From Jiangella muralis (lineage in GTDB: Bacteria > Actinomycetota > Actinomycetes > Jiangellales > Jiangellaceae), in contig NZ_LFXL01000031.1 in NCBI RefSeq assembly GCF_001270745.1, forward strand, positions 1 through 64,000: a stretch of 64,000 nt of DNA, in the 5' to 3' direction. The notes under the pieces were generated by a model. The model was not told where the DNA came from, made no database searches, and was given only the letters and a program-made list of their open reading frames with translations. This document shows, one piece after another, positions 1 to 64,000 of the stretch. The position numbers and the translations under genes are program-made. Position 1 is the first letter of the stretch. The number at the start of each line of letters is the position of its first letter.

Positions 1-987
<987 letters not shown>

Positions 988-3900
988 TCAGGTGGTGAAG
1001 TAGACGGCCTCGGGGTGGTGCACCACCAAGGCATCGGTCGACTGCTCGGGGTGCAGCTGGTGTTCCGCCGAGAGCGTGACCCCGATCCGGCCGGGGTCGA
1101 GCAGCGCGACGACCTTCTCGCGGTCGCGCAGGTCGGGGCAGGCCTCGTAGCCCAGCGAGTACCGGGCGCCGCGGTACCCCAGCCGGAAGAACTCGGTGAC
1201 GTCGTCGGCGTCCTCGGCCGCGACGGACCCGCCGCCGGGCAGCCGCAGCTCCTGGCGGACCCGGCGGTGCCAGTACTCGGCCAGCGCCTCGGTGAGCTGG
1301 ACCCCGAGCCCGTGCACCTCGAGGTAGTCGCGATAGGCGTCCGCGGCGAACAGCTCGTTGGCGAAGTCGGCGATCGGCTGCCCCATCGTCACCAGCTGCA
1401 GCGGCAGCACGTCCACCCGGCCCGAGCTCACGGCCAGGTCGCGGGGACGGAAGTAGTCGGCCAGGCACAGCCGCCGGTCCCGGCGCTGCCGCGGGAAGGT
1501 GAAGCGGCACCGTTCGCCGGCGTCCGGCGCCGGAGCGTCCAGCACGACGAGGTCGTCGCCCTCGGAGACGCACGGGAGGTAGCCGTACACGACCGCGGCG
1601 TGCGCGACGACGCCCCGAGTCGTCAGCTCGTCCAGCCAGTACCGCAGCCGCGGCCGGCCTTCGGTCTCGACCAGCTCCTCGTACCCGGGGCCCTCGCCCG
1701 CCCGGGCGCCGCGCAGCCCCCACTGGCCGAGGAACGTGGCGCGCTCGTCCAGCAGTGCCGCGTACTCGGCCAGCGCGATGCCGCGCACCACCCGGGTGCC
1801 CCAGAACGGCGGCTCGGGGACGGGGACGTCGGCGGCGACGTCGGACCGGCCGCCGGGCGGCTGGGCCGCCTCCTGCTCGGCCCGGCGCGCCTCGGCGAGC
1901 TGCTTCGACCGCTGCCGGCGGGCGCGTCGTTCGGCGCGTTTGGCCTCGGCCTCCGGGTCGGCCTCGACGACGCCGCCCCGCTTGCGCTTCATGATGGAGT
2001 CCATCAGCCGCAGGCCCTCGAAGGCGTCGCGGGCGTAGCTGACCTCGCCCTTGTAGACCGAGGCGAGGTCGTCCTCGACGAACGTGCGGTTCAGCGCCGC
2101 ACCGCCCAGCAGCACGGGCCAGGTCTCGGCCACGCCGCGCGCGTTCATCTCCTCGAGGTTCTCCTTCATGACCACCGTCGACTTCACCAGCAGCCCGGAC
2201 ATGCCGACGGCGTCGGCCCGGTGCTCGCTCGCCGCGTCGAGGATCGCGCCCACCGGCTGCTTGATGCCGAGGTTGACCACGTCGTAGCCGTTGTTGGAGA
2301 GGATGATGTCGACGAGGTTCTTGCCGATGTCGTGCACGTCGCCCTTGACCGTCGCCAGCACGATCCGGCCCTTCCCGCCGGAGTCGTCCTTCTCCATGTG
2401 CGGTTCCAGGTGCGCCACCGCCGCCTTCATGACCTCGGCGGACTGCAGCACGAACGGCAGCTGCAGCTGGCCCGACCCGAACAACTCGCCGACCGTCCTC
2501 ATGCCGGACAGCAGCGTGTCGTTGACGATCTCCAGCGGCGGCCGCTCCCGCATGGCCGCGTCGAGATCGGCCTCGAGGCCGTTGCGCTCGCCGTCGACGA
2601 TGCGCCGCTCCAACCGCTCCCCCAGCGGCAGCCGGGCCAGCTCCTCGGCCCGGGTCTCCCGGTTGGACGCGGCGGTGGCGCCCTCGAACAGCTCCATGAA
2701 CCGCTGCAGCGGGTCGTACCCCTCGCGCCGCCGGTCGTAGATCAGGTCGAGGGCGACCGCACGCTGCTCGTCCGGGATCCGCGACATCGGCAGGATCTTC
2801 GAGGCGTGCACGATGGCCGTCGTCAGGCCGGCCTCGACGCACTCGTGCAGGAAGACGGAGTTGAGCACCTGCCGGGCGGCGGGGTTCAGGCCGAACGAGA
2901 CGTTGGACACGCCCAGCGTCGTCTGCACGGCCGGGTACCGGTCCCGCAGCCGGCGGATCGCCTCGATCGTCTCGGCCGCGTCGCGGCGGACCTCCTCCTG
3001 ACCCGTCGAGATCGGGAAGGTCAGGGTGTCGACGATGATGTCGTCGAGGGCGAGCCCCCAGTTCGCGGTGAGGTCCTCGATCAGCCGCGAGGCCACGCGC
3101 ACCTTCCAGTCCGCCGTCCGCGCCTGGCCCTCCTCGTCGATGCAGAGGGCGACGACGGCGGCGCCGTGCTCCGCGGCGACGCGCATCGCGCGCTGGAACC
3201 GCGAGTCCGGCCCGTCACCGTCCTCGTAGTTCACCGAGTTGATCACGCAGCGGCCGCCGAGGCGTTCCAGGCCCGCCTCGAGCACCGCCGGTTCGGTGGA
3301 GTCGAGCATCACCGGCAGCGTCGACGCCGTGGCCAGCCGGTACGCCAGCGTGTCCATGTCGGCGACGCCGTCCCGGCCGACGTAGTCGACGCACAGGTCC
3401 ATCAGGTGGGCGCCGTCGCGGGTCTGCGCCCGGGCGATCTCGACGCAGTCGTCCCACCTCTCGTCCGCCATCGCCGTCCGGAACGCCTTGGAGCCGTTCG
3501 CGTTGGTCCGCTCGCCGATCACCAGCACGCTGGTGTCCTGGCGGAACGGCACGCTCTGGTAGACGGATGCGACGCCGGCCTCGCGCTCCGGCGAGCGCTC
3601 GGCCGGGGGCAGGCCGTCCACCGCGGCCACGACGGCCCGCAAGTGCTCGGGCGTCGTGCCGCAACAGCCGCCCACCAGCCGGGCTCCGTGGTCGCGGACG
3701 AACCCGGCGAGCGCCGCGGCGAGCTGGTCCGGGCCGAGCGGGTAGACCGCGCCGTCCGGGCCGAGCTCCGGCAGCCCCGCGTTCGGCATGACCGAGATCG
3801 GCACCCGGGCGTGGCGGGCCAGGTAGCGCAGGTGCTCGCCCATCTCGGCCGGTCCCGTGGCGCAGTTCATCCCGATCAGGTCGACGCCCAGCGGTTCCAG

Positions 3901-4530
3901 CGCCGTCACGGCCGCGCCGATCTCGCTGCCGACCAGCATGGTGCCGGTGGTCTCGACGGTGACCTGGACGACGATCGGGACCTCGTGGCCCGCCGCCCGC
4001 ATCGCCCGCTTCGCGCCCAGGATCGCCGCCTTCGCCTGCAGCAGGTCCTGGCTGGTCTCGACGAGGACGGCGTCGATGCCGCCGGCCAGCATGCCGGCGA
4101 CCTGCTCGGCGTAGGCGTCGCGGAGGTGGGCGTAGCGGACGTGGCCGAGGGTCGGCAGCTTCGTGCCCGGCCCGACCGAGCCGAGGACGAACCGCGGCCG
4201 GTCCGGGGTGGCGAACTCGTCGGCCGTCTCGCGGGCCAGCCGGGCGCCGGCCTCGGCCAGCTCGCCGATCCGCCCGGCGATGTCGTACTCGGCGAGGTTG
4301 GCCCAGTTGGCGCCGAAGGTGTTCGTCTCGACGAGGTCGGAGCCGGCCTCGTAGTAGGCCCGGTGCACCGACCGCACGACGTCGGGGCGAGTGACGTTCA
4401 GGATCTCGTTGCACCCCTCGAGCCCGACGAAGTCGTCCAGCCCGAGGTCGTGGCCCTGCAGCATGGTGCCCATGGCGCCGTCGGCCACGAGCACCCGCCG
4501 GTCAAGGGCCTCGATGAAGGTCTCGGTCAC
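988..4530 (-). CDS. metH: Cobalamin-dependent methionine synthase (GTG start)
   Basis: Transfers a methyl group from 5-methyltetrahydrofolate through cobalamin to homocysteine, giving methionine. All four MetH modules are present in 1180 residues, close to the usual 1150-1230. The homocysteine domain has zinc ligands Cys223 (MNCATGP) and Cys289/Cys290 (GGCCGTTPEH). The pterin domain lies at about 325-620. The cobalamin domain carries DVHDIG at 731-736 with the cobalt-ligand His733. The C-terminal activation domain has YSLGYEACPD. The GTG at 4530 is chosen because VTETFIEALDRRVLVADGAM is the normal N-terminus and GAGAGGGG precedes it; the frame stays open far upstream but without homology. It lies 11 nt after adoK and 21 nt before ahcY. 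The gap is too short for a cobalamin riboswitch. Confidence 0.97.
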   Translation of the reverse strand: MTETFIEALDRRVLVADGAMGTMLQGHDLGLDDFVGLEGCNEILNVTRPDVVRSVHRAYYEAGSDLVETNTFGANWANLAEYDIAGRIGELAEAGARLARETADEFATPDRPRFVLGSVGPGTKLPTLGHVRYAHLRDAYAEQVAGMLAGGIDAVLVETSQDLLQAKAAILGAKRAMRAAGHEVPIVVQVTVETTGTMLVGSEIGAAVTALEPLGVDLIGMNCATGPAEMGEHLRYLARHARVPISVMPNAGLPELGPDGAVYPLGPDQLAAALAGFVRDHGARLVGGCCGTTPEHLRAVVAAVDGLPPAERSPEREAGVASVYQSVPFRQDTSVLVIGERTNANGSKAFRTAMADERWDDCVEIARAQTRDGAHLMDLCVDYVGRDGVADMDTLAYRLATASTLPVMLDSTEPAVLEAGLERLGGRCVINSVNYEDGDGPDSRFQRAMRVAAEHGAAVVALCIDEEGQARTADWKVRVASRLIEDLTANWGLALDDIIVDTLTFPISTGQEEVRRDAAETIEAIRRLRDRYPAVQTTLGVSNVSFGLNPAARQVLNSVFLHECVEAGLTTAIVHASKILPMSRIPDEQRAVALDLIYDRRREGYDPLQRFMELFEGATAASNRETRAEELARLPLGERLERRIVDGERNGLEADLDAAMRERPPLEIVNDTLLSGMRTVGELFGSGQLQLPFVLQSAEVMKAAVAHLEPHMEKDDSGGKGRIVLATVKGDVHDIGKNLVDIILSNNGYDVVNLGIKQPVGAILDAASEHRADAVGMSGLLVKSTVVMKENLEEMNARGVAETWPVLLGGAALNRTFVEDDLASVYKGEVSYARDAFEGLRLMDSIMKRKRGGVVEADPEAEAKRAERRARRQRSKQLAEARRAEQEAAQPPGGRSDVAADVPVPEPPFWGTRVVRGIALAEYAALLDERATFLGQWGLRGARAGEGPGYEELVETEGRPRLRYWLDELTTRGVVAHAAVVYGYLPCVSEGDDLVVLDAPAPDAGERCRFTFPRQRRDRRLCLADYFRPRDLAVSSGRVDVLPLQLVTMGQPIADFANELFAADAYRDYLEVHGLGVQLTEALAEYWHRRVRQELRLPGGGSVAAEDADDVTEFFRLGYRGARYSLGYEACPDLRDREKVVALLDPGRIGVTLSAEHQLHPEQSTDALVVHHPEAVYFTT

Positions 4531-4541
4531 GCGGTCCCCTC

Positions 4542-5522
4542 TCAGGCGGCGGGCAGGAACGGCAGGATCTCGGCCGCGGCGTCGTCGCCGTAGGCGTCGG
4601 CCATGCGGCGGTGGAAGGCCACGGAGTCGACCAGGTACTCCTGCGGTCCGCGCGCCTCGATGGTGAGGGTGGCGAGCAGGCACCCCGTCTGCATCGCGCG
4701 TTCGAGCGGGACGTCCCACGACAACGCGGCCAGGAACCCGGCCCGGAACGCGTCGCCGATGCCGGTCGGGTCGAGCTCCCGCTTCGCCGGCACACACGGG
4801 ACCACCACCGGCGCGGCGCCGTTCGCCTCCAGGCGCGCGCCGCCGGCGCCCAGCGTCGTCATCCAGCCGCCGACCCGCTCCAGCACGTCCGCGTGCGACC
4901 AGCCGGTCTTCTCGCACAGCAGCCCGGCCTCGTACTCGTTCGTGAACAGGAACCGGGCCCCGGGCACCAGCGACGCGACCTCCTCGCCGCTCATGCGGGC
5001 GATCTGCTGGGAGAAGTCCGCGACGAACGGCAGGCCGAGATCGCGGCACTGCTGGGTGTGCCGGATCATGCCGTCCGGGTCGCTGGCGCCGACGTGGACG
5101 AGGTCGAGTCCCCCGGCCCGCTCGGCGACGGCGCCCAGATCGATCTCGCCGGTCTCGGCCATGGCGCCGGAGTAGAACGAGGCGATCTGGTTGTTCATGC
5201 TGTCGCTCGTGCACAGGTAGCGCGCCGTGTGCCGTTCGTCGGACACCCGGACGTGCGAGGTGTCGACGCCGTTGAGCTCCAGCCAGGAGCGGTACTCGTC
5301 GAAGTCCGGGCCGACGGCGCCGACCAGGAGCGGGCGCAATCCCAGCGCGCCCATGCCGTAGGAGATGTTGGCCGCCACGCCGCCGCGGCGGACGTCGAGC
5401 CGGTCGATGAGGAAGGACAGCGACACCTGCTCGAGCCGGTCGGCGACGAGCTGGTCGGTGAAGCGTCCGGGGAACACCATCAGGTAGTCGGTGGCGATGG
5501 AGCCGGTCACGGCGACGCGCAT
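4542..5522 (-). CDS. adoK: Adenosine kinase, PfkB/ribokinase family
   Basis: Phosphorylates adenosine to AMP with ATP. The 326 residues resemble the mycobacterial AdoK type: an N-terminus MRVAVTGSIATDYLMVFPGRF, a substrate loop RRGGVAANIS, and the C-terminal PfkB signature DPTGIGDAFRAGF with the catalytic Asp in GIGD. The ATG at 5522 has GAGGAGG upstream. It sits between metK and metH in the betaine operon (gaps of 20 and 11 nt). This fits removal of the adenosine that AhcY releases, pulling SAH hydrolysis forward. A general sugar kinase is the main alternative, but the neighbours and the N-terminal motif favour adenosine. Confidence 0.88.
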   Translation of the reverse strand: MRVAVTGSIATDYLMVFPGRFTDQLVADRLEQVSLSFLIDRLDVRRGGVAANISYGMGALGLRPLLVGAVGPDFDEYRSWLELNGVDTSHVRVSDERHTARYLCTSDSMNNQIASFYSGAMAETGEIDLGAVAERAGGLDLVHVGASDPDGMIRHTQQCRDLGLPFVADFSQQIARMSGEEVASLVPGARFLFTNEYEAGLLCEKTGWSHADVLERVGGWMTTLGAGGARLEANGAAPVVVPCVPAKRELDPTGIGDAFRAGFLAALSWDVPLERAMQTGCLLATLTIEARGPQEYLVDSVAFHRRMADAYGDDAAAEILPFLPAA

Positions 5523-5542
5523 GGCAGGGCCTCCTCGGGTGA

Positions 5543-6739
5543 TCAGGCTCGGGCGGCTTCGCGCAACTGGTCGACCCGCCCGGTCCGCTCCCAGGGGAGA
5601 TCGAGGTCCGGGCGGCCGAAGTGCCCGTAGGCGGCGGTCGGCGCGTAGATAGGACGCAGCAGGTCGAGGTCGCGGATGATCGCCGCCGGCCGCAGGTCGA
5701 ACACCTCCTCGATGGCCAGCTGGATCTTGGCCGGGTCGACGGCCTCGGTGCCGAACGTCTCGACGAACAGCCCGACCGGCGCGGCCTTCCCGATGGCGTA
5801 GGCCACCTGCACCTCGATCCGTCCGGCCAGGCCCGCGGCGACGGCGTTCTTCGCCACCCACCGCATCGCGTACGCCGCCGACCGGTCAACCTTGGACGGG
5901 TCCTTGCCGGAGAACGCGCCGCCGCCGTGCCGGGCCATCCCGCCGTACGTGTCGACGATGATCTTGCGCCCGGTCAGCCCGGCGTCGCCGACCGGCCCGC
6001 CGACCACGAACCGGCCAGTCGGGTTGACCAGCAGGCGGGTGTCCGCCGTGTCCAGCTCGACGCCGGCCAGCACCGGCGCCATGACGTGATCGTGCACGTC
6101 CACGGCCAGCATCCGGTCCAGGTCGATGTCCGCGGCGTGCTGGCTCGACACCACGACGGTGTCGAGCCGCACCGGACGCTCGCCCTCGTACTCGACGGTC
6201 ACCTGCGTCTTGCCGTCCGGCCGCAGGTACGGCAGGACGCCGTCGCGTCGCACCGCCGCGAGCCGGCGGGACAGCCGGTGCGCCAGCGCGATCGGCAGCG
6301 GCATCAGCTCGGGCGTGTCCGAGCAGGCGTAGCCGAACATCAGCCCCTGGTCGCCCGCGCCCTGGGCGTCGATGGCGTCGGTGGCGCCCTCGACCCGCAA
6401 CTCGTGCGCGGTGTCGACGCCCTGGGCGATGTCGGCGGACTGCGCGTCGATCGCGACGTTCACGCCGCACGACTCCCCGTCGAAACCCTTGGCCGAGGAG
6501 TCGTAGCCGATGCGCAGGATCCGGTCCCGCACGATCGCCGGGATGTCCACGTAGCCGCTGGTGGTCACCTCGCCCGCGACGTGCACCTGCCCGGTCGTGA
6601 TCAGCGTCTCGACGGCGACCCGGGACCGCGGGTCCTGCGCCAGCATCGCGTCCAGGATGGAGTCGCTGATCGCGTCCGCCATCTTGTCCGGGTGGCCCTC
6701 CGTCACCGACTCGCTGGTGAACAGCCGCCGAAAGGTCAT
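5543..6739 (-). CDS. metK: Methionine adenosyltransferase (SAM synthetase)
   Basis: Makes S-adenosylmethionine from methionine and ATP. The 398 residues match the family length. Visible motifs are [19 protein letters not shown] at the N-terminus (methionine/ATP site), [20 protein letters not shown] in the middle, and [20 protein letters not shown] (phosphate-binding glycine loop). The ATG at 6739 overlaps the stop of the upstream methyltransferase by 4 nt (ATGA), so translation is probably coupled, and AAGGAG precedes it. Its place directly behind a SAM-consuming methyltransferase suggests a pathway-dedicated supply. Whether the genome has a second metK cannot be seen here. Confidence 0.97.
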
Positions 6740-8442
6740 CGCTGCGCTCCTTCTTCGCGTCGGGCGGTGAAGATCCCCCAGGTCAGCTGCCCGGCCCGGC
6801 CGCCGTCGATCCAGTGCCGCAGGCCGGCCTTCATCCGGACGAGGTAGTCGTCGCCGACCACTCCGTTCAGCTCGGCCGCACGCCGCTCCGTCTCGGCCAG
6901 CACGCGCTGGTAGTGGCTGACCAGGTCGTGCGAGCGGTCGTGGAACTCCACCGACGTCAGGCCGAGGCGGCCGAGCTGGTGGGTGTAGAAGGCCGGCGAG
7001 GCCATCGACTCCAGGTGCAGGCGCTGCAGGATGGGGGCCAGGCTCGCGGCGGACGCGTCGTCGGCGCTCATCGGGTCGGTGAACACCATGACGCCGCCGG
7101 GCCGGAGCACCCGGGCGGCCTCCTCCAGCACGCGCGCCCGGTCACCACTGTGCAGGAACGCGTCCTGCGACCAGACGACGTCGAAGGCCTGGTCCTCGAA
7201 CGGCAGGTCCTCGAACGACCCGTCCACCACGTCGACCAGGCCGTCCAGCCCTTGCGCGGCGGTGAGCCGGCGGTTGCGGTCGTTCTCGACCTCGCTCAGG
7301 TTCAGGCAGGTGACGGAGCAGCCGAACGTGCTCGCCAGGTACCGGCCCGCGCCGCCGTAGCCGGAGCCCACGTCCAGGACGCGCAACTGCGGGCCGACGT
7401 CCACCAGGGCCGCCATCGTCTCGACCGTCCGCCGGCTGGCCACGGCGATGTCCTCGTCCGCCTCGGCGTACGTGCCGACGTGGATGTCCTCGCCACCCCA
7501 GACGGTCGCGTAGAAGCCGTCGGCGTCGGCGGAGTTGTAGTAGTCCCGCGCGGTCTGGACCGCGGCGGAGTAGTGGTCGGTGAGCTCCTCGTCAGGCACG
7601 TAACTCTTCTCCGCGACGTGGATGTAGAAGTCCGGGCGGTCGTCGGCGTACGTCTGCTGGAAGTCGCCGTAGGTCTCCACCTTCTGGAAGCCCACCTCGC
7701 GCATCAGACGTCGCACGTAGTCCTTGCGCAGCGGGAACATGTTCAGGTGGTACTCGGAGCCGTCCGAGAAGCGGTACCGGAACCGCGCCAGCCCCGGGTC
7801 CACGTGCTCCGGCTCGGCCGAGACGTCCTCGCCGCAGTAGTAGTAGGTGTGCTTGCTGGCGAAGCCGTCGTCCAGGATCGCGTCGTAGTTGCGCTGGTCC
7901 AGGATGAGGACGCCGTCGTGCTTCAGCATCGCGTAGAACTCCGCGAGCGCCTTGCGCCGGTCCCGCTCCGAGAACAGGTGGGTGAAGGAGTTCCCCAGGC
8001 ACACGATCGCGTCGTACTCGCCATGGACGTCCCGGTTCAGCCACCGCCAGTCCGCGTGCACGACCCGCAGGATGTGGCCGCCGTGCGTCAGGCCGTTCGC
8101 GAACGCCCTGGCCAGCATGTCGGGGCTGCCGTCCGCACTGACCGTCTCGAACCCCTCTTCCAGCAGGCGGACGGAGTGGAACCCGGTGCCGGTCGCGACG
8201 TCCAGGACCTTGCGCACCCCACGGGAGCGCAGCTGGTCGATGAAGAAGCTTCCCTCGCTCTCGTAGCGGCGCTTCCAGTCGATCAGCTCGTCCCACTTCT
8301 CGACGAAACTCGCGACATATTCGGCGGTGTAGTGGTCGGTGGCGCGAACCTCGAGTGGATTGTCGCCGAAATCCTGTGGCGCGTCTGGGATCCCCGTGGT
8401 CTCGGCAATGTGTTGAAGGCCCTTCTGGTCACTTCCGGGCAT
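6736..8442 (-). CDS. Fused glycine/sarcosine and sarcosine/dimethylglycine N-methyltransferase
   Basis: Makes glycine betaine, a compatible solute, by three SAM-dependent methylations of glycine through sarcosine and dimethylglycine. The 568 residues hold two class I methyltransferase domains. The first (about 30-275) is GSMT-like with SAM motif VLDVATGTG at 79-87 and NSFTHLF. The second (about 290-568) is SDMT-like with [10 protein letters not shown] at 355-364 and [13 protein letters not shown] fused enzyme of about this length is known from Actinopolyspora halophila; most other organisms have two proteins. The ATG at 8442 has AGGGAG upstream. It is the first gene of the operon and is followed by the complete SAM recycling set. 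Osmotic induction is expected from the pathway but not shown by the sequence. Confidence 0.93.
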
Positions 8443-8653
8443 ACAAACTCCCTACGATTGCTCGAGTGACACGTGCGCGTGCGCCATTGCACTGGACTCG
8501 GACGGCCGGCACCTACATCACCGCAGGTAAACAGGCTTATCTGGCATCGGGCACCCGCCCGCGCCGCGCCCGCACATCCACGGCAGATCGCCACGGCCCA
8601 CCAACCGCGCATTCCCCGCGGCGGGCCCTCATGGCGCAATCCACGCTAGGGGG

Positions 8654-8682
8654 TTCGTATCGATATAGCAAGATCCTGACAA
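8654..8682 (-). promoter_or_regulatory. Candidate promoter of the betaine operon
   Basis: On the minus strand TTGTCA (8677-8682) and TACGAA (8654-8659) are separated by 17 nt, in the only AT-rich part of the intergenic region. An alternative nearby pair is TTGCTA with TAGCGT, also 17 nt apart. Either would give a leader of about 200 nt. The -10 is a poor match, so this is a weak call. Confidence 0.3.
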
Positions 8683-8863
8683 TATTCGTCGTTGACCAGT
8701 GCATTTACTCCGAATTTCATGATTTCGGCGCGCCTTCGACCCCCACGGATCGAGTGTCGAGACCGATACGGTATATTCGGTGCGTTACGCACTTTTGCCT
8801 CGATCATTTCCGGCCGGGCGTCCTCGCATTCCCACGGCGAGCGCCACGGGTGTCGGCGAACGC

Positions 8864-8890
8864 GTTGCGGGTCGCCGGAGGTGGGGGTAT
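8864..8890 (+). promoter_or_regulatory. Candidate SigF/SigB-type stress promoter
   Basis: GTTG (8864-8867), a 17-nt spacer and GGGTAT (8885-8890) match the general form of actinobacterial SigF/SigB promoters (GTTT, 15-17 nt, GGGTAT). It lies about 75 nt before the start of the small MT0933-type gene. The -35 has three of four bases. Confidence 0.4.
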
Positions 8891-8964
8891 GAACGTCGGT
8901 GGGAGCGCTGTTCGAGCCGCACCAGGCGGCCCGACGGCCACGTCAACGAGGGGAAGTGCCGATC

Positions 8965-9174
8965 ATGGGCTTCGACGAAATCAAGAACAAGGTCACCGAC
9001 ATGCTCTCGGACAACGCTGACAAGGTCGGCGACGGTGTCGACAAGGCCACCGACTTCATCGACGACAAGACCGGCGGCAAGTACAGCGAGCACCTCGAGG
9101 GCGTCGACGACAAGGCCCGCGACCTCATCGACGGCCTCGACGGCGAGAAGGGCGAGGACAACCCGCCCGCCTGA
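8965..9174 (+). CDS. Small MT0933-type antitoxin-like protein
   Basis: A 69-residue acidic protein beginning MGFDEIKNKVTDMLSDNADK and containing FIDDKTGGKYSEHLEGVDDK. This is the layout of the MT0933 antitoxin-like family (short amphipathic helices with a TGGKY core), which is common in actinobacteria and often stress-linked. The molecular function is not established and no toxin gene lies next to it. The ATG at 8965 is chosen over an upstream one at 8899 because a strong GAGGGGAAG ribosome site sits just before it and the family begins there. A SigF-like promoter lies upstream. CsbD-like proteins look similar in composition but lack the TGGKY motif. Confidence 0.72.
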   Translation: MGFDEIKNKVTDMLSDNADKVGDGVDKATDFIDDKTGGKYSEHLEGVDDKARDLIDGLDGEKGEDNPPA

Positions 9175-9210
9175 CGCCGTCGACCGGTCGAGCTGGGAGC
9201 GGTACGCGCG

Positions 9211-9900
9211 TCAGCCGTGCCGTTCCCAGACGCCGACCAGGTAGCCGACGCCGTACGGGGCGGCGTCGTAGCCCACCTCGGCATCGAACAGCCCGTCGTC
9301 GGCGGCGCCAGCGAGCACCCGCAGTGCCTGGCGCCCCGGCGACCCGGCCTCCGCGTCCGCGTCCGCGTCGAGGCCCAGGAGGCCGCGCGGATCGCCGTCA
9401 CGCAGGGCGGCCGCCAGTGCGGCGTCGTAACGCTCCGCCCGCCCGCGCAGCGCGTCCGGCGTGGTGTCCGCCCGCAGCGGCGAGCCGTCCGCCATCACCA
9501 GCAGCGCCACCCGGTCGGCCCGGTCGGCGAGCCGCCGGCCCAGCTCCACCCCGTCACCGTCGCCCGCGTCGCCGGCCACCGTCGCCGTCGCCACCGGCCC
9601 CTCCCAGCCGTCGCGCTGCAGCAGCCAGGCGCCGACGCTGAGCGAGAGCGGCATCGTCCGGCCCTCTCCGGCGCCGGGGAGCGCGACCGTGACGTCGAGG
9701 CCGTACCCGGCCAGACTGCCCGCCCGCCCCGCCTCGTCGGCCGTCGTCTCACCCGGCCCGACGACGACCAGGAGGTCCGGGCTGGCCGCCCGCAGGTCGT
9801 CCAGTGCGGACCAGCAGGCCGCCCGGACGTCGTCCATCCGGGCGTCGTCAGAGGCCACCATAAGCGGCGGATACGGGCAGATCGCAGCGGCGATGAGCAC
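9211..9900 (-). CDS. Class III extradiol-dioxygenase-fold protein (GTG start)
   Basis: 229 residues starting LIAAAICPYPPLMV, with VVVGPGETT and a C-terminal APYGVGYLVGVWERHG. These are features of the conserved actinobacterial proteins annotated as class III extradiol dioxygenase subunit B-like. In related genomes such a gene tends to lie in the miaB/miaA/dapF neighbourhood; here it is 12 kb from miaB. True dioxygenase activity is doubtful and the substrate is unknown. The GTG at 9900 gives the expected N-terminus; the ribosome site is weak. It converges on the MT0933-type gene and diverges from the repeat protein at 9957, whose start is only 56 nt away. Confidence 0.7.
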   Translation of the reverse strand: MLIAAAICPYPPLMVASDDARMDDVRAACWSALDDLRAASPDLLVVVGPGETTADEAGRAGSLAGYGLDVTVALPGAGEGRTMPLSLSVGAWLLQRDGWEGPVATATVAGDAGDGDGVELGRRLADRADRVALLVMADGSPLRADTTPDALRGRAERYDAALAAALRDGDPRGLLGLDADADAEAGSPGRQALRVLAGAADDGLFDAEVGYDAAPYGVGYLVGVWERHG

Positions 9901-9956
9901 ACTAGAGCCTAGCTGCGGCGCGGCCCGGCTGCGCCACCGGCCTTCTTCATGGTCGA

Positions 9957-12185
9957 ATGTCGGATATGTTCGACGCCGACAACAGCTTCCTCCTCACCGT
10001 CGCCGGTGTGGTGCTGCTGCTCGGCCTCGGCACCGTCATCGCCTGGCTCCCCGCGCGCCGCCACGACACCGCCGGACTCCCGGCCCGGCTGCTGGTGACG
10101 ACCGGCCTGATCATGGGCATCGCCGACCTCGGCGGCCTCGGCAGCGTGCTCGGCTTCGCGCTGGCGGCGATGGGCGGGCTGATCGCGTGGGAGGCCCAGC
10201 CGCCGCCCGAGGTTCCGCGCCCGCACCGCGGCGGCATCGTGGTGGCGGCCGTTCTCGCCGGACTCGCCGCGCTGGGGACGTTCGAGGGCTGGGGCCCACT
10301 GGTCCGGCTCCCGTCCGAGCTCCGCGCCGTCGGCACCCTCGTCGTCGGGGTGACGGGGGCGCTGGCGACCATGGCCATCGCCGATCGGGCCCGGGTCCGC
10401 CTGCGGGTGGCCGTCCGGCGCCGCTTCGGCCCGCCCCAGCGACCGTCCCCGCCATCGGCCCCGCCAGCCACCCTGCCATCGGCCCAGCCGGCGGACCTGC
10501 CCGCTGTCGGCCCAGCGTCCATCGGTGCTGCCGCTGCTCCCGCGCCGGTCGGTGCTGCTGGCGCCGCGAGTGTCGTCGCGGCGCACCAGGCGCCCAGCGA
10601 GCCCACTCCCCCACCGGCGGCAGTTGAATCGGCGACCGCCGAGCCGCAGCCGGCCGAGGCGAGTCCTGCGGCCGCCGAACCGGAACCGCCGCCGGCCGAG
10701 CGCGAACCTGTCGCACCAGTGCCCGAGACTCAGGCACCGCCCGCCAGCCCGGCCCAGCCGCCGCCCGTCACCCCGGAGCCGGAGCCGCAGGCGCGGTCCG
10801 CAAGCGTCGCCGCGCAGTCGCCGAGCCGCCCGTCCGGCGTCATCCGGCGCCGCTACGCACCGCCACGCACGCGAGACGCGTCGCCGGAGGCGGCCGAGGC
10901 AGAGGCGGAGGCGGCCGAGGCAGAGCCGGCGGCAGCCCAGGCAGAGCCGGCGGCAGCCCAGGCAGAGCCGGCGGCAGCCGAGGCAGAGCCGGCGGAGCCG
11001 CGGGGCCGCCATCGCGAACCCCCGGCGCCGGCCGAGACCGCCGGGTCCGGGTGGACCCGGCTCCGCGCCGCGGTCGCGCACCGGCTCGGCGGCGCACGAC
11101 AGCAGGCCGAGTCCGCCGCACCCGCCGCGCCCGCCACCGCACCGCTCGCGTCCACCGAACCGGCCGGCGCCGAGGCGGCGCCGACCGGCCGCACGCGCTC
11201 GAGACTGGAGTTGCGCCGTGCCGTCAGCCGGCGCATCGCGGCAGCTTGGCCCGACCCGGCCGACGACGCCGGCGAAGCTGGGGCCGGGAGCGAGCAGCCC
11301 GTCGCGGCCGGGCCGGCCGTGCCGTGGCGGACCCGGATCCGGACCGCCTTCCGCCGCGCCACGTCCGCACCACCGGAGCCGGACGCCCGGCCGGCGCCCA
11401 TCGCCGAGCCGGCGCCCGTCGCCCAGTCGGAGCCCACGCCGGAGCCCACTCCCGAGCCGGCCGAGGAGCAGACCGGGCCGGCGTGGGTGCGTGCCCGCGA
11501 CACCCTGCGGCGCCTGACCACGACGCGACTGGAGCAGGCCGAGCAGAAGCCGGCCGGGCCGGAGCCGAAGGCCGAGCCGCGCGAGGAGCAGAGCGGACCG
11601 GCGTGGGTCCGGGCCCGCGACGCGCTGCGCAGGCTGACGACCACGCGACTCGAGCAGCTCGGCGAGGACCGGCCGGCCGATCCGCCGCCGCCGGCCGAGG
11701 AGCCCGGTCCGCTGCACGACGCCCAGGAGGTCGTGCCGTGGGCCCGCCGCGACGCGCTGCGACGGCTGACGGTGATCAGGCTGGAGCGGCTCGACGAGGA
11801 CGAGAGCACGAACGGCCAGCAGACCACGCCGACGATCCGGAAGAGCAAGCCGCCGAAGGGATCGGGGACGGCGCCGGGCAAGGGCGGCGGCTCGGTGCCA
11901 CGCCGCGTCGAGCCGGCCGGCCCGGTCGAGCCGAGCGGCCCGGTCGAGCCGAGCGGCCAGCTGGACAGCCGGCCCGGACCGGCGCAGTCCACGACACCGC
12001 GCGAGCCCTCGCACGACGCCGGCCCGCCGTGGGGACGGCGGTTGCGGGTGAACGGGGCGGAACTGCCGCCTCCCCCGCCGCCACCGCCGGTGGCCGCGAA
12101 GCAGCGCGCGCCGGTACGGGTGGTCGGTGTGCCGCCCGGCACGCCGCCGCCGCCTCAGCCTCCCCCGCCGCCACCCGCCGCCTGA
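9957..12185 (+). CDS. Unrecognised membrane protein with basic repeats and proline-rich tail
   Basis: Function unknown. The first ~150 residues hold four hydrophobic segments (around 11-33, 45-76, 88-108 and 120-140), then the basic RARVRLRVAVRRRF. The remaining ~590 residues are low-complexity, rich in Pro, Ala and Glu. Set in this tail are six related basic amphipathic units at about residues 363, 412, 455, 507, 547 and 592; the clearest are GPAWVRARDTLRRLTTTRLEQ and GPAWVRARDALRRLTTTRLEQ. A seven-residue AEPAAAQ repeat lies near 320. The protein ends in two proline runs of 6-7 residues. No ribosome site precedes the ATG at 9957, so it may be leaderless, or start at the next ATG (9966). Long antisense frames here are high-GC shadows. 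The tail could bind DNA, membrane or partner proteins. Confidence 0.7.
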   Translation: MSDMFDADNSFLLTVAGVVLLLGLGTVIAWLPARRHDTAGLPARLLVTTGLIMGIADLGGLGSVLGFALAAMGGLIAWEAQPPPEVPRPHRGGIVVAAVLAGLAALGTFEGWGPLVRLPSELRAVGTLVVGVTGALATMAIADRARVRLRVAVRRRFGPPQRPSPPSAPPATLPSAQPADLPAVGPASIGAAAAPAPVGAAGAASVVAAHQAPSEPTPPPAAVESATAEPQPAEASPAAAEPEPPPAEREPVAPVPETQAPPASPAQPPPVTPEPEPQARSASVAAQSPSRPSGVIRRRYAPPRTRDASPEAAEAEAEAAEAEPAAAQAEPAAAQAEPAAAEAEPAEPRGRHREPPAPAETAGSGWTRLRAAVAHRLGGARQQAESAAPAAPATAPLASTEPAGAEAAPTGRTRSRLELRRAVSRRIAAAWPDPADDAGEAGAGSEQPVAAGPAVPWRTRIRTAFRRATSAPPEPDARPAPIAEPAPVAQSEPTPEPTPEPAEEQTGPAWVRARDTLRRLTTTRLEQAEQKPAGPEPKAEPREEQSGPAWVRARDALRRLTTTRLEQLGEDRPADPPPPAEEPGPLHDAQEVVPWARRDALRRLTVIRLERLDEDESTNGQQTTPTIRKSKPPKGSGTAPGKGGGSVPRRVEPAGPVEPSGPVEPSGQLDSRPGPAQSTTPREPSHDAGPPWGRRLRVNGAELPPPPPPPPVAAKQRAPVRVVGVPPGTPPPPQPPPPPPAA
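10918..10993 (+). repeat. 21-nt tandem repeat inside the repeat-protein gene
   Basis: The unit AGGCAGAGCCGGCGGCAGC recurs every 21 nt about three and a half times. It encodes AEPAAAQ heptads and keeps the frame. The near-identity at DNA level points to recent slippage expansion. Confidence 0.85.
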
Positions 12186-12215
12186 CGAGCGCGGCGCGCC
12201 AACGGCGTAGCCGCC

Positions 12216-12266
12216 ATGATCATCAACCTTTTGAGCCGCTATGACCACCAGAAAGGTGGATGATCT
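12216..12266. repeat. Palindromic repeat, TGATCATCAAC family (copy 1)
   Basis: Starts ATGATCATCAACCTTTTGAG, shares the inner CTATGAC with the copy at 57113, and ends AAAGGTGGATGATC. The two arms pair with one internal mismatch. It follows the stop of the repeat-protein gene and may act as a terminator or be a mobile palindrome remnant. Confidence 0.75.
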
Positions 12267-12388
12267 GCGGCTCTCGTTGCCGTTGCTCTCGGTGACCTCA
12301 TCCACGGCGCCGAACCCGCTGCGGGCCGCGTTGTTCAGCACGCCGCCGCAGCCGGCGAACCGCCGGGCGATCTGGACGGACCGGACCC

Positions 12389-12418
12389 TTGACCACCTCG
12401 GCAACACCCCGGTAACGT
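12389..12418 (+). promoter_or_regulatory. Promoter of the cupin/ABC importer operon
   Basis: TTGACC (12389-12394), an 18-nt spacer and TAACGT (12413-12418). The predicted start of transcription is near 12425, directly before a LacI-type operator. The promoter at 16717 has the same layout. Confidence 0.6.
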
Positions 12419-12429
12419 CGGCCGACACA

Positions 12430-12447
12430 GGAAAGCGTTTTCCACCG
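12430..12447. promoter_or_regulatory. LacI-family-type operator, copy 1
   Basis: GGAAAGCGTTTTCCACCG: a near-palindrome of the GGAAAGCGCTTTCC type bound by LacI/GalR-family repressors. It lies 11 nt after the -10, where bound protein would block transcription. The same element precedes the gene at 16820. No LacI-type regulator gene is in the window. Confidence 0.6.
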
Positions 12448-12471
12448 ACGTACTTCCGCAAGGAGGCGCGA

Positions 12472-12834
12472 ATGGCCGCATCCTCGACCGTACCGAACGC
12501 ACCCGCCACTGCCAGGCTCGATGCGATCGAGCCGCGCTCGTGCTCATGCGGGCAGACCCGCCGGGCGTTCGTCGACGTGGAGCCGGGGACGGCGAGCGTG
12601 CATCTGCTCGACGTCGACGCGGCGATCAGCCACTACCACCGCCGGGCCACCGAGATCTACGTGGTCCTGGAGGGCGAGGGCCAGGTGGAGCTGGACGGCG
12701 TCACGCACGAGGCCGGCCCGCTGAGCGCGTTCCTGATCCCGCCGGGCACCCGGCACCGCGCGATCGGCGAGCTCCGCGCGCTGGTCGTCGCCATCCCCGC
12801 CGCCGACGACGAGGACGAGTACTTCGATGCCTGA
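12472..12834 (+). CDS. Small cupin-domain protein
   Basis: A 120-residue single-domain cupin. The first cupin motif is seen in HYHRRATEIYVVLEGEGQVELDG (two His and a Glu as likely metal ligands, from about residue 45), followed by the second motif LIPPGTRHRAIGE. The metal and substrate are unknown; small cupins of this kind often isomerise or sense sugars. The ATG at 12472 has a strong AAGGAGG ribosome site. A longer reading from 12241 would run through the promoter and operator and is rejected. It is the first gene of the operon and overlaps the permease gene by 8 nt, so the cupin probably works on, or senses, the imported substrate. Confidence 0.85.
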   Translation: MAASSTVPNAPATARLDAIEPRSCSCGQTRRAFVDVEPGTASVHLLDVDAAISHYHRRATEIYVVLEGEGQVELDGVTHEAGPLSAFLIPPGTRHRAIGELRALVVAIPAADDEDEYFDA

Positions 12835-13696
12835 CGTGATGTCCCCGGCCGCTCCCCCATCGGCCGAATCAGAGAACGACGAGGCGCCCGCCCGGCGGAC
12901 GGCCGCCCAGCGCGCGATCCAGCTCCTCGACGCCGCCTGGCGACCCGCCCTGCTGCTGGTCCTGCTTGGATTCGGCTGGTGGGCGGTCACGGCGGCCGAG
13001 GTCTTCCCCGCCTACCTGGTGCCCACACCGGGCGACGTCGCGAACGAGCTGGTCGAGGAGCGCGAGATGCTCGCCCGGCACACCTGGGTGACGACGTACG
13101 AGACGGTGCTGGGCTTCCTGCTGGCGGCGGCGATCGGGCTGCTCGCAGCGGTCCTGATCGTGTACTCGCCCACGCTGGAGAAGGCGCTGTACCCGCTGAT
13201 CCTGTTCGCTCAGGTGATCCCGAAGATCGCCATCGCGCCGATCCTCGTCGTCTGGTTCGGGTTCGGGCCGATGCCGAAGGTGATCCTGGCGGTGCTGATC
13301 GCGTTCTTCCCGATCGTGGTCTCCGGGGTCGCGGGCCTGCGCTCGACCGATCCGGAGCTGCTGGACCTGTCCGCGACGATGGGCGCCAGCCGGTGGAAGA
13401 CGTTCCGGAAGATCCGGTTCCCGAACGCGCTGCCGCACCTGCTGTCGGGCCTGAAGGTGGCCGTGACGCTGGCCGTCGTCGGCGCGGTGGTCGGCGAGTT
13501 CGTCGGCGCCGACGAAGGGCTCGGGTACGTGCTGCTGCTGGCCAGCGGCAACCTGAACTCGTCGCTGCTGTTCGCCGACCTGATCCTGATGTCCGCCCTC
13601 GGCGTCGTGCTGTTCGTCGCGGTCGAAGTGGCCGAGAAGCTGCTCATCCCCTGGCACGCCAGCCGGCGGCAGGGCGTTCCCCTGACCACGTCATGA
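12827..13696 (+). CDS. ABC importer permease (BPD type, NitT/TauT-like)
   Basis: Integral membrane subunit of an ABC importer, 289 residues with about six membrane segments. It carries the coupling-helix region ELLDLSATMGASRWKTFRKI followed by FPNALPHLLSGLK, the EAA-type loop of binding-protein-dependent permeases. The sequence style (VPTPGDVANEL, AIAPILVVWFGFG) matches the SsuC/TauC/ThiX group for nitrate, sulfonate, taurine or thiamine-precursor uptake. The start overlaps the cupin gene; an alternative ATG lies at 12839. It is followed with a 4-nt overlap by its binding protein and then its ATPase. Confidence 0.9.
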   Translation: MPDVMSPAAPPSAESENDEAPARRTAAQRAIQLLDAAWRPALLLVLLGFGWWAVTAAEVFPAYLVPTPGDVANELVEEREMLARHTWVTTYETVLGFLLAAAIGLLAAVLIVYSPTLEKALYPLILFAQVIPKIAIAPILVVWFGFGPMPKVILAVLIAFFPIVVSGVAGLRSTDPELLDLSATMGASRWKTFRKIRFPNALPHLLSGLKVAVTLAVVGAVVGEFVGADEGLGYVLLLASGNLNSSLLFADLILMSALGVVLFVAVEVAEKLLIPWHASRRQGVPLTTS

Positions 13697-14724
13697 AGAA
13701 ACCCACGAAAGGGCCCACCATGCGACGCAGCCTGCTGGCCACCGCGGCCGTGGCACTCCTCGCGCTGTCCGCCTGCGGCGGCGACGACGAACCCACCGCG
13801 GCAGGTGACGGCGAACTGACCGAGGTGACCCTGACCCTGAACTGGGTCCCGTACGGCGAGCACGCGCCGTTCTACTACGGCGTCGCCGAGGGCATCTACG
13901 AGGAGGAGGGCATCGACCTGGAGATCAAGCCGGGCAGCGGCTCCGGGACGACGGTGCAGCAGGTCGCCCAGGCGCAGACCGACTTCGGCTGGGCCGACAC
14001 GCCGCCGCTGCTCAACGGCGTCACCGAGGGCATGCCGATCAAGAGCCTCGGGGTGTTCCTGCAGACCGGCCCGGCGTCGGTGGAGTTCTTCACCGACCAG
14101 GGCATCAGCGAGCCGGCCGACCTCGTCGGCAAGGTGGTCGCGGGGACGCCGGGCGACGCCATGTACGCGACGTTCCCGGCGTGGCTGGAGCTGAACGGCG
14201 TCAACCCGGACGACGTCGAGGTGGTGAACGTCGACCCGGCCGGCAAGATCGCGGCGCTGGTCGAGGGCCGCGCCGACGTGATCATGGGCTTCTTCCACGA
14301 CCAGGGCCCCACCATCGAGGACCTCAGCGGCAAGGACGTCGACGCGCTGCTGTACACCGACTGGGGCATGAACCTGCTCGGCACCGGCATCATCGCGCAC
14401 CAGAAGACGATCGACGAGAACCCGGAGCTGGCCGAGGCGTTCGTACGGGCGACGGCGCGCGCCTGGGAGGCCGCCGCCGAGGACCCGGACGGCGCCGCCG
14501 CGGCCATGGAGGACGGCGCCGACGAGACCCCGCCGGCCGAGGTGCTGCGGGCCCAGCTGGAGCAGAGCATCGGCCTGCTCCGCCTGGACGAGGCCGGCAC
14601 GCCCGGCGTCAACACCGAGGAGCAGTGGCAGGAGACCATCGACCTGCTGTCCGACGCCGGCTCGCTGTCCGACCCGGGCGACCCGGCGACGTACTGGGAG
14701 TCGTCGTTCGGCGAGGCCGGGTGA
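13693..14724 (+). CDS. ABC substrate-binding lipoprotein (NMT1/THI5-like)
   Basis: Extracytoplasmic binding protein tethered by a lipid. A signal peptide ending in the lipobox LSAC (within LLALSACGGDD) is followed by a THI5/SsuA-type domain: LTLNWVPYGEHAPFYYGVAEG at its start, then VQQVAQAQTDFGWAD. That opening resembles binding proteins for pyrimidine thiamine precursors, although sulfonate and other small molecules are bound by the same fold. The ATG at 13693 overlaps the permease stop (ATGA); the ATG at 13720 starts nearer the signal peptide and is an equal alternative. The GTG of the next gene overlaps this stop. Substrate not determined. Confidence 0.9.
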   Translation: MKKPTKGPTMRRSLLATAAVALLALSACGGDDEPTAAGDGELTEVTLTLNWVPYGEHAPFYYGVAEGIYEEEGIDLEIKPGSGSGTTVQQVAQAQTDFGWADTPPLLNGVTEGMPIKSLGVFLQTGPASVEFFTDQGISEPADLVGKVVAGTPGDAMYATFPAWLELNGVNPDDVEVVNVDPAGKIAALVEGRADVIMGFFHDQGPTIEDLSGKDVDALLYTDWGMNLLGTGIIAHQKTIDENPELAEAFVRATARAWEAAAEDPDGAAAAMEDGADETPPAEVLRAQLEQSIGLLRLDEAGTPGVNTEEQWQETIDLLSDAGSLSDPGDPATYWESSFGEAG

Positions 14725-15554
14725 GCACGGAGATGACGGAGACCATGACGACGCAGCCCTCGGCCGCCGCCGGGCAACGGCCCGCCACGACCATCGACAT
14801 CAAGGACCTCACCTGCAGGTTCAGCAGCAAGCGGAAGCGGACGACGGCGCTCGTCGACGTCTCGCTGTCGGTCCGGGCGGGCGAGTTCGTCAGCATCGTC
14901 GGGCCGTCGGGCTGCGGGAAGTCGACGCTGCTGAAGATCGTCGCCGGCCTGGTGCCGCCGAGCAGCGGGCAGGTGAAGCTGCTCGGCAACGAGGTCAACG
15001 GGCCGCAGCGGGAGATCGGCTTCGCCTTCCAGCGGGCCGCGCTGCTGGAATGGCGCGGCGTCCGGGCGAACATCCTGCTGCAGGCGGAGATGCGCAACCT
15101 GGACAAGCGCGCGGCCGCCGCCCGGGCCGACCAGCTGATCGAGCTGACCGGCCTGACCGGGTTCGAGTCCGCGCTGCCGCACGAGCTGTCCGGCGGCATG
15201 CAGCAGCGCGTCGCCCTGTGCCGGGCGCTGCTGCACGAGCCGCCGGTGCTGCTCATGGACGAGCCGTTCGGCGCCCTGGACGCGCTCACCCGCGAGCACA
15301 TGAACGTCGAGCTGCACCGCATCTGGCGCGAGACCGGCACGACGGTCGTGCTGGTGACGCACTCCATCGCGGAGGCGGTCTACCTCGGCCAACGGGTGGT
15401 CGTGATGACGCCGCGGCCGGGCCGCATCGAGCGGGTCTACGACGTCGACCTGCCGGCCGTCCGCGAGTACGGCGCCACCATGTCCAGCCCGACGTTCGAG
15501 CAGCTGGCACGCGAGATCCGGGCGCTGCTGGGGGCCAGCGGCCAGCACGGATGA
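14721..15554 (+). CDS. ABC importer ATPase (NitT/TauT-like)
   Basis: Cytosolic energy-coupling subunit, 277 residues. It shows Walker A GPSGCGKST, the Q-loop FAFQ, signature LSGGMQQR, Walker B LLMDEPFGALD and the switch His in VTHSIAEAV. The GTG at 14721 overlaps the stop of the binding-protein gene (GTGA); an ATG at 14733 is a possible alternative. It completes the cupin-permease-binding protein-ATPase transporter and is followed by a second transporter gene with a 4-nt overlap. Confidence 0.93.
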   Translation: MSTEMTETMTTQPSAAAGQRPATTIDIKDLTCRFSSKRKRTTALVDVSLSVRAGEFVSIVGPSGCGKSTLLKIVAGLVPPSSGQVKLLGNEVNGPQREIGFAFQRAALLEWRGVRANILLQAEMRNLDKRAAAARADQLIELTGLTGFESALPHELSGGMQQRVALCRALLHEPPVLLMDEPFGALDALTREHMNVELHRIWRETGTTVVLVTHSIAEAVYLGQRVVVMTPRPGRIERVYDVDLPAVREYGATMSSPTFEQLAREIRALLGASGQHG

Positions 15555-16720
15555 CGCCCGAGCGCCGCTGGTGGAACACCGCCGGCGCGTGGCTCGCGAT
15601 CGGCACCGGCCCGGCGGCGCTGGTGCTGGGCGCCGGGCTCGCCGACCGGCACGGCGGCCCCGTGCCGGTCGGCGCCCTGCTCCTGGGCGGCGTCGCGATG
15701 ACGGTGCTGCTGATCGTGCCCGGACGGCTCGGGCTGCGGCCGCCCTACGGTGAGGGCCGGCCGCTGGCGGAGCTGCTCGAGGCGTACCTGCCGCGCGGCG
15801 ACCGGACGGTGGTCGGCGCGCTGATGGCACTGGCGATGGCCGGCTGGCTGGGCTTCAACGCGGGCCTGGGCGGCGCGGCGCTCGGGTCGCTGCTGGACGT
15901 CCCGAAGTGGGCCGGCGTGGTCGTACTGGGGCTGCCGCTGCTGGCCATCGCGGCGGCCGGCCAGCACCGCTGGAACGCGCTGGCGCTGGTGACGACGGCG
16001 GCGGCGCTCGCGCTGATCGTCGTCATCGCGACGCACGGGTCCCCCGCCGGCGAGCCGCCGCTGGACGCGGGGTTCGGGACGTCGACGACGCTGCTCACCG
16101 ACGTGGCGGTGTTCGTCGGGTACGTCGCGGTGTTCGGGCTGCGGGCGCCGGACTTCACCGCCGGGCTGCGCGGCCGGAGCGACCTGTGGGCGTGTACGGC
16201 GATCCTGGTGCTGCCGACGCTGGTCGCGGCCACCGCCGGGACGATGATCGCGCTGCGCAGCGACTCCGCCGACCTCGTGGCGCACCTGCGCACGTCGGAC
16301 CTGGGGACGGCGCTCGTGGTGGTGGCGGTCGCCGCGCCGTGCCTGACGTCGTTCCACTCGGGCGGGCTGGCGCTGCGGTCGGTCACGGGGCTGCGGGACC
16401 GGCCGGCCGCGGCCGTCATCGGCGTGGCCGGGCTGGCCGTGGCGACGACCGGGTTCGAGAACGCGCTGCTCCCCTGGCTGACGGTGCTCGCCGCGGTGCT
16501 GCCGCCGCTGGTCGTCCCGCTCGGCTGGGAGGCCCGGGTGCGACGGCGGCAGCGGCGCCCGCCGCGCCCCGTCAGCGCGGCGATGTGGCTGCCCGCCGCC
16601 GCGCTCGGCGTCGCGCTGACGATCGCCGGGGTGCCCGGCGCCCCGCTCGCCGGCCTCGCCGCGGCCGTCCTCTGCACGGCCGGAACGCACGGATATCACC
16701 GGTTCCGATCCAGGCGTTGA
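15551..16720 (+). CDS. Multi-pass permease, possibly NCS1/cytosine-permease-like
   Basis: 389 residues with 10-12 hydrophobic segments. The start ERRWWNTAGAWLAIGTGPAAL and the glycine-rich GWLGFNAGLGGAALG recall nucleobase permeases of the NCS1 family (CodB/CytX type), but the match is weak. The ATG at 15551 overlaps the ATPase stop by 4 nt, so it belongs to the cupin/ABC operon. If both transporters carry the same compound, a pyrimidine or thiamine precursor would fit, since CytX-type NCS1 proteins and ThiXYZ-type ABC importers both serve that role in other bacteria. The stop codon overlaps the -35 of the next promoter. Confidence 0.6.
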   Translation: MTPERRWWNTAGAWLAIGTGPAALVLGAGLADRHGGPVPVGALLLGGVAMTVLLIVPGRLGLRPPYGEGRPLAELLEAYLPRGDRTVVGALMALAMAGWLGFNAGLGGAALGSLLDVPKWAGVVVLGLPLLAIAAAGQHRWNALALVTTAAALALIVVIATHGSPAGEPPLDAGFGTSTTLLTDVAVFVGYVAVFGLRAPDFTAGLRGRSDLWACTAILVLPTLVAATAGTMIALRSDSADLVAHLRTSDLGTALVVVAVAAPCLTSFHSGGLALRSVTGLRDRPAAAVIGVAGLAVATTGFENALLPWLTVLAAVLPPLVVPLGWEARVRRRQRRPPRPVSAAMWLPAAALGVALTIAGVPGAPLAGLAAAVLCTAGTHGYHRFRSRR

Positions 16721-16746
16721 CTCGGCGCGTGCCCCGCCGTTACGGT
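16717..16746 (+). promoter_or_regulatory. Promoter of the TIM-barrel/ThuA unit
   Basis: TTGACT (16717-16722), 18-nt spacer, TACGGT (16741-16746). The -35 overlaps the stop codon of the upstream permease. Predicted start near 16753, eight nt before a LacI-type operator, as at 12389. Confidence 0.6.
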
Positions 16747-16760
16747 ACGGTCACCCGCTC

Positions 16761-16778
16761 GGAAAGCGCTTACCACCG
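16761..16778. promoter_or_regulatory. LacI-family-type operator, copy 2
   Basis: GGAAAGCGCTTACCACCG, which matches the element at 12430 at 16 of 18 positions and sits in the same place relative to its promoter. Confidence 0.6.
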
Positions 16779-16819
16779 CGAGAAGTTCATCGACGAACAA
16801 CGAAAGGTGGAGTCGCCTC

Positions 16820-17683
16820 ATGTCCCGACGCCTGCTCGACCGCCGTGCGTTCCTGCGTACCACCGCCGCGACCGCCCTCGCCGCAGGAGCGGCGACCGCC
16901 GGCGTCCTCCCCGCGGCCGCGGGCAGCGGCCGCCGCCCGATCCCCCGGCCCGCGATCGGCATGCACCTGTACACGATGCGCCGCGGGCTGGCCGCCGACT
17001 TCGCCGGCACCGTCCAGGCGCTGGCCGACATCGGCTACGCCACGGTCGGCGTCAGCGGCCGGCACGGGCACAGCGCCGCCGCGATCCGCGCCATGCTCGA
17101 CGACGCCGGGCTGACGGCCGTGCTGGAGCACGTCGGCTACGACCGCCTGACGAACAACCTGGCCGGCGCCTGTGAGGACGTCCTGACGCTCGGCGGCCAG
17201 TGGGTGGTGACGTCCAGCCTGCCCGGCTCGCTGTACACGCTCGACGGCATCCGCCGGGCCGCCGCGGAGTTCAACCGGGCCGGCGCCGTCGCCGCGACCT
17301 ACGGGCTGAAGGTGCTGCACCACAACCACGACGCCGAGTTCCGCACCGACGGCGGCCGCGTGCTCTACGACGTGCTGCTGGAGGAGACCGACCCCGACCT
17401 CGTCGGCTTCGAGCTGGACGTGTACTGGGCGGCCCGCGGCGGCTACGACGCCGGCGACTACTTCGTCCAGCATCCCGCGCGGTTCCCCGCGCTGCACGTC
17501 AAGGACATGGCGCCGGACGGCGGGTTCGCCGACGTCGGCTCCGGGACGCTCGACTTCCCGGCGATGTTCGAGCACGCCAGCCGCGGCGGCGTCCGCCAGT
17601 TCCTCGTCGAGCACGACAACCCGGCGGACGAGCTGAGCACGGCCCGCAACAGCTTCGCCTACCTGCGCGATCTGCGCTTCTGA
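16820..17683 (+). CDS. Tat-exported sugar isomerase/epimerase-like TIM-barrel protein
   Basis: 287 residues. The N-terminus has a twin-arginine signal (DRRAFLRTTAATALAAGAAT), so the folded protein is probably exported with its metal. The rest is a xylose-isomerase-like TIM barrel: IGMHLYTMRRGL at the first strand, VLHHNHDAEF, GFELDVYWAARGG, LHVKDM and FLVEHDNP, with Glu, Asp and His residues in the metal-site positions of the family. The substrate is unknown. The ATG at 16820 follows GAAAGGTGGAG. It lies 13 nt before the secreted ThuA/dehydrogenase gene and behind a LacI-type operator, pointing to oxidation or isomerisation of an external sugar. Confidence 0.85.
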   Translation: MSRRLLDRRAFLRTTAATALAAGAATAGVLPAAAGSGRRPIPRPAIGMHLYTMRRGLAADFAGTVQALADIGYATVGVSGRHGHSAAAIRAMLDDAGLTAVLEHVGYDRLTNNLAGACEDVLTLGGQWVVTSSLPGSLYTLDGIRRAAAEFNRAGAVAATYGLKVLHHNHDAEFRTDGGRVLYDVLLEETDPDLVGFELDVYWAARGGYDAGDYFVQHPARFPALHVKDMAPDGGFADVGSGTLDFPAMFEHASRGGVRQFLVEHDNPADELSTARNSFAYLRDLRF

Positions 17684-17696
17684 CGGGAGGCCACGC

Positions 17697-20600
17697 ATGC
17701 TGAGAGCAGGGCTGGCCGCCGCGCTGGCGGCCTCGGCGCTGACCGGCGGCGGTCTCGCGACCGCCGCCGTCGAGCCGACGGCGGAGAGCTTCGACGCGCT
17801 GGTCTTCTCGCGCGTCACGAACTTCTACCACGACTCCATCCCCGCAGGTCAGGCTGCGATCGAGCAGCTCGGCGAGGAGAACGGGTTCAACGTCACCATC
17901 TCCGACGACCCGGCGAACTTCACCGACGAGGCGCTGGCCGAGTACGAGGTGGTGATCTTCAACAACACCAACTCCACCCCGCAGGCCGGCGACCTGCTGA
18001 ACGCCGAGCAACGGGCCGCGTTCGAGCGCTACATCCAGGGCGGCGGCGGGTACGTCGGCATCCACTCCGCGTCGGGCACCGAGCGCGACTGGGACTGGTA
18101 CGGCGAGCTGGCCGGCGCGTTCTTCCTCAGCCACCCGGCGGTCCAGGAGCTGGAGGTCGAGGTGGACGACAAGGTGCACCCGTCGACCGCGGGGCTGCCG
18201 CAGGAGTGGATCCGCACCGAGGAGCCGTACGACTTCGTCACCAACCCGCGCGGCGACGTGCACGTGCTGGCCAGCTACGACACGACGTCCTACAGCGGGC
18301 ACCGGATGGGCGCGGACCACCCGATCAGCTGGTGCCAGAACTTCGACGGCGGCCGGTCCTGGTACACCGGGATGGGGCATGCGCCGTCGGCGTTCACCGA
18401 CGAGCCGCTGTTCCTGCAGCACCTGCTCGGCGGCATCCAGTGGGCGGCTGGCGTGGTGGACGGTGACTGCGGCGCGACGTCGGAGCACAACTTCGAGAAG
18501 ATCCAGCTCGACGGCAACACCGACGACCCGCTGGCGATGGACATCGACGACACCGGGCGGGTGTTCTTCGTGCAGCGCGGCGGCGACGTCAAGGTGTACG
18601 ACCCGGCGACGGCGCGGACGGAGCTGGCGGCGCGGTTCGACGTGCTGGTCGAGCACACCCACGGCATGCACGGCATCGTGCTGGACCCGGACTTCGCCGC
18701 GAACCGCTGGCTGTACCTGTACTACTCGCCACGAGACGAGCCGAACACCGTCGTGGCCCGGTTCACCTACGACGAGGCCACCGGCACCGTCGATCCCGAG
18801 TCGCGGGTGACGATCTTCGAGCTGCCGTCGCAGCGCGCGGTCAACGCGCACGAGGGCGGCGGCATGGACTTCGACGCCGACGGCAACCTCTACGTCGCGA
18901 CCGGCGACAACTCCTCGCCCTGCTGCGGCGGCTACGGCGCCACCGACGAGCGGCCCGGGTTCGAGTACAACGACGCGCAGCGGTCGTCGGCGAACACCAA
19001 CGACCTGCGCGGCAAGGTGCTGCGCGTGCACCCCGAGGACGACGGCACGTACACGATCCCCGACGGCAACCTGTTCCCGCCCGGCACCGAGCGGACCCGG
19101 CCGGAGATCTACGTGATGGGGCTGCGCAACCCGTACCGCATCCACGTCGACCAGGAGACCGGCTGGCTGTACTGGGGCGACGTCGGCCCGGACGCCCGCG
19201 TCGACAGCCCGACCCGCGGCAGCCGCGGCTACGACGAGTGGAACCAGGCGCGTGGCGCCGGCAACTTCGGCTGGCCGCACTGCGTCGGCGCGAACCAGGC
19301 GTACAACGACCACGACTTCGCCACCGGCCAGTCCGGCCCGCTGTACGACTGCGCGGCCGGGCCGGTCAACGACTCGCCGAACAACACCGGCCTGACGCAG
19401 CTGCCGCCGGCCCAGGCGGCCTGGCTGCCGTACCAGTACGACCTCACGCCGGAGTACCCGGAGCTGGGCACCGGCGGGCGGCTGGCGATCGGCGGCCCGA
19501 CCTACCACTACGACGGCGCGAACCCGTCGGAGGCGAAGTTCCCGGAGTACTACGACGACACCGTCTTCATCGCCGAGTGGACCCGCAACGCGATCTTCGA
19601 GGTCCAGCTGGACGAGGACGGGCAGCCGGCCGTGCTGAACCGGTTCCTGCCCGGCGTGGAGTTCCTCCGCCCGATCGACCTGCAGTTCGGCCCGGACGGC
19701 TCGCTGTACGTCATCGAGTGGGGCTCGAACTACGGCGGCTCCGGGCGCGGCGACCCGAACACCGACTCCGGCATCTACAAGATCAACTACGCCGAGCCGG
19801 GCGAACGGTCGCCGGTCGCGCGGGCGTCGGCCGACCCCACCTCCGGGCAGCCGCCGCTGGCCGTCCAGTTCTCCAGCGAGGGCTCCGGCGACCCGGACGA
19901 GCACGAGATCACCTACGCGTGGGACTTCGACTCCGACGGCGCCGTCGACTCCACCGCGCCGAACCCGTCGCACACGTACACCGCGAACGGCGACTACACC
20001 GCCCAGCTGGTGGTCACCGACCCGACCGGCCGCACCGGGGTGGCGAACGTGCCGGTCAGCGTCGGCAACACCCGGCCGGAGGTCGAACTGGTCGAGCCGC
20101 TGGACGGGCAGGTGTTCGACTTCGGCGAGCCGGTGCCGTTCGAGGTGCGGGTCGACGACGCCGAGGACGGCGTGAGCGGCGCCGGCGTGGCCTGCGCCGA
20201 CATCGTCACGCAGCCCGCGCTCGGCCACGACCAGCACGGACACCCGCTGGAGCAGTACACCGGCTGCAGCGGCGAGATCCAGGCGATCGTCGACGACGGG
20301 CACTCCGAGGTCGACAACATCTTCTACATCGTCGACTCGACGTACACCGACAGCGGCGGCGCCGGCGTCTCCCCGCTGACCGGCGGCGACTCGGCGATCC
20401 TGCAGCCGCGGCACAAGCAGGCCGAGCACTGGACGTCGGCCGGCGACGTCGTCCTGTACGACACGCAGGAGGACACCGGCAACCGCATGGTCGGCCAGAT
20501 CGGCCACGGCGACTTCCTGTCCTACGAGCCGGTGAACCTGCGCGGCGTGAACGAGCTGACCGTCCGGTACGCGTCATCCGGCACCGGCGGGACGGTGACG

Positions 20601-22211
20601 GTGCGGCTGGACGCCGCCGACGGCCCGGCGATCGGCAGCGGCCGGCTGGAGCCGACCGGCGACTCGTACGCGTTCGAGTCGGTGTCCATCCCGGTGCAGG
20701 ATCCGGGCGGCAGCCACGAGCTGTTCCTCGTCTTCACCAACAACCCGGGCGACGACTACCTGGTCAACGTCGACGCGTTCGAGTTCGGGCACACCCTGCT
20801 CGACGGGGTGCGCGCGGCGCGGGCCGCGGTGCGGGAGTTCGCGGCCGCGGCCGACGCGGCGGAGCTGACCGACGAGCAGGCCGCGTACGTGGCCAGCGCG
20901 GCGGAACGGATCGGCGCCGAGCTGGCCACGGCCATGGACACCGCGACCGACGACCCGGCGTTCGCCCGGTCGCTGGATCGTGCGCTGATCTTCGTCAATC
21001 AGACCCGGCAGTGGGTCGCCGAGCAGGGGTTGCCCGCGGCGCTGCTGGCCCCGCTGGACGAGGCGGCGGCCGCGCTGGAAGGCGTCATCGGCACGGTCGA
21101 CGGGGTGAGCGCGGCGCTGGCCGGTGGCGCGGTCACGGCGGGCGAGACGGTCCGGGTGACGGCGACGCTGACCAACGGCGGCGCCTCGGCCGTCCGCGCG
21201 GCGGCGGTCGAGCTGGCGGTGCCGGACGGCTGGCAGGCCGCGGCCGCCGGGCCGACGTCGGTGTCGTCGCTGGCGGCCGGTGCGACGCTGACCGGCGCCT
21301 GGGACGTGACGGTCCCGGCGGACGCGACGCCCGGCGAGGTGACGCTGTCCGGGTCGGCGGGGTACGCCCACGTCGGCCGCGAGCGGGTCACCGTCCCGCT
21401 GTCGGCGCCGGTGACGGTGCGGCCGGCGGTGTCGGCCGACGGGGTGACGGTGGCGGCGCCGCTGTTCGCCGGCCGGGAGTCGGTGGCCGCGGTGACGGTG
21501 ACGAACCACCGCTCGGCCGCCGCGGCTGAGGTGACCGCGACGGTGAGCGTGCCGGCCGGCTGGACGGCGGGCAGCGCCACGGCGGCGGTGCCGGCCGGCG
21601 GGTCCGCGACGCTGGAGGTGCCGGTCACCGCGCCGCCCGGCGGTGTCGCGGCCGGGCCACTCGCTGAGGCGACTCTGACCGCGTCGGTCACCGCCCCCGG
21701 TGTCGTCGTGGCCGGGACGCCGGGCGCCCGCACCTACGCCGTCCCGCATGGCGACGACCTCGTGCTGGCGCTGGACGGCGGCTCCGACACCAGCCCGGTG
21801 CTGGAGTCCTACGCCGCGCTGGCGCCGTCGCACGCGTGGGATGCCGCCCGCGGGTACGGCTGGGTGACCGGCGCGCCGCTGCAGCGCGACCGCGGCGGGC
21901 CGGATGCCCTGCGGCGCGACTTCGTGCTGGACAACCGGGGTCCGGGCGTCCTGCGGGTGGCGCTGCCGCCGGGGCCGCACACGGTGTCGCTGCTGACCGG
22001 CGACCCGGGCTTCTCCACCAGCGGGTTCGTCGTAGAGGCGGACGATGCCGTGGTGGTGCCCGCGCGGGCGACGCTGCCGGCCGGGCAGTACGCGTGGGAG
22101 CAGTTCACGCTGGACGGCGGCGAATCGGGGCGGACGGTGGACCTGCGGCTGTCCAGCCCGACCGGCAACTACTGGCGGATCCTCGCGCTGCTGGTCGAGG
22201 ACGGCGCGTAG
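17697..22211 (+). CDS. Secreted multidomain ThuA / sugar-dehydrogenase-like protein
   Basis: A 1504-residue secreted protein. In order: signal peptide (about 1-24); ThuA-like domain (35-250; GGGYVGIHSASGTERDWDWY); glucose/sorbosone-dehydrogenase-type beta-propeller (260-695; NAHEGGGMDFDADGNLYVATG, VMGLRNPYRIHVD); PKD domain (700-790; ITYAWDFDSDGAVDS); CBM6-like domain (about 900-1030; DFLSYEPVNL); a helical linker (1031-1140); two NEW3-like beta domains (1140-1335); and a C-terminal malectin-like domain (1350-1504). The propeller probably oxidises a sugar with PQQ or a similar cofactor, and the CBM and beta domains bind polysaccharide. The ATG at 17697 has GGGAGG before it. A strong hairpin follows the stop. 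ThuA-dehydrogenase fusions are known in actinobacteria; the substrate is not. Confidence 0.85.
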   Translation: MLRAGLAAALAASALTGGGLATAAVEPTAESFDALVFSRVTNFYHDSIPAGQAAIEQLGEENGFNVTISDDPANFTDEALAEYEVVIFNNTNSTPQAGDLLNAEQRAAFERYIQGGGGYVGIHSASGTERDWDWYGELAGAFFLSHPAVQELEVEVDDKVHPSTAGLPQEWIRTEEPYDFVTNPRGDVHVLASYDTTSYSGHRMGADHPISWCQNFDGGRSWYTGMGHAPSAFTDEPLFLQHLLGGIQWAAGVVDGDCGATSEHNFEKIQLDGNTDDPLAMDIDDTGRVFFVQRGGDVKVYDPATARTELAARFDVLVEHTHGMHGIVLDPDFAANRWLYLYYSPRDEPNTVVARFTYDEATGTVDPESRVTIFELPSQRAVNAHEGGGMDFDADGNLYVATGDNSSPCCGGYGATDERPGFEYNDAQRSSANTNDLRGKVLRVHPEDDGTYTIPDGNLFPPGTERTRPEIYVMGLRNPYRIHVDQETGWLYWGDVGPDARVDSPTRGSRGYDEWNQARGAGNFGWPHCVGANQAYNDHDFATGQSGPLYDCAAGPVNDSPNNTGLTQLPPAQAAWLPYQYDLTPEYPELGTGGRLAIGGPTYHYDGANPSEAKFPEYYDDTVFIAEWTRNAIFEVQLDEDGQPAVLNRFLPGVEFLRPIDLQFGPDGSLYVIEWGSNYGGSGRGDPNTDSGIYKINYAEPGERSPVARASADPTSGQPPLAVQFSSEGSGDPDEHEITYAWDFDSDGAVDSTAPNPSHTYTANGDYTAQLVVTDPTGRTGVANVPVSVGNTRPEVELVEPLDGQVFDFGEPVPFEVRVDDAEDGVSGAGVACADIVTQPALGHDQHGHPLEQYTGCSGEIQAIVDDGHSEVDNIFYIVDSTYTDSGGAGVSPLTGGDSAILQPRHKQAEHWTSAGDVVLYDTQEDTGNRMVGQIGHGDFLSYEPVNLRGVNELTVRYASSGTGGTVTVRLDAADGPAIGSGRLEPTGDSYAFESVSIPVQDPGGSHELFLVFTNNPGDDYLVNVDAFEFGHTLLDGVRAARAAVREFAAAADAAELTDEQAAYVASAAERIGAELATAMDTATDDPAFARSLDRALIFVNQTRQWVAEQGLPAALLAPLDEAAAALEGVIGTVDGVSAALAGGAVTAGETVRVTATLTNGGASAVRAAAVELAVPDGWQAAAAGPTSVSSLAAGATLTGAWDVTVPADATPGEVTLSGSAGYAHVGRERVTVPLSAPVTVRPAVSADGVTVAAPLFAGRESVAAVTVTNHRSAAAAEVTATVSVPAGWTAGSATAAVPAGGSATLEVPVTAPPGGVAAGPLAEATLTASVTAPGVVVAGTPGARTYAVPHGDDLVLALDGGSDTSPVLESYAALAPSHAWDAARGYGWVTGAPLQRDRGGPDALRRDFVLDNRGPGVLRVALPPGPHTVSLLTGDPGFSTSGFVVEADDAVVVPARATLPAGQYAWEQFTLDGGESGRTVDLRLSSPTGNYWRILALLVEDGA

Positions 22212-22220
22212 TCAGGGCTC

Positions 22221-22260
22221 GGCCGGCGGCGGGACGATCCGCAGCGTCCCGTCGCCGGCC
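22221..22260 (+). terminator. Hairpin terminator after the ThuA gene
   Basis: A 16-bp stem (22221-22236 with 22245-22260, one G-U pair) with an 8-nt loop, starting 10 nt after the stop codon. There is no T-run, as is usual in high-GC actinobacteria. Confidence 0.7.
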
Positions 22261-22301
22261 GGCTGCGTCGATGCTCCGCGCCGGGACCTCTCGTCGCGCG
22301 T

Positions 22302-22338
22302 GTTGACCTCAGCGCCAACATGTGGCGCTGAGGTCAAC
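22302..22338. repeat. Perfect hairpin, GTTGACCTCAGCGCCA family (copy 1)
   Basis: Arms GTTGACCTCAGCGCCA (22302-22317) and its exact complement (22323-22338) around ACATG. It lies between two convergent genes and may also end transcription of miaB. A degenerate copy is at 48201. Confidence 0.85.
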
Positions 22339-22380
22339 ACGCCAGATCGCACCAGAGGTGCCGGCGCGGGCGCCGGGCGC

Positions 22381-23889
22381 TCAGGCGTGGCCGCAGGCGG
22401 GCGCGGCGTCGGCGACGGGCAGGGCGGCCGGAGCGCCCACCGTCGGCATGCCGAGCAGCACCCCGGGCGCGGCCGCCCCCGGCGCGGCCGCGGCCGGCGC
22501 CGTCGTCGCCCGCTCGTAGGCGTCGCCGGCGCGGGTGCGGCGCAGGTCGTACGTCGGCCCGTCGGCCACGAGGTGGTGCGGCGCGGCGTAGCTGACCTGC
22601 ACCGTCACCATGTCGCCCGGCCGCGGACGCTCGGCGCCGCCGGGCACCGCGAAGTGCACCAGGCGGTTGTCCCGGGCCCGGCCGGACAGCCGGTGCGTGG
22701 CGCCGTCCTTGCGGCCCTCGCCGTCGGCGACCAGCACCTCGACGTCGCGGCCGACGAAGGCGCGGGACTCGGCCCAGGCCACCTCCTCCACGAGCGAGGC
22801 CAGCCGTTGGTAGCGCTCGCGCACCACCTCGGGCGGGACCTGGTCGTCCATGGTGGCCGCCGGGGTGCCGGGGCGCTTGGAGTACTGGAACGTGAACGCC
22901 GACGCGAACCGGGCCTCGCGGACGACATGCAGGGTGTCCTCGAAGTCGGCGTCGGTCTCGCCCGGGAAGCCGACGATGATGTCGGTGGTGATGGCGGCGT
23001 GCGGCATGGCGTCGCGCACCTTCTCGACGATGCCGAGGTAGCGCTCCTGCCGGTACGAGCGGCGCATGGCCCGCAGCACGCGGTCGGACCCGGACTGCAG
23101 CGGCATGTGCAGCTGCGGCATGACCGTCGGCGTGGACGCCATGGCGTCGATGACGTCGTCGGTGAAGTCGCGCGGGTGCGGGCTGGTGAACCGGACCCGC
23201 TCGAGCCCGTCGACCGCGCCGACGGTGCGCAGCAGCTTGCCGAACGCGTACCGGTCGCCGAACTCGACCCCGTAGGCGTTGACGTTCTGGCCGAGCAGCG
23301 TGACCTCGATGACGCCGTCGGCGACCAGCGCCTGCACCTCGGCCAGGATGTCGCCCGGACGGCGGTCGCGCTCGCGCCCACGCAGCGCCGGGACGATGCA
23401 GAACGTGCAGGTGTTGTTGCAGCCGACGCTGACGGCGACCCAGGCGGCGTACGGGCTCTCGCGCCGCGACGGGAGGTCGGACGGGAACGTCTCGAGCGCC
23501 TCGACGATCTCGACCTGCGCCTCCTGCTCGATGCGCGCGCGATCGAGGAGGGCCGGGAGCGAGCCGACGTTGTGGGTGCCGAACACGACGTCGACCCACG
23601 GCGCCCGCCGGGTGATCTCGGTGCGGTCCTTCTGCGCCAGGCACCCGCCGACGGCGATCTGCATGCCGTCGCGGGCCGCCTTGACCGAGGCCAGGTGGCC
23701 GAGGTTGCCGTACAGCTTGTTGTCGGCGTTCTCGCGGACCGCGCAGGTGTTGAGCACGACGACGTCGGCCGTCGCGCCGTCGCCCGCGCGGGCATAGCCC
23801 GCGTCCTCCAGCAGCCCGGACAGCCGCTCGGAGTCGTGGACGTTCATCTGGCACCCGTAGGTGCGGACCTCGTACGTGCGCGCATCCAT
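22381..23889 (-). CDS. miaB: tRNA-2-methylthio-N6-dimethylallyladenosine synthase
   Basis: Radical-SAM methylthiotransferase that adds a methylthio group to i6A37 of tRNAs. The 502 residues hold the N-terminal UPF0004 domain ([32 protein letters not shown], giving three cluster-binding Cys), the radical-SAM motif CNNTCTFC at about 165-172 with [11 protein letters not shown], and a C-terminal TRAM domain. The ATG at 23889 ([12 protein letters not shown]) matches the family start; a longer frame to 23928 lacks support. It lies in the conserved recA-recX-gluABCD-miaB neighbourhood, here interrupted by peptidase and signalling genes. The C-terminal ~40 residues are a nonconserved Ala/Pro tail. 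Confidence 0.96.
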
Positions 23890-23905
23890 GTCGCCACCCA
23901 GGATA

Positions 23906-23941
23906 AGCGCTCGCCCCGACAGCCTCACCGGGGCGAGCGCT
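23906..23941 (-). terminator. Hairpin between the first M14 peptidase and miaB
   Basis: Perfect 12-bp arms AGCGCTCGCCCC (23906-23917) and GGGGCGAGCGCT (23930-23941). It starts 6 nt after the peptidase stop and ends 16 nt before the miaB start, so it probably separates the two genes. Confidence 0.7.
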
Positions 23942-23947
23942 CACCTC

Positions 23948-26290
23948 TCAGCGGACGCGGACGGTGAAGCGCTTGTGGTTCTCGACCTGGCCCTTCACGT
24001 CGACGGAGATCCAGCGGAACGTCGTGGTCTCGTCGACGACGATGACCTCGCCCGGCTCGCGCATGTTGGCCGCCTCGTAGACCGGCGACTCCGCCGTCGG
24101 CGTGCTGCCGTCGGTCGTGTAGTGGATCGACGCCGGCTCGCTGGGCTCGAACGTCACGTGCACGGTGCCGTCGGACTGGCGTTCCTGCACCAGCCGCGTG
24201 GTGGCCGGCCGCTGGTCCTGCCCGTACGCCATGGCGATCTCGAACATCTCGATGACGCCGCTGGCGTACTCCTGGTACTGCAGGTCCGCCTCCGGCCACT
24301 CCGGGATGAAGCCGCCGCCGGAGTCGAACTCGCCGGTCTCCGGGTTCCACTGGACGCCGCCGATCTCCCAGCCGAACGCGTAGATGCCGTAGTTGAAGTA
24401 CAGGTCCTCGCGGACGTTGCCGGCCGACGAGTACAGCACGTCCGACGAGCCGCCGACGTTGCCCGGCTGGACGACGGTGTCGCGCAGCCCCTTGACGTTG
24501 GAGAGGATCTCCTCGGCCATCTCCCAGTAGTACGTCTCGTCGCGCAGCGGCGGCCGCGGCGTCGTGATGCGGCCGTCGGCGATGTAGGCGCCCGGCTGCC
24601 AGAACAACTGCCCGCCGGAGCTGTGCACCGTCATGAAGAACTTGAGGTTGTCGAAAGTGTCCGCCAGCCAGACGATGTTCTGCGCCTCGGGCTCGGACAG
24701 CTTGTCCGGGCCCATGAACGTGTCGCTGGTGCAGGAGAACGAGGCGCCGTCGTACCCGTCCAGCGCCGAGCCGACCCGGTAGTTCCGGTTGAGGTCGACG
24801 CCCCAGTTGCCGCGCGCCAGCACGTCGGCCGATCCCGTCGTCGGGCAGTGGTTGGTCATGTTGCGCCGCTGGCCGGCCCGGTCGAAGAAGTTGTAGTGCC
24901 CCCCGTCGGGGTTGTTCGACGGGACGATGAGGATGTCGACGTTGTCCAGGATCCGCCGGGTGGTCCGGTCGTTGTCGCGGTTGGCCAGCAGCCGCTCCGC
25001 CGCCTCCAGCGCCACCAGCGGCGTCACCCGCTCACGGGCGTGGTCCTGGGCGATGATCAGCACGCCCGGCCGGGAGCCGTCGCGGTGGTTGCCGATCCGC
25101 AGCGCCCTGATCGGGAACGGGTCGCGGGAGATCTCCGGCGGCGCGGCCAGGTTGTCGCTGAGCAGCGTCGGCACGGCCGGCTCGACGACGCCCGCGCCGG
25201 CGTTGCCGCGGTAGGTGTAGGCCCGGACCAGCGACCCGGCCTCCTCGTTCAGCGCGGCCACGACCTGCGCGGCGGTGCTGCTGACGGCGCCGGCCGCGTC
25301 CGTGCCGAGGTGGACGGTGACGGCGTCGCCGGCGACGGTGACGTCGAGCGCACTGTTCGCGACGCCGGGGGCGGCCAGCTCGACGGAGATGTCGTTGCCG
25401 CCCTCGTGCCCCCAGGCCAGCGAGTCGACGCCGACCCGGCTGGCGTTCGCCGTGCCGAACAGCGCCTGGGCCAGCCGGCGGTAGCCGTTCGTCTCGTTCG
25501 GCAGCTCGACGATCTCGGTGACGTCCGGGTGCTCCTCGTGCAGCCGCTCGAGCCGCTCGTAGACCTCCGTCGGATTCAGGTAGCCGTCGATGAACCCGTA
25601 CTCGTACCCCGGGCGCTCGATGTCGGCGTCGGTCTCGTGCAGCCAGTCGGTCACCGGCGCCGCCGAGCTGCCGCCGAGCGAGCTGGTGACGGTGATCTCG
25701 TCCGGCCGCGGGCCGTCGACCCTGGTCAGCACCCGGTGGTAGAGGTACTCGCCGGAGTCGTTGTACGCCGGGACGTCCACCGAGCCGCCGTCCCAGCTCA
25801 GCGTCAGCGTGGCGGCGTCGAGCGCGTCGGACTTCACCTCGACGGAGAGGAAGCCCTGGCCCTTCGTGGTGAACCAGTCGACCCGGCCGACCACGACGGT
25901 GTCCGCGTCGGCGCCGGCCGCGGCCGGGGCCCGGGCACCCGTCGCGCCGGGCGCCGCCACCGGCAGCGGGTCCGCCGCCGCCACCGTCGCGCCGTACGCG
26001 TCCAGGCCGGCCAGTTGCCCGGCCGTGAGCAGGGCGTCGACGACGACGCCGTCGGGCACCCGCTCATAGTCGCCGGTGAAGTCGTAGCCGGCGTCCTCCA
26101 TCGCCGTCAGCGCCTCGCTGCCGGGGACGTGCACCCGCACCACCCGCTCGTCGGGCAGCGCCAGTTCCTGCCGCACCGGCGCCACGTCCGGCGACGGGTC
26201 GTTGGCCTGGGCGGACAGCCCGGCCGCGGCGAGACCGGCGGTCGCGGCGACGACGATCACCGCCCGTGCCGTTCGTCGTGTGAGCCTCAT
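23948..26290 (-). CDS. Secreted M14-family zinc carboxypeptidase, long form
   Basis: A 780-residue exported metallopeptidase that would trim residues from peptides outside the cell. A signal peptide (TARAVIVVAATAGLAAAGLSAQA) is followed by a long N-terminal region, then the M14 domain: zinc ligands in DHARE (about 416-419), VPSNNPDGG, the third ligand in MTVHSSGG (about 554) and the catalytic Glu in WEIGG (about 641). The C-terminus is a chitobiase-C-like beta domain (SIHYTTDGSTPT). The ATG at 26290 has GAGGAGG before it. Upstream lie the conserved GCTGCTTGC block and 11-bp-spaced repeats shared with the second M14 gene, suggesting common control. It is on the same strand as, and 82 nt after, the TAXI gene. 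Confidence 0.9.
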   Translation of the reverse strand: MRLTRRTARAVIVVAATAGLAAAGLSAQANDPSPDVAPVRQELALPDERVVRVHVPGSEALTAMEDAGYDFTGDYERVPDGVVVDALLTAGQLAGLDAYGATVAAADPLPVAAPGATGARAPAAAGADADTVVVGRVDWFTTKGQGFLSVEVKSDALDAATLTLSWDGGSVDVPAYNDSGEYLYHRVLTRVDGPRPDEITVTSSLGGSSAAPVTDWLHETDADIERPGYEYGFIDGYLNPTEVYERLERLHEEHPDVTEIVELPNETNGYRRLAQALFGTANASRVGVDSLAWGHEGGNDISVELAAPGVANSALDVTVAGDAVTVHLGTDAAGAVSSTAAQVVAALNEEAGSLVRAYTYRGNAGAGVVEPAVPTLLSDNLAAPPEISRDPFPIRALRIGNHRDGSRPGVLIIAQDHARERVTPLVALEAAERLLANRDNDRTTRRILDNVDILIVPSNNPDGGHYNFFDRAGQRRNMTNHCPTTGSADVLARGNWGVDLNRNYRVGSALDGYDGASFSCTSDTFMGPDKLSEPEAQNIVWLADTFDNLKFFMTVHSSGGQLFWQPGAYIADGRITTPRPPLRDETYYWEMAEEILSNVKGLRDTVVQPGNVGGSSDVLYSSAGNVREDLYFNYGIYAFGWEIGGVQWNPETGEFDSGGGFIPEWPEADLQYQEYASGVIEMFEIAMAYGQDQRPATTRLVQERQSDGTVHVTFEPSEPASIHYTTDGSTPTAESPVYEAANMREPGEVIVVDETTTFRWISVDVKGQVENHKRFTVRVR

Positions 26291-26317
26291 GATGTGACCT
26301 CCTCGGGGAAACCCCAC

Positions 26318-26368
26318 GCAAGCAGCCCGGCCACGGTCGCCGGAAGCCACTTGAGCAGGTCTTGAGCA
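26318..26368 (-). promoter_or_regulatory. Shared regulatory element of M14 peptidase 1
   Basis: Two TTGAGCA repeats (plus-strand reading) at 26351-26357 and 26362-26368, exactly 11 bp apart, as in OmpR/PhoB-type binding sites. GCAAGCAGC lies at 26318-26326, 24 nt away. The same blocks with the same 24-nt gap occur before M14 peptidase 2. Confidence 0.6.
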
Positions 26369-26372
26369 ACCG

Positions 26373-27311
26373 TCATGGCTTGAGCTCCCGGTAGTGCCGC
26401 AGCGCTCCCGGATGCAACTCGACCGGCCCGGTGTAGATCGCCCGGCGGCCGTTCAGCCGGGCGGCGGCCCCGACGTCCGCGGCGATCACCGCCCGCCGCT
26501 CGAACAGCGTCGCGGTGACCTCGGCGATCAGCGCCTCGTCGGCGTCCGCGGCGGTCACCAGGAAGTTCGGCACGGCCAGCGTGGTCACCGAGGCCGTCAG
26601 GTCGTACGCGCCGGCCGGCACCACCGCCTGCCGGTACACGCCGTCGTAGGCGCGGCTGACGACGGCGGCCTCCGTCGTCAGCTCCAGCAGCCGGATCGGC
26701 AGCGTCCGCGCCAGCTCCGCCACGCCCGGCGTCGGCAGCCCGCCGGACCAGAAGAACGCGTCCAGCTCGCCGGCCAGCAGCGCCGCGATCGACCCGTCGA
26801 TGCCGAGCGGCTGCGCCACCAGCTCGCCCTCGTCGACCCCGGCCGCGGCCAGCAGCCGCCGCGCGATCACCTCGGTGCCGGAACCGACGGCGCCCAGCGA
26901 CACCCGCCGGCCGCGCAGGTCGGCCAGCTGGTCGACGTCGGACCCGGCCGGCACCACCACGTGCACGAGGTCGTCGTAGAGCCGGGCCACCGCCCGGATC
27001 GGCAGCGGCGCGTCGAACGGGGCCCGCCCCGCGACGGCGTCCGCGGCGGCGTCGGCGGCGGTGAAGCCGAGCAGCGCCTCGCCCGCCGCCACCCGGCCGA
27101 GGTTCTCCACCGAACCGGCCGTCTCGACCACCCCGGCGTCGACGCCGAGCCGCCCGGCCAGCTCGCCGGCCAGCCGGTCGCCGTACGCGTAGTAGACGCC
27201 GGTGGTGCCGCCGCCGGCCACGACGACCGGCCCGGCGGCGGGCGACGTGTCGTGCAGGCACCCGCCGGCGAGCGCGACGACGGCGGCGACGACGGCCAGC
27301 ACCCGCCTCAT
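26373..27311 (-). CDS. TAXI-family solute-binding protein
   Basis: 312 residues. A lipoprotein signal (VVALAGGC, Cys about 21) precedes a TAXI domain: VVVAGGGTTGVYYAYGDRLA at the start, then LAGELGVDAGVVETAGSVEN-like text and RRVSLGAVGSGTEV. TAXI proteins serve TRAP transporters; a Thermus member binds glutamate or glutamine. No TRAP membrane subunit is nearby. Its ATG overlaps the kinase stop by 4 nt, so it is more likely a sensing partner that presents a ligand to the kinase. The adjacent gluABCD operon makes glutamate an attractive, unproved, ligand. Confidence 0.88.
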   Translation of the reverse strand: MRRVLAVVAAVVALAGGCLHDTSPAAGPVVVAGGGTTGVYYAYGDRLAGELAGRLGVDAGVVETAGSVENLGRVAAGEALLGFTAADAAADAVAGRAPFDAPLPIRAVARLYDDLVHVVVPAGSDVDQLADLRGRRVSLGAVGSGTEVIARRLLAAAGVDEGELVAQPLGIDGSIAALLAGELDAFFWSGGLPTPGVAELARTLPIRLLELTTEAAVVSRAYDGVYRQAVVPAGAYDLTASVTTLAVPNFLVTAADADEALIAEVTATLFERRAVIAADVGAAARLNGRRAIYTGPVELHPGALRHYRELKP

Positions 27312-28687
27312 GCCGGCGCCGCCTCGATCGGGACCCACAGGGTGACGGCGAGCCCGCCGCCGTCCGCCGCCGCGACCTCGAGCCGGCCGCCGCAGGAGTC
27401 GAGGAACTCGGTGGCGATGGCCAGCCCCAGCCCGGCGCCGCGGGCGTTCTGGTGCTGCGGGCTGCGCCAGAACCGGTCGGCGACGTGCTCGATCTCGTCC
27501 GGCGCGAGACCCGGCCCGTGGTCGCGGACGGTGATCCGGGCGCGCTCCCCCGCCGCCTCGACCCGCACGTCGACGACGCTGCCGGGCGGCGCGAACTTCA
27601 GCGCGTTGTCGACGACGGCGTCCAGCGCGCTCTCGACGACGATGTCGTCCACCTCGCACCAGACCTCGGCGCGGGCGTCCAGCGCGACGGCGACACCGGC
27701 GTCGCGGGCCACTGGCCGCCACGCGTCCAGCCGGCCGCGTGCCAGCGCGCCCAGCTCGACCGGCGCGACCGCGCTCGGGGCGCCCTGGTCGCGGGCCAGC
27801 ACCAGCAGCGCCTCCAGGATCCGAGCCATCCGCCGGCCCTCCTCACGGACGTGGTCGACCTCCGTCGCCGCGGTGTCACCGAGTGCGAGCTGCAGGTCCT
27901 CGATCCGCAGCAGCAGCGCGTTGAGCGGGTTGCGCAGTTCGTGCGAGGCGTTCGAGACGAACTCCTGCTGCTTGTAGATGAGCTGCTCGACCTTCTCCGA
28001 CATGCCGTTGAACGCCGTCACGACGCGGCGCAGCTCCGGCGGGCCGGACGCGTCGGCGATGCGGGCGCCGACGTGGCCGTGCCAGATCTCCGTCATCGCG
28101 GCGTCGACCATGCGCACGGGCCGCAGCACCCAGTGCGCCAGCCGGCTGGCCAGCAGGACGCTGACCACCAGCGCCGCGAGGCCGCCGAGCAGCAGGACGC
28201 TCAGCTGCCGCCGATGCTGCTCAGCCAGCTGCCGGCTGTTCGACGACGTGACGACGGCGCCGAGCAGGTCGCCGCTGTCGAACACCGGCTCGGCCACCAG
28301 CAGCTCACCCGACGACCACGGCGACATCTCGTCCAGCGTGCTGTCCGAGCGGCCGGACAGCGCCGCGTCGACCGCCCGCTGCCGCGGCGACCCGGGATCG
28401 TCCAGGCGCAGCCCGTTGGTGGCCCAGATGCCGCCGGTGTTGTCGAGGACGGCGGCTTGGATGCCGTAGACGTCGCGGTAGCGGTCCAGCTCGCGGTCGA
28501 CCAGCTGCGGGTCGCCGGCCGCGAACGCCTGCCGGGCCGTCGCGACGAACAGGTTCGCGTCGGCCAGCCGGTCGAGGTAGAGCTGCTGGTGACCGGCGTC
28601 GGAGAGGCTGCGGGCGTAGGCGACGCCGAGCACCACGAGCAGCGCGGCCAGGGGGACGACGAGCACCGCGATCAGCCGGGCGCGCAC
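27308..28687 (-). CDS. Sensor histidine kinase with extracellular domain (GTG start)
   Basis: 459 residues. A membrane segment at about 5-25, an extracellular domain of ~130 residues, a second membrane segment (LLLGGLAALVVSVLLASRL) and a HAMP linker lead to the kinase core: phospho-acceptor His in SNASHELRNPL, N-box DNALKFAPPG, G1 DHGPGL and G2 GAGLGLAIA. It should respond to an outside signal and phosphorylate the regulator encoded 5 nt upstream. The GTG at 28687 is chosen because a membrane segment starts right after it; the frame stays open upstream over the regulator gene. It resembles kinases next to glutamate importers in streptomycetes (GluK-like), by position more than by proven sequence identity. 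Confidence 0.92.
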   Translation of the reverse strand: MRARLIAVLVVPLAALLVVLGVAYARSLSDAGHQQLYLDRLADANLFVATARQAFAAGDPQLVDRELDRYRDVYGIQAAVLDNTGGIWATNGLRLDDPGSPRQRAVDAALSGRSDSTLDEMSPWSSGELLVAEPVFDSGDLLGAVVTSSNSRQLAEQHRRQLSVLLLGGLAALVVSVLLASRLAHWVLRPVRMVDAAMTEIWHGHVGARIADASGPPELRRVVTAFNGMSEKVEQLIYKQQEFVSNASHELRNPLNALLLRIEDLQLALGDTAATEVDHVREEGRRMARILEALLVLARDQGAPSAVAPVELGALARGRLDAWRPVARDAGVAVALDARAEVWCEVDDIVVESALDAVVDNALKFAPPGSVVDVRVEAAGERARITVRDHGPGLAPDEIEHVADRFWRSPQHQNARGAGLGLAIATEFLDSCGGRLEVAAADGGGLAVTLWVPIEAAPA

Positions 28688-28692
28688 CGCGG

Positions 28693-29358
28693 CTACCGCG
28701 AGGCCAGGCGGTAGCCGACGCCGCGGACGGTCTCGATGACGTCGTCGGGGCCGAGCTTGCGCCGGATCGACGCGACGTGCACCTCCAGGCTGCGGCCCAG
28801 CCCGCGCCAACTGGTCTGCCACACCTCGCGCAGGATCCGCTCCCGGGGCAGCGCGACGCCCGGGTGCCGGGCCAGCAAGGCGATGACGTCGAACTCCTTC
28901 TTGGTCAGCGTGACCGGGCGCGAGCCCGCCTCGACCCGGCGCGCGGCGAGGTCGATGACGACGTCGCCCACCCGCACCAGCGCGCCGCCCGGGCCGGCCC
29001 GGGACCGGCCGCGCCGTTCGACGGCGCTCATCCGCGCGATCAGCTCGCGGACGTCGTACGGCTTGACCAGGTAGTCGTCGGCGCCCACCTGCAGGCCCTT
29101 GACCCGCGCGTTCACCTGCGAGCGCGCCGTCACCATGATGACCGGGACGTCGGACACCCGGCGGATGCGCCGACACAGCTCCAGGCCGTCGAGGTCGGGC
29201 AGCCCGAGGTCGAGCAGCACCATGTCGGTGCCGCTGTCGACGGCGCGCAGCGCGGCGGCCGCGTCCTCGGCCCGCACGGTGTCATAGCCGTGCCGGGTGA
29301 GCACCGCGGCCAGCGCCCCGGCCACGTGATTGTCGTCCTCGACCAGCACCACGCGCAT
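28693..29358 (-). CDS. OmpR-family response regulator
   Basis: 221 residues: receiver domain (1-120) with acidic pocket VEDD, phospho-acceptor Asp in VLLDLGLPDLDG, conserved Thr in MVTAR and Lys in VKPYD, then a winged-helix domain (LTKKEFDVIALLARHPG, LEVHVASIRRKLG, VRGVGYRL). The ATG at 29358 has AGGAGCG before it. First gene of the regulator-kinase-TAXI operon. OmpR-type regulators bind direct repeats about 11 bp apart, which is what is seen before both flanking M14 genes and gluA. Those are its candidate targets. Confidence 0.94.
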   Translation of the reverse strand: MRVVLVEDDNHVAGALAAVLTRHGYDTVRAEDAAAALRAVDSGTDMVLLDLGLPDLDGLELCRRIRRVSDVPVIMVTARSQVNARVKGLQVGADDYLVKPYDVRELIARMSAVERRGRSRAGPGGALVRVGDVVIDLAARRVEAGSRPVTLTKKEFDVIALLARHPGVALPRERILREVWQTSWRGLGRSLEVHVASIRRKLGPDDVIETVRGVGYRLASR

Positions 29359-29383
29359 GGGCTCACGCTCCTGGCTCGGGGGC

Positions 29384-29408
29384 GATATGCGGCAAATACT
29401 GCCATATC
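29384..29408. promoter_or_regulatory. Inverted repeat upstream of the response regulator
   Basis: GATATG (29384-29389) and CATATC (29403-29408) flank 13 nt, in an AT-rich patch 26-50 nt before the regulator start. Could be an operator or part of the promoter. Confidence 0.35.
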
Positions 29409-29437
29409 ACACGCCACCTGACAGTGGCCGTGACAGA

Positions 29438-29476
29438 GCTGGACGCCGCCGAGCTGCGGTCTCGGCGGCGTCCAGC
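29438..29476 (-). terminator. Strong hairpin terminator after M14 peptidase 2
   Basis: Perfect 16-bp stem: GCTGGACGCCGCCGAG (29438-29453) with its complement at 29461-29476, 7-nt loop. It begins 14 nt after the peptidase stop and insulates the regulator operon downstream. Confidence 0.8.
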
Positions 29477-29490
29477 GACTCAGTGGATGA

Positions 29491-30951
29491 CTAGCCCACG
29501 TTCGACTGCGTCGCCGACCGGACGATGGCGCCGCCCTCGCGGCCGGACAGCACGCCGTCAGCGCGCAGTTCGTTCACCACCGCGGTGACGTGCCGGACGA
29601 ACTGGCCGTGGTTGCGCCACTCGGCGTCCTCCTGGATCCGGTTGTTGACGGTGCAGCCGTCGGCCAGCGTCGCGTTCGGCACGCCGCTGTCCACGTCGCC
29701 GACGACCACGGTGCCGCGCAGGTCCGGGTACTCCCGCCGCGCCTCGACGATCGGGTAGCGCGCGTCGGCGTCGAACAGCAGCGGGACGATCGGCCGGGCC
29801 TCCTGCGCCATCGGGACGAAGCCGCGGCCCGAGTCGTAGTCGTCGACGCGGAACAGGTCGCGGTGCAGCTCCGTCGCGGCCAGTTGCTCATCGGTGAGGA
29901 CGTACGCACAGGCGGCCGGCGACAGGATCTCCTCCGGCGCCGGCGGGCGGTTGTCCTGTCCACCCCAGAACACCGGCGCGGCCGACGCGCCCTTCACCAG
30001 CTCGTTCGCCCGCGCCGCGTCGATCGCCGCCTGCACCTCGTCGCCGTTCTCGATGGCGAAGTCCAGCGTCGAGTAGAAACCGAGCTCCTGCATCCGGACC
30101 CGCTCCAGCGGCGGGTTGGCCGTGCTGCTCTCCGTCAGCAGGCCGACGCCGCCGCGCAGCCCCGCGACGTTGCGGAAGATCCGCTCGTCGCCCTCGGTGT
30201 TCGACGTGTACCAGTCGACGACGTAGTCCTCGTCCTCCAGCACGTCCCGCATGCTCTGCGCCAGCTCGCCGGAGAGCGCCCGCAGCGGGTCGTCGACGTT
30301 CAGGTTGCGCGGCCACAGCATCGCGAAGTCCAGCGTCCGCGAGCCCATCTCGTGCGCGTCCCACGAGATCGTCGGCCGGACGTCGCGCAGCACGCCGCCC
30401 ATCGCCTGCGACTCCAGCTCTTCCAGATAGTGGTGGTCGCGGTTGATGTCGGTGCCGTTCGAATTGCCGCGGGTGTTCGCCTCGCGGCCGTCCGGGTTCG
30501 CCGTCGGCACCACCAGCACCGTCGTCGTCCGCAGGAACTCCAGCAGCTCCGGGTCGTCGGTGAGGGCGAGGTCGCGGATCTCCTGCAGGCACATCTCCCG
30601 CGGCGCCGGCTCGTTCCCGTGCTGGCTGCAGACGATGAACACCGTCTTCTCGCCGTCCAGCTCGTCCACCGGCGGCGGCGCCGGGTTGCCGATGCGGGCC
30701 AGGTGCAGCGGGCGGCCCTGCAGCGTGGCGCCGATCGGCTCGATCTCCAGCCGGTCCGTCAGCGCGTCGAGTTGCTCCAGATAGGCCTGTTCCTCGGCGA
30801 ACGTCGTCCAGCTCGTGCCGTCGCGCAGTTCGAACCCGGTCCGCGGCGGCTCCTCGGCCGCCGTCGCCGCGGTGGCCGGCAACGCCGCCGTCGTCGCCAC
30901 CACCGTCAGCCCGGCCAGGGCCGCGCACACGCGGCCACGTCTCGTCGTCAT
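29491..30951 (-). CDS. Secreted M14-family zinc carboxypeptidase, short form
   Basis: 486 residues with a signal peptide (LAGLTVVATTAALPATAATA). The M14 core has zinc ligands His111 and Glu114 in QHGNE, His200 in WDAHEMG, and the catalytic Glu274 in LLTESS; VPTANPDGRE and DINRDH are further family marks. It should release amino acids from external peptides. The ATG at 30951 has GAGGAGG before it. Upstream it carries the same two regulatory blocks as M14 peptidase 1, and it is divergent from gluABCD. No beta-domain tail is present, unlike peptidase 1. Confidence 0.9.
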   Translation of the reverse strand: MTTRRGRVCAALAGLTVVATTAALPATAATAAEEPPRTGFELRDGTSWTTFAEEQAYLEQLDALTDRLEIEPIGATLQGRPLHLARIGNPAPPPVDELDGEKTVFIVCSQHGNEPAPREMCLQEIRDLALTDDPELLEFLRTTTVLVVPTANPDGREANTRGNSNGTDINRDHHYLEELESQAMGGVLRDVRPTISWDAHEMGSRTLDFAMLWPRNLNVDDPLRALSGELAQSMRDVLEDEDYVVDWYTSNTEGDERIFRNVAGLRGGVGLLTESSTANPPLERVRMQELGFYSTLDFAIENGDEVQAAIDAARANELVKGASAAPVFWGGQDNRPPAPEEILSPAACAYVLTDEQLAATELHRDLFRVDDYDSGRGFVPMAQEARPIVPLLFDADARYPIVEARREYPDLRGTVVVGDVDSGVPNATLADGCTVNNRIQEDAEWRNHGQFVRHVTAVVNELRADGVLSGREGGAIVRSATQSNVG

Positions 30952-30988
30952 GGAAACCTCCTCGATGGGGCTGTCCCCGCACCCGCAT

Positions 30989-31039
30989 GCAAGCAGCGCC
31001 AGGACGCGGGGTGAACCCGTGTTGAGCAGGTGCTGAGGT
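30989..31039 (-). promoter_or_regulatory. Shared regulatory element of M14 peptidase 2
   Basis: Plus-strand reading: GCAAGCAGC at 30989-30997, then TTGAGCA at 31022-31028 and CTGAGGT at 31033-31039, 11 bp apart. The 24-nt gap between block and repeats is identical to that before peptidase 1. Confidence 0.6.
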
Positions 31040-31058
31040 TCCGGCGCCTACGCGAGCA

Positions 31059-31097
31059 GTCACGCGGGCAGTCACCAGTTCGTTACCAAGAGGTGAC
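31059..31097 (+). promoter_or_regulatory. GTNAC repeat array (AfsQ1/GlnR-type box) before gluA
   Basis: GTCAC (31059), GTCAC (31071), GTTAC (31082) and GTGAC (31093). The last three are 11 bp apart, giving GTNAC-N6-GTNAC-N6-GTNAC. This is the form of AfsQ1 sites in Streptomyces and is close to GlnR boxes; both control nitrogen and glutamate genes. Confidence 0.6.
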
Positions 31098-31191
31098 CTC
31101 AACCGCAGCTCAAAGGGCATGACAGGCGGTCTTCTCCCCCATACCGTTGACGCTTGTCCCGGGATCGTCGTGAAGGTGGTGGTGTGAGTCC

Positions 31192-31947
31192 ATGAGCGTC
31201 GAGACGGCCGGCGGGCCGCTGGTCGAGTTGCGCGGCGTCAACAAGTACTTCGGCGCGCTGCACGTGCTGCGCGACATCGACCTCAGCGTCGCCCGCGGCG
31301 AGGTGGTCGTCGTCATCGGGCCGTCCGGTTCGGGCAAGTCGACGCTGTGCCGAACCATCAACCGCCTGGAGACCATCGACTCCGGCACCATCGCCGTCGA
31401 CGGCCGGCCACTGCCGGCCGAAGGCAAGGCGCTGGCCCGGCTGCGCGCCGACGTCGGCATGGTGTTCCAGGCGTTCAACCTGTTCGCGCACAAGACGGTG
31501 CTGCAGAACGTCACGCTGGGCCCCGTCAAGGCCAAGGGCGTCAAGAAGTCCGAGGCGGAGAAGACGGCCATGGAGCTGCTCGAGCGCGTCGGCGTCGCCG
31601 ACCAGGCCAGGAAGCTGCCCGCGCAGCTGTCCGGCGGCCAGCAGCAGCGCGTCGCCATCGCCCGGGCACTGGCCATGAAGCCCAAGGTCATGCTGTTCGA
31701 CGAGCCCACCTCCGCACTCGACCCCGAGATGATCAAGGAGGTGCTCGACGTCATGACGGCCCTCGCCCACGACGGGATGACGATGATCGTCGTCACCCAC
31801 GAGATGGGCTTCGCCCGGCGCGCGGCCAACCGCGTCATCTTCATGGACGCCGGCAGCATCGTCGAAGAGGCCACCCCGGAGGAGTTCTTCACGAACGCCC
31901 AGAGCGACCGGGCCCGCGACTTCCTCAGCAAGATCCTGACTCACTGA
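31192..31947 (+). CDS. gluA: Glutamate-type amino acid ABC importer ATPase
   Basis: 251 residues; energises polar amino acid uptake. Walker [11 protein letters not shown]-loop MVFQAFNLF, signature LSGGQQQR, Walker [13 protein letters not shown] and switch His in VTHEMGF are all present, in the spacing of the GlnQ/GluA group. The ATG at 31192 lies after GTGGTGGTGTGAG, a modest ribosome site. First gene of gluABCD. In many actinobacteria this operon sits by recX, as it does here. A GTNAC array upstream suggests nitrogen-linked control. Confidence 0.93.
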
Positions 31948-31975
31948 ACGTCGAAGTAACCAGAGGAGAAACACC

Positions 31976-32872
31976 ATGCGTACCACCCGACCCAGACTGC
32001 GCCGCTTCGGCGCGCTGGCCGCGACGGCGCTGGCGGCGTCGCTCGTCCTGGCCGCCTGCGGCGACGACGACGGCGACGACGGCGGCAGCGGCTCCGAGCC
32101 CACCGCCGACGCCGCCGACTTCCCCGAAGGCAGCACGATGGCCGAACTCGCCGAGGCCGGCGAGATCACCGTCGGCACCAAGTTCGACCAGCCGCTGTTC
32201 GGCCTGGTCGGCCCCGACGGCACCCCGGTCGGCTTCGACGTCGAGATCGCCAAGATGATCGCCGGCGAGCTCGGCATCAGCGAAGACAACATCAATTGGG
32301 TCGAGACGGTCTCGGCCAACCGCGAGCCGTTCATCGAGGACGGCCAGGTCGACATCGTCGTGGCCACCTACACGATCAACGACGAGCGCAAGCAGCTCGT
32401 CGACTTCGCCGGCCCGTACTTCAACGCCGGCCAGACGATCATGGTGCTCGAGTCGAACAGCGACATCAACGGCCCCGACGACCTCGCCGGCCGCAACGTC
32501 TGCTCGGTCGAGGGCTCCACGCCGGCCGAGAACATCCGCACCAACTACCCGGAGGCGGTGCTGTTCCCGACCGGCGCCTACTCCGACTGCCTCGAGCCGC
32601 TGCGCAACGGCCAGGTCGACGCCGTCACCACCGACAACGTCATCCTGTCCGGCTTCGTCGACCAGAACCCGGGCGAGTTCAAGCTGGTCGGTGACACCTT
32701 CACGGAGGAGCCGTACGGCATCGGCCTCGCGCTCGGCGACACCGAGTTCCGCAACTGGATCAACGACGTCCTCGAGGCCTCCTACGAGGACGGCCGCTGG
32801 GCGGAGGCGTGGGAGGAGACCGCGGGCGCGGTCCTCGAGACGCCGGACCCGCCGCAGGTCGACCGCTACTGA
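31976..32872 (+). CDS. gluB: Glutamate-binding lipoprotein
   Basis: 298 residues. Lipobox LAAC within SLVLAACGDDDG anchors it to the membrane. The type 3 solute-binding fold shows TVGTKFDQPLFG, VGFDVEIAKMIAGELGI, and the ligand-site stretch DIVVATYTINDERKQLVDFAGPY-like text (given in parts: ATYTINDERK, VDFAGPYF), as in GluB/GlnH. The ATG at 31976 follows AGAGGAGAAA. A 12-bp hairpin just downstream separates it from the permease genes, which would favour high expression of the binding protein. Confidence 0.93.
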   Translation: MRTTRPRLRRFGALAATALAASLVLAACGDDDGDDGGSGSEPTADAADFPEGSTMAELAEAGEITVGTKFDQPLFGLVGPDGTPVGFDVEIAKMIAGELGISEDNINWVETVSANREPFIEDGQVDIVVATYTINDERKQLVDFAGPYFNAGQTIMVLESNSDINGPDDLAGRNVCSVEGSTPAENIRTNYPEAVLFPTGAYSDCLEPLRNGQVDAVTTDNVILSGFVDQNPGEFKLVGDTFTEEPYGIGLALGDTEFRNWINDVLEASYEDGRWAEAWEETAGAVLETPDPPQVDRY

Positions 32873-32887
32873 CGGCCCGCATCGGAC

Positions 32888-32916
32888 GGACCGCCGCCAC
32901 CAGCTGGCGGCGGTCC
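32888..32916 (+). terminator. Internal hairpin between gluB and gluC
   Basis: Perfect 12-bp stem GGACCGCCGCCA (32888-32899) with 32905-32916, 5-nt loop, followed by TTCCGTTCTG. Likely a partial terminator or 3'-end stabiliser inside the operon. Confidence 0.7.
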
Positions 32917-32954
32917 TTCCGTTCTGAGTCCGACCGTCCGAGAAGGGCTGCCTG

Positions 32955-33605
32955 ATGGACACCGTGATCGACGAGCTCCCGCTCTACTGGGACGGGTTCA
33001 CCACCACACTCGCGCTCACCCTGCTGTCCGCCGTCATCGCGCTGGTGGTGGGGACGATCCTCGGCGCCTTCCGGGTGTCGCCGGTCCCGACGTTGCGCTG
33101 GTTCGGCACCGTGTACGTCGAGATCGTGCGGAACACCCCGCTCACCCTGGTCTTCATCTTCTTCGTGTTCGTGGCGCCGCAGCTGGGCTGGACGCCGTCG
33201 GGCTTCTTCGCCCCCGCCGTGGTGGCGCTGTCGGTGTACACGGCGGCGTTCGTCTGCGAGGCGGTGCGGTCGGGCATCAACAGTGTCGGACTGGGCCAGG
33301 CCGAGGCCTCGCGCGCCATCGGCCTGACGTTCCCGCAGACGCTGCAGCTCATCGTGCTGCCGCAGGCGTTCCGCACCGTCATCCCGCCGCTGATCAACAT
33401 CTTCATCGCGCTGACCAAGAACAGCTCCGTCGCCGGCGGATTCTTCGTCGCCGAGCTGTTCGGCGTCGGCAAGCAGCTGGCCAACGCGCACCCGACTGAC
33501 GTCATCGCCGTCCTGCTGGGCGTCGCGGCCTGCTATCTGGTCATCACCATCCCGGCCGGAATCTTCGCCGGCTACGTCGAGCGGAAGGTGGCGTTCGCCC
33601 GATGA
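32955..33605 (+). CDS. gluC: Glutamate ABC importer permease 1
   Basis: 216 residues with about five membrane segments. The His/Glu/Gln permease signature is seen in VEIVRNTPLTLVFIFF and in the coupling loop GLGQAEASRAIGLTFPQTLQLIVLPQAFR. The ATG at 32955 has AGAAGGG upstream. Its stop overlaps the start of gluD by 4 nt. It forms a heterodimeric membrane channel with GluD. Confidence 0.93.
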   Translation: MDTVIDELPLYWDGFTTTLALTLLSAVIALVVGTILGAFRVSPVPTLRWFGTVYVEIVRNTPLTLVFIFFVFVAPQLGWTPSGFFAPAVVALSVYTAAFVCEAVRSGINSVGLGQAEASRAIGLTFPQTLQLIVLPQAFRTVIPPLINIFIALTKNSSVAGGFFVAELFGVGKQLANAHPTDVIAVLLGVAACYLVITIPAGIFAGYVERKVAFAR

Positions 33606-34480
33606 GTTCTATCCTGTACGACGCCCCCGGGCCCCGCACCCGGCGCCGGACGACGATCTACTCGATCCTCGGCGCCCTGTTCGTGCTCGGTCTGCTGTAC
33701 TTGGCCTACCGGCAGCTCGACTCGCGCGACCAGTGGGACCCGGAGCGCTGGCAGGTCTTCACCGATCCGCCGCTCGGCCAGAGCGCCAACGACGTGTGGA
33801 CGTCACTGCTCATCGACGGCCTCGGCGCGACGCTGCGGGCGGCCGGCATCGGCGCCGTCTTCGCCCTGGCCATCGGCGTGCTACTGGCGGTGCTGCGGAT
33901 GTCGGGGACGCGGTGGGTGCGCTGGCCCGTCACGACCGTCATCGAGTTCTTCCGCGGCCTGCCGGTCGTGCTGCTGATGTTCTTCGGCGTCATCGCGATC
34001 GGCCTGCCGATCTTCTGGGGCGTCGTGTTCGGGCTGGTCATCTACAACAGCGCGATCTTCGCCGAGATCCTGCGGGCCGGCATCGTGTCGCTGCCGAAGG
34101 GGCAGTCCGAGGCCAGCTACGCGATCGGGCTGAGCCGCTGGCAGACGCTGTTCACCGTCCTACTCCCCCAGGCCGTGCGCCGCATGCTGCCGTCGCTGGT
34201 CAGCCAGCTGGTCGTGCTGCTGAAGGACACGTCGCTCGGGTTCATCATCGGCTACGCGGAGCTGCTGCGCCGCATCCAGCTGAACACGCAGTTCTTCGGG
34301 CAGAAGTACTGGTTCCAGTTCTTCGTGGTGGGCGCGGCCATCTACATCACCGTCAACTTCACCCTGTCGCGAGTGGCGGTCTACCTGGAGCGCCGGGGCA
34401 CGAAGAAGGCGGCCGGCGGAGTGGCGAAGGCCGACGACGCGGCCATCGGCGGCACCACCGCCACCGGCGTCTCCATGTGA
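33602..34480 (+). CDS. gluD: Glutamate ABC importer permease 2
   Basis: 292 residues with an N-terminal membrane segment, then the permease core: VIEFFRGLPVVLLMFF, and the coupling loop KGQSEASYAIGLSRWQTL followed by LLPQAVRRMLPSL. The C-terminus has a basic, Ala-rich cytosolic tail. Translation is coupled to gluC by ATGA. The stop codon itself is the first part of a 28-nt palindrome that ends the operon. Confidence 0.93.
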   Translation: MSSILYDAPGPRTRRRTTIYSILGALFVLGLLYLAYRQLDSRDQWDPERWQVFTDPPLGQSANDVWTSLLIDGLGATLRAAGIGAVFALAIGVLLAVLRMSGTRWVRWPVTTVIEFFRGLPVVLLMFFGVIAIGLPIFWGVVFGLVIYNSAIFAEILRAGIVSLPKGQSEASYAIGLSRWQTLFTVLLPQAVRRMLPSLVSQLVVLLKDTSLGFIIGYAELLRRIQLNTQFFGQKYWFQFFVVGAAIYITVNFTLSRVAVYLERRGTKKAAGGVAKADDAAIGGTTATGVSM

Positions 34481-34505
34481 CGGCGTCCCGGCCGGGACGC
34501 CGTCA
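34478..34505. terminator. Perfect bidirectional terminator between gluD and rny
   Basis: A perfect 28-nt palindrome, TGACGGCGTCCCGG and its complement, with no unpaired loop. It includes the gluD stop codon and lies 2 nt outside the rny stop, serving both convergent genes. Confidence 0.8.
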
Positions 34506-34507
34506 GC

Positions 34508-36163
34508 TCAGCGGGCGAACTCCGTCGACCGGGACTCGCGGACGACGGTGATGCGGATCTGGCCGGGGTAGGTCAGCTCCTCCTCGACCTGCTTGGCGAT
34601 GTCGCGGGCCAGCACCTGCGCCTGGATGTCGTCGACGACGTCGGGCAGCACCATGACCCGCACCTCGCGGCCGGCCTGCATGGCGAAGACCTTCTCGACG
34701 CCGTCGTGGCTCATGGAGATCTCCTCGAGCCGTTCGAGCCGCTTGACGTACGCCTCCAGCGACTCGCGGCGGGGGGGCGGGGGGCCGCCGGAGATGGCGT
34801 CGGCGGCCTGCGTCAGCACCGCTTCCACCGTGCGCAGTTCGACCTCGTTGTGGTGCGCCTCGATGGCGTGCACGACGTCGTCGTTCTCGCCGTAGCGGCG
34901 GGCGATCTCGGCGCCGATGAGCGCGTGGCTGCCGTCGACCTCGTGCGTCAGCGCCTTGCCGATGTCGTGCAGCAGCGCGCACCGTTTCGTCAGCTTCACG
35001 TCGAGGCCCAGCTCGCCGGCCATCATGCCGGCCAGGTGCGCCGACTCGATCAGGTGCTTGAGCACGTTCTGCCCGTACGACGTGCGGTAGCGCAGCCGGC
35101 CGAGCAGCAGGACGAGGTCGGGGTGCATGTCGGTGACGCCGACCTCGACCAGCGCGTCCTCGCCGGCGCGCACGCACAGCGCCTCGACCTCGGCCTTGCT
35201 CTTCTCGTACTGCTCCTCGATGCGGTGCGGGTGGATGCGCCCGTCCAGCACCAGCTCTTCCAGCGTCAGCCGGGCGACCTCGCGGCGGACCGGGTCGAAG
35301 CACGACAGCAGCACCGCTTCGGGCGTGTCGTCGATGATCAGGTTGACGCCGGTGACCTGCTCGAACGCGCGGATGTTGCGGCCTTCGCGGCCGATGATGC
35401 GGCCCTTCATCTCATCGCCCGGCAGGTGCAGCACCGACACGACGGACTCCGCCGTCTGCTCGGACGCGAGCCGCTGGATGGCGAGCGTGATGATCTCGCG
35501 GGCCCGGGCCTGGCCGTTCTCGTTCGCGTCCTTCTCGATGTCGCGCACCCGCATGACCGCGGCGCGCTTGGCCTCGTCCTCGACGGTGGCGACGAGTTCG
35601 GCCTTCGCCTGCTCCGCGGTCAGCTGGGCGGTCCGTTCGAGGACGGCGCGGCGTTCGGCCTCGAGCGCCGCCAGTTCCTCGGTGCGGGCGGCCAGTTCGC
35701 TCGCCTGGGTCTCGACCTCGGCCAGCCGCTCTTCCAGCGACTGGGTGTCGGCGGTGACGCGTTCTTCGCGTTCGACCAGCCGCTGCTCGCGGCGGTCGAG
35801 GTCGGCGCGCTGCTCGCGCAGCTCCGCGGTGGCCTCGTCGGCGCGTCCGCGGGCCTGGTCGGCGTCCTCGCGGGCCTTCTCGGCCTCGGCGGTGGCGCGG
35901 GTTTTCAGCTCGTTGGCTTCGGTGGCGGCGGCCGTCCGCAGTTCGTCGGCTTCGCGCCGCGCCTTCGCGCGGACGTCGTCGGCCTCGCTCTGGGCGGCCG
36001 ACCGCAGCCGCACGGAGTCGGCTTCGATCTGTGCGAACAGCTCAGCGGAGTTGGCGCGCGTGCCCTCGACGCCGCGGAGCCGGCTGAACAAGGCGTAGAG
36101 CGCTACGGCCAGTAGCGCCACGACCACCAGTCCGACCAGCAGAATTGCCGTTCCGGTGTTCAT
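34508..36163 (-). CDS. rny: Ribonuclease Y
   Basis: Membrane-anchored endoribonuclease that starts mRNA decay. 551 residues: N-terminal membrane segment (ILLVGLVVVALLAVALYALF), a long charged coiled coil (about 30-215), a KH domain (KGRIIGREGRNIRAFEQ) and an HD domain with the metal pair in LLHDIGKALTHEVDGSH and HAIEAHH. Length and order match the family (about 520). The ATG at 36163 has GAGGGAG before it. A good promoter lies 260 nt upstream, giving a long leader. RNase Y upstream of recX/recA is a known actinobacterial arrangement. Confidence 0.95.
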   Translation of the reverse strand: MNTGTAILLVGLVVVALLAVALYALFSRLRGVEGTRANSAELFAQIEADSVRLRSAAQSEADDVRAKARREADELRTAAATEANELKTRATAEAEKAREDADQARGRADEATAELREQRADLDRREQRLVEREERVTADTQSLEERLAEVETQASELAARTEELAALEAERRAVLERTAQLTAEQAKAELVATVEDEAKRAAVMRVRDIEKDANENGQARAREIITLAIQRLASEQTAESVVSVLHLPGDEMKGRIIGREGRNIRAFEQVTGVNLIIDDTPEAVLLSCFDPVRREVARLTLEELVLDGRIHPHRIEEQYEKSKAEVEALCVRAGEDALVEVGVTDMHPDLVLLLGRLRYRTSYGQNVLKHLIESAHLAGMMAGELGLDVKLTKRCALLHDIGKALTHEVDGSHALIGAEIARRYGENDDVVHAIEAHHNEVELRTVEAVLTQAADAISGGPPPPRRESLEAYVKRLERLEEISMSHDGVEKVFAMQAGREVRVMVLPDVVDDIQAQVLARDIAKQVEEELTYPGQIRITVVRESRSTEFAR

Positions 36164-36185
36164 CGGCGGGCTCCCTCACATATCG

Positions 36186-36206
36186 CGGTCTGCGCAGGCC
36201 AGACCG
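36186..36206. repeat. Small inverted repeat in the rny leader
   Basis: CGGTCTG (36186-36192) and CAGACCG (36200-36206) form a 7-bp hairpin 23 nt before the rny start. Could affect translation of rny. Confidence 0.4.
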
Positions 36207-36423
36207 GCTGACGGCGGGGAACCGCACCACGACCGCGCCCGCACCCTGGACGATGCGAGCCCCTCGAACCACCGACGTGCCACATCAGTGCTGCTGTACG
36301 CACACCTCGACGAGCCGCTTCGGCCTGCCCTGCGCCGGCCTCGGCGGTGCTGTGGTGTCGAGCGTTGCCATGTTCGCTATGTCCGATCCGCGGTCGCGGA
36401 GTTGTTCTCCACCTTTGAAGTTG

Positions 36424-36452
36424 AGGTTACGTAAGGGTGTACAGCCGGTCAA
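36424..36452 (-). promoter_or_regulatory. Promoter of rny
   Basis: On the minus strand TTGACC (36447-36452), 17-nt spacer and TAACCT (36424-36429), a good housekeeping-type match in an AT-richer patch. Predicted start near 36417, leaving a leader of about 254 nt. Confidence 0.6.
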
Positions 36453-36537
36453 GCAGCGCGAACGCGCGCCACGCCCCGTTTTCGCGCCTGTGCGCTGCGA
36501 CGATACCCCGTTTCGCCGAGCTGCCCGGTGGCCGACG

Positions 36538-36587
36538 TGATCATCAACGATCAACGACACCATGGTGTCGCCACCGGTTGATGATCA
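36538..36587. repeat. Palindromic repeat, TGATCATCAAC family (copy 2)
   Basis: Arms TGATCATCAAC (36538-36548) and GTTGATGATCA (36577-36587) pair perfectly. The loop contains a second perfect palindrome, CGACACCATGGTGTCG (36555-36570). Confidence 0.8.
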
Positions 36588-36734
36588 AGGAGAGCGGCGC
36601 GTCCTCGATGGTCACGGTCGTCCTCCGCGCCCCAGAACGCGACTTCGGCTGTTGAGGCCGGCCGAAGCCCGCGAGGCCCGCAACGAAACGGGGGGATCCG
36701 AATCGCACATCGCGCACCCGGCCCGGTTCGGGGC

Positions 36735-36912
36735 GGCGACGTGACGCCTGGGCCGAGGCCGGGGCCGGGGTCAGTCGGCGACGTAACGCCTGGGCCGGGA
36801 CCGGCGCCCGGGGCCGGTCAGCGACGTAACGCCTGGGCCGGGACCGGCGCCCGGGGTCAGTCGGCGACGTGACGCCTGGGCCGGCACCGGCGCCCGGGGT
36901 CAGTCGGCGAGG
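36735..36912. repeat. 43-bp tandem repeat copying the 3' end of recX
   Basis: About four copies, starting near 36735, 36777, 36820, 36863 and fading into the gene at 36906 (periods 42-43). Each unit reads GGCGACGTAACGCCTGGGCC, then CGGCGCCCGGGGTCAGTC. The TCAGTCGGCGA part is the recX stop codon and last codons, so the array looks seeded from the gene end. Confidence 0.8.
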
Positions 36913-37706
36913 AAGTCGTCGGGGAGGTCCATGCCGGCGACGCCGTCGGACTCCAGTGCTTCGCGGACCACGCGGAAGGCGAGGCCGGGCGGGTAGCCCT
37001 TGCGCGCCAGCAGGCCGGTGAGCCGGCGGGTGCGGGCGACCGGATCGAGGCGCCGGGTGCTCGGCAGCCGCGCGGCGACGAGGGCGCGGGCGGTCGCCGC
37101 TTCCTGCTCGGGATCGAGGGTCTCGACCGCGTCGGCGGCGACGGCGGGTTCGACGCCGCGTTTACGCAGTTCGTAGCCGAGCGCGCGACGGGACAGGCCG
37201 CGGCCCGTGTGCCGGGACTCGACCCACGCCCGCGCATACGCCGCGTCGTCGACCAGGCCGACGTCGGTGAAACGGTCGAGCACGCCGTCGCGGACCTCTT
37301 CCGGCACGCCCTTGCGCGCCATCGCCGCGTCGAGCTGGGCCCGGGTCTGCGGCGCGACCGACAGCCGGTTCAGCGCGACCGTCCGCGCCACCGACTCCGG
37401 ATCGGCGTCGACATCGGCCGTGGCATCGGCACGAACCTCGCCACCACGGCCACCGCTACCGTCGCCACCGCCACCGTTGGCACCGCCACCGCCACCGTTG
37501 GCACCGCCACCGTTGGCACCGCTGCGGCCACCGCCACCGCCGCCGTCGGCGCCGCGATCGTCGGCCCGGTCACCGTCGACACCGCGATCGTCGTGCTCGT
37601 CGGCGGCGCTCATTCGATCCGCGGACGCCGAGCGGGCGGACTCGTCCTCCCGCTCGGGACCGTCCGGGCGGCCGCGCCGCGACCGCCCGGCGTTGCTGCT
37701 CACCAT
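36900..37706 (-). CDS. recX: RecX regulator with Gly/Asn-rich insertion
   Basis: Modulates RecA filaments. 268 residues. The C-terminal ~165 residues hold the three-helix RecX repeats (TVALNRLSVAPQTRAQLDAAMARKG, LVDDAAYARAWVESRH, GRGLSRRALGYELRKRG). The first ~100 residues are a charged, then Gly/Asn-rich low-complexity stretch with GGANGGGG-type repeats (about 58-90), longer than in ordinary RecX (150-220 in total). The ATG at 37706 lies 7 nt after the recA stop; a GTG at 37703 is equivalent. Co-transcribed with recA. Its last codons are copied in a tandem array downstream. Confidence 0.9.
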   Translation of the reverse strand: MVSSNAGRSRRGRPDGPEREDESARSASADRMSAADEHDDRGVDGDRADDRGADGGGGGGRSGANGGGANGGGGGANGGGGDGSGGRGGEVRADATADVDADPESVARTVALNRLSVAPQTRAQLDAAMARKGVPEEVRDGVLDRFTDVGLVDDAAYARAWVESRHTGRGLSRRALGYELRKRGVEPAVAADAVETLDPEQEAATARALVAARLPSTRRLDPVARTRRLTGLLARKGYPPGLAFRVVREALESDGVAGMDLPDDFLAD

Positions 37707-37713
37707 GACCGGC

Positions 37714-38751
37714 TCAGAAGTCGGCGGGGGTTTCTTCCACGGCGGTGTCGAGTTTCGGGCCGACGCCGAGCTTCTCCTTGATCTTCTTCTCGATCTCGTC
37801 GGCGAGGTCGGGGTTGTCCTTGAGGAAGTTGCGGGCGTTCTCCTTGCCCTGCCCCAGCTGGTCGCCCTCGTACGTGTACCAGGCACCGGACTTGCGCACG
37901 ATGCTCTGCTCGACGCCGAGGTCGATGAGGCCGCCCTCGCGGCTGATGCCCTCGCCGTAGATGATGTCGAACTCGGCCTGCTTGAACGGCGGGGCCACCT
38001 TGTTCTTGACCACCTTGACGCGGGTGCGGTTGCCGACCGCGTCGGTGCCGTCCTTGAGCGTCTCGATGCGGCGGACGTCGAGGCGTACGGAGGCGTAGAA
38101 CTTCAGCGCCTTGCCGCCGGTGGTGGTCTCGGGCGAGCCGAAGAACACGCCGATCTTCTCGCGCAGCTGGTTGATGAAGATGGCGGTGGTCTTGGACTGG
38201 CTCAGCGCACCGGCGATCTTCCGCAGCGCCTGGCTCATCAGCCGGGCCTGCAGGCCGACGTGGCTGTCGCCCATCTCGCCCTCGATCTCGGCCTTGGGCA
38301 CCAGCGCCGCCACCGAGTCGATGACGATGATGTCGAGCGCGCCGGACCGGATGAGGGTGTCGGCGATCTCGAGCGCCTGCTCACCGGTGTCGGGCTGGGA
38401 GACGAGCAGGGAGTCGGTGTCGACCCCCAGCGCCTTCGCGTAGTCGGGGTCGAGCGCGTGCTCGGCGTCGATGAAACCGGCGACGCCGCCGGCGCGCTGG
38501 GCGTTGGCCACCGCGTGCAGCGCGACGGTGGTCTTACCGGAGGACTCGGGGCCGTAGATCTCGACCACCCGGCCGCGCGGCAGGCCACCGATGCCGAGAG
38601 CGACGTCGAGGGAGATGGCGCCGGTGGGGATCACCTCGATAGGGACCCGGGCCTCCTCGCCCAGCCGCATCACCGAGCCCTTGCCGAACGAGCGCTCGAT
38701 CTGCGCGAGCGCGGCCTCGAGCGCCTTGTCGCGATCCGCGGAAACAGCCAT
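37714..38751 (-). CDS. recA: Recombinase RecA
   Basis: Strand-exchange ATPase and co-protease for LexA. 345 residues from the ATG at 38751, the usual length. Walker [10 protein letters not shown], Walker [13 protein letters not shown], the DNA-binding loop region [24 protein letters not shown] (in parts), and MAW-type [17 protein letters not shown] are visible. No intein is present, unlike some mycobacterial recA. The ATG at 38751 ([20 protein letters not shown]) matches the family and has AGGTGG before it; an upstream ATG at 38805 would add 18 nonconserved residues but sits near the predicted transcript start. Upstream are a RecA-NDp promoter, a LexA box and DnaA-box-like sites. recX follows in the operon. 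Confidence 0.97.
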
Positions 38752-38813
38752 GGGCACCACCTGGGGTCGACGGGCCGGCGCACGGCCCTGCGTTTTCTTG
38801 GTCATCGCCGGAG

Positions 38814-38836
38814 ACGTTACGCGGTGCCACTGACAA
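38814..38836 (-). promoter_or_regulatory. RecA-NDp (PafBC-type) promoter of recA
   Basis: Minus strand: TTGTCAGTG (38828-38836), 8-nt spacer, TAACGT (38814-38819). This is a full match to the mycobacterial LexA-independent damage promoter (TTGTCRGTG-N8-TANNNT). Predicted start about 38807. Confidence 0.8.
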
Positions 38837-38859
38837 AGATCGAGAACGAATTCCGAACC

Positions 38860-38897
38860 TGTGGATAACCGCGCTGACTGATCCCCGGTGTGGACAG
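38860..38897 (-). promoter_or_regulatory. Two DnaA-box-like sites upstream of recA
   Basis: Minus strand: a perfect TTATCCACA at 38860-38868 and CTGTCCACA (8 of 9 to TTGTCCACA) at 38889-38897. Same orientation, 29 bp apart, between the LexA box and the RecA-NDp promoter. Confidence 0.55.
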
Positions 38898-38905
38898 AAG
38901 AGACT

Positions 38906-40246
38906 CTATGCCGAACGGGTGTTCGAGAGCGAGCGACACGCCGGAATCAGCATCGCGATGACCGGGGCGACCAGCACGACGGCCGCAGCCGCGTTCAGCA
39001 CGCCGTACCCGTACGACCCGACGACGACCCCGGCCAGCGCTCCGCCGCCGGCCGCCGCCAAGCCCATCAGCAGGTCGGAGGCGCCCTGCACGGCCGGCCG
39101 ATCGGCCGCCCCGACGGCGTCGGTCAGCAGCGTCGAGCCCGCCACCATGCACGCCGACCACCCCAGGCCGAGCAGGAACAGCCCGGCCGTCAGCCCCGGC
39201 GAGTGCCCCTCGTGCGCCGTCCCCGCCAGCGCCACCGACCCGAGCAGCACGATGACCCCGCCCAGGATGACCGGCACCCGGCCGACGTTGTCGGCCAGCC
39301 AGCCCATGACCGGCGAGAAGGCGTACATGCCGGCCACGTGGACGCTGATGACGAAGCCGATGATCGAGATGGACGCGCCGCCGTGCGTCATGTGCACTGG
39401 CGTCATGACCATGACGGTCACCATGACGGTGTGCCCGACGACGACGGCGACGAGCCCCAGCACCGCGGGCGGGCTGGCCACGATGGCCGCCCATCCGGCT
39501 CGGAGCACACCCCGGCGCCGTACGGGCGGATCGCCGGACGCCCCGCCCAGCCGGCGCGCGGTCAGCAGCGGATCGGGCCGCAGCCCGGCCAGGATCACCA
39601 GCGCGCCCACCCCGAGAACCACGGCGCCGATGAGGAACGGCCCGGCCAGCGGCTCGATGCCGAGGGAGCCGGCGAGATCGCCCGCGGGCCCGGCGAGATT
39701 GGGCCCGGCCACCGCGCCCACGGTCGTGGACCAGACGACGACGGAGAGCGCGCGGCCCCGCCCGGCGGCCGGCGCGAGGTCGGTGGCGGCGTAGCGGGCC
39801 TGCAGCCCGGCCGCCGTCCCGCCGCCCAGCAGCGCCGTCCCGACCAGCAGCAGCGGGAAGAACTGCAGCTGCGTGGCCACGACCGCGATGAGCGCGCCCA
39901 CAGCGCCGATCGCGTACGTGACGCCGAGCCCGACGCGCCGCCCGAACGACACCGCCAGCGACGCCGCCGGCATGGCCAGCAGCGCCGCACCGAGCACCTG
40001 CGCGCTCTGCACCAGGCCGGAGAGGTCGTCGCGGCCGAACACCTCGGTGACGACGACGGCGCCGACGGCGATGGCCGCGGACACACCGAGCCCGCCCGCG
40101 ACCTGGCTGGCGACCAGTGTGCGGACCGAGTGCCGCTGGATCGCCGCGGCCTCGGCCGACTCGGTCCCGTCGCCGATCCCGTCCCTGCCGCTCTCGTCCC
40201 TGCCGCTCTCGTCCTTGCCGGTCCCCTCGCTGCCCGTCTCGTCCAT
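38906..40246 (-). CDS. MFS transporter (multidrug-efflux-like)
   Basis: 446 residues, about 12 membrane segments, with an acidic Gly/Ser/Asp-rich N-terminal tail ([19 protein letters not shown]). The MFS loop motif appears as [17 protein letters not shown] and again as [16 protein letters not shown], the latter close to the canonical GXXXDRXGR. Substrate unknown; drug or metabolite export is likely. The ATG at 40246 lies 8 nt after the ABC permease stop; a GTG at 40258 would overlap it by 4 nt. It is the last gene of the exporter operon. Its 3' end contains the recA LexA box, and no clear terminator separates it from recA. Confidence 0.85.
38912..38925. promoter_or_regulatory. LexA (SOS) box upstream of recA
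   Basis: CGAACGGGTGTTCG fits the actinobacterial/Bacillus-type SOS box CGAAC-N4-GTTCG exactly. It overlaps the last codons of the MFS gene and lies about 100 nt upstream of the second promoter, as in other actinobacterial recA regions. TAGAGT just downstream could be the -10. Confidence 0.75.
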
Positions 40247-40254
40247 CCCCGCCG

Positions 40255-41064
40255 TCACCGGAGCAGCAGCCGTTCGATGCGGTGGGCCGCGAACAGCAGG
40301 CCCACGACGCCCATCACCGCGAGATATGCCACGTGCGCCAGGATGCCCCATGCGACGTCGCCGAGCATGAGGTCCCTGATCATCGCGACGCCGTGGTAAA
40401 GCGGCGTCGCCTGCACGATCCACCGGATCGACTCGTCGTACGTCGACAGCGGATAGAACGTGGCCGAGAACAGGAACATCGGCAGCAGCGCCAGCTGGAT
40501 GTAGTCGAAGTCCTGCCAGCTGCGCAGATACGTCGTGACGGACATGCCGACGGCGGCGAACGCGAGCCCGATGAGGCTGGCCGCGGGCAGCGCCAGCAGC
40601 GACCACCACGAGTGCACGACGCCGGCGGCCGCGGCCACGACCAGGAACGTCGTGGAATACAGCAGCCCGCGCAGCAGCGCCCACCCGATCTCGCCGACGG
40701 CGACGTCGCGCGGCCCGAGCGGCGTGGCCAGCACGGAGTCGTACAGCTTGGCGTACTTGAGTTTGAAGAACAGGTTGAACGTGGAGTCGAACACGGCGCC
40801 GTTCATGGCGGCGGCCGCCATCATGGCCGGCGCGACATATGCGGCGTACTCGACCATGCGCCCGCCGCCGGCGTCGACGTCGCCGATCAGCGCGCCGAGC
40901 CCGACACCGAGCGAGAACAGGTAGAAGATCGGCTCGAAGACGCCGCTGACCAGCGTGATCCAGCCGTGCCGGAACGCGCGGGCGTTGCGTTCGATCAGCG
41001 CGCGGGCCAGCCCCGCGCCGGCCGGGATGGGCAACGCGCGGGCGACGGCGGCGACGGCGCTCAT
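40255..41064 (-). CDS. ABC-2 type exporter permease 2
   Basis: 269 residues, six membrane segments. Resembles NodJ/DrrB-type permeases: GWITLVSGVFEPIFYLFSLG near the start and the C-terminal motif LLPMFLFSATFYPLSTYDE followed by ATPLYHGV. The start overlaps the stop of permease 1 (ATGA). With permease 1 it makes a heterodimeric exporter. Confidence 0.9.
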   Translation of the reverse strand: MSAVAAVARALPIPAGAGLARALIERNARAFRHGWITLVSGVFEPIFYLFSLGVGLGALIGDVDAGGGRMVEYAAYVAPAMMAAAAMNGAVFDSTFNLFFKLKYAKLYDSVLATPLGPRDVAVGEIGWALLRGLLYSTTFLVVAAAAGVVHSWWSLLALPAASLIGLAFAAVGMSVTTYLRSWQDFDYIQLALLPMFLFSATFYPLSTYDESIRWIVQATPLYHGVAMIRDLMLGDVAWGILAHVAYLAVMGVVGLLFAAHRIERLLLR

Positions 41065-41852
41065 GCGACCAGCCGCTTGCGGAAGCTCGCGAACGCCAGC
41101 CACAGCCCGCCCACGGCCCAGAGCGCCAGGTGGGCGACGTGCCCGAGCGACCCGGCCGCCGTGGCCGTGCCGAGGACCAGGCTGCGGCACAGTTCGACGC
41201 CGTGCCACAGCGGCGTGACCTTGGCGACGGCCTCGAGCACGCCGGGCAGCTGTTCGACCGGGAAGAACGTGCCGGAGAACAGGAACATCGGCATGACGAT
41301 GAACCGGAACAGCACGTTGAAGCCGGCGTCGTTGTCCTGCCGGGCGGCGAAGGCGAAGACCGGCGTGGTGAACGCGAGCCCCGTGAGGATCGCCGCCGGC
41401 ACCGCCAGCAGCACCCACCAGGACGTGATGGCGCCCAGCGCGACGGCGACGACGGCGAACGCGACGCTGGTGATGGCCACCCGCATGGCGACGAACGCGA
41501 CGTGCCCGAGGACGAGGTCGGCGACGCCCAGCGGCGCGGCCAGCATGGCGTGGTACTGCCGCTGCCACTTCAGCGCGCCCATGACCGGGAACGTCGACTC
41601 GCCGACGGCGGTCTGCATGGCCTGGGCGGCGAGGATGCCGGGCGCGATGAACTCGACGTACCCGGGCGCGCCCAGCCCGCCGCCGTCGACCAGCGAACCG
41701 AGCCCGAAACCCATGGCGGCCAGGAAGAACAGCGGCCCGAGGAAGCCGCTGATGATGGTGCCCTGCCACACCCGCCGGTAGTTCGTCAGCCAGTAGGCGA
41801 ACGCCCGTCCGGCCATGCGCCCCTCGCGCGGCTGCGCGTGCGTCGTGGCCAT
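41061..41852 (-). CDS. ABC-2 type exporter permease 1
   Basis: 263 residues, six membrane segments, homologous in layout to permease 2: AFAYWLTNYRRVWQGTIISG at the start, FIVMPMFLFSGTFFPVEQLP and VTPLWHGVEL near the end. The start codon shares one base with the ATPase stop (TGATG). Part of the DrrAB/NodIJ-like exporter. Confidence 0.9.
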   Translation of the reverse strand: MATTHAQPREGRMAGRAFAYWLTNYRRVWQGTIISGFLGPLFFLAAMGFGLGSLVDGGGLGAPGYVEFIAPGILAAQAMQTAVGESTFPVMGALKWQRQYHAMLAAPLGVADLVLGHVAFVAMRVAITSVAFAVVAVALGAITSWWVLLAVPAAILTGLAFTTPVFAFAARQDNDAGFNVLFRFIVMPMFLFSGTFFPVEQLPGVLEAVAKVTPLWHGVELCRSLVLGTATAAGSLGHVAHLALWAVGGLWLAFASFRKRLVA

Positions 41853-42784
41853 CAGTCGACCAGCGTCCGGCCGGTGAGGTGCAGGAACACGTCCTCGAGC
41901 GTCGAGCGGCGGGCCAGGACGGACAGCGGCGCGAGCCCGCGCCGCTGCACCGCGGCGGCCGTGGCGTCGCCGTCGTCGGTGTAGAGCAGCAGGCGGTCGG
42001 GCAGCACCTCGACGCGCTGGGCGAGGTCGGTGAGCTTGGCCGCGTACGGCGCGTGGTCGTCGGCGGCGAAGCGCAGCTCGAGCACCTCGCGGGTGGCGTG
42101 CAGCGCGATGAGCTCGCGCGGCGACCCCTCGGCGACGATGCGGCCGCCGTCCATGACGACCAGGCGGTCGCACAGCTGCTCGGCCTCGTCCATGTAGTGC
42201 GTGGTGAGGACCAGTGTGACGCCCGAGCGTTTCAGCCGGAACAGGCGATCCCACAGGACGTGCCTCGCCTGCGGGTCGAGGCCGGTGGTGGGTTCGTCGA
42301 GGAGCAGCAGTTCGGGGTCGTTGACCAGCGACCGCGCGATGGTCAGCCGCCGCTTCATGCCGCCGGACAACGGCTCGACGACGCTGTCGGCACGATCGGT
42401 GAGCTGGGCGAACTCGAGCAGCTCGTCGGCCTTGGCCCGCACGTGCGCCCGCGACAGCCCGAAGTAGCGGCCGTACACGAGGATGTTCTCGCGCACCGTC
42501 AGCTCTTCGTCGAGCGTGTCGCGCTGCGGCACCACCCCCAGCCGCGCCCGGATGGCCGGCCCGTCCCGCGCCGGATCGAGACCGAGGATGCGCAGGCTGC
42601 CGTCCGACGGCGGCGACACGCAGCCGATCATGCGCATGGTCGACGACTTGCCCGCGCCGTTCGGCCCGAGGAACCCGAACGCCTCGCCCCGCCGCACCTC
42701 GACGTCGATGGAATCGACCGCGGTGAACCCGCCGAACCGCTTGGTGAGGCGGTGGGCGCTGATCATCGGCTGGTCGGTGGTCAC
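41852..42784 (-). CDS. ABC exporter ATPase, DrrA/NodI-like (leaderless GTG)
   Basis: 310 residues. Walker A GPNGAGKSS, signature LSGGMKRR, Walker B LLLLDEPTTGLD and switch His in LTTHYMDEAEQ, plus the C-terminal region LARRSTLEDVFLHLTGRTL typical of DrrA/NodI-type ATPases of drug and polysaccharide exporters. Substrate unknown. The GTG at 42784 has no ribosome site. A RecA-NDp promoter ends 10 nt before it, so the mRNA is probably leaderless and damage-induced. It heads the operon ATPase-permease-permease-MFS. Confidence 0.9.
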   Translation of the reverse strand: MTTDQPMISAHRLTKRFGGFTAVDSIDVEVRRGEAFGFLGPNGAGKSSTMRMIGCVSPPSDGSLRILGLDPARDGPAIRARLGVVPQRDTLDEELTVRENILVYGRYFGLSRAHVRAKADELLEFAQLTDRADSVVEPLSGGMKRRLTIARSLVNDPELLLLDEPTTGLDPQARHVLWDRLFRLKRSGVTLVLTTHYMDEAEQLCDRLVVMDGGRIVAEGSPRELIALHATREVLELRFAADDHAPYAAKLTDLAQRVEVLPDRLLLYTDDGDATAAAVQRRGLAPLSVLARRSTLEDVFLHLTGRTLVD

Positions 42785-42793
42785 GATTCGCAG

Positions 42794-42816
42794 ACGTTAC
42801 CCCGCCGGCCCGACAA
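42794..42816 (-). promoter_or_regulatory. RecA-NDp-type promoter of the ABC exporter operon
   Basis: Minus strand: TTGTCGGGC (42808-42816), 8-nt spacer, TAACGT (42794-42799). Seven core bases of the -35 and the whole -10 match, and the -10 equals that of recA. Predicted start at the GTG. Confidence 0.65.
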
Positions 42817-42965
42817 CCAGCATCCGAGTTATCGGTCACCTCTCCGGCCACCGATGGTTGGCGGATTACTGGCGCCCTGGGCCCACCAAACCGCCAGCCA
42901 TCCGTTCGACGAGAGCCCGGCCAGCCGAGACCCCGGCGAGGTCAAGCGCCGGGACGGCGCCCGTC

Positions 42966-43160
42966 CTAGCGCTGGCCCGGCGGCAGCCGCAGGGCGTCGC
43001 AGACGGCGCGCCAGACCACCTTGGTGTCCTCACCCGCCGCGAGCGCCTGGTGCACCGTCCGCCCGCCGAGGCCCTCGATGACGTAGTCACGCGCCCATGA
43101 GTCGGCGTAGGAGGAGCCCAACTGGCGCTCCATCCGCTCCCAGAAGTCCGTCAACCGCAC
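42966..43160 (-). CDS. DUF3046 small protein (GTG start)
   Basis: 64 residues: RLTDFWERMERQLGSSYADSWARD, then VIEGLGGRTVHQALAAGEDTKVVWRAVC. This is the whole of the actinobacterial DUF3046 family, usually found next to recA. Function unknown. The GTG at 43160 gives the family start; the open frame reaches further up but without conservation. Divergent from lhr, with 64 nt between starts. Confidence 0.85.
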   Translation of the reverse strand: MRLTDFWERMERQLGSSYADSWARDYVIEGLGGRTVHQALAAGEDTKVVWRAVCDALRLPPGQR

Positions 43161-43195
43161 GCCGTCAGTATTCCTCACCCGCAACCACGCCGACC

Positions 43196-43218
43196 TTGTC
43201 GGTGGGTCGCGCGATGAT
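43196..43218 (+). promoter_or_regulatory. RecA-NDp-type promoter of lhr
   Basis: TTGTCGGTG (43196-43204, perfect), 8-nt spacer, GATGAT (43213-43218, first base off). The ATG follows 7 nt later, so the transcript is probably leaderless. Confidence 0.7.
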
Positions 43219-43224
43219 GGGTCC

Positions 43225-46200
43225 ATGAATGACGTCCTCGAGCTGTTCGGCCCGGCCACGCGCGCGTGGTTCGCCGGGTCGTTCGCTGCGCCCACGGCGG
43301 CGCAGGAGGGCGCCTGGCGTTCGGTCGCGGCCGGCCACAACGCGCTGGTGGTGGCGCCGACGGGGTCCGGCAAGACGCTCGCGGCGTTCCTGTGGGCGCT
43401 CGACCGGCTGGCCTCCGAGCCGGAACCGGACGATCCCACCCACCGCTGCCGCGTCCTCTACGTCTCGCCGCTGAAGGCGCTGACGGTCGACGTCGAGCGG
43501 AACCTGCGCTCGCCGCTGGCCGGCATCGGGCACGCCGCGGCCCGGCTGGGCGTGCCGTCGCCGGGCATCAGCGTCGGCGTCCGCACCGGCGACACCCCGG
43601 CCGACGAACGGCGCCGGTTCGCCAAACACCCGCCCGACATCCTCATCACCACCCCCGAGTCGCTGTTCCTGCTGCTCACGGCGCAGGCACGCGAGTCGCT
43701 GCGCTACGTCGAAACGGTCGTCGTCGACGAAGTGCACGCGGTCGCCGGCGGCAAGCGGGGCGCGCACCTGGCGCTGTCGCTGGAACGGCTCGACGCGCTG
43801 CTGGAACGGCCAACGCAGCGCATCGGCCTGTCCGCGACGGTCCGCCCCATCGAGGAGGTGGCCCGGTTCCTCGGCGGCAGCCACCCGGTCGAGGTCGTCG
43901 CGCCGCCCAGCGAGAAACGGTGGGATCTCAAGGTCGTCGTCCCGGTGCCCGACCTCGACGAGCTCGATGCGGTCGCGCCGCCGGTCCCGGCCCCGGTCGG
44001 CTTCGACGAAGAGGGCGACGGCGGCACCGCGTCCATCTGGCCGCACGTCGAGCAGCGCGTCGTCGACCTCGTCGAACAGCACGAGTCGACCATCGTGTTC
44101 GCCAACTCGCGGCGGCTGGCCGAGCGGCTGACGGCGCGGCTGAACGAGATCGCGGCCGAGCGGGCCGAGGACCGTCCGGCCGACGAGAAGCCGGCCACGA
44201 ACCATCCGCCGCCGGCGTCGCTGATGGCGCAGGCCGGGTCGTCGCACGGCGCGGCGGCCACCATCGCCCGGGCGCACCACGGCTCGGTCAGCAAGGAGCA
44301 GCGGGCGCTGATCGAGGACGACCTCAAGTCCGGCCGGCTGCCTGCCGTCGTGGCCACCAGCAGCCTCGAACTGGGCATCGACATGGGCGCGGTCGACCTC
44401 GTCGTGCAGGTCGAGTCGCCGCCGTCGGTGGCCAGCGGGCTGCAGCGGGTCGGCCGGGCCGGCCACCAGGTCGGCGCGGTGTCCAGCGGCGTGCTGTTCC
44501 CGAAGTACCGCGGCGACCTCGTGCAGACCGCCGTCGTCGCCGAGCGCATGGTATCCGGGCAGATCGAGCAGCTCACCGTCCCGCGCAACCCGCTCGACGT
44601 CCTCGCGCAGCAGGTCGTCGCCATGGTGGCCATGGACGACTGGCCGGTCGACGACCTCCTGGCGCTGGTCCGGCGGGCGCACCCGTTCGCCACGCTGCCG
44701 CAGTCGTCGTACGACGCCGTCCTCGACATGCTGGCCGGGCGGTACCCGTCCGACGAGTTCGCCGAGCTGCGGCCGCGGCTGGTCTGGGACCGCACCGGCG
44801 GCGTGCTCAAGGGCCGCCCGGGCGCCCAGCGACTGGCCGTGACCAGCGGCGGCACCATCCCCGACCGCGGCCTGTTCGGCGTGTTCCTGGTCGGCTCCGA
44901 TCCCCGCCGCGGCGGGGCGCGGGTCGGCGAGCTGGACGAGGAGATGGTGTACGAGTCGCGGGTCGGCGACGTGTTCGCGCTGGGCGCTACCAGCTGGCGC
45001 ATCGAGGACATCACGCACGACCGCGTCATGGTCTCCCCCGCGCCCGGGCACCCGGGCAAGCTGCCGTTCTGGCACGGCGACACGCTGGGCCGCCCGGCCG
45101 AGCTGGGCGCGGCCGTCGGCGGTTTCGTCCGCGAGATCAACCGGCTGCCCGACCCGAAGGCGCGCGAGCGGGCCGCGAGCGCCGGGCTGGACGAATGGGC
45201 CGTCGACAACCTGGTCGACTACATCCGCGAGCAGCGCGAGGCCACCGGCCACGTGCCCGACGACCGCACCCTGGTGGTCGAGCGGTTCCGCGACGAGCTC
45301 GGCGACTGGCGGCTCATCGTGCACTCTCCGTACGGCGCCCGGGTGCACGCGCCGTGGGCGCTGGCCATCGGGGCGCGGCTGCGCGAGCGGTACGGCGTCG
45401 ACGTCCAGGCCGCGCACGCCGACGACGGCATCGTGCTGCGCATCCCCGACACCTTCGACGGCGTGGGGGCCGGCTGGAGCGGCGGCGAGGAGCCCGACGG
45501 CGCTGGCGGGCGGCTCGATGGGGGCGGAGACAGGCCCGGCGCCGAGGCGCCCGACGCCCGGCTGGTGGTGCTCGACCCCGACGAGCTGGACGACATCGTC
45601 ACCGGCGAGGTCGGCGGGTCGGCGCTGTTCGCGTCGCGGTTCCGCGAGTGCGCCGCGCGGGCGCTGCTGCTGCCCCGTCGCTCCCCCGACCGCCGGTCGC
45701 CGCTGTGGCAGCAGCGGCAGCGGTCGTCGCAGTTGCTGCAGGTCGCGTCGAAGTACGGGTCGTTCCCGATGCTGCTCGAGACCATGCGCGAGTGCCTGCA
45801 GGACGTCTACGACCTCGATGGCCTGCGCGACCTCATGCGCCGCGTCGCCGGCCGGCAGATCAAGGTGGTCGAGGTCGAGACCCCGACGCCGTCGCCGTTC
45901 GCGCGGTCGCTGCTGTTCGGGTACGTCGCGGCGTTCATGTACGAGGGCGACTCCCCGCTGGCCGAGCGGCGGGCGCAGGCGCTGACGCTCGACTCCGCGC
46001 TGCTGGCCGAGTTGCTCGGGCAGACGGAGCTGCGCGAACTGCTCGACCTCGAGGTGGTCGAGCGCACGGAGGCCGAGCTGCAGCGGCTGGTCCCGGAACG
46101 GCGGGCGCGCGACACCGAGGGGGTGGCCGACCTGCTCCGGCTGCTCGGCCCGCTGGCATCGGACGAGGTGGCGGCGCGATCCGCGGAGCCGGCCGACGCC

Positions 46201-47880
46201 GCCGGACACCTCGACGAGCTGGTGAAGCAGCGGCGGGTCATCGCGGTGCGCATCGCCGGCCAGGAGGTCTGGGCCGCCGTCGAGGACGCCGCCCGGCTGC
46301 GCGACGCGCTCGGCGTGGCGTTGCCCGGCGGCGTGCACGACGCGTTCACGGCGCCGGTGCCCGACCCGCTCGGCGACATCGTGGCGCGGTACGCCCGCAC
46401 GCACGGCCCGTTCCACGCCGCCGAGGCGGCCGAACGGTTCGGGCTGGGCGTCGCGGTGGTCGTGTCGACGCTGCGCCGGCTGTCCGCCGAGGGCCGCGTC
46501 GTCGAGGGCGAGCTGCGGCCCGGGCGCACCGGCACCGAGTGGTGCGACGCCGAGGTGCTGCGGCTGCTGCGGCGGCGGTCGCTGGCGGCGCTGCGCAAGG
46601 AGGCCGAGCCGGTCGACGCCGCGACGCTGGGGCGGTTTCTGCCGGCGTGGCAGTCGGTGGGCAGTTCGCTGCGCGGCGCCGACGGCGTGCTGCGCGTGGT
46701 CGAGCAACTGGGCGGGGCGGCGGTGCCGGCCAGCGCGCTGGAGTCGTTGGTGCTGCCGGCCCGGGTCGCCGGCTACTCGCCGGCCTGGCTGGACGAGCTG
46801 ACGACGGCCGGCGAGGTGGTGTGGTCGGGGCACGGCACGCTGCCGGGGTCGGACGGCTGGGTGTCGCTGCACCTCGCCGACGGCGCGCACCTCACGCTGC
46901 CCGACATCGATCTCGCCGACGCCGATGGCGAGCTGCATCAGGCGGTACTCGAGACGCTGACCGGCGGCGGTGCGTACTTCTTCCGGCAGCTCAGCGACGC
47001 GGTGACGGCGCTCGTGCCGGCGCCGCCCGAGGACGCGGCGCTCACGACGGCGCTGTGGGATCTGGTGTGGGCCGGGCTGATCACCAACGACACGCTGGCG
47101 CCGTTGCGGTCGCTGCTGACCGGGCGGCCGGCGCACCGGTCCCGGCCGGCCCGGCCGCGGTCGCGGTATGCGCGCGGCCGGCCGGCGATGCCGTCGCGCA
47201 CCGGTCCGCCGGCGGCGGCCGGCCGGTGGTCGCTGCTGCCCGGCCGCGACACCGACACCACCCGCCGGGCGCACGCGGCCGCCGAGGCACTGCTCGACCG
47301 GCACGGCGTCGTGACCCGCGGCGCGGTGCAGGCCGAGCGGCTGCCCGGCGGGTTCGCGGCCGCGTACCGGGTGCTGTCGGCGTTCGAGGACACCGGCCGG
47401 GCCCGCCGCGGCTATTTCGTCGCCGGGCTGGGCGCGGCGCAGTTCGGCACGCCCGGCGCGGTCGACCGGCTGCGCACGTTCTCCCACCTCGACGACGCCC
47501 GGCCGGCCAGCGCGCTGGTGCTGGCGGCGACCGACCCGGCCAACCCGTACGGCGCGGCGCTGCCCTGGCCGGAACGCGGCGAGTCCGGGTCGCCGGGGCA
47601 CCGGCCGGGCCGCAAGGCGGGCGCGCTGGTCGTGCTGATCGACGGCGAACTGTCCCTGTACGTCGAGCGCGGCGGCCGGACCCTGCTGTCCTGGACCGAC
47701 GAACCCGACCGGCTCCGCGCGGCGGCCGACGCGCTGGCGCTGTCGGTGCGCGAGGGTGCGCTCGGCGCCCTGCGGGTCGAACGTGCCGACGGCGCCCAGA
47801 TCACCGCGACGCCCCTCGGCGAGGCCCTGACCGCCGCCGGCTTCCACATCACGCCACGAGGCCTCCGCCTACGCGGCTGA
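43225..47880 (+). CDS. lhr: ATP-dependent helicase Lhr
   Basis: Large superfamily 2 DNA helicase that moves 3' to 5' and acts in repair. 1551 residues, the full Lhr length. Motif I APTGSGKT, motif Ia YVSPLKAL, motif II DEVH (in VVVDEVHAVAGGKRGAHLAL), motif III SATVRP, motifs IV-VI including ATSSLELGIDMG and QRVGRAGHQ. These are followed by winged-helix and Lhr-core domains and a long C-terminal region. The ATG at 43225 is leaderless behind a damage promoter. In mycobacteria lhr is also damage-induced. An acidic/glycine insert lies near 750-770 (GGEEPDGAGGRLDGGGD). The 3' end is copied downstream. Confidence 0.95.
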   Translation: MNDVLELFGPATRAWFAGSFAAPTAAQEGAWRSVAAGHNALVVAPTGSGKTLAAFLWALDRLASEPEPDDPTHRCRVLYVSPLKALTVDVERNLRSPLAGIGHAAARLGVPSPGISVGVRTGDTPADERRRFAKHPPDILITTPESLFLLLTAQARESLRYVETVVVDEVHAVAGGKRGAHLALSLERLDALLERPTQRIGLSATVRPIEEVARFLGGSHPVEVVAPPSEKRWDLKVVVPVPDLDELDAVAPPVPAPVGFDEEGDGGTASIWPHVEQRVVDLVEQHESTIVFANSRRLAERLTARLNEIAAERAEDRPADEKPATNHPPPASLMAQAGSSHGAAATIARAHHGSVSKEQRALIEDDLKSGRLPAVVATSSLELGIDMGAVDLVVQVESPPSVASGLQRVGRAGHQVGAVSSGVLFPKYRGDLVQTAVVAERMVSGQIEQLTVPRNPLDVLAQQVVAMVAMDDWPVDDLLALVRRAHPFATLPQSSYDAVLDMLAGRYPSDEFAELRPRLVWDRTGGVLKGRPGAQRLAVTSGGTIPDRGLFGVFLVGSDPRRGGARVGELDEEMVYESRVGDVFALGATSWRIEDITHDRVMVSPAPGHPGKLPFWHGDTLGRPAELGAAVGGFVREINRLPDPKARERAASAGLDEWAVDNLVDYIREQREATGHVPDDRTLVVERFRDELGDWRLIVHSPYGARVHAPWALAIGARLRERYGVDVQAAHADDGIVLRIPDTFDGVGAGWSGGEEPDGAGGRLDGGGDRPGAEAPDARLVVLDPDELDDIVTGEVGGSALFASRFRECAARALLLPRRSPDRRSPLWQQRQRSSQLLQVASKYGSFPMLLETMRECLQDVYDLDGLRDLMRRVAGRQIKVVEVETPTPSPFARSLLFGYVAAFMYEGDSPLAERRAQALTLDSALLAELLGQTELRELLDLEVVERTEAELQRLVPERRARDTEGVADLLRLLGPLASDEVAARSAEPADAAGHLDELVKQRRVIAVRIAGQEVWAAVEDAARLRDALGVALPGGVHDAFTAPVPDPLGDIVARYARTHGPFHAAEAAERFGLGVAVVVSTLRRLSAEGRVVEGELRPGRTGTEWCDAEVLRLLRRRSLAALRKEAEPVDAATLGRFLPAWQSVGSSLRGADGVLRVVEQLGGAAVPASALESLVLPARVAGYSPAWLDELTTAGEVVWSGHGTLPGSDGWVSLHLADGAHLTLPDIDLADADGELHQAVLETLTGGGAYFFRQLSDAVTALVPAPPEDAALTTALWDLVWAGLITNDTLAPLRSLLTGRPAHRSRPARPRSRYARGRPAMPSRTGPPAAAGRWSLLPGRDTDTTRRAHAAAEALLDRHGVVTRGAVQAERLPGGFAAAYRVLSAFEDTGRARRGYFVAGLGAAQFGTPGAVDRLRTFSHLDDARPASALVLAATDPANPYGAALPWPERGESGSPGHRPGRKAGALVVLIDGELSLYVERGGRTLLSWTDEPDRLRAAADALALSVREGALGALRVERADGAQITATPLGEALTAAGFHITPRGLRLRG

Positions 47881-47982
47881 CCGGCACGGCCCCGATGTCG
47901 GCGCCCTGACCGCCGTCGGCTTCCACACCACGCCACGAGGCCTCCGCCTACGCGGCTGACCGGAACGCCCCCGATGTCGGCG
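47825..47982 (+). repeat. 79-bp tandem duplication of the lhr 3' end
   Basis: Copy 1 (47825-47903) includes the last 18 codons and stop of lhr; copy 2 (47904-47982) repeats it with a few changes, including the coding bases CTTCCACA and CGCCACGAGGCCTCCGCC. A third, diverged piece is at 48246-48300. Confidence 0.85.
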
Positions 47983-48335
47983 ACGCCCTCGATGTCGGCG
48001 CCGCCGCTCCGGCCGCGACTGGCCCGGCCGGAGCGGCGCTGCGCGGCGCTGGCCCGGCCGGAGCGGCGCTGGGCGGCCGGCGCACGAAGCGGCGCCCAGA
48101 ACCCGACCCTCGGCACCCGGGACCCGGCGCGCGGCGCACGAGGTAGCGATCGGCGGGCGGTCGGCCACAACCGGCCGAGCATCGGAGCTCGTTCGGCCGG
48201 GTTGACCTGAGAGCCAACATCTGGCGCTGAGGTCACCCCCGCGATACGGAGCTCCTGACCCCGCCGGCTTCCGCATCACCTCATCCGGCCTCCTCCGCCG
48301 CCGCGAAGCGCGCCGGCGCTGGGTAGCCTGGCCGG
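47881..48335. other. Repeat-rich lhr-GNAT intergenic region
   Basis: 455 nt with no credible gene. It holds the copied lhr end, a 31-bp direct repeat (GGCCCGGCCGGAGCGGCGCT, near 48017 and 48052), a GTTGACCT-family hairpin and a third lhr-end fragment. Extremely GC-rich. Confidence 0.7.
48201..48236. repeat. Degenerate hairpin, GTTGACCTCAGCGCCA family (copy 2)
   Basis: GTTGACCTGAGAGCCAACAT, then CTGGCGCTGAGGTCAC. It matches the perfect hairpin at 22302 with a few substitutions that weaken the stem. Confidence 0.75.
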
Positions 48336-48782
48336 ATGATCCTCGCGACCCACGCCGGCTACGAGGTCGACGACGACCCGGAGCGGCTCGATCTCGACGT
48401 CATCATCGGGTTCCTGCTGACGACGTACTGGGGCAAGCACCGCTCGCGCGAGACGTTCGAGCGGGCCCTGCGCCGCTCCGTCGGCGTCGGGCTCTACGCA
48501 CCCGGCGGCGCGCAGGCCGGGTTCGCCCGCGTCGTCGGCGACGGGGCGACGTTCGCGTGGCTGGCCGACGTGTTCGTGCTGCCGGAGCACCGGGGCAAAG
48601 GGCTGGCGCGAGTGCTGGTCAGCGCCGTGCTGGAGCACCCGGACCACGCCGAGATCGAGCGGTGGCTGCTGGCCACGGCCGACGCGCACGGGGTGTATGC
48701 GCCGCTCGGGTTCGGGCCGATCGAAGCGCTCGACAAGTTCATGATCCGCTCCGGCCCGACCGCCTCGTCGCTGATCCGCTGA
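48336..48782 (+). CDS. GNAT-family N-acetyltransferase
   Basis: 148 residues. The acetyl-CoA site is seen in LADVFVLPEHRGKGLARVLV (motif A, Arg/Gln-x-x-Gly-x-Gly/Ala type) and the C-terminal strand in YAPLGFGPIE. N-terminal residues DLDVIIGFLLTTYWGKHRS are typical of a GNAT subgroup of unknown substrate. The ATG at 48336 has TAGCCT seven to twelve nt upstream and no ribosome site, so it is probably leaderless. Confidence 0.88.
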   Translation: MILATHAGYEVDDDPERLDLDVIIGFLLTTYWGKHRSRETFERALRRSVGVGLYAPGGAQAGFARVVGDGATFAWLADVFVLPEHRGKGLARVLVSAVLEHPDHAEIERWLLATADAHGVYAPLGFGPIEALDKFMIRSGPTASSLIR

Positions 48783-48801
48783 CGGCGCCCGAAGGGCAGC
48801 C

Positions 48802-49311
48802 TCAGGCGACCTCGGGGCCGGGCTCGTAGTAGCGCCGATCGACGTGGACGAGGGGCACGGCGCCACCGGCGTCGCGCGCCACCGCGGTGACGCGGCCCAG
48901 GGCGATCGTGTGGTCGCCGGCGTCGACCAGGTCGTACGGCGCGCACTCGACGGCGGCGACGGCACCGGTGAAGATCAGTTCGCCGCGGGCCGAACGGCGG
49001 GTCGGCCAGGGCGAGAAGTCGTCGCGAGCGCCAGGGTGACGCTCGCGTGCCCCGTAATCGGACAGCGCCAGCTGGTCGGCGGCCAGGAACGAGAGTGACC
49101 AGCCGTCGGCGACGAAGAGGGCGTCGTGGATGAAGCCGTCCTTCTTGACGCACGCCAGCACCAGCGGCGGCTCCAACGACACCGAGGAGACGGCCGTGAC
49201 GGTGAGGCCGCAGTCGCGCCCGACCGGATCGAGCACCGTGAGCAACGCCACACCGCCCGCCAGGCGGGCCATGGCGTCACGGAACTCCGGCGCAGGCTTC
49301 GACCGCGGCAA
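48802..49311 (-). CDS. Flavin reductase-like FMN-binding protein (probable TTG start)
   Basis: 169 residues of the flavin reductase/FMN-binding split-barrel family: FRDAMARLAGGVALLTV, GLTVTAVSSVSLEPPLVLACV, FLAADQLALSDYG and a C-terminal HVDRRYYEPG. Such proteins reduce free flavin or serve as the reductase of a two-component monooxygenase; no oxygenase gene is adjacent. The TTG at 49311 gives the family N-terminus, with GGAG just upstream. It lies 17 nt after clgR on the same strand. Confidence 0.85.
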   Translation of the reverse strand: MPRSKPAPEFRDAMARLAGGVALLTVLDPVGRDCGLTVTAVSSVSLEPPLVLACVKKDGFIHDALFVADGWSLSFLAADQLALSDYGARERHPGARDDFSPWPTRRSARGELIFTGAVAAVECAPYDLVDAGDHTIALGRVTAVARDAGGAVPLVHVDRRYYEPGPEVA

Positions 49312-49328
49312 CGACTCCGGCAGCAGCG

Positions 49329-49640
49329 TCAGCCGACCCGGACGACGTCGCGAGGCCGGACGGACTCCCGCGGCCGCAGCTCGGTGAGCGCGCCCACCGC
49401 CGCCGCCTCGACCCGCATCATCTCGTCGCTGACCTCGCGGAGCACCTCGGACATCGGCAGGTCCAGCGCCTCGCAGATGGCTGCGAGCAGCTCGGACGAC
49501 GCTTCCTTGCGGCCGCGTTCGACCTCGGACAGGTACCCGAGACTCACGCGCGCCGCAGCCGAGATCTCGCGAAGGGTGCGGCCCTGCTCGATCCGGCGAC
49601 GTCTCAAGACATCGCCGACGAGCCGTCTGATGAGAACCAT
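49329..49640 (-). CDS. clgR: XRE-family regulator ClgR
   Basis: 103 residues: helix-turn-helix at about 20-55 ([22 protein letters not shown]), then [21 protein letters not shown] and [12 protein letters not shown]. This closely follows actinobacterial ClgR/PopR, the activator of clp protease genes. Position next to cinA and pgsA supports it. The ATG at 49640 has GAGGGG before it. Upstream, CGTAC (49685) and GTACG (49700) form an inverted repeat, and TACGGT on the minus strand is a possible -10. Confidence 0.88.
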
Positions 49641-49811
49641 CGGCTACCCCTCTCGCGATTCGTCTCGACTGTGCTTGAGTCCACCGTACCTTCTGTTTCG
49701 TACGTTTGCGTTTCCAGCCTCGCCGGGAAAGACGGGGTGCACAGAAGAATTCATCTCACCGTCTGGAACGCCCCGGCACGCCTCAGGATTCCCGGCCGCC
49801 GGGACGGCATC

Positions 49812-50285
49812 TCACACCTCGGACAACAGCTCCAGGACGGCGGCCACGGTCGCCGCGCGCACCGCCGAACGATCGCCGCGCAGCGCCGACGGACCCGTGA
49901 ACGACCGCACCCGCACCCCGCCGTCGGACGCCACCGCGACGTGCACCGTGCCCGGCGGGTGACCGTCCTGCGGATCCGGCCCGGCCACCCCCGTGGTCGC
50001 CACGCCGACGGACGCGCCCAGCCGCGAGCGGACGCCCTCGGCCATCGCCGCGGCCGTCGACCCCGCCACCGGCCCGTCCGCCGCCAGCACCGCCGGCGGC
50101 ACCCCGGCCAGCGACTCCTTCAACGAGGTCGCGTACACGACCACCCCACCCCGGACCACCGCGGACGACCCGGGCACCGACGTCAGCGCGGCGCACACCA
50201 GCCCGCCGGTCAGCGACTCCGCCGCGGCGACCGTCAGCCCGCGCGCGACCAGCCGGGCGACCACCGAGGCGGCCGAGACGCTCAC
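49812..50285 (-). CDS. cinA: CinA C-terminal-type nicotinamide-nucleotide amidase
   Basis: 157 residues; the single CinA_C domain (PncC-like), which deamidates NMN. AAESLTGGLVCAALTSVPGSS carries the catalytic Ser, GGVVVYATSLKESLAGVP and TTGVAGPDPQDGHPPGTVHVA complete the site. The N-terminal MocF/COG1058 domain of full CinA is absent, as is common in actinobacteria. GTG start at 50285 overlaps the pgsA stop (GTGA). Confidence 0.92.
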   Translation of the reverse strand: MSVSAASVVARLVARGLTVAAAESLTGGLVCAALTSVPGSSAVVRGGVVVYATSLKESLAGVPPAVLAADGPVAGSTAAAMAEGVRSRLGASVGVATTGVAGPDPQDGHPPGTVHVAVASDGGVRVRSFTGPSALRGDRSAVRAATVAAVLELLSEV

Positions 50286-50857
50286 GGCGTCGCGCTCCGC
50301 CGCAGCCGGATCGCCGACAACACGTAGTCGACGCCGGTGACGACGGTGACGATGACGGCGGCCGCCATGACCGTCCCCTCGATGGGGTCGAACCAGCCGG
50401 GCAGCGGCAGGATGTACAGGCCGAGCGCCAGCGCCTGCAGGACGGTCTTCAGTTTGCCGCCGCGGTTGGCCGCCATGACGCCGTACCGGATGACGGCGAA
50501 CCGCAGCGCCGTGATGCCCCACTCGCGGACCAGCACGACGACCGTCACCCACCAGGGCAGCTCACCGAGGATCGACAGCCCGACGAACGCCATGCCGGTG
50601 AGCGCCTTGTCGGCGATCGGGTCGGCGATCTTGCCGAAGTCGGTGACCAGGCCACGGCGCCGGGCGAGGTCGCCGTCGAAGCGGTCGGTCATCATCGCGA
50701 CGCCGAACGTGAAGAACGCCGCCACCCTCGAGGCGTCGTCGTCGCCGCCGTGCCGCAGCAGCAGCCAGCCGAACAGCGGCACCAGCACCACCCGCAGGAC
50801 GGTCAGCGCGTTGGCGATGTTCCACGGGCTGGGCGGAGAGGTCGACTGTTCGGCCAC
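50282..50857 (-). CDS. pgsA: CDP-diacylglycerol-glycerol-3-phosphate phosphatidyltransferase
   Basis: 191 residues, four or more membrane segments. First step of phosphatidylglycerol synthesis. The CDP-alcohol phosphotransferase motif D-G-x2-A-R-x8-G-x3-D-x3-D is present as DRFDGDLARRRGLVTDFGKIADPIAD-type text (given in parts: FDGDLARRRG, DFGKIADPIADK). GTG start at 50857 (VAEQSTSPPSPWNIANALT). It follows rimO by 10 nt and overlaps cinA. Confidence 0.94.
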   Translation of the reverse strand: MAEQSTSPPSPWNIANALTVLRVVLVPLFGWLLLRHGGDDDASRVAAFFTFGVAMMTDRFDGDLARRRGLVTDFGKIADPIADKALTGMAFVGLSILGELPWWVTVVVLVREWGITALRFAVIRYGVMAANRGGKLKTVLQALALGLYILPLPGWFDPIEGTVMAAAVIVTVVTGVDYVLSAIRLRRSATP

Positions 50858-50867
50858 GGGGCCAAGG

Positions 50868-52280
50868 CTAGGGCACGTGGACGGGCGCGGCGACGAGGTC
50901 GGCGCCGTCGCTGCCGGTGACGGTCGCGGTGACGATGTCGCCGACGGCCGCGCCGCCGGACACCACGGTGCTGCCGTCGACCTCGGGGCCCTGGTGCTCG
51001 GCCCGGCCCTCGACCCGGCCATCGGGCAGCACCGACTCGACCAGCACGGACACCGTCTCGCCGACGCGGTCCTCGGCCCGCTGGGCGACCAGTTCCTCCA
51101 CGAGGTCGCCGACGCGTTCGACCCGTTCGGAGATCTCGTCGGCGTCGAGCTTGCCGTCGAACGACGCGGCCTCGGTGCCGTCCTCGTCGGAGTAGCCGAA
51201 CACGCCGACGACATCCAGGCGGGCCTGGGTGAGGAACGACTCCAGCTCGGCGACGTCGTCCTCGGTCTCGCCGGGGAACCCGACGATGACGTTGGACCGG
51301 ATGCCGGCGGCCGGCACCCGGTCGCGGACGGACGAGATCAGGTCCAGGAAGGACTCCGTGCCGCCGAACCGCTTCATCCGGCGCAGCAGCGGCGTGCTGG
51401 CGTGCTGGAACGAGAGATCGAAGTACGGCACGACGCCGGGCGTGGACAGCATGGCGTCGACCAGCGTCGAGCGCATCTCGGCCGGCTGCAGGTACGAGAC
51501 CCGCACCCGCTCGATCCCGTCGACGGCGACCAGCTCGGGCAGCAGCGTCTCCAGCAGCCGGATGTCGCCGAGGTCCTTGCCGTACGACGTCGAGTTCTCG
51601 CTGACGAGGAACAGCTCGCGCACGCCCTGCCCGGCCAGCCAGCGCGCGTCGGCCAGCACGTCGGACGGGCGGCGGGACAGGAACGAGCCGCGGAACATCG
51701 GGATGGCGCAGAACGTGCAGGCGCGGTCGCAGCCGCTGGCCAGCTTCAGCGGCGCCATCGGCCCGCCGTCGAGCCGCCGCCGCACCGAGCGTGGGCCGGA
51801 TGCGGGCGACATGCCGGCCGGCAGGTCGGGTGCGGCGTAGGCGGCGGCCTGCCGCTCGACCGGCGTGACGGGGAGCAGCGTGCGGCGGTCGCGGGGCACG
51901 TGCGCGACGTGCTCGGCGCCGCCGAGGATCCCCCGCAGCCGCTCGCCGATGGCCGAGTAGTCGTCGAAGCCCAGGACCGCGTCGGCCTCGGGCAGCTCCG
52001 ACGCCAGCTCGACGCCGTACCGCTCGGCCATGCAGCCGACGGCGACGACGGCCTTGGTGGCCCCGGACGTCTTGAGGTCGGCGGCGGCCAGCAGGGAGTC
52101 GACGGAGTCCTTCTTGGCCTGCTCGACGAAGCCGCAGGTGTTGACCAGGACGGTCTCGGCGGACGCGGGGTCGGCGACGAGCTCGAAGCCGTCGGCGTCG
52201 AGACGGCCGGCCAGCTCCTCGGAGTCGACCTCGTTGCGGCTGCAGCCGAGCGTGACGATCGCGACGGAATGTTTGCTCAT
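50868..52280 (-). CDS. rimO: Ribosomal protein S12 methylthiotransferase
   Basis: Radical-SAM enzyme that methylthiolates an Asp of ribosomal protein S12. 470 residues: UPF0004 domain ([40 protein letters not shown]), radical-SAM motif CDRACTFC with AIPMFRG, and a TRAM domain. [10 protein letters not shown] and CGFVEQAK separate RimO from MiaB. The ATG at 52280 is the family start. First gene of rimO-pgsA-cinA. Divergent from the GH20 gene with only 28 nt between starts. Confidence 0.95.
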
Positions 52281-52290
52281 GTCGCCGGTC

Positions 52291-52300
52291 ACTCTACCGT
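52291..52300. promoter_or_regulatory. Overlapping divergent -10 elements of rimO and the GH20 gene
   Basis: ACTCTA (52291-52296; TAGAGT on the minus strand) faces rimO and TACCGT (52295-52300) faces the hexosaminidase. They share two bases, and each lies 9-11 nt before its start codon. Confidence 0.45.
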
Positions 52301-52308
52301 TGTCCACC

Positions 52309-53871
52309 ATGCGCGAGCTGATCCCGCTCCCCCTGGTCCACGAAGCGCGCCCCGGCGCCTTCCCCATCGACGACGGCACCATCATCGGCGCGGACGACGA
52401 CGCCCGCCGGGCCGCCTGGCTGCTGCACGACGTCCTGACCGGCGCCGGGGTCCGCGCGCCGGTCGTGCCGGCCGCCGACCCCGCCGCGACCATCGTCCTG
52501 CGCATCGGCGACGTCGTCCGGGACAGCCCGGAGGGCTACCGGCTGACGGTGACGCCCGAGCGGGTGACGATCGACGGCGGCACCGCCGCGGCGCTGGCGC
52601 GCGCCGTCCAGACGTTCCGCCAGCTGCTGCCGCCGGCCGCGCTGCGCCGGGCGCCGGTGGCGGCCGGACCCGTCGAGGTCGGCTGCGCCGAGATCGAGGA
52701 CGCGCCGCGGTTCGAGTGGCGCGGCGTGCACCTCGACGTCGCGCGGCACTTCCAGCCGGTCGCGTTCGTGCTGAAGCTGATCGACCTCGCGGCGCTGCAC
52801 CGCCTCAACGTCGTGCACCTGCACCTCACCGACGACCAGGGCTGGCGGGTCGAGGTCCCGGCGCACCCGCGGCTCACCGAGGCCGGCTCGTGGCGCGCCG
52901 AGACCGTCATCGGCCGCACCGACAGCTTCGACGGCACCCCGCACGGCGGCTTCTACACCCTCGACGACCTGCGCGAGATCGTCGCCTACGCCGAGGCGCG
53001 CGCCATCACCGTCGTCCCGGAGATCGACCTGCCCGGCCACGTGCAGTCGGTGCTGGCCGCGTACCCGGAGCTGGGCAACACCGGGCAGCCGGTCGAGGTG
53101 CGGCGCACGTGGGGCATCTCGGACAACGTGCTGGCGCCGACGGAGCAGGCCCTGGCGTTCGCCCGCGACGTCCTCGACACAGTCCTGGACGTGTTCCCCG
53201 GCCGGTGGGTGCACCTCGGCGGCGACGAGGTCCCGCGGACGGAGTGGCGGGAGAGCCCGGCCGCGGCCGCCCGCGCCGCCGAGCTGGGGCTGGCCTCCGT
53301 CGACGAGCTGCAGAGCTGGTTCCTGCGCCGCCTGCACGACCACATGACGAGCAACGGCCGGCGGGTCGTCGGCTGGGACGAGGTCGTCGACGACGGCGGC
53401 ATGCCGGCCGACACCCTCGTCATGGCCTGGCGCGGCAGCGACCACGGCGTCAAGGCGATGGCGGTCGGCCACGACGTCGTCATGTGCACCAAGGAGGTGG
53501 CGTACTTCGACTACCACCAGTCCGGCGGCGCGGACGAGCCGCTGGCCATCGGCGGCCTGATCACCGTCGAGGACGTCGCCGCCTGGGAACCGGAGGCGGG
53601 CAACGGGCCGGGCCGGCTGATCGGCGTGCAGGGCCAGCACTGGACCGAGTTCCTGCCGACGTCGTCCGCCGTCGAGTACGCGGCGTTCCCGCGGCTCAGC
53701 GCCCTGGCCGAGGTCGCGTGGACGGCGCCGGAGCGCCGCGACGCCGCCGGCCTGCTGCGCCGCCTGCCGGCGCACCTGGAGCGGCTGGACGCGCTGGGGG
53801 TGAACTACCGGCCGCTGGACGGCCCGCGCCCCTGGCAGCGCGGCGGCACCGGACGCCGTCAGCGGGCCTGA
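52309..53871 (+). CDS. GH20 beta-N-acetylhexosaminidase
   Basis: Cleaves terminal N-acetylglucosamine from chitin or glycan fragments. 520 residues: an N-terminal GH20b-type domain (to about 125), then the barrel with [52 protein letters not shown] (catalytic Asp-Glu pair in GGDE), and the C-terminal [11 protein letters not shown]. No signal peptide, so it probably acts inside the cell on imported oligosaccharides. The ATG at 52309 lacks a ribosome site and may be leaderless. Its stop overlaps the convergent hydrolase by 13 nt. Confidence 0.93.
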
Positions 53872-54503
53872 TCGGCGAGCCCCGTCCGGGCCAGCACGAA
53901 CCGGGTCACCTCGCGGTGCCAGACCGACGGGTGGCGCAGCATCGCGTGCCGGTCGCCGGCCACCGGGACGTACCGGCAGGACGCGGCGACGCCGTCCAGC
54001 GCGGCCGCCAGCGCCGCCGTCGCCCGCGGATCGGTCATTCTGTCGGCGCTGCCGTGCATGAGCAGGACGTGCTTCCCGGCCAGCAGCGACGGCGGCTCGG
54101 ACGGGGTCAGCCACGGCGCCAGCGCGGCCACCGCGACGACGCCGCCGGACGATCCCGCGACCCGCACGGCGGCCCGTCCGCCCATCGAGTAGCCGACCAG
54201 CGCCACCGGCACGTCCGGGTCGCGCTCCGCCACCGCGGCGAGCGCGGCCCGGACGTCGGCCAGCGGCGACTCGTCGGCGCCGTTCCAGCCGCGGACCGCG
54301 TACCGCAGCCGCCACACCGTCAGCCCCCGGGCGGCGCCGGCCCGCCGCAGCGCCCGCGCGAACGGCCGCAGCCGCAGCACCGACGGCTGCCGCGGCCGGA
54401 CCGGCTCGCGGCTCTCCGACCGGCCGCCGTGCAACAGCAGGACGGCCGCGCGGACGTCGCCGCGCGGCCGGTCCTCGGTCAGGACGTACCCGGGCTCAGT
54501 CAC
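53859..54503 (-). CDS. Alpha/beta hydrolase (GTG start)
   Basis: 214 residues: oxyanion region LLLHGGRSES, nucleophile elbow GYSMGG (Ser about 109), acidic residue in MHGSADRMTDP and His in GDRHAML form a plausible triad. Dienelactone-hydrolase-like; substrate unknown. The GTG at 54503 overlaps the end of ftsK by 8 nt, so the two are coupled. Convergent overlap with the GH20 gene. Confidence 0.88.
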   Translation of the reverse strand: MTEPGYVLTEDRPRGDVRAAVLLLHGGRSESREPVRPRQPSVLRLRPFARALRRAGAARGLTVWRLRYAVRGWNGADESPLADVRAALAAVAERDPDVPVALVGYSMGGRAAVRVAGSSGGVVAVAALAPWLTPSEPPSLLAGKHVLLMHGSADRMTDPRATAALAAALDGVAASCRYVPVAGDRHAMLRHPSVWHREVTRFVLARTGLADQAR

Positions 54504-57036
54504 CGCGCAGGGCGTCCAGCACCTCGTCGAGGTCGTCGGGCTTGATCAGCACGTCGCGCGCCTTCGACCCCTCGGACGGGCCGACGATGCCGCGGCTCTC
54601 CATCAGGTCCATCAGCCGGCCGGCCTTCGCGAACCCGACCCGGAGCTTGCGCTGCAGCATCGACGTCGAGCCGAACTGCGTGTTGACCACCAGCTCGGCG
54701 GCCTGGCAGAGCAGGTCGAGGTCGTCGCCGATGTCCTCGTCGACCTCGCGCTTCGCGGCCGCGGGCACCGTGACGTCCTCGCGGTAGTTCGGCTCCAGCT
54801 GCTCCTTGCAGTGCCCGACGACGGCGGCGATCTCGGTCTCGGTGACCCACGCGCCCTGGACGCGGATCGGCTTGCTCGCGCCCATCGGCAGGAACAGGCC
54901 GTCGCCCTGGCCGACCAGCTTCTCGGCGCCCGGCTGGTCGAGGATGACGCGGGAGTCGGCCAGCGACGACGTCGCGAACGCCAGCCGCGACGGCACGTTC
55001 GCCTTGATGAGACCCGTGACGACGTCGACCGACGGCCGCTGCGTCGCCAGCACCAGGTGGATGCCGGCGGCCCGGGCCAGCTGCGTGATGCGGACGACGG
55101 AGTCCTCGACGTCGCGCGGGGCGACCATCATGAGGTCGGCCAGCTCGTCGACGATGACCAGCAGGTACGGGTACGGCGTCAGCACCCGCTCGCTGCCCTC
55201 GGGCGGCTTCACCTTGCCCGCGCGGACCGCCTTGTTGAAGTCGTCGACGTGCCGGAAGCCGAAGTTGGCGAGGTCGTCGTAGCGCATGTCCATCTCGCGC
55301 ACGACCCACTGCAGCGCCTCGGCCGCCTTCTTCGGGCTCGTGATGATCGGCGTGATCAGGTGCGGGATGCCCTCGTACGCGGACAGCTCCACCCGCTTCG
55401 GGTCGACCATGATCAGCCGCACCTCGTCAGGCGTCGCCCGCATCAGGATCGACGTGATCATCGAGTTGATGAAGCTGGACTTGCCGGAGCCGGTGGCGCC
55501 CGCCACCAGCAGGTGCGGCATCTTCGCCAGGTTCGTGACGACGAAGCCGCCCTCGACGTCCTTGCCCAGGCCGGCGATCATCGGGTGGTGGTCCTTGCGG
55601 GCCACCGGCGAGCGCATGACGTCGCCGAGGCTGACGATCTCCTTGTCGGTGTTGGGGATCTCGATGCCGATGGCCGACTTGCCCGGGATCGGCGACAGGA
55701 TTCGAACATCGGCGGAGGCGACCGCATAGGAGATGTTCTTCGACAGCGCCGTGACGCGCTCGACCTTCACCGCCGTGCCCAGCTCGACCTCGTACCGCGT
55801 CACCGTCGGGCCGCGGGTGTAGCCGGTGACCACGGCGTCGATGTTGAACTGGTCGAACACGCCCATCAGGGAGTCGACGACCAGGTCGGACGCGGCCGAC
55901 TTGGCCTTGTGCGGGCTGCCCTGGCGCAGCAGGTCGCTGTTGGGCAGCGTGTACGTGATGTCGCCGGACAGCGCCAGCTGCTCGACCCGCTGCGGGATCG
56001 GGGTGTGCGGCGGCGGCTCGGCCGGGCCGTCGGCGCCCTTCTTCTTCCGCTTGCGCAGCTCGCGGTCGACGACCGCCGGCTCCGTCGGGGTGTCGTCCTC
56101 GGCGCCGAGGCCGGCCAGTTCGGCGGTGTCGTCGTCGGCGTCGGGCTCGGGTTCGGGCTTGCGCCGGCGCTTCGGCTTCTCGCGCAGCACCGGCGAGTCG
56201 TACGGCTCATCGTCGGTGGGCGCGAGGCGGCGGCCGTGGGCGTCCACCTCCTCGCCGTCGGCGGCCGGGGGCCGGAAGCCCAGCCAGCCGCCCACGACCA
56301 GCGCGCCGGCACGCAGCTGCGCCGTCACCTCGTACAGCGGGATGCCGGTGATGACCAGCACGCCGAACAGCGTCAGCAGGCCCAGCAGCGGACCCGCCAC
56401 GTACACCGTCAGCAGGTCGGCCAGGATGGTCGAGGAGACGTAGCCGATGGCGCCGCCGGCCCGCTCCATCGCCACCTGCCCGTCGACCGGGCGCGGCATG
56501 CCGCCGGCGACGTGCGCGAGGCCCAGCGTGCCCAGCGCGAGGCACACCCAGCCGATGACCTGGCGGCCGCCCGGGCCATTGCGGTCGGGGTGGCGCAGCG
56601 TGCGCCAGGCCGCCATCGCCAGCAGCACCGGCGCGACGTACGCGCCCGTCCCGATGGCGCCCGCGATGCCCTGGTACACGGCCTCGTAGATCTTGCCGTC
56701 CAGCGTCCACCACACCGACGCCGCGACGATGAACGCCGTCCCGATGAGGAACAGCCCCATCCCGTCGCGGCGCTGATCGGCCTCGAGGCTCGTCGCCGTG
56801 CGTCCCACACTGCGGGCCACGCCGCCGACGAGGTGCGCGATGCCCATCCAGATGCCGACGAACATCCGGCCGATGCCGCCGAAGAACTGCGCGGCGAGAC
56901 TCGGCTCCGGAGGTGGCGGCGGTGGGGGCGGCTCAGGTGTGCGACGCTTCCGGCCGCGAGCCGGGGTACGCCGCTTGGGGGTACCCGACGAGCTTCGCGA
57001 CCGTGCCGTGGCTGTTCGGGTCGCCATGGAGATCAT
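54496..57036 (-). CDS. ftsK: DNA translocase FtsK/SpoIIIE
   Basis: Pumps chromosomal DNA through the division septum. 846 residues: basic, proline-rich N-terminus with eight Pro in a row, four or five membrane segments (about 85-260), an acidic linker, the alpha/beta motor with Walker A AGATGSGKSS and Walker B LLVIVDELADLMM, and the gamma winged-helix domain at the end (FGSTSMLQRKLRVGFAKAGRLM). ATG at 57036 or, nine bases later, 57027 (MATRTATARS); neither has a good ribosome site. The stop overlaps the hydrolase gene. Confidence 0.95.
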   Translation of the reverse strand: MISMATRTATARSRSSSGTPKRRTPARGRKRRTPEPPPPPPPPEPSLAAQFFGGIGRMFVGIWMGIAHLVGGVARSVGRTATSLEADQRRDGMGLFLIGTAFIVAASVWWTLDGKIYEAVYQGIAGAIGTGAYVAPVLLAMAAWRTLRHPDRNGPGGRQVIGWVCLALGTLGLAHVAGGMPRPVDGQVAMERAGGAIGYVSSTILADLLTVYVAGPLLGLLTLFGVLVITGIPLYEVTAQLRAGALVVGGWLGFRPPAADGEEVDAHGRRLAPTDDEPYDSPVLREKPKRRRKPEPEPDADDDTAELAGLGAEDDTPTEPAVVDRELRKRKKKGADGPAEPPPHTPIPQRVEQLALSGDITYTLPNSDLLRQGSPHKAKSAASDLVVDSLMGVFDQFNIDAVVTGYTRGPTVTRYEVELGTAVKVERVTALSKNISYAVASADVRILSPIPGKSAIGIEIPNTDKEIVSLGDVMRSPVARKDHHPMIAGLGKDVEGGFVVTNLAKMPHLLVAGATGSGKSSFINSMITSILMRATPDEVRLIMVDPKRVELSAYEGIPHLITPIITSPKKAAEALQWVVREMDMRYDDLANFGFRHVDDFNKAVRAGKVKPPEGSERVLTPYPYLLVIVDELADLMMVAPRDVEDSVVRITQLARAAGIHLVLATQRPSVDVVTGLIKANVPSRLAFATSSLADSRVILDQPGAEKLVGQGDGLFLPMGASKPIRVQGAWVTETEIAAVVGHCKEQLEPNYREDVTVPAAAKREVDEDIGDDLDLLCQAAELVVNTQFGSTSMLQRKLRVGFAKAGRLMDLMESRGIVGPSEGSKARDVLIKPDDLDEVLDALRGD

Positions 57037-57112
57037 GCTACATCCGACACAGGCGCATCTTCAGTCACACGAGCCCCGGCGCGTCGGGTGAAATGTCCGT
57101 TGCCGCAGGTGG

Positions 57113-57174
57113 GTTCCATGATCATCAACCTTTTGGGCTGCTATGACGTCTCAGAAGGTTGATGATCATGGAAC
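57113..57174. repeat. Perfect 20-bp hairpin, TGATCATCAAC family (copy 3)
   Basis: Arms at 57113-57132 (GTTCCATGATCATCAACCTT) and 57155-57174 pair without mismatch around a 22-nt loop. Best copy of the family, between ftsK and the VOC promoter. Confidence 0.88.
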
Positions 57175-57179
57175 GTGAG

Positions 57180-57209
57180 TTGACGCGTAGGAAAAATCCT
57201 ACCTATGGT
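57180..57209 (+). promoter_or_regulatory. Promoter of the VOC-ArsR-SRPBCC operon
   Basis: TTGACG (57180-57185), 18-nt spacer, TATGGT (57204-57209). The ATG at 57216 lies 7 nt after the -10, so the first gene is probably leaderless. Confidence 0.7.
57187..57202. promoter_or_regulatory. ArsR-type operator inside the promoter
   Basis: GTAGGAAAAATCCTAC, a perfect palindrome with 6-bp arms, fills the spacer between -35 and -10. Bound regulator would block RNA polymerase. The likely ligand is the ArsR protein encoded two genes along. Confidence 0.7.
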
Positions 57210-57215
57210 TCCGGC

Positions 57216-57578
57216 ATGAGCCTGACGCAGATCCGGACCCTGACCATGTTCGTCGACGACCAGGAGCGGGCCCGGCGGTTCTATGCCGACGTGCTCGGCT
57301 TCGAGGTCCGCACCGATCTCGCCATGGGCGACAACCGCTGGCTGGAGGTCGCCCCGCCCGGCGCGGCGACGGCGATCGTGCTGCACCGGCCGTTCCCGGG
57401 CGCCACGGCGGGGACGTCCGGCGGCACCATCCTGGCGTCGTCCGACCTCGACGCCGACGTCGAGCGGCTGCGGGCCGCCGGCGTGGCCGTCGACGGGCCG
57501 AACGAGCTGCCGTGGGGCCGCCAGGCCACGTTCGCCGACCCGGACGGCAACGGCTACGTCCTCTCGTCCGCGGGCTGA
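57216..57578 (+). CDS. VOC-family glyoxalase/dioxygenase-like protein
   Basis: 120 residues with two beta-alpha-beta-beta-beta units of the vicinal oxygen chelate fold: TLTMFVDDQERARRFYADVLGFEV and WLEVAPPG, then FADPDGNGYVLSS with the usual C-terminal metal-ligand region. Substrate unknown. The ATG at 57216 matches the family start; an earlier in-frame ATG lies inside the hairpin and promoter and is rejected. First gene of a three-gene operon. Confidence 0.88.
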   Translation: MSLTQIRTLTMFVDDQERARRFYADVLGFEVRTDLAMGDNRWLEVAPPGAATAIVLHRPFPGATAGTSGGTILASSDLDADVERLRAAGVAVDGPNELPWGRQATFADPDGNGYVLSSAG

Positions 57579-57592
57579 GGTAGAACGGAGCC

Positions 57593-57940
57593 ATGCCGCA
57601 ACGGGGCAAGACGTCGCCGGCGGACCGGTTGTTCGGCGCGCTCGCCAACCCGACCCGCCGCGACATCCTCGACCTGCTGCTCGACGGCGAGCAGACGGTC
57701 CAGGACATCGCCGACCGGTTCGACATGGCCCGCCCGAGCGTCTCGGAGCACCTGCGCGTGCTCCGCGACACGGACCTCGTGCGCGAGGAGCAGCGCGGCC
57801 GGCACCGCTACTACGCCGTCCACGCGGGCCCGCTGGTCGGCGTCCGCGACTGGCTGTCGCCGTACGAGCGGTACTGGCGGGCCCGGCTCACCGACCTCGG
57901 CGACGTCCTGGACGACATCGCGGGTGAGGACGCGACGTGA
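57593..57940 (+). CDS. ArsR-family transcriptional regulator
   Basis: 115 residues: winged helix with FGALANPTRRDILDLLLDGE, VQDIADRFDMARPSVSEHLRVL (recognition helix) and the wing EEQRGRHRYYAV. No metal-binding Cys is present, so this is the non-metal ArsR type often paired with SRPBCC proteins. ATG at 57593 with GGAG before it. Predicted to bind the palindrome at 57187 and repress its own operon. Confidence 0.92.
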   Translation: MPQRGKTSPADRLFGALANPTRRDILDLLLDGEQTVQDIADRFDMARPSVSEHLRVLRDTDLVREEQRGRHRYYAVHAGPLVGVRDWLSPYERYWRARLTDLGDVLDDIAGEDAT

Positions 57941-58389
57941 CGCGCACGACGATCGAGCTGGACCAGTTCTACCCGCACCCGCCGGACCTGGTCTGGCGTG
58001 CCCTGACGACGCCGGAGTTGCTGGCCCGCTGGCTGATGCGCCCGGACGGGTTCGAGCCGCGGGTCGGCGCCCGGTTCACGATGGCGGCGAAGCCGATCGG
58101 CGCGGTCGGCTTCTCCGGCACGGTCGCCTGCGAGGTGCTGGAACTGGTCGAGCCGGAGCTGCTCAGCTTCAGCTGGGACGACGCCGCGGCGGACGGGCCG
58201 AGCGGCTGGGTGGTCAGCTTCGAGCTGCGCCGGGAGGGCCGCGGCACCCGGGTGCTGTTCACCCACCGCGGCTTCGACCCCGACTCCCCCAGCGCCCAGT
58301 TGTCCCGCACGATGATGGGCAACGGCTGGCCCCGCATCCTGGCCGCGCTGGGGGCGGTGGCGGCTACGACTCCACGACCACCGGAATGA
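57937..58389 (+). CDS. SRPBCC/AHSA1-family protein (GTG start)
   Basis: 150 residues with the START-like helix-grip fold: QFYPHPPDLVWRALTTPELLARWL at the start, SFSWDD and a C-terminal MMGNGWPRILAAL helix. Probably binds a small hydrophobic ligand. GTG at 57937 overlaps the ArsR stop (GTGA). The 3' end overlaps the convergent rnj gene by 26 nt. Confidence 0.9.
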   Translation: MTRTTIELDQFYPHPPDLVWRALTTPELLARWLMRPDGFEPRVGARFTMAAKPIGAVGFSGTVACEVLELVEPELLSFSWDDAAADGPSGWVVSFELRREGRGTRVLFTHRGFDPDSPSAQLSRTMMGNGWPRILAALGAVAATTPRPPE

Positions 58390-60052
58390 TCATCGGACGG
58401 CGGCGCAGCCGGCCGCCGACCCAGCGGCCGATGGTGCGGCGCACCGTCTGCTGCAGCTGGTAGGTGTCGGCGTTGCCGCCCTCGGCCGCCTTCTCCAGCG
58501 CCGCCACCAGTTCGGGCCGGATGGCGTCGAAGACGCTGTCGTCCTCGGCGAACCCGCGGGCGTGGATCTCCGGCCCGCCGGTGACCTTGCCGGTGACGGA
58601 GTCGACCACCACGACGACGGAGATGAAGCCCTCTTCGCCGAGGATGCGGCGGTCCTTCAGCGACGCCTCGGCGACGCCGCCGACGTTGGAGCCGTCGACG
58701 TAGACGTAGCCGCACGGCACCGCGCCGACGACGCTCGCGACGCCGTCGAGGAGGTCGATGACGACGCCGTCCTCGGCGAGCGCGACCCGCTCGCGCGGCA
58801 CCCCGGACGCGACGGCGATGTCGGCGTTGGCGAACAGGTGCCGGGTCTCGCCGTGGATCGGCATGACGTTGCGCGGCTTGACCAGGTTGTACACGAACAG
58901 CAGCTCGCCGGCGGAGGCGTGCCCGGACGTGTGCACCTTGGCGTTGCCCTTGTGCACGACGGTGGCGCCCTCGCGGGTGAGCCCGTTGATGACCCGGGAC
59001 ACGGCGTTCTCGTTGCCCGGGATCAGCGACGACGCCAGCACGACGACGTCGCCGGGCTCGATGCGGATGGCCGGGTGGTCGCGGTTGGCGATGCGCGACA
59101 GCGCCGCCATCGGCTCGCCCTGCGAGCCGGTCGACATCAGCACGACCTTGTCGGGCGGGAGGTCGTCGATCGACTTGAGGTCGACGAGGGTGCCGCCGGG
59201 GACGGTGAGGTAGCCGAGGTCGCGGGCGATGCCCATGTTGCGCACCATCGACCGGCCGACGAAGGCGACCTTGCGCCCGTGCGCGACGGCGACGTCGAGG
59301 ACCTGCTGCACGCGGTGGACGTGGCTGGCGAAGGAGGCGACGACGACGCGGCGCGGCGCGCGGGTGAAGACGCCGTCGAGGACGTCGGCGATGTCGCGCT
59401 CGTGCGGCGTGAAGCCGGGCACCTCGGCGTTGGTGGAGTCGGTCATGAACAGGTCGACGCCGGCGTCGCCGAGCCGGGCGAACCCGTTGAGGTCGGTGAG
59501 CCGGCCGTCCAGCGGCAGCTGGTCCATCTTGAAGTCGCCGGTGTGCAGGACGACGCCGGCCGGGGTGCGGATGGCCAGCGCCAGCGCGTCCGGGATGGAG
59601 TGGTTGACGGCCAGGAACTCGACGTCGAACGGGCCGAACCGCTCCGACTGCCCCTCGCGGACCTGCAGCTGGTAGGCGTCGATGCGGTGCTCCTTGAGCT
59701 TCGCCTCGATCAGCGCGAGGGTCAGCCGGGAGCCGACGACGGGGATGTCCTGCTTCTCGCGCAGCAGGAACGGGACCGCGCCGATGTGGTCCTCGTGCCC
59801 GTGCGTCAGCAGGATCGCCTCGACGTCGTCGAGGCGGTCCCGGATGTACTCGAAGTCGGGCAGGATGAGGTCGACGCCGGGCTGGTTGTCCTCGGGGAAC
59901 AGCACGCCGCAGTCGACGATCAGCAGCCGGCCGCCGTACTCGAACACGGTCATGTTGCGGCCGACCTCGCCGAGTCCGCCGAGCGGGATGACGCGCAGCG
60001 CGGCGGGGTCGAGCGGAGGCGGCGAGGGGAGCTCGGGGTGCGGATGGCTCAT
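58364..60052 (-). CDS. rnj: Ribonuclease J
   Basis: Metallo-beta-lactamase/beta-CASP nuclease for RNA 5'-3' decay and end processing. 562 residues. Zinc motif HGHEDH (in LLTHGHEDHIGAVPFL), LHTGDFKMD, beta-CASP part with FASHVHRVQQ and STGSQGEPMAALSR, HTSGHAS, and VMPIHGETRH. The start overlaps the dapA stop (ATGA), so the two are coupled, a common actinobacterial pair. Confidence 0.95.
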   Translation of the reverse strand: MSHPHPELPSPPPLDPAALRVIPLGGLGEVGRNMTVFEYGGRLLIVDCGVLFPEDNQPGVDLILPDFEYIRDRLDDVEAILLTHGHEDHIGAVPFLLREKQDIPVVGSRLTLALIEAKLKEHRIDAYQLQVREGQSERFGPFDVEFLAVNHSIPDALALAIRTPAGVVLHTGDFKMDQLPLDGRLTDLNGFARLGDAGVDLFMTDSTNAEVPGFTPHERDIADVLDGVFTRAPRRVVVASFASHVHRVQQVLDVAVAHGRKVAFVGRSMVRNMGIARDLGYLTVPGGTLVDLKSIDDLPPDKVVLMSTGSQGEPMAALSRIANRDHPAIRIEPGDVVVLASSLIPGNENAVSRVINGLTREGATVVHKGNAKVHTSGHASAGELLFVYNLVKPRNVMPIHGETRHLFANADIAVASGVPRERVALAEDGVVIDLLDGVASVVGAVPCGYVYVDGSNVGGVAEASLKDRRILGEEGFISVVVVVDSVTGKVTGGPEIHARGFAEDDSVFDAIRPELVAALEKAAEGGNADTYQLQQTVRRTIGRWVGGRLRRRPMIIPVVVES

Positions 60053-60981
60053 GCGAGCCCCGCCTCGGCGAGGTCGGCGCGCAGTTGCGCGACCTGCTCG
60101 TCGGTGGCGGGGATGAGGGGCGAGCGGACCGTGCGGCTGCGGATGACGCCACGCAGCTCGACGGCGGCCTTGGCCATGGTGGCCCCTTGGCCGGTGCCCA
60201 TGATGCCGCGCACGGCCGGGATGAGCCGGCGGTGCAGCTGCAGCGCGCGTACGAGGTCGCCGGAGTCGAGGGCGCGCACCATGGTCGCGTACTCGGCCGC
60301 CGCGACGTGGCCGACGACGCTCACCATGCCGACGGCGCCGTGCGTGAGCAGGGCGAGGTTGAGCGCGTCGTCGCCGGAGTAGTAGGCCAGCCCGGTGCGG
60401 GCCATGACCTCGGACGACGCGAACACGTCGCCCTTGGCGTCCTTGACGGCGACGATGCGGTCGTGCTCGGCCAGCCGGACCAGCGTCTCGGTGGCGATGG
60501 GCACGCCGGTGCGGGCCGGGATGTCGTAGAGCATGACCGGCAGGTCGGTGGCCGACGCGACGGCGACGAAGTGCTGGTACAGCGCCTCCTGCGGCGGGCG
60601 GCTGTAGTACGGCGAGACGACCAGCAGGCCGTGGGCGCCGGCCTTCTGCGCGGCCTGGGCCAGCTCGCCGGTGTGGCGGGTGTCGGAGGTGCCGACGCCG
60701 GCGACGACGCGGGCACGGGAGCCGACGGCCTCGACGACGGCGCGCAGGACGAGGTCCTTCTCGGCGTCGGAGGTGGTGGGGCTCTCGCCCGTGGTGCCGG
60801 CGACCACCAGGCCGTCGGCGCCGTCGGCGACGAGCTTCTCCGCCAGCGCGGCGGTCCCCTCGAGGTCGAGGCCGCCGTCGTCGAGGAACGGGGTGACCAT
60901 GGCGACCGACACGCGGCCGAAGGGTGCGGCCCCCGGCGCGCCGGATGTGGCGGCGGCGAGGGTGAAGAGCTCGTCAGGCAT
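60049..60981 (-). CDS. dapA: 4-Hydroxy-tetrahydrodipicolinate synthase
   Basis: Condenses pyruvate with aspartate semialdehyde in lysine and diaminopimelate synthesis. 310 residues: GTTGESPTTSDAE, the Tyr in SPYYSRPPQEALYQHF, YDIPARTGV and the Schiff-base Lys in IVAVKDAKGD. ATG at 60981; TAACCT lies 7-12 nt upstream and there is no ribosome site, so a leaderless transcript is likely. It runs into rnj. Confidence 0.94.
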   Translation of the reverse strand: MPDELFTLAAATSGAPGAAPFGRVSVAMVTPFLDDGGLDLEGTAALAEKLVADGADGLVVAGTTGESPTTSDAEKDLVLRAVVEAVGSRARVVAGVGTSDTRHTGELAQAAQKAGAHGLLVVSPYYSRPPQEALYQHFVAVASATDLPVMLYDIPARTGVPIATETLVRLAEHDRIVAVKDAKGDVFASSEVMARTGLAYYSGDDALNLALLTHGAVGMVSVVGHVAAAEYATMVRALDSGDLVRALQLHRRLIPAVRGIMGTGQGATMAKAAVELRGVIRSRTVRSPLIPATDEQVAQLRADLAEAGLA

Positions 60982-61023
60982 GGATGAAGGTTACCGTGAT
61001 CCTGGCCCGCGAGCCGACTCGCC

Positions 61024-62145
61024 TCACCGTCCGGCGCTGGTCAGCGCGACGGCCCGGGCGCGGGTCTCGCCGACGAACGCCAGCACCTCGGCCAGCCGGG
61101 CGTTGGCGCGATGGTCGCCGCGGCCGTGCCGCGGCCGGTTGACGAGGAACGCCAGCTCGGTGACGGCCACCTGGTAGGCGCGCACGGCCCGGGCGGCGTC
61201 GCGGCCGTACTGCGACTTCATCGCCCTGGTCCAGCGGCGCCGGCTGCGCATCGTCGACAGCAGGTCGACCTCGTACCACGGGATCCACCCGGCCTGCACG
61301 AACTCGTCCAGCCGGGCCGCGACGACGCGCTGCTCGCGGCGGCGCTGCCAGAGCGCGATGCTGAGCATCGCGGCGAACACCGGCACCATGACGACGACGT
61401 AGACGGCGATGAAGCCCTGGCCGTCGTCCCACAGCGCCGACGCGTTCCACAGCGCGTGCACCCCGGCCGCCAGCAGGTACCCCACGAGCGGCAGCAGCAC
61501 CCGCGCCGCGACGGAGCGCCGGCCCGCGGCGAGGCCGACGGCGATGCCGATGAACACGGTGAACAGCGGGTGCGCGAACGGCGAGAAGATGCCGCGCACG
61601 ACGAACACGCTGTAGCCGTCGATCGACGCGGTGTCGAAGGCCCGGCCCAGGTAGAGGATGTTCTCGACGAACGCGAACCCGGCCGCGACCAGCCCCGCGT
61701 AGACGATGCCGTCGACCAGCCCGTCCAGTTCGTCGCGCTGGCGCCACAGCAGGCCGACGAGGAAGGCGCCCTTCAGCGCCTCCTCGGCGAACGGCGCCGA
61801 CACCACGGACGACGTGTAGTCGCCGTACGTGACCGCGACCAGCGAGTTCACCACCAGCGCGCCGAGTGTCGCGACGCCGCCGCCCCACAGGAACGCGGCC
61901 AGCATCGTCCGTCCCGGCTCGGGCTCCCAGCGGTCCAGCCAGAGGAAGGCGCCGACGACCACGACGACCGGCAGCAGCGCGAACAACGTGGCGACGGCGA
62001 TGGTGGACGGCGCGAGGTCGCCGACCGCGAGCCCGAGCACCACGACGGCGCAGCCGGCCGCCGCGACCAGGCCGAGGATCGGCCAGAGGACGCGGCGGCG
62101 CTGCTGCCGGCTCCACGGCTGGTGCGGCGCGAGTGCGGTGGTCAC
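61024..62145 (-). CDS. PrsW-family intramembrane metalloprotease-like protein
   Basis: 373 residues, about eight to nine membrane segments. The PrsW marks are [17 protein letters not shown] (Glu-Glu pair), [10 protein letters not shown] and the two His of [14 protein letters not shown] and [11 protein letters not shown]. In Bacillus PrsW cleaves an anti-sigma factor; the target here is unknown. GTG start at 62145 overlaps the HAD stop. A ~110-residue soluble C-terminal tail is basic. Confidence 0.88.
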
Positions 62146-62786
62146 TGAGCTACGACGTCGACGAGCAGCGGGCCGGTTCCGTCGATCCGCAGGTGAGCGG
62201 GGCTGCCGGCGACGAGATCGGCCTCCAGCTGGCGCGCCTCGTGCGTGGACACGATCCCGACGACGGCCATGCCGGCCGCCCGGGCCGCGGCGATGCCGCT
62301 GGGCGCGTCCTCGACGACGACACAGCGGCCGGGCTCGACGCCCAGCCGCTGCGCACCCAGCAGGTACGGCTCCGGATGCGGCTTGCCGCGCAGCACGTCG
62401 TCGGCGGTGACGACCACGCCGGGCGGCGTCAGCCCGGCGGCGCGCATGCGGGCGGCTGCGATGACGGCGCTGCCGGACGTGACGACGGCGCGGCGATCGG
62501 CCGGGATGGACGCCAGCAGCTCGGCCGCGCCGGGCATGGCCCGGACCGTGCCGGCGTCGGCGATCTCCAGCTCGTCGACGCGGGCCAGCGCGGCGCTGAC
62601 CATCGGCCCGGGCAGCAGGTCGGCGACGATGTCGGCGGTGGTGCGGCCGTGCGCGTCGGCCAGCCGGGCCGGGTCGACGTCGTACTGACGGCACCAGCGC
62701 AGCCAGCAGCGCGCGATGGAGTCGGTCGAGTCGACCAGGGTCCCGTCGAGGTCGAGCAGGATCGCATCGGCTTTCAGCACCACCAC
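62142..62786 (-). CDS. HAD-family phosphatase (GTG start)
   Basis: 214 residues: motif [13 protein letters not shown], motif II VVTSGS, motif III Lys in [10 protein letters not shown] and motif [20 protein letters not shown]. Fits sugar-phosphate phosphatases of the beta-phosphoglucomutase/GPP type; substrate unknown. GTG at 62786, or the adjacent GTG at 62783. It is 27 nt after the ABC permease. Confidence 0.9.
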
Positions 62787-62813
62787 GGCAGCGTACCGGG
62801 CGCGCGGCCCGGG

Positions 62814-63536
62814 TCAGGCGTCCCGGCGGCGCTGCACGGCGGCCGCGACGGCCAGCAGCGCGACCGTCCAGGCGGCCATCACCAGCCCGCCGGGCAGCGG
62901 GGCGAGCGCGTCGTCGATCGCGATCCGGTCGTCGCCGGCGAGCATCCGCATGCCGGCGAGGTCCGGCAGGTACCGGGCGAGCGGCGTCACCAGGTACAAC
63001 AGGAACGCCAGCGACACGACGGTCCCGTTCGCCACCAGCACGATCAGCGGGACGACGGTGCTGCGGGTCAGCGTGGTGATGCCGAGTGCGATGAGCGCGA
63101 TGAGCGCCGCGTAGACGGCGACGCCGAGCCAGCGCCCGGGCTCGGTCTCCCCCGGGCCGCCGCCGGCCGCCCGCGCGGCGAGGAGCGCTCCCGGCATCGC
63201 GACGGCGGAGCCCACCAGGACCAGCCCGGTCACGACCACTGCCTTCGCCACCAGCACGACGGCGCGGCGCGGCATGACGGCGAACGTGACGGCGACCGGC
63301 CGGCCGGCGCTGTACTCGCTGCCGGCGGTGACGACGCCGAGGACGATCGCGCCGATGGTGAGCAGCGGCGACGCGGCCAGAACGGCCTCGGCGGCGGAGT
63401 CGGTGGCGTTCTGGCTCGCGTTGAGGGCGGCCAGCGCGACCGGCCCGGCGACGGCGACGGCGAGCGCGATGAGCGTGGCGGGCAGCGTGAGCGCCTTGCG
63501 CCACTCCGCCGCGACGGCGTCGAGCGCCGCGCTCAT
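62814..63536 (-). CDS. ABC-2 type transporter permease
   Basis: 240 residues, six membrane segments; ABC-2 permease of the Cer/bacitracin-type export group, with TIGAIVLGVVTAGSEYSAG as the most typical stretch. The ATG at 63536 overlaps the stop of its ATPase (ATGA). Substrate unknown. Confidence 0.85.
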   Translation of the reverse strand: MSAALDAVAAEWRKALTLPATLIALAVAVAGPVALAALNASQNATDSAAEAVLAASPLLTIGAIVLGVVTAGSEYSAGRPVAVTFAVMPRRAVVLVAKAVVVTGLVLVGSAVAMPGALLAARAAGGGPGETEPGRWLGVAVYAALIALIALGITTLTRSTVVPLIVLVANGTVVSLAFLLYLVTPLARYLPDLAGMRMLAGDDRIAIDDALAPLPGGLVMAAWTVALLAVAAAVQRRRDA

Positions 63537-64000
63537 CGCGCGCCGCCGCTCGTAAGCGCGAAGAAGGCGTCCTCCAGCGACGGGTACCCGGCGGTGACCC
63601 GGTCCAGCGGGCCCGTCGCCACGATCCGTCCGCCGGCGATCACCACGAGGTCGTCGGCCAGCGAGGCGACCTCCCCCATCAGGTGGCTGGACAGCAGCAC
63701 CGTCCCGCCGTCGTCGGCGAAGGAGCGCAGTAGCCCGCGGATCCACCGGATCCCCTCCGGGTCCAGCCCGTTGACCGGCTCGTCCAGCACCAGCGCCGAC
63801 GGCGTGCCGAGCAGCGCGGCGGCCAGCCCCAGCCGCTGGCCCATGCCGAGCGAGAGCCGCCCGGCCCGGACGCGCGCCGCGTCGGCCAGCCCGACCTGCT
63901 CCAGCACCTCGCCGACCCGCCGCCGCGGGATGCCGTTGCTGCGCGCCACCCAGGCCAGGTGCTGCCGCGCCGGCCGGGACCGGTGCGCCCCGGACCCGTC
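63533..64000 (-). CDS. ABC transporter ATPase, 5' end cut by window end
   Basis: The last 155 codons are present; the frame runs through 64000 without a stop, so Walker A and the true start lie outside. Seen are a degenerate signature LSLGMGQR (LSLGM in place of LSGGM, common in BcrA-type ATPases), Walker B ALVLDEPVNGLD and switch His in LLSSHLMGEV. Pairs with the permease downstream. Confidence 0.92.
   Translation of the reverse strand, partial: DGSGAHRSRPARQHLAWVARSNGIPRRRVGEVLEQVGLADAARVRAGRLSLGMGQRLGLAAALLGTPSALVLDEPVNGLDPEGIRWIRGLLRSFADDGGTVLLSSHLMGEVASLADDLVVIAGGRIVATGPLDRVTAGYPSLEDAFFALTSGGAR

Follow-up and report, generated by a model that had tools for sequence, protein, structure and literature searches.

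We found in Jiangella muralis a gene whose product joins a membrane domain to a Pro/Ala-rich tail of ~580 residues carrying a series of short basic helices, and its best reading, offered tentatively and a little short of an even chance, is a scaffold of the "sticker and linker" type, anchored in the membrane, on which a putative protein partner would be clustered. The kept order of the units, their specific invariant residues, the freely varying linkers and the placement of the predicted helices are together what one would expect if the tail were a chain of helices on which a folded partner docks. The gene (9957..12185, + strand, in a window of 64,000 nucleotides, the whole stretch of DNA analyzed, from a genome of 7.27 Mb) starts with an ATG at 9957 and its stop codon ends at 12185, giving a product of 742 aa. 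The layout given in the first-pass annotation (a membrane part, a disordered tail, six basic units, and a polyproline end) was confirmed, and its remark that no known family came to mind is supported: Pfam, NCBIfam, and PDB searches found none, and with the full protein neither Pfam nor NCBIfam yields any family at E <= 1. The plasmid collection held no match, and the portions of the literature retrieved on Jiangella and disordered membrane proteins, on membrane-anchored disordered scaffolds, and on lineage-specific disordered actinobacterial tails contain no description of this protein.

The plus-strand frame is the coding frame, judging from the G+C content per codon position (0.82/0.67/0.88) and from the differences between the tail and those of two close relatives, which number 96/76/166 and 96/71/158 at codon positions 1/2/3, an excess at position 3. 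The same figures contradict an 866-residue antisense ORF as the coding frame and, together with the dN/dS values given below, rule out that the six-unit tail is a chance or noncoding feature; constraint thus acts on the gene at the protein level.

The membrane domain (aa 1 to 157; 9957..10427, +) had been credited with four membrane segments; AlphaFold2 suggests instead five long helices (residues 7-35, 40-56, 61-79, 91-110, and 120-157; mean pLDDT, 67.8), and the full-length model returns the same five with slightly shifted ends. We found this domain in all 12 genomes of the genus and in 21 of the 22 genomes of the family Jiangellaceae, the single genome without it being an 81% complete assembly; in five named Jiangella relatives from the genome collection it is 80 to 88% identical to that of the window protein. 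A class-wide profile search of 393 genomes, in which 9 first-look candidates were scored per genome, recovered it in those 21 of 22 family genomes and in 1 of 371 others, this lone match being borderline (E 7.3e-4 over 47 columns), so that the domain appears to be confined to the family. Among 17 members scanned, the best Pfam value was E 0.0022 (DUF998, in 1 member), which was not accepted as a family, and the best NCBIfam value was E 0.035 (2 members). A PDB profile search with the domain gave 0 matches at E <= 1, and Foldseek gave none at E <= 0.001, all of its matches being weak (best E, 0.5). An older family was also sought by reading the DNA next to miaB in 16 further genomes from the class for a positional counterpart; the best hmmsearch match (E = 0.021, a short frame) was not accepted. 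In the assembly of one member of the genus (L049, on contig G009:C259), a stretch of the domain appears twice, around a single unknown residue, which probably marks an assembly break.

The tail has a much narrower distribution than the domain that carries it. It is present in 10 of the 12 genomes of the genus and absent from two; the complete tailed proteins number seven and range from 686 to 1084 aa (742 in the window), while in G003 and G011 the contig stops within the gene and that of G009 has the domain and the units on separate contigs. Units were found in nine of the ten tailed proteins, and in the tenth (G011) the contig ends before units 4 to 6. The two tail-less proteins of the genus measure 165 aa (G004) and 170 aa (G007), their frames stopping soon after the juxtamembrane helix described below; no unit remnants were seen downstream of these genes in the three forward frames, and the unit profiles found nothing better than E = 0.12 in either genome. 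In the other genera, all 8 proteins readable to their stop (L040 to L047) end just after the last membrane helix, a ninth (G017) being broken by unread bases and excluded from this set. A tree of the membrane domain (19 rows, rooted at the midpoint, with long branches for L043 and L046) placed the nine tailed rows on one side of a branch with support of 97/99, so that one change suffices. Since the tail-less rows include all the other genera, a single gain is the simplest history, and in this midpoint-rooted tree the tail is probably a later acquisition. The first-pass annotation had counted homologues lacking the units against its scaffold idea; such homologues do exist, but all of them fall outside the tailed clade.

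Within the tail, the annotation had recognized six units of the type WxRxRxxLRR, and all six were found, although unit 2 is without the leading Trp. They lie at residues 366, ~414, 457, 510, 550, and 595. A structure prediction covering the tail, as the annotation had suggested, bore the units out: within the tail, the full-length AlphaFold2 model has helices solely at these six sites (8 tailed sequences; overall pLDDT, 50; about 50 to 77 in the unit blocks; helix placement alone was used). Units 1 (helix aa 366-378; 11052..11090, +), 2 (aa 414-430, helix 416-430; 11196..11246, +), and 3 (helix aa 457-469; 11325..11363, +) are defined by this prediction and by their order across the tails, with the alignment as additional evidence for units 2 and 3. 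Units 4 (helix aa 509-529; 11481..11543, +) and 6 (aa 587-616, helix 594-606; 11715..11804, +) are defined by the prediction, by copy alignment, and by profile search, and unit 5 (helix aa 549-570; 11601..11666, +) by all three and by pair comparison with unit 4, of which it is a close paralogue. A remnant of a seventh unit, WGRRLR (12030..12047, +), was recognized in the alignment, its body missing here and present in relatives; two of these (L030 and L031) continue DSVRGRF... after WGRRLR, and in the window this looks like an in-frame loss. Upstream of the units lies a further conserved element without a predicted helix, not listed in the first-pass annotation (about aa 279-304, ...SPSRPSGVIRRRYAPPRTR; 10791..10868, +), which holds the same place in the order in all 8 tailed proteins scanned; the tail alignment misaligns L035 at this element.

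The elements follow one another as an SRP-like element, units 1, 2, 3, 4/5, 6, and 7, and the polyproline end. The order of the units is identical in 8 of 8 tailed proteins despite variable spacing, five to seven units being matched per relative; the exceptions concern presence (a single copy of units 4/5 in L034, and units 2 and 3 of L036 not matched by the patterns), and in L035 a contig edge precedes the polyproline end. The spacing itself did not hold up so well. It had been given as 40 to 50 residues and is indeed 40 to 53 in the window protein, but neighboring units lie anywhere from 31 to 370 residues apart across the eight tailed proteins, which rules out regular spacing as a design feature; units 4 to 6 alone keep near 45 (39 to 56 apart across the tailed proteins), and distances of 4 to 5 residues in the spacing scan are one unit matched twice. 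The idea of a multivalent scaffold consequently loses its argument from spacing, whereas the disordered tail with its discrete conserved beads fits it. Units 4 and 5 (at 510 and 550), which had been noted as nearly identical, do share 22 of 24 residues. They share only 60 of 72 bases, however, so that they are an old pair kept alike and a recent duplication is ruled out.

Selection distinguishes the units clearly from the sequence between them. In five relatives compared (from 7 other tailed proteins aligned), dN/dS is 0.18 to 0.22 for the membrane domain, 0.17 to 0.31 for the units, and 0.44 to 0.71 for the linkers, whose columns contain 37 to 53% gaps; the value of the units exceeds that of the membrane domain in 4 of the 5 comparisons. 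The units are under purifying selection, at a level of constraint that comes close to that of the membrane domain, while the linkers are not constrained to this degree. A functionless low-complexity tail, drifting through slippage in high-G+C repeats, would agree with Pro/Ala-rich linkers of very variable length and with the restriction of the tail to part of one genus, but it is already contradicted by the strong purifying selection on the units and on the end module and by the same unit order in 8 of 8 tails, and we give it hardly any credence. Unit 6 is the best conserved, with 23 of 30 columns invariant across 8 proteins (the invariant residues including D, Q, E, V, P, W, A, R, L, T, and I), and in units 4/5 the 15 copies agree at 8 of 25 columns (among them P, W, A, R, D, L, and T); the rows for both were selected with short patterns that themselves prescribe some of the invariant positions, although every one of the 8 proteins had a copy. 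In several genomes, searching with the profile of units 4/5 finds unit 6 and the reverse (E 3e-5 to 0.04), which suggests that these units are related.

In searches with unit profiles, another of the suggestions made with the first-pass annotation, the strong matches of units 4/5 and unit 6 all fall in this gene. Elsewhere in the 22 family genomes the best values were E = 0.054 for units 4/5 and E = 0.0076 for unit 6 (with scoring limited to 150 candidates in each genome, a weak copy could escape), and in a 396-genome sample of the phylum unit 6 was recovered at E <= 1e-4 from its own genome alone (20 candidates scored per genome). One PDB match for each unit profile, at E 1.3 and 0.64, was taken as chance.

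The units contain 32% Arg and 1% Lys, against 7.7% Arg and 1.9% Lys in the linkers, the Arg figure of the units being biased upward because the unit patterns themselves demand Arg. Arg-rich helices of this kind might bind RNA or DNA and so hold mRNA, ribosomes, or the nucleoid at the membrane, an explanation that we regard as possible but unlikely. It draws on this Arg enrichment, but the conservation of W, D, T, and P and the presence of acidic residues near unit 6 argue against it, as does the fact that no nucleic-acid-binding family was found in Pfam or NCBIfam; the Arg density of the units, which is presumably lower than that of classical Arg-rich RNA-binding peptides, we also count against it. 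The chemically specific invariant residues (W, P, D, and T beside Arg) favor a shaped partner over bulk charge, and hence the docking of a protein. A tendency of the conserved positions in units 4/5 to gather on a single face is no more than suggestive (p = 0.07).

Another explanation has the units as basic helices lying on the inner leaflet, with the tail stitched along the membrane. Several units have Trp as their first residue and are positively charged overall, they resemble the helix that leaves the membrane, and the net-negative linkers could loop away from anionic lipid. On the other hand, the hydrophobic moment of none of the six units is significant against shuffles (p 0.15 to 0.92), and the best-conserved unit 6 has the lowest lipid-binding score (D factor, 0.21), which makes lipid binding rather improbable to us. 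Four or five of the six units do lie above their own shuffle mean, with unit 6 below; its net charge is zero over its most amphipathic 18-mer and +4 for the 18-mer from the Pro-Trp start, so that binding by charge alone keeps some likelihood. The proposal of the first-pass annotation that the units bind DNA or the membrane is therefore not favored insofar as it relies purely on charge or amphipathicity, while nucleic acid and lipid both stay as rivals to a protein partner.

Charge also admits a tail that binds itself. Net charges range from +15 to +26 for the units and from -31 to -4 for the linkers between them, which are thus negative in every one of the 8 tailed proteins (the weakest being those of L036, at -4 over 245 residues), so that basic units might bind acidic linkers, or each other, and form membrane patches. 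Self-association of this type seems to us distinctly improbable, considering that neither the length nor the sequence of the linkers is held fixed (dN/dS up to 0.71) and that the fixed uncharged residues of the units would be left unexplained.

A likely source for the units lies within the same protein. The last helix of the membrane domain is 38 residues long and continues without interruption into a juxtamembrane basic helix (aa 142-157, ADRARVRLRVAVRRRF; 10380..10427, +), recognized with AlphaFold2 and by profile comparison, which the units resemble. A profile of 11 columns, built solely from ten tail-less proteins, gave 3 matches at 7 bits in the window tail, against a mean of 0.06 and a maximum of 1 in 300 shuffles, and 30 matches at >= 7 bits in the eight tails, against shuffled-tail means of 0.06 to 0.2 per tail; the eight tails are related to each other and their matches are not independent. 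With 300 column-shuffled profiles the mean at 7 bits was 5.3 and the maximum 26, compared with the 30 real matches, and the 21 matches in the eight tails at 9 bits were equaled by 1 of the 300. Measured against the 28 other ORFs of the window, the tails contain 5.2 matches per 1000 aa versus 0.94 (14 matches) at 7 bits, and 3.3 versus 0.2 per 1000 aa at 11 bits. Copies of units 1, 2, 4, 5, and 7 in various tails score 8 to 18 bits and other copies lower; in the window protein, units 1 (3.3), 3 (6.4), and 6 (6.9) fall below 7 bits.

These comparisons support descent of the units from the protein's own juxtamembrane helix, or mimicry of it, although the likeness covers 11 columns of an Arg-rich helix and may reflect convergence of short Arg-rich helices. 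The tail may thus multiply an older docking helix. It is possible, if doubtful, that a one-site membrane protein became a multivalent scaffold within one genus by having its juxtamembrane docking helix copied repeatedly into a newly grown disordered tail. If so, the tail-less species of the same genus would be natural controls for what is gained from multivalency, and the origin of a sticker-and-linker scaffold would be directly open to study.

In the membrane-anchored scaffold that we favor, the membrane domain would anchor the protein and its last helix would run on as the basic helix. By the positive-inside rule, the Pro/Ala-rich, low-confidence (disordered) tail would lie on the cytoplasmic side. 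A protein partner would dock on each unit helix, and it would probably be the same one that is met by the single juxtamembrane helix in the tail-less relatives; through copying of that helix the number of binding sites would have risen from about one to about seven, and the multivalent tail would gather or cluster the putative partner at the membrane. Multivalent disordered scaffolds are well known but, to our knowledge, their origin is rarely seen; here tailed and tail-less forms coexist, with the likely source of the stickers still at the membrane exit, and the step from one binding site to many is testable through the natural tails. The finding points to a putative membrane-clustered process in these actinobacteria.

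Among known systems, the window protein works like EPYC1, PYCO1, or the RNase E tail at most and is a member of none of them. EPYC1 is described as a disordered protein with five evenly spaced helical stickers that bind the Rubisco small subunit, and PYCO1 as having six unevenly distributed helical stickers with a critical Trp (PMC10288592). The window protein resembles both in being a predicted disordered chain with repeated short helical stickers, a likeness in working and not in membership, for they are algal and bind Rubisco whereas it is bacterial and membrane anchored. A RuBisCO large chain (PF00016) had no match in its own genome, while the family was found in 5 of 14 control genomes. 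This also separates it from CsoS2, a carboxysome partner with repeated motifs. CsoS2 is presented as a disordered linker essential for alpha-carboxysome assembly and Rubisco encapsulation (PMC10484944). The C-terminal region of RNase E is reported to be disordered, membrane tethered in Escherichia coli, and equipped with several short linear motifs, including Arg-rich RNA-binding ones, such tails combining Arg-rich motifs with a helix that targets the membrane and, in the case of Pseudomonas, with a region rich in AEPV (PMC11964227). Their use of Arg-rich motifs in disordered regions to hold RNA at the membrane (PMC11964227) is a precedent for the nucleic-acid explanation weighed above. However, RNase E is a ribonuclease tethered by an amphipathic helix, while the anchor of the window protein is a multi-helix membrane domain and no RNase E/G catalytic domain was detected in it (0 Pfam and 0 NCBIfam matches at E <= 1).

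The polyproline end noted in the first-pass annotation proved to be a conserved module (VNGAELPPPPPPPP...RAPVRVVGVPPGTPPPPQ...; 12048..12182, +), identified from the alignment and from a dN/dS of 0.07 to 0.17 (at most 39 codons; five relatives). The motif R-[A/T]-P-V occurs in it in 6 of the 7 complete tailed proteins, as R-A-P-V in the window protein, and L036 has R-A-P-L. The module could serve to arrest the nascent chain, with the membrane domain as a localization signal, so that the protein's own insertion would control the downstream genes. The constraint and the conserved motif speak for this, and RAPV is listed among the query motifs of the ApcA cluster (PMC10987492). Against it, arrest peptides are described as mostly ORFs upstream of secA, secDF, or yidC, with YwcI (100 aa, before sacT) as an exception (PMC10987492). 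Unlike such short Sec/YidC-monitoring ORFs, the window protein has 742 aa (the complete tailed proteins, 686 to 1084 aa) and precedes a cupin and an ABC permease gene; arrest would also leave the six units unexplained, and we find it very improbable.

The neighbors of the gene include none that names a function. The cupin and ABC permease genes lie downstream; by eye, look-alikes of both stand directly downstream of the tail-less gene of G004 (L039), and a permease look-alike with no visible cupin stands downstream of that of G007 (L038). In L043 (from a third genus) and L044 the homologue adjoins a MiaB-like radical SAM gene; the miaB of the window is at 22570-23874, 10 kb from the gene. On the other side, 56 bases separate the start codon from a divergent conserved ORF of 229 aa (9211-9900, -) with no Pfam match at 1e-5 and no NCBIfam match at 1; the name class III extradiol dioxygenase (LigB-like), considered for it, was dropped, as 0 families matched. 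Beside this ORF is a small MT0933-like antitoxin gene (8899-9174, +; probable start, 8965; PF14013, E 1.8e-16), and several relatives have, judged by eye, look-alikes of it in the corresponding position. Farther along, a row of genes at 988-8442 (-) contains a two-domain SAM-dependent methyltransferase (6736-8442), which we take to be similar to a glycine/dimethylglycine betaine synthase, a SAM synthetase-like ORF (5543-6739), and carbohydrate-kinase-like and B12-type homocysteine methyltransferase-like ORFs, these three "-like" ORFs being named by eye. The row is possibly a betaine and methyl-cycle cluster, part of which lies beside the homologous locus in other genera.
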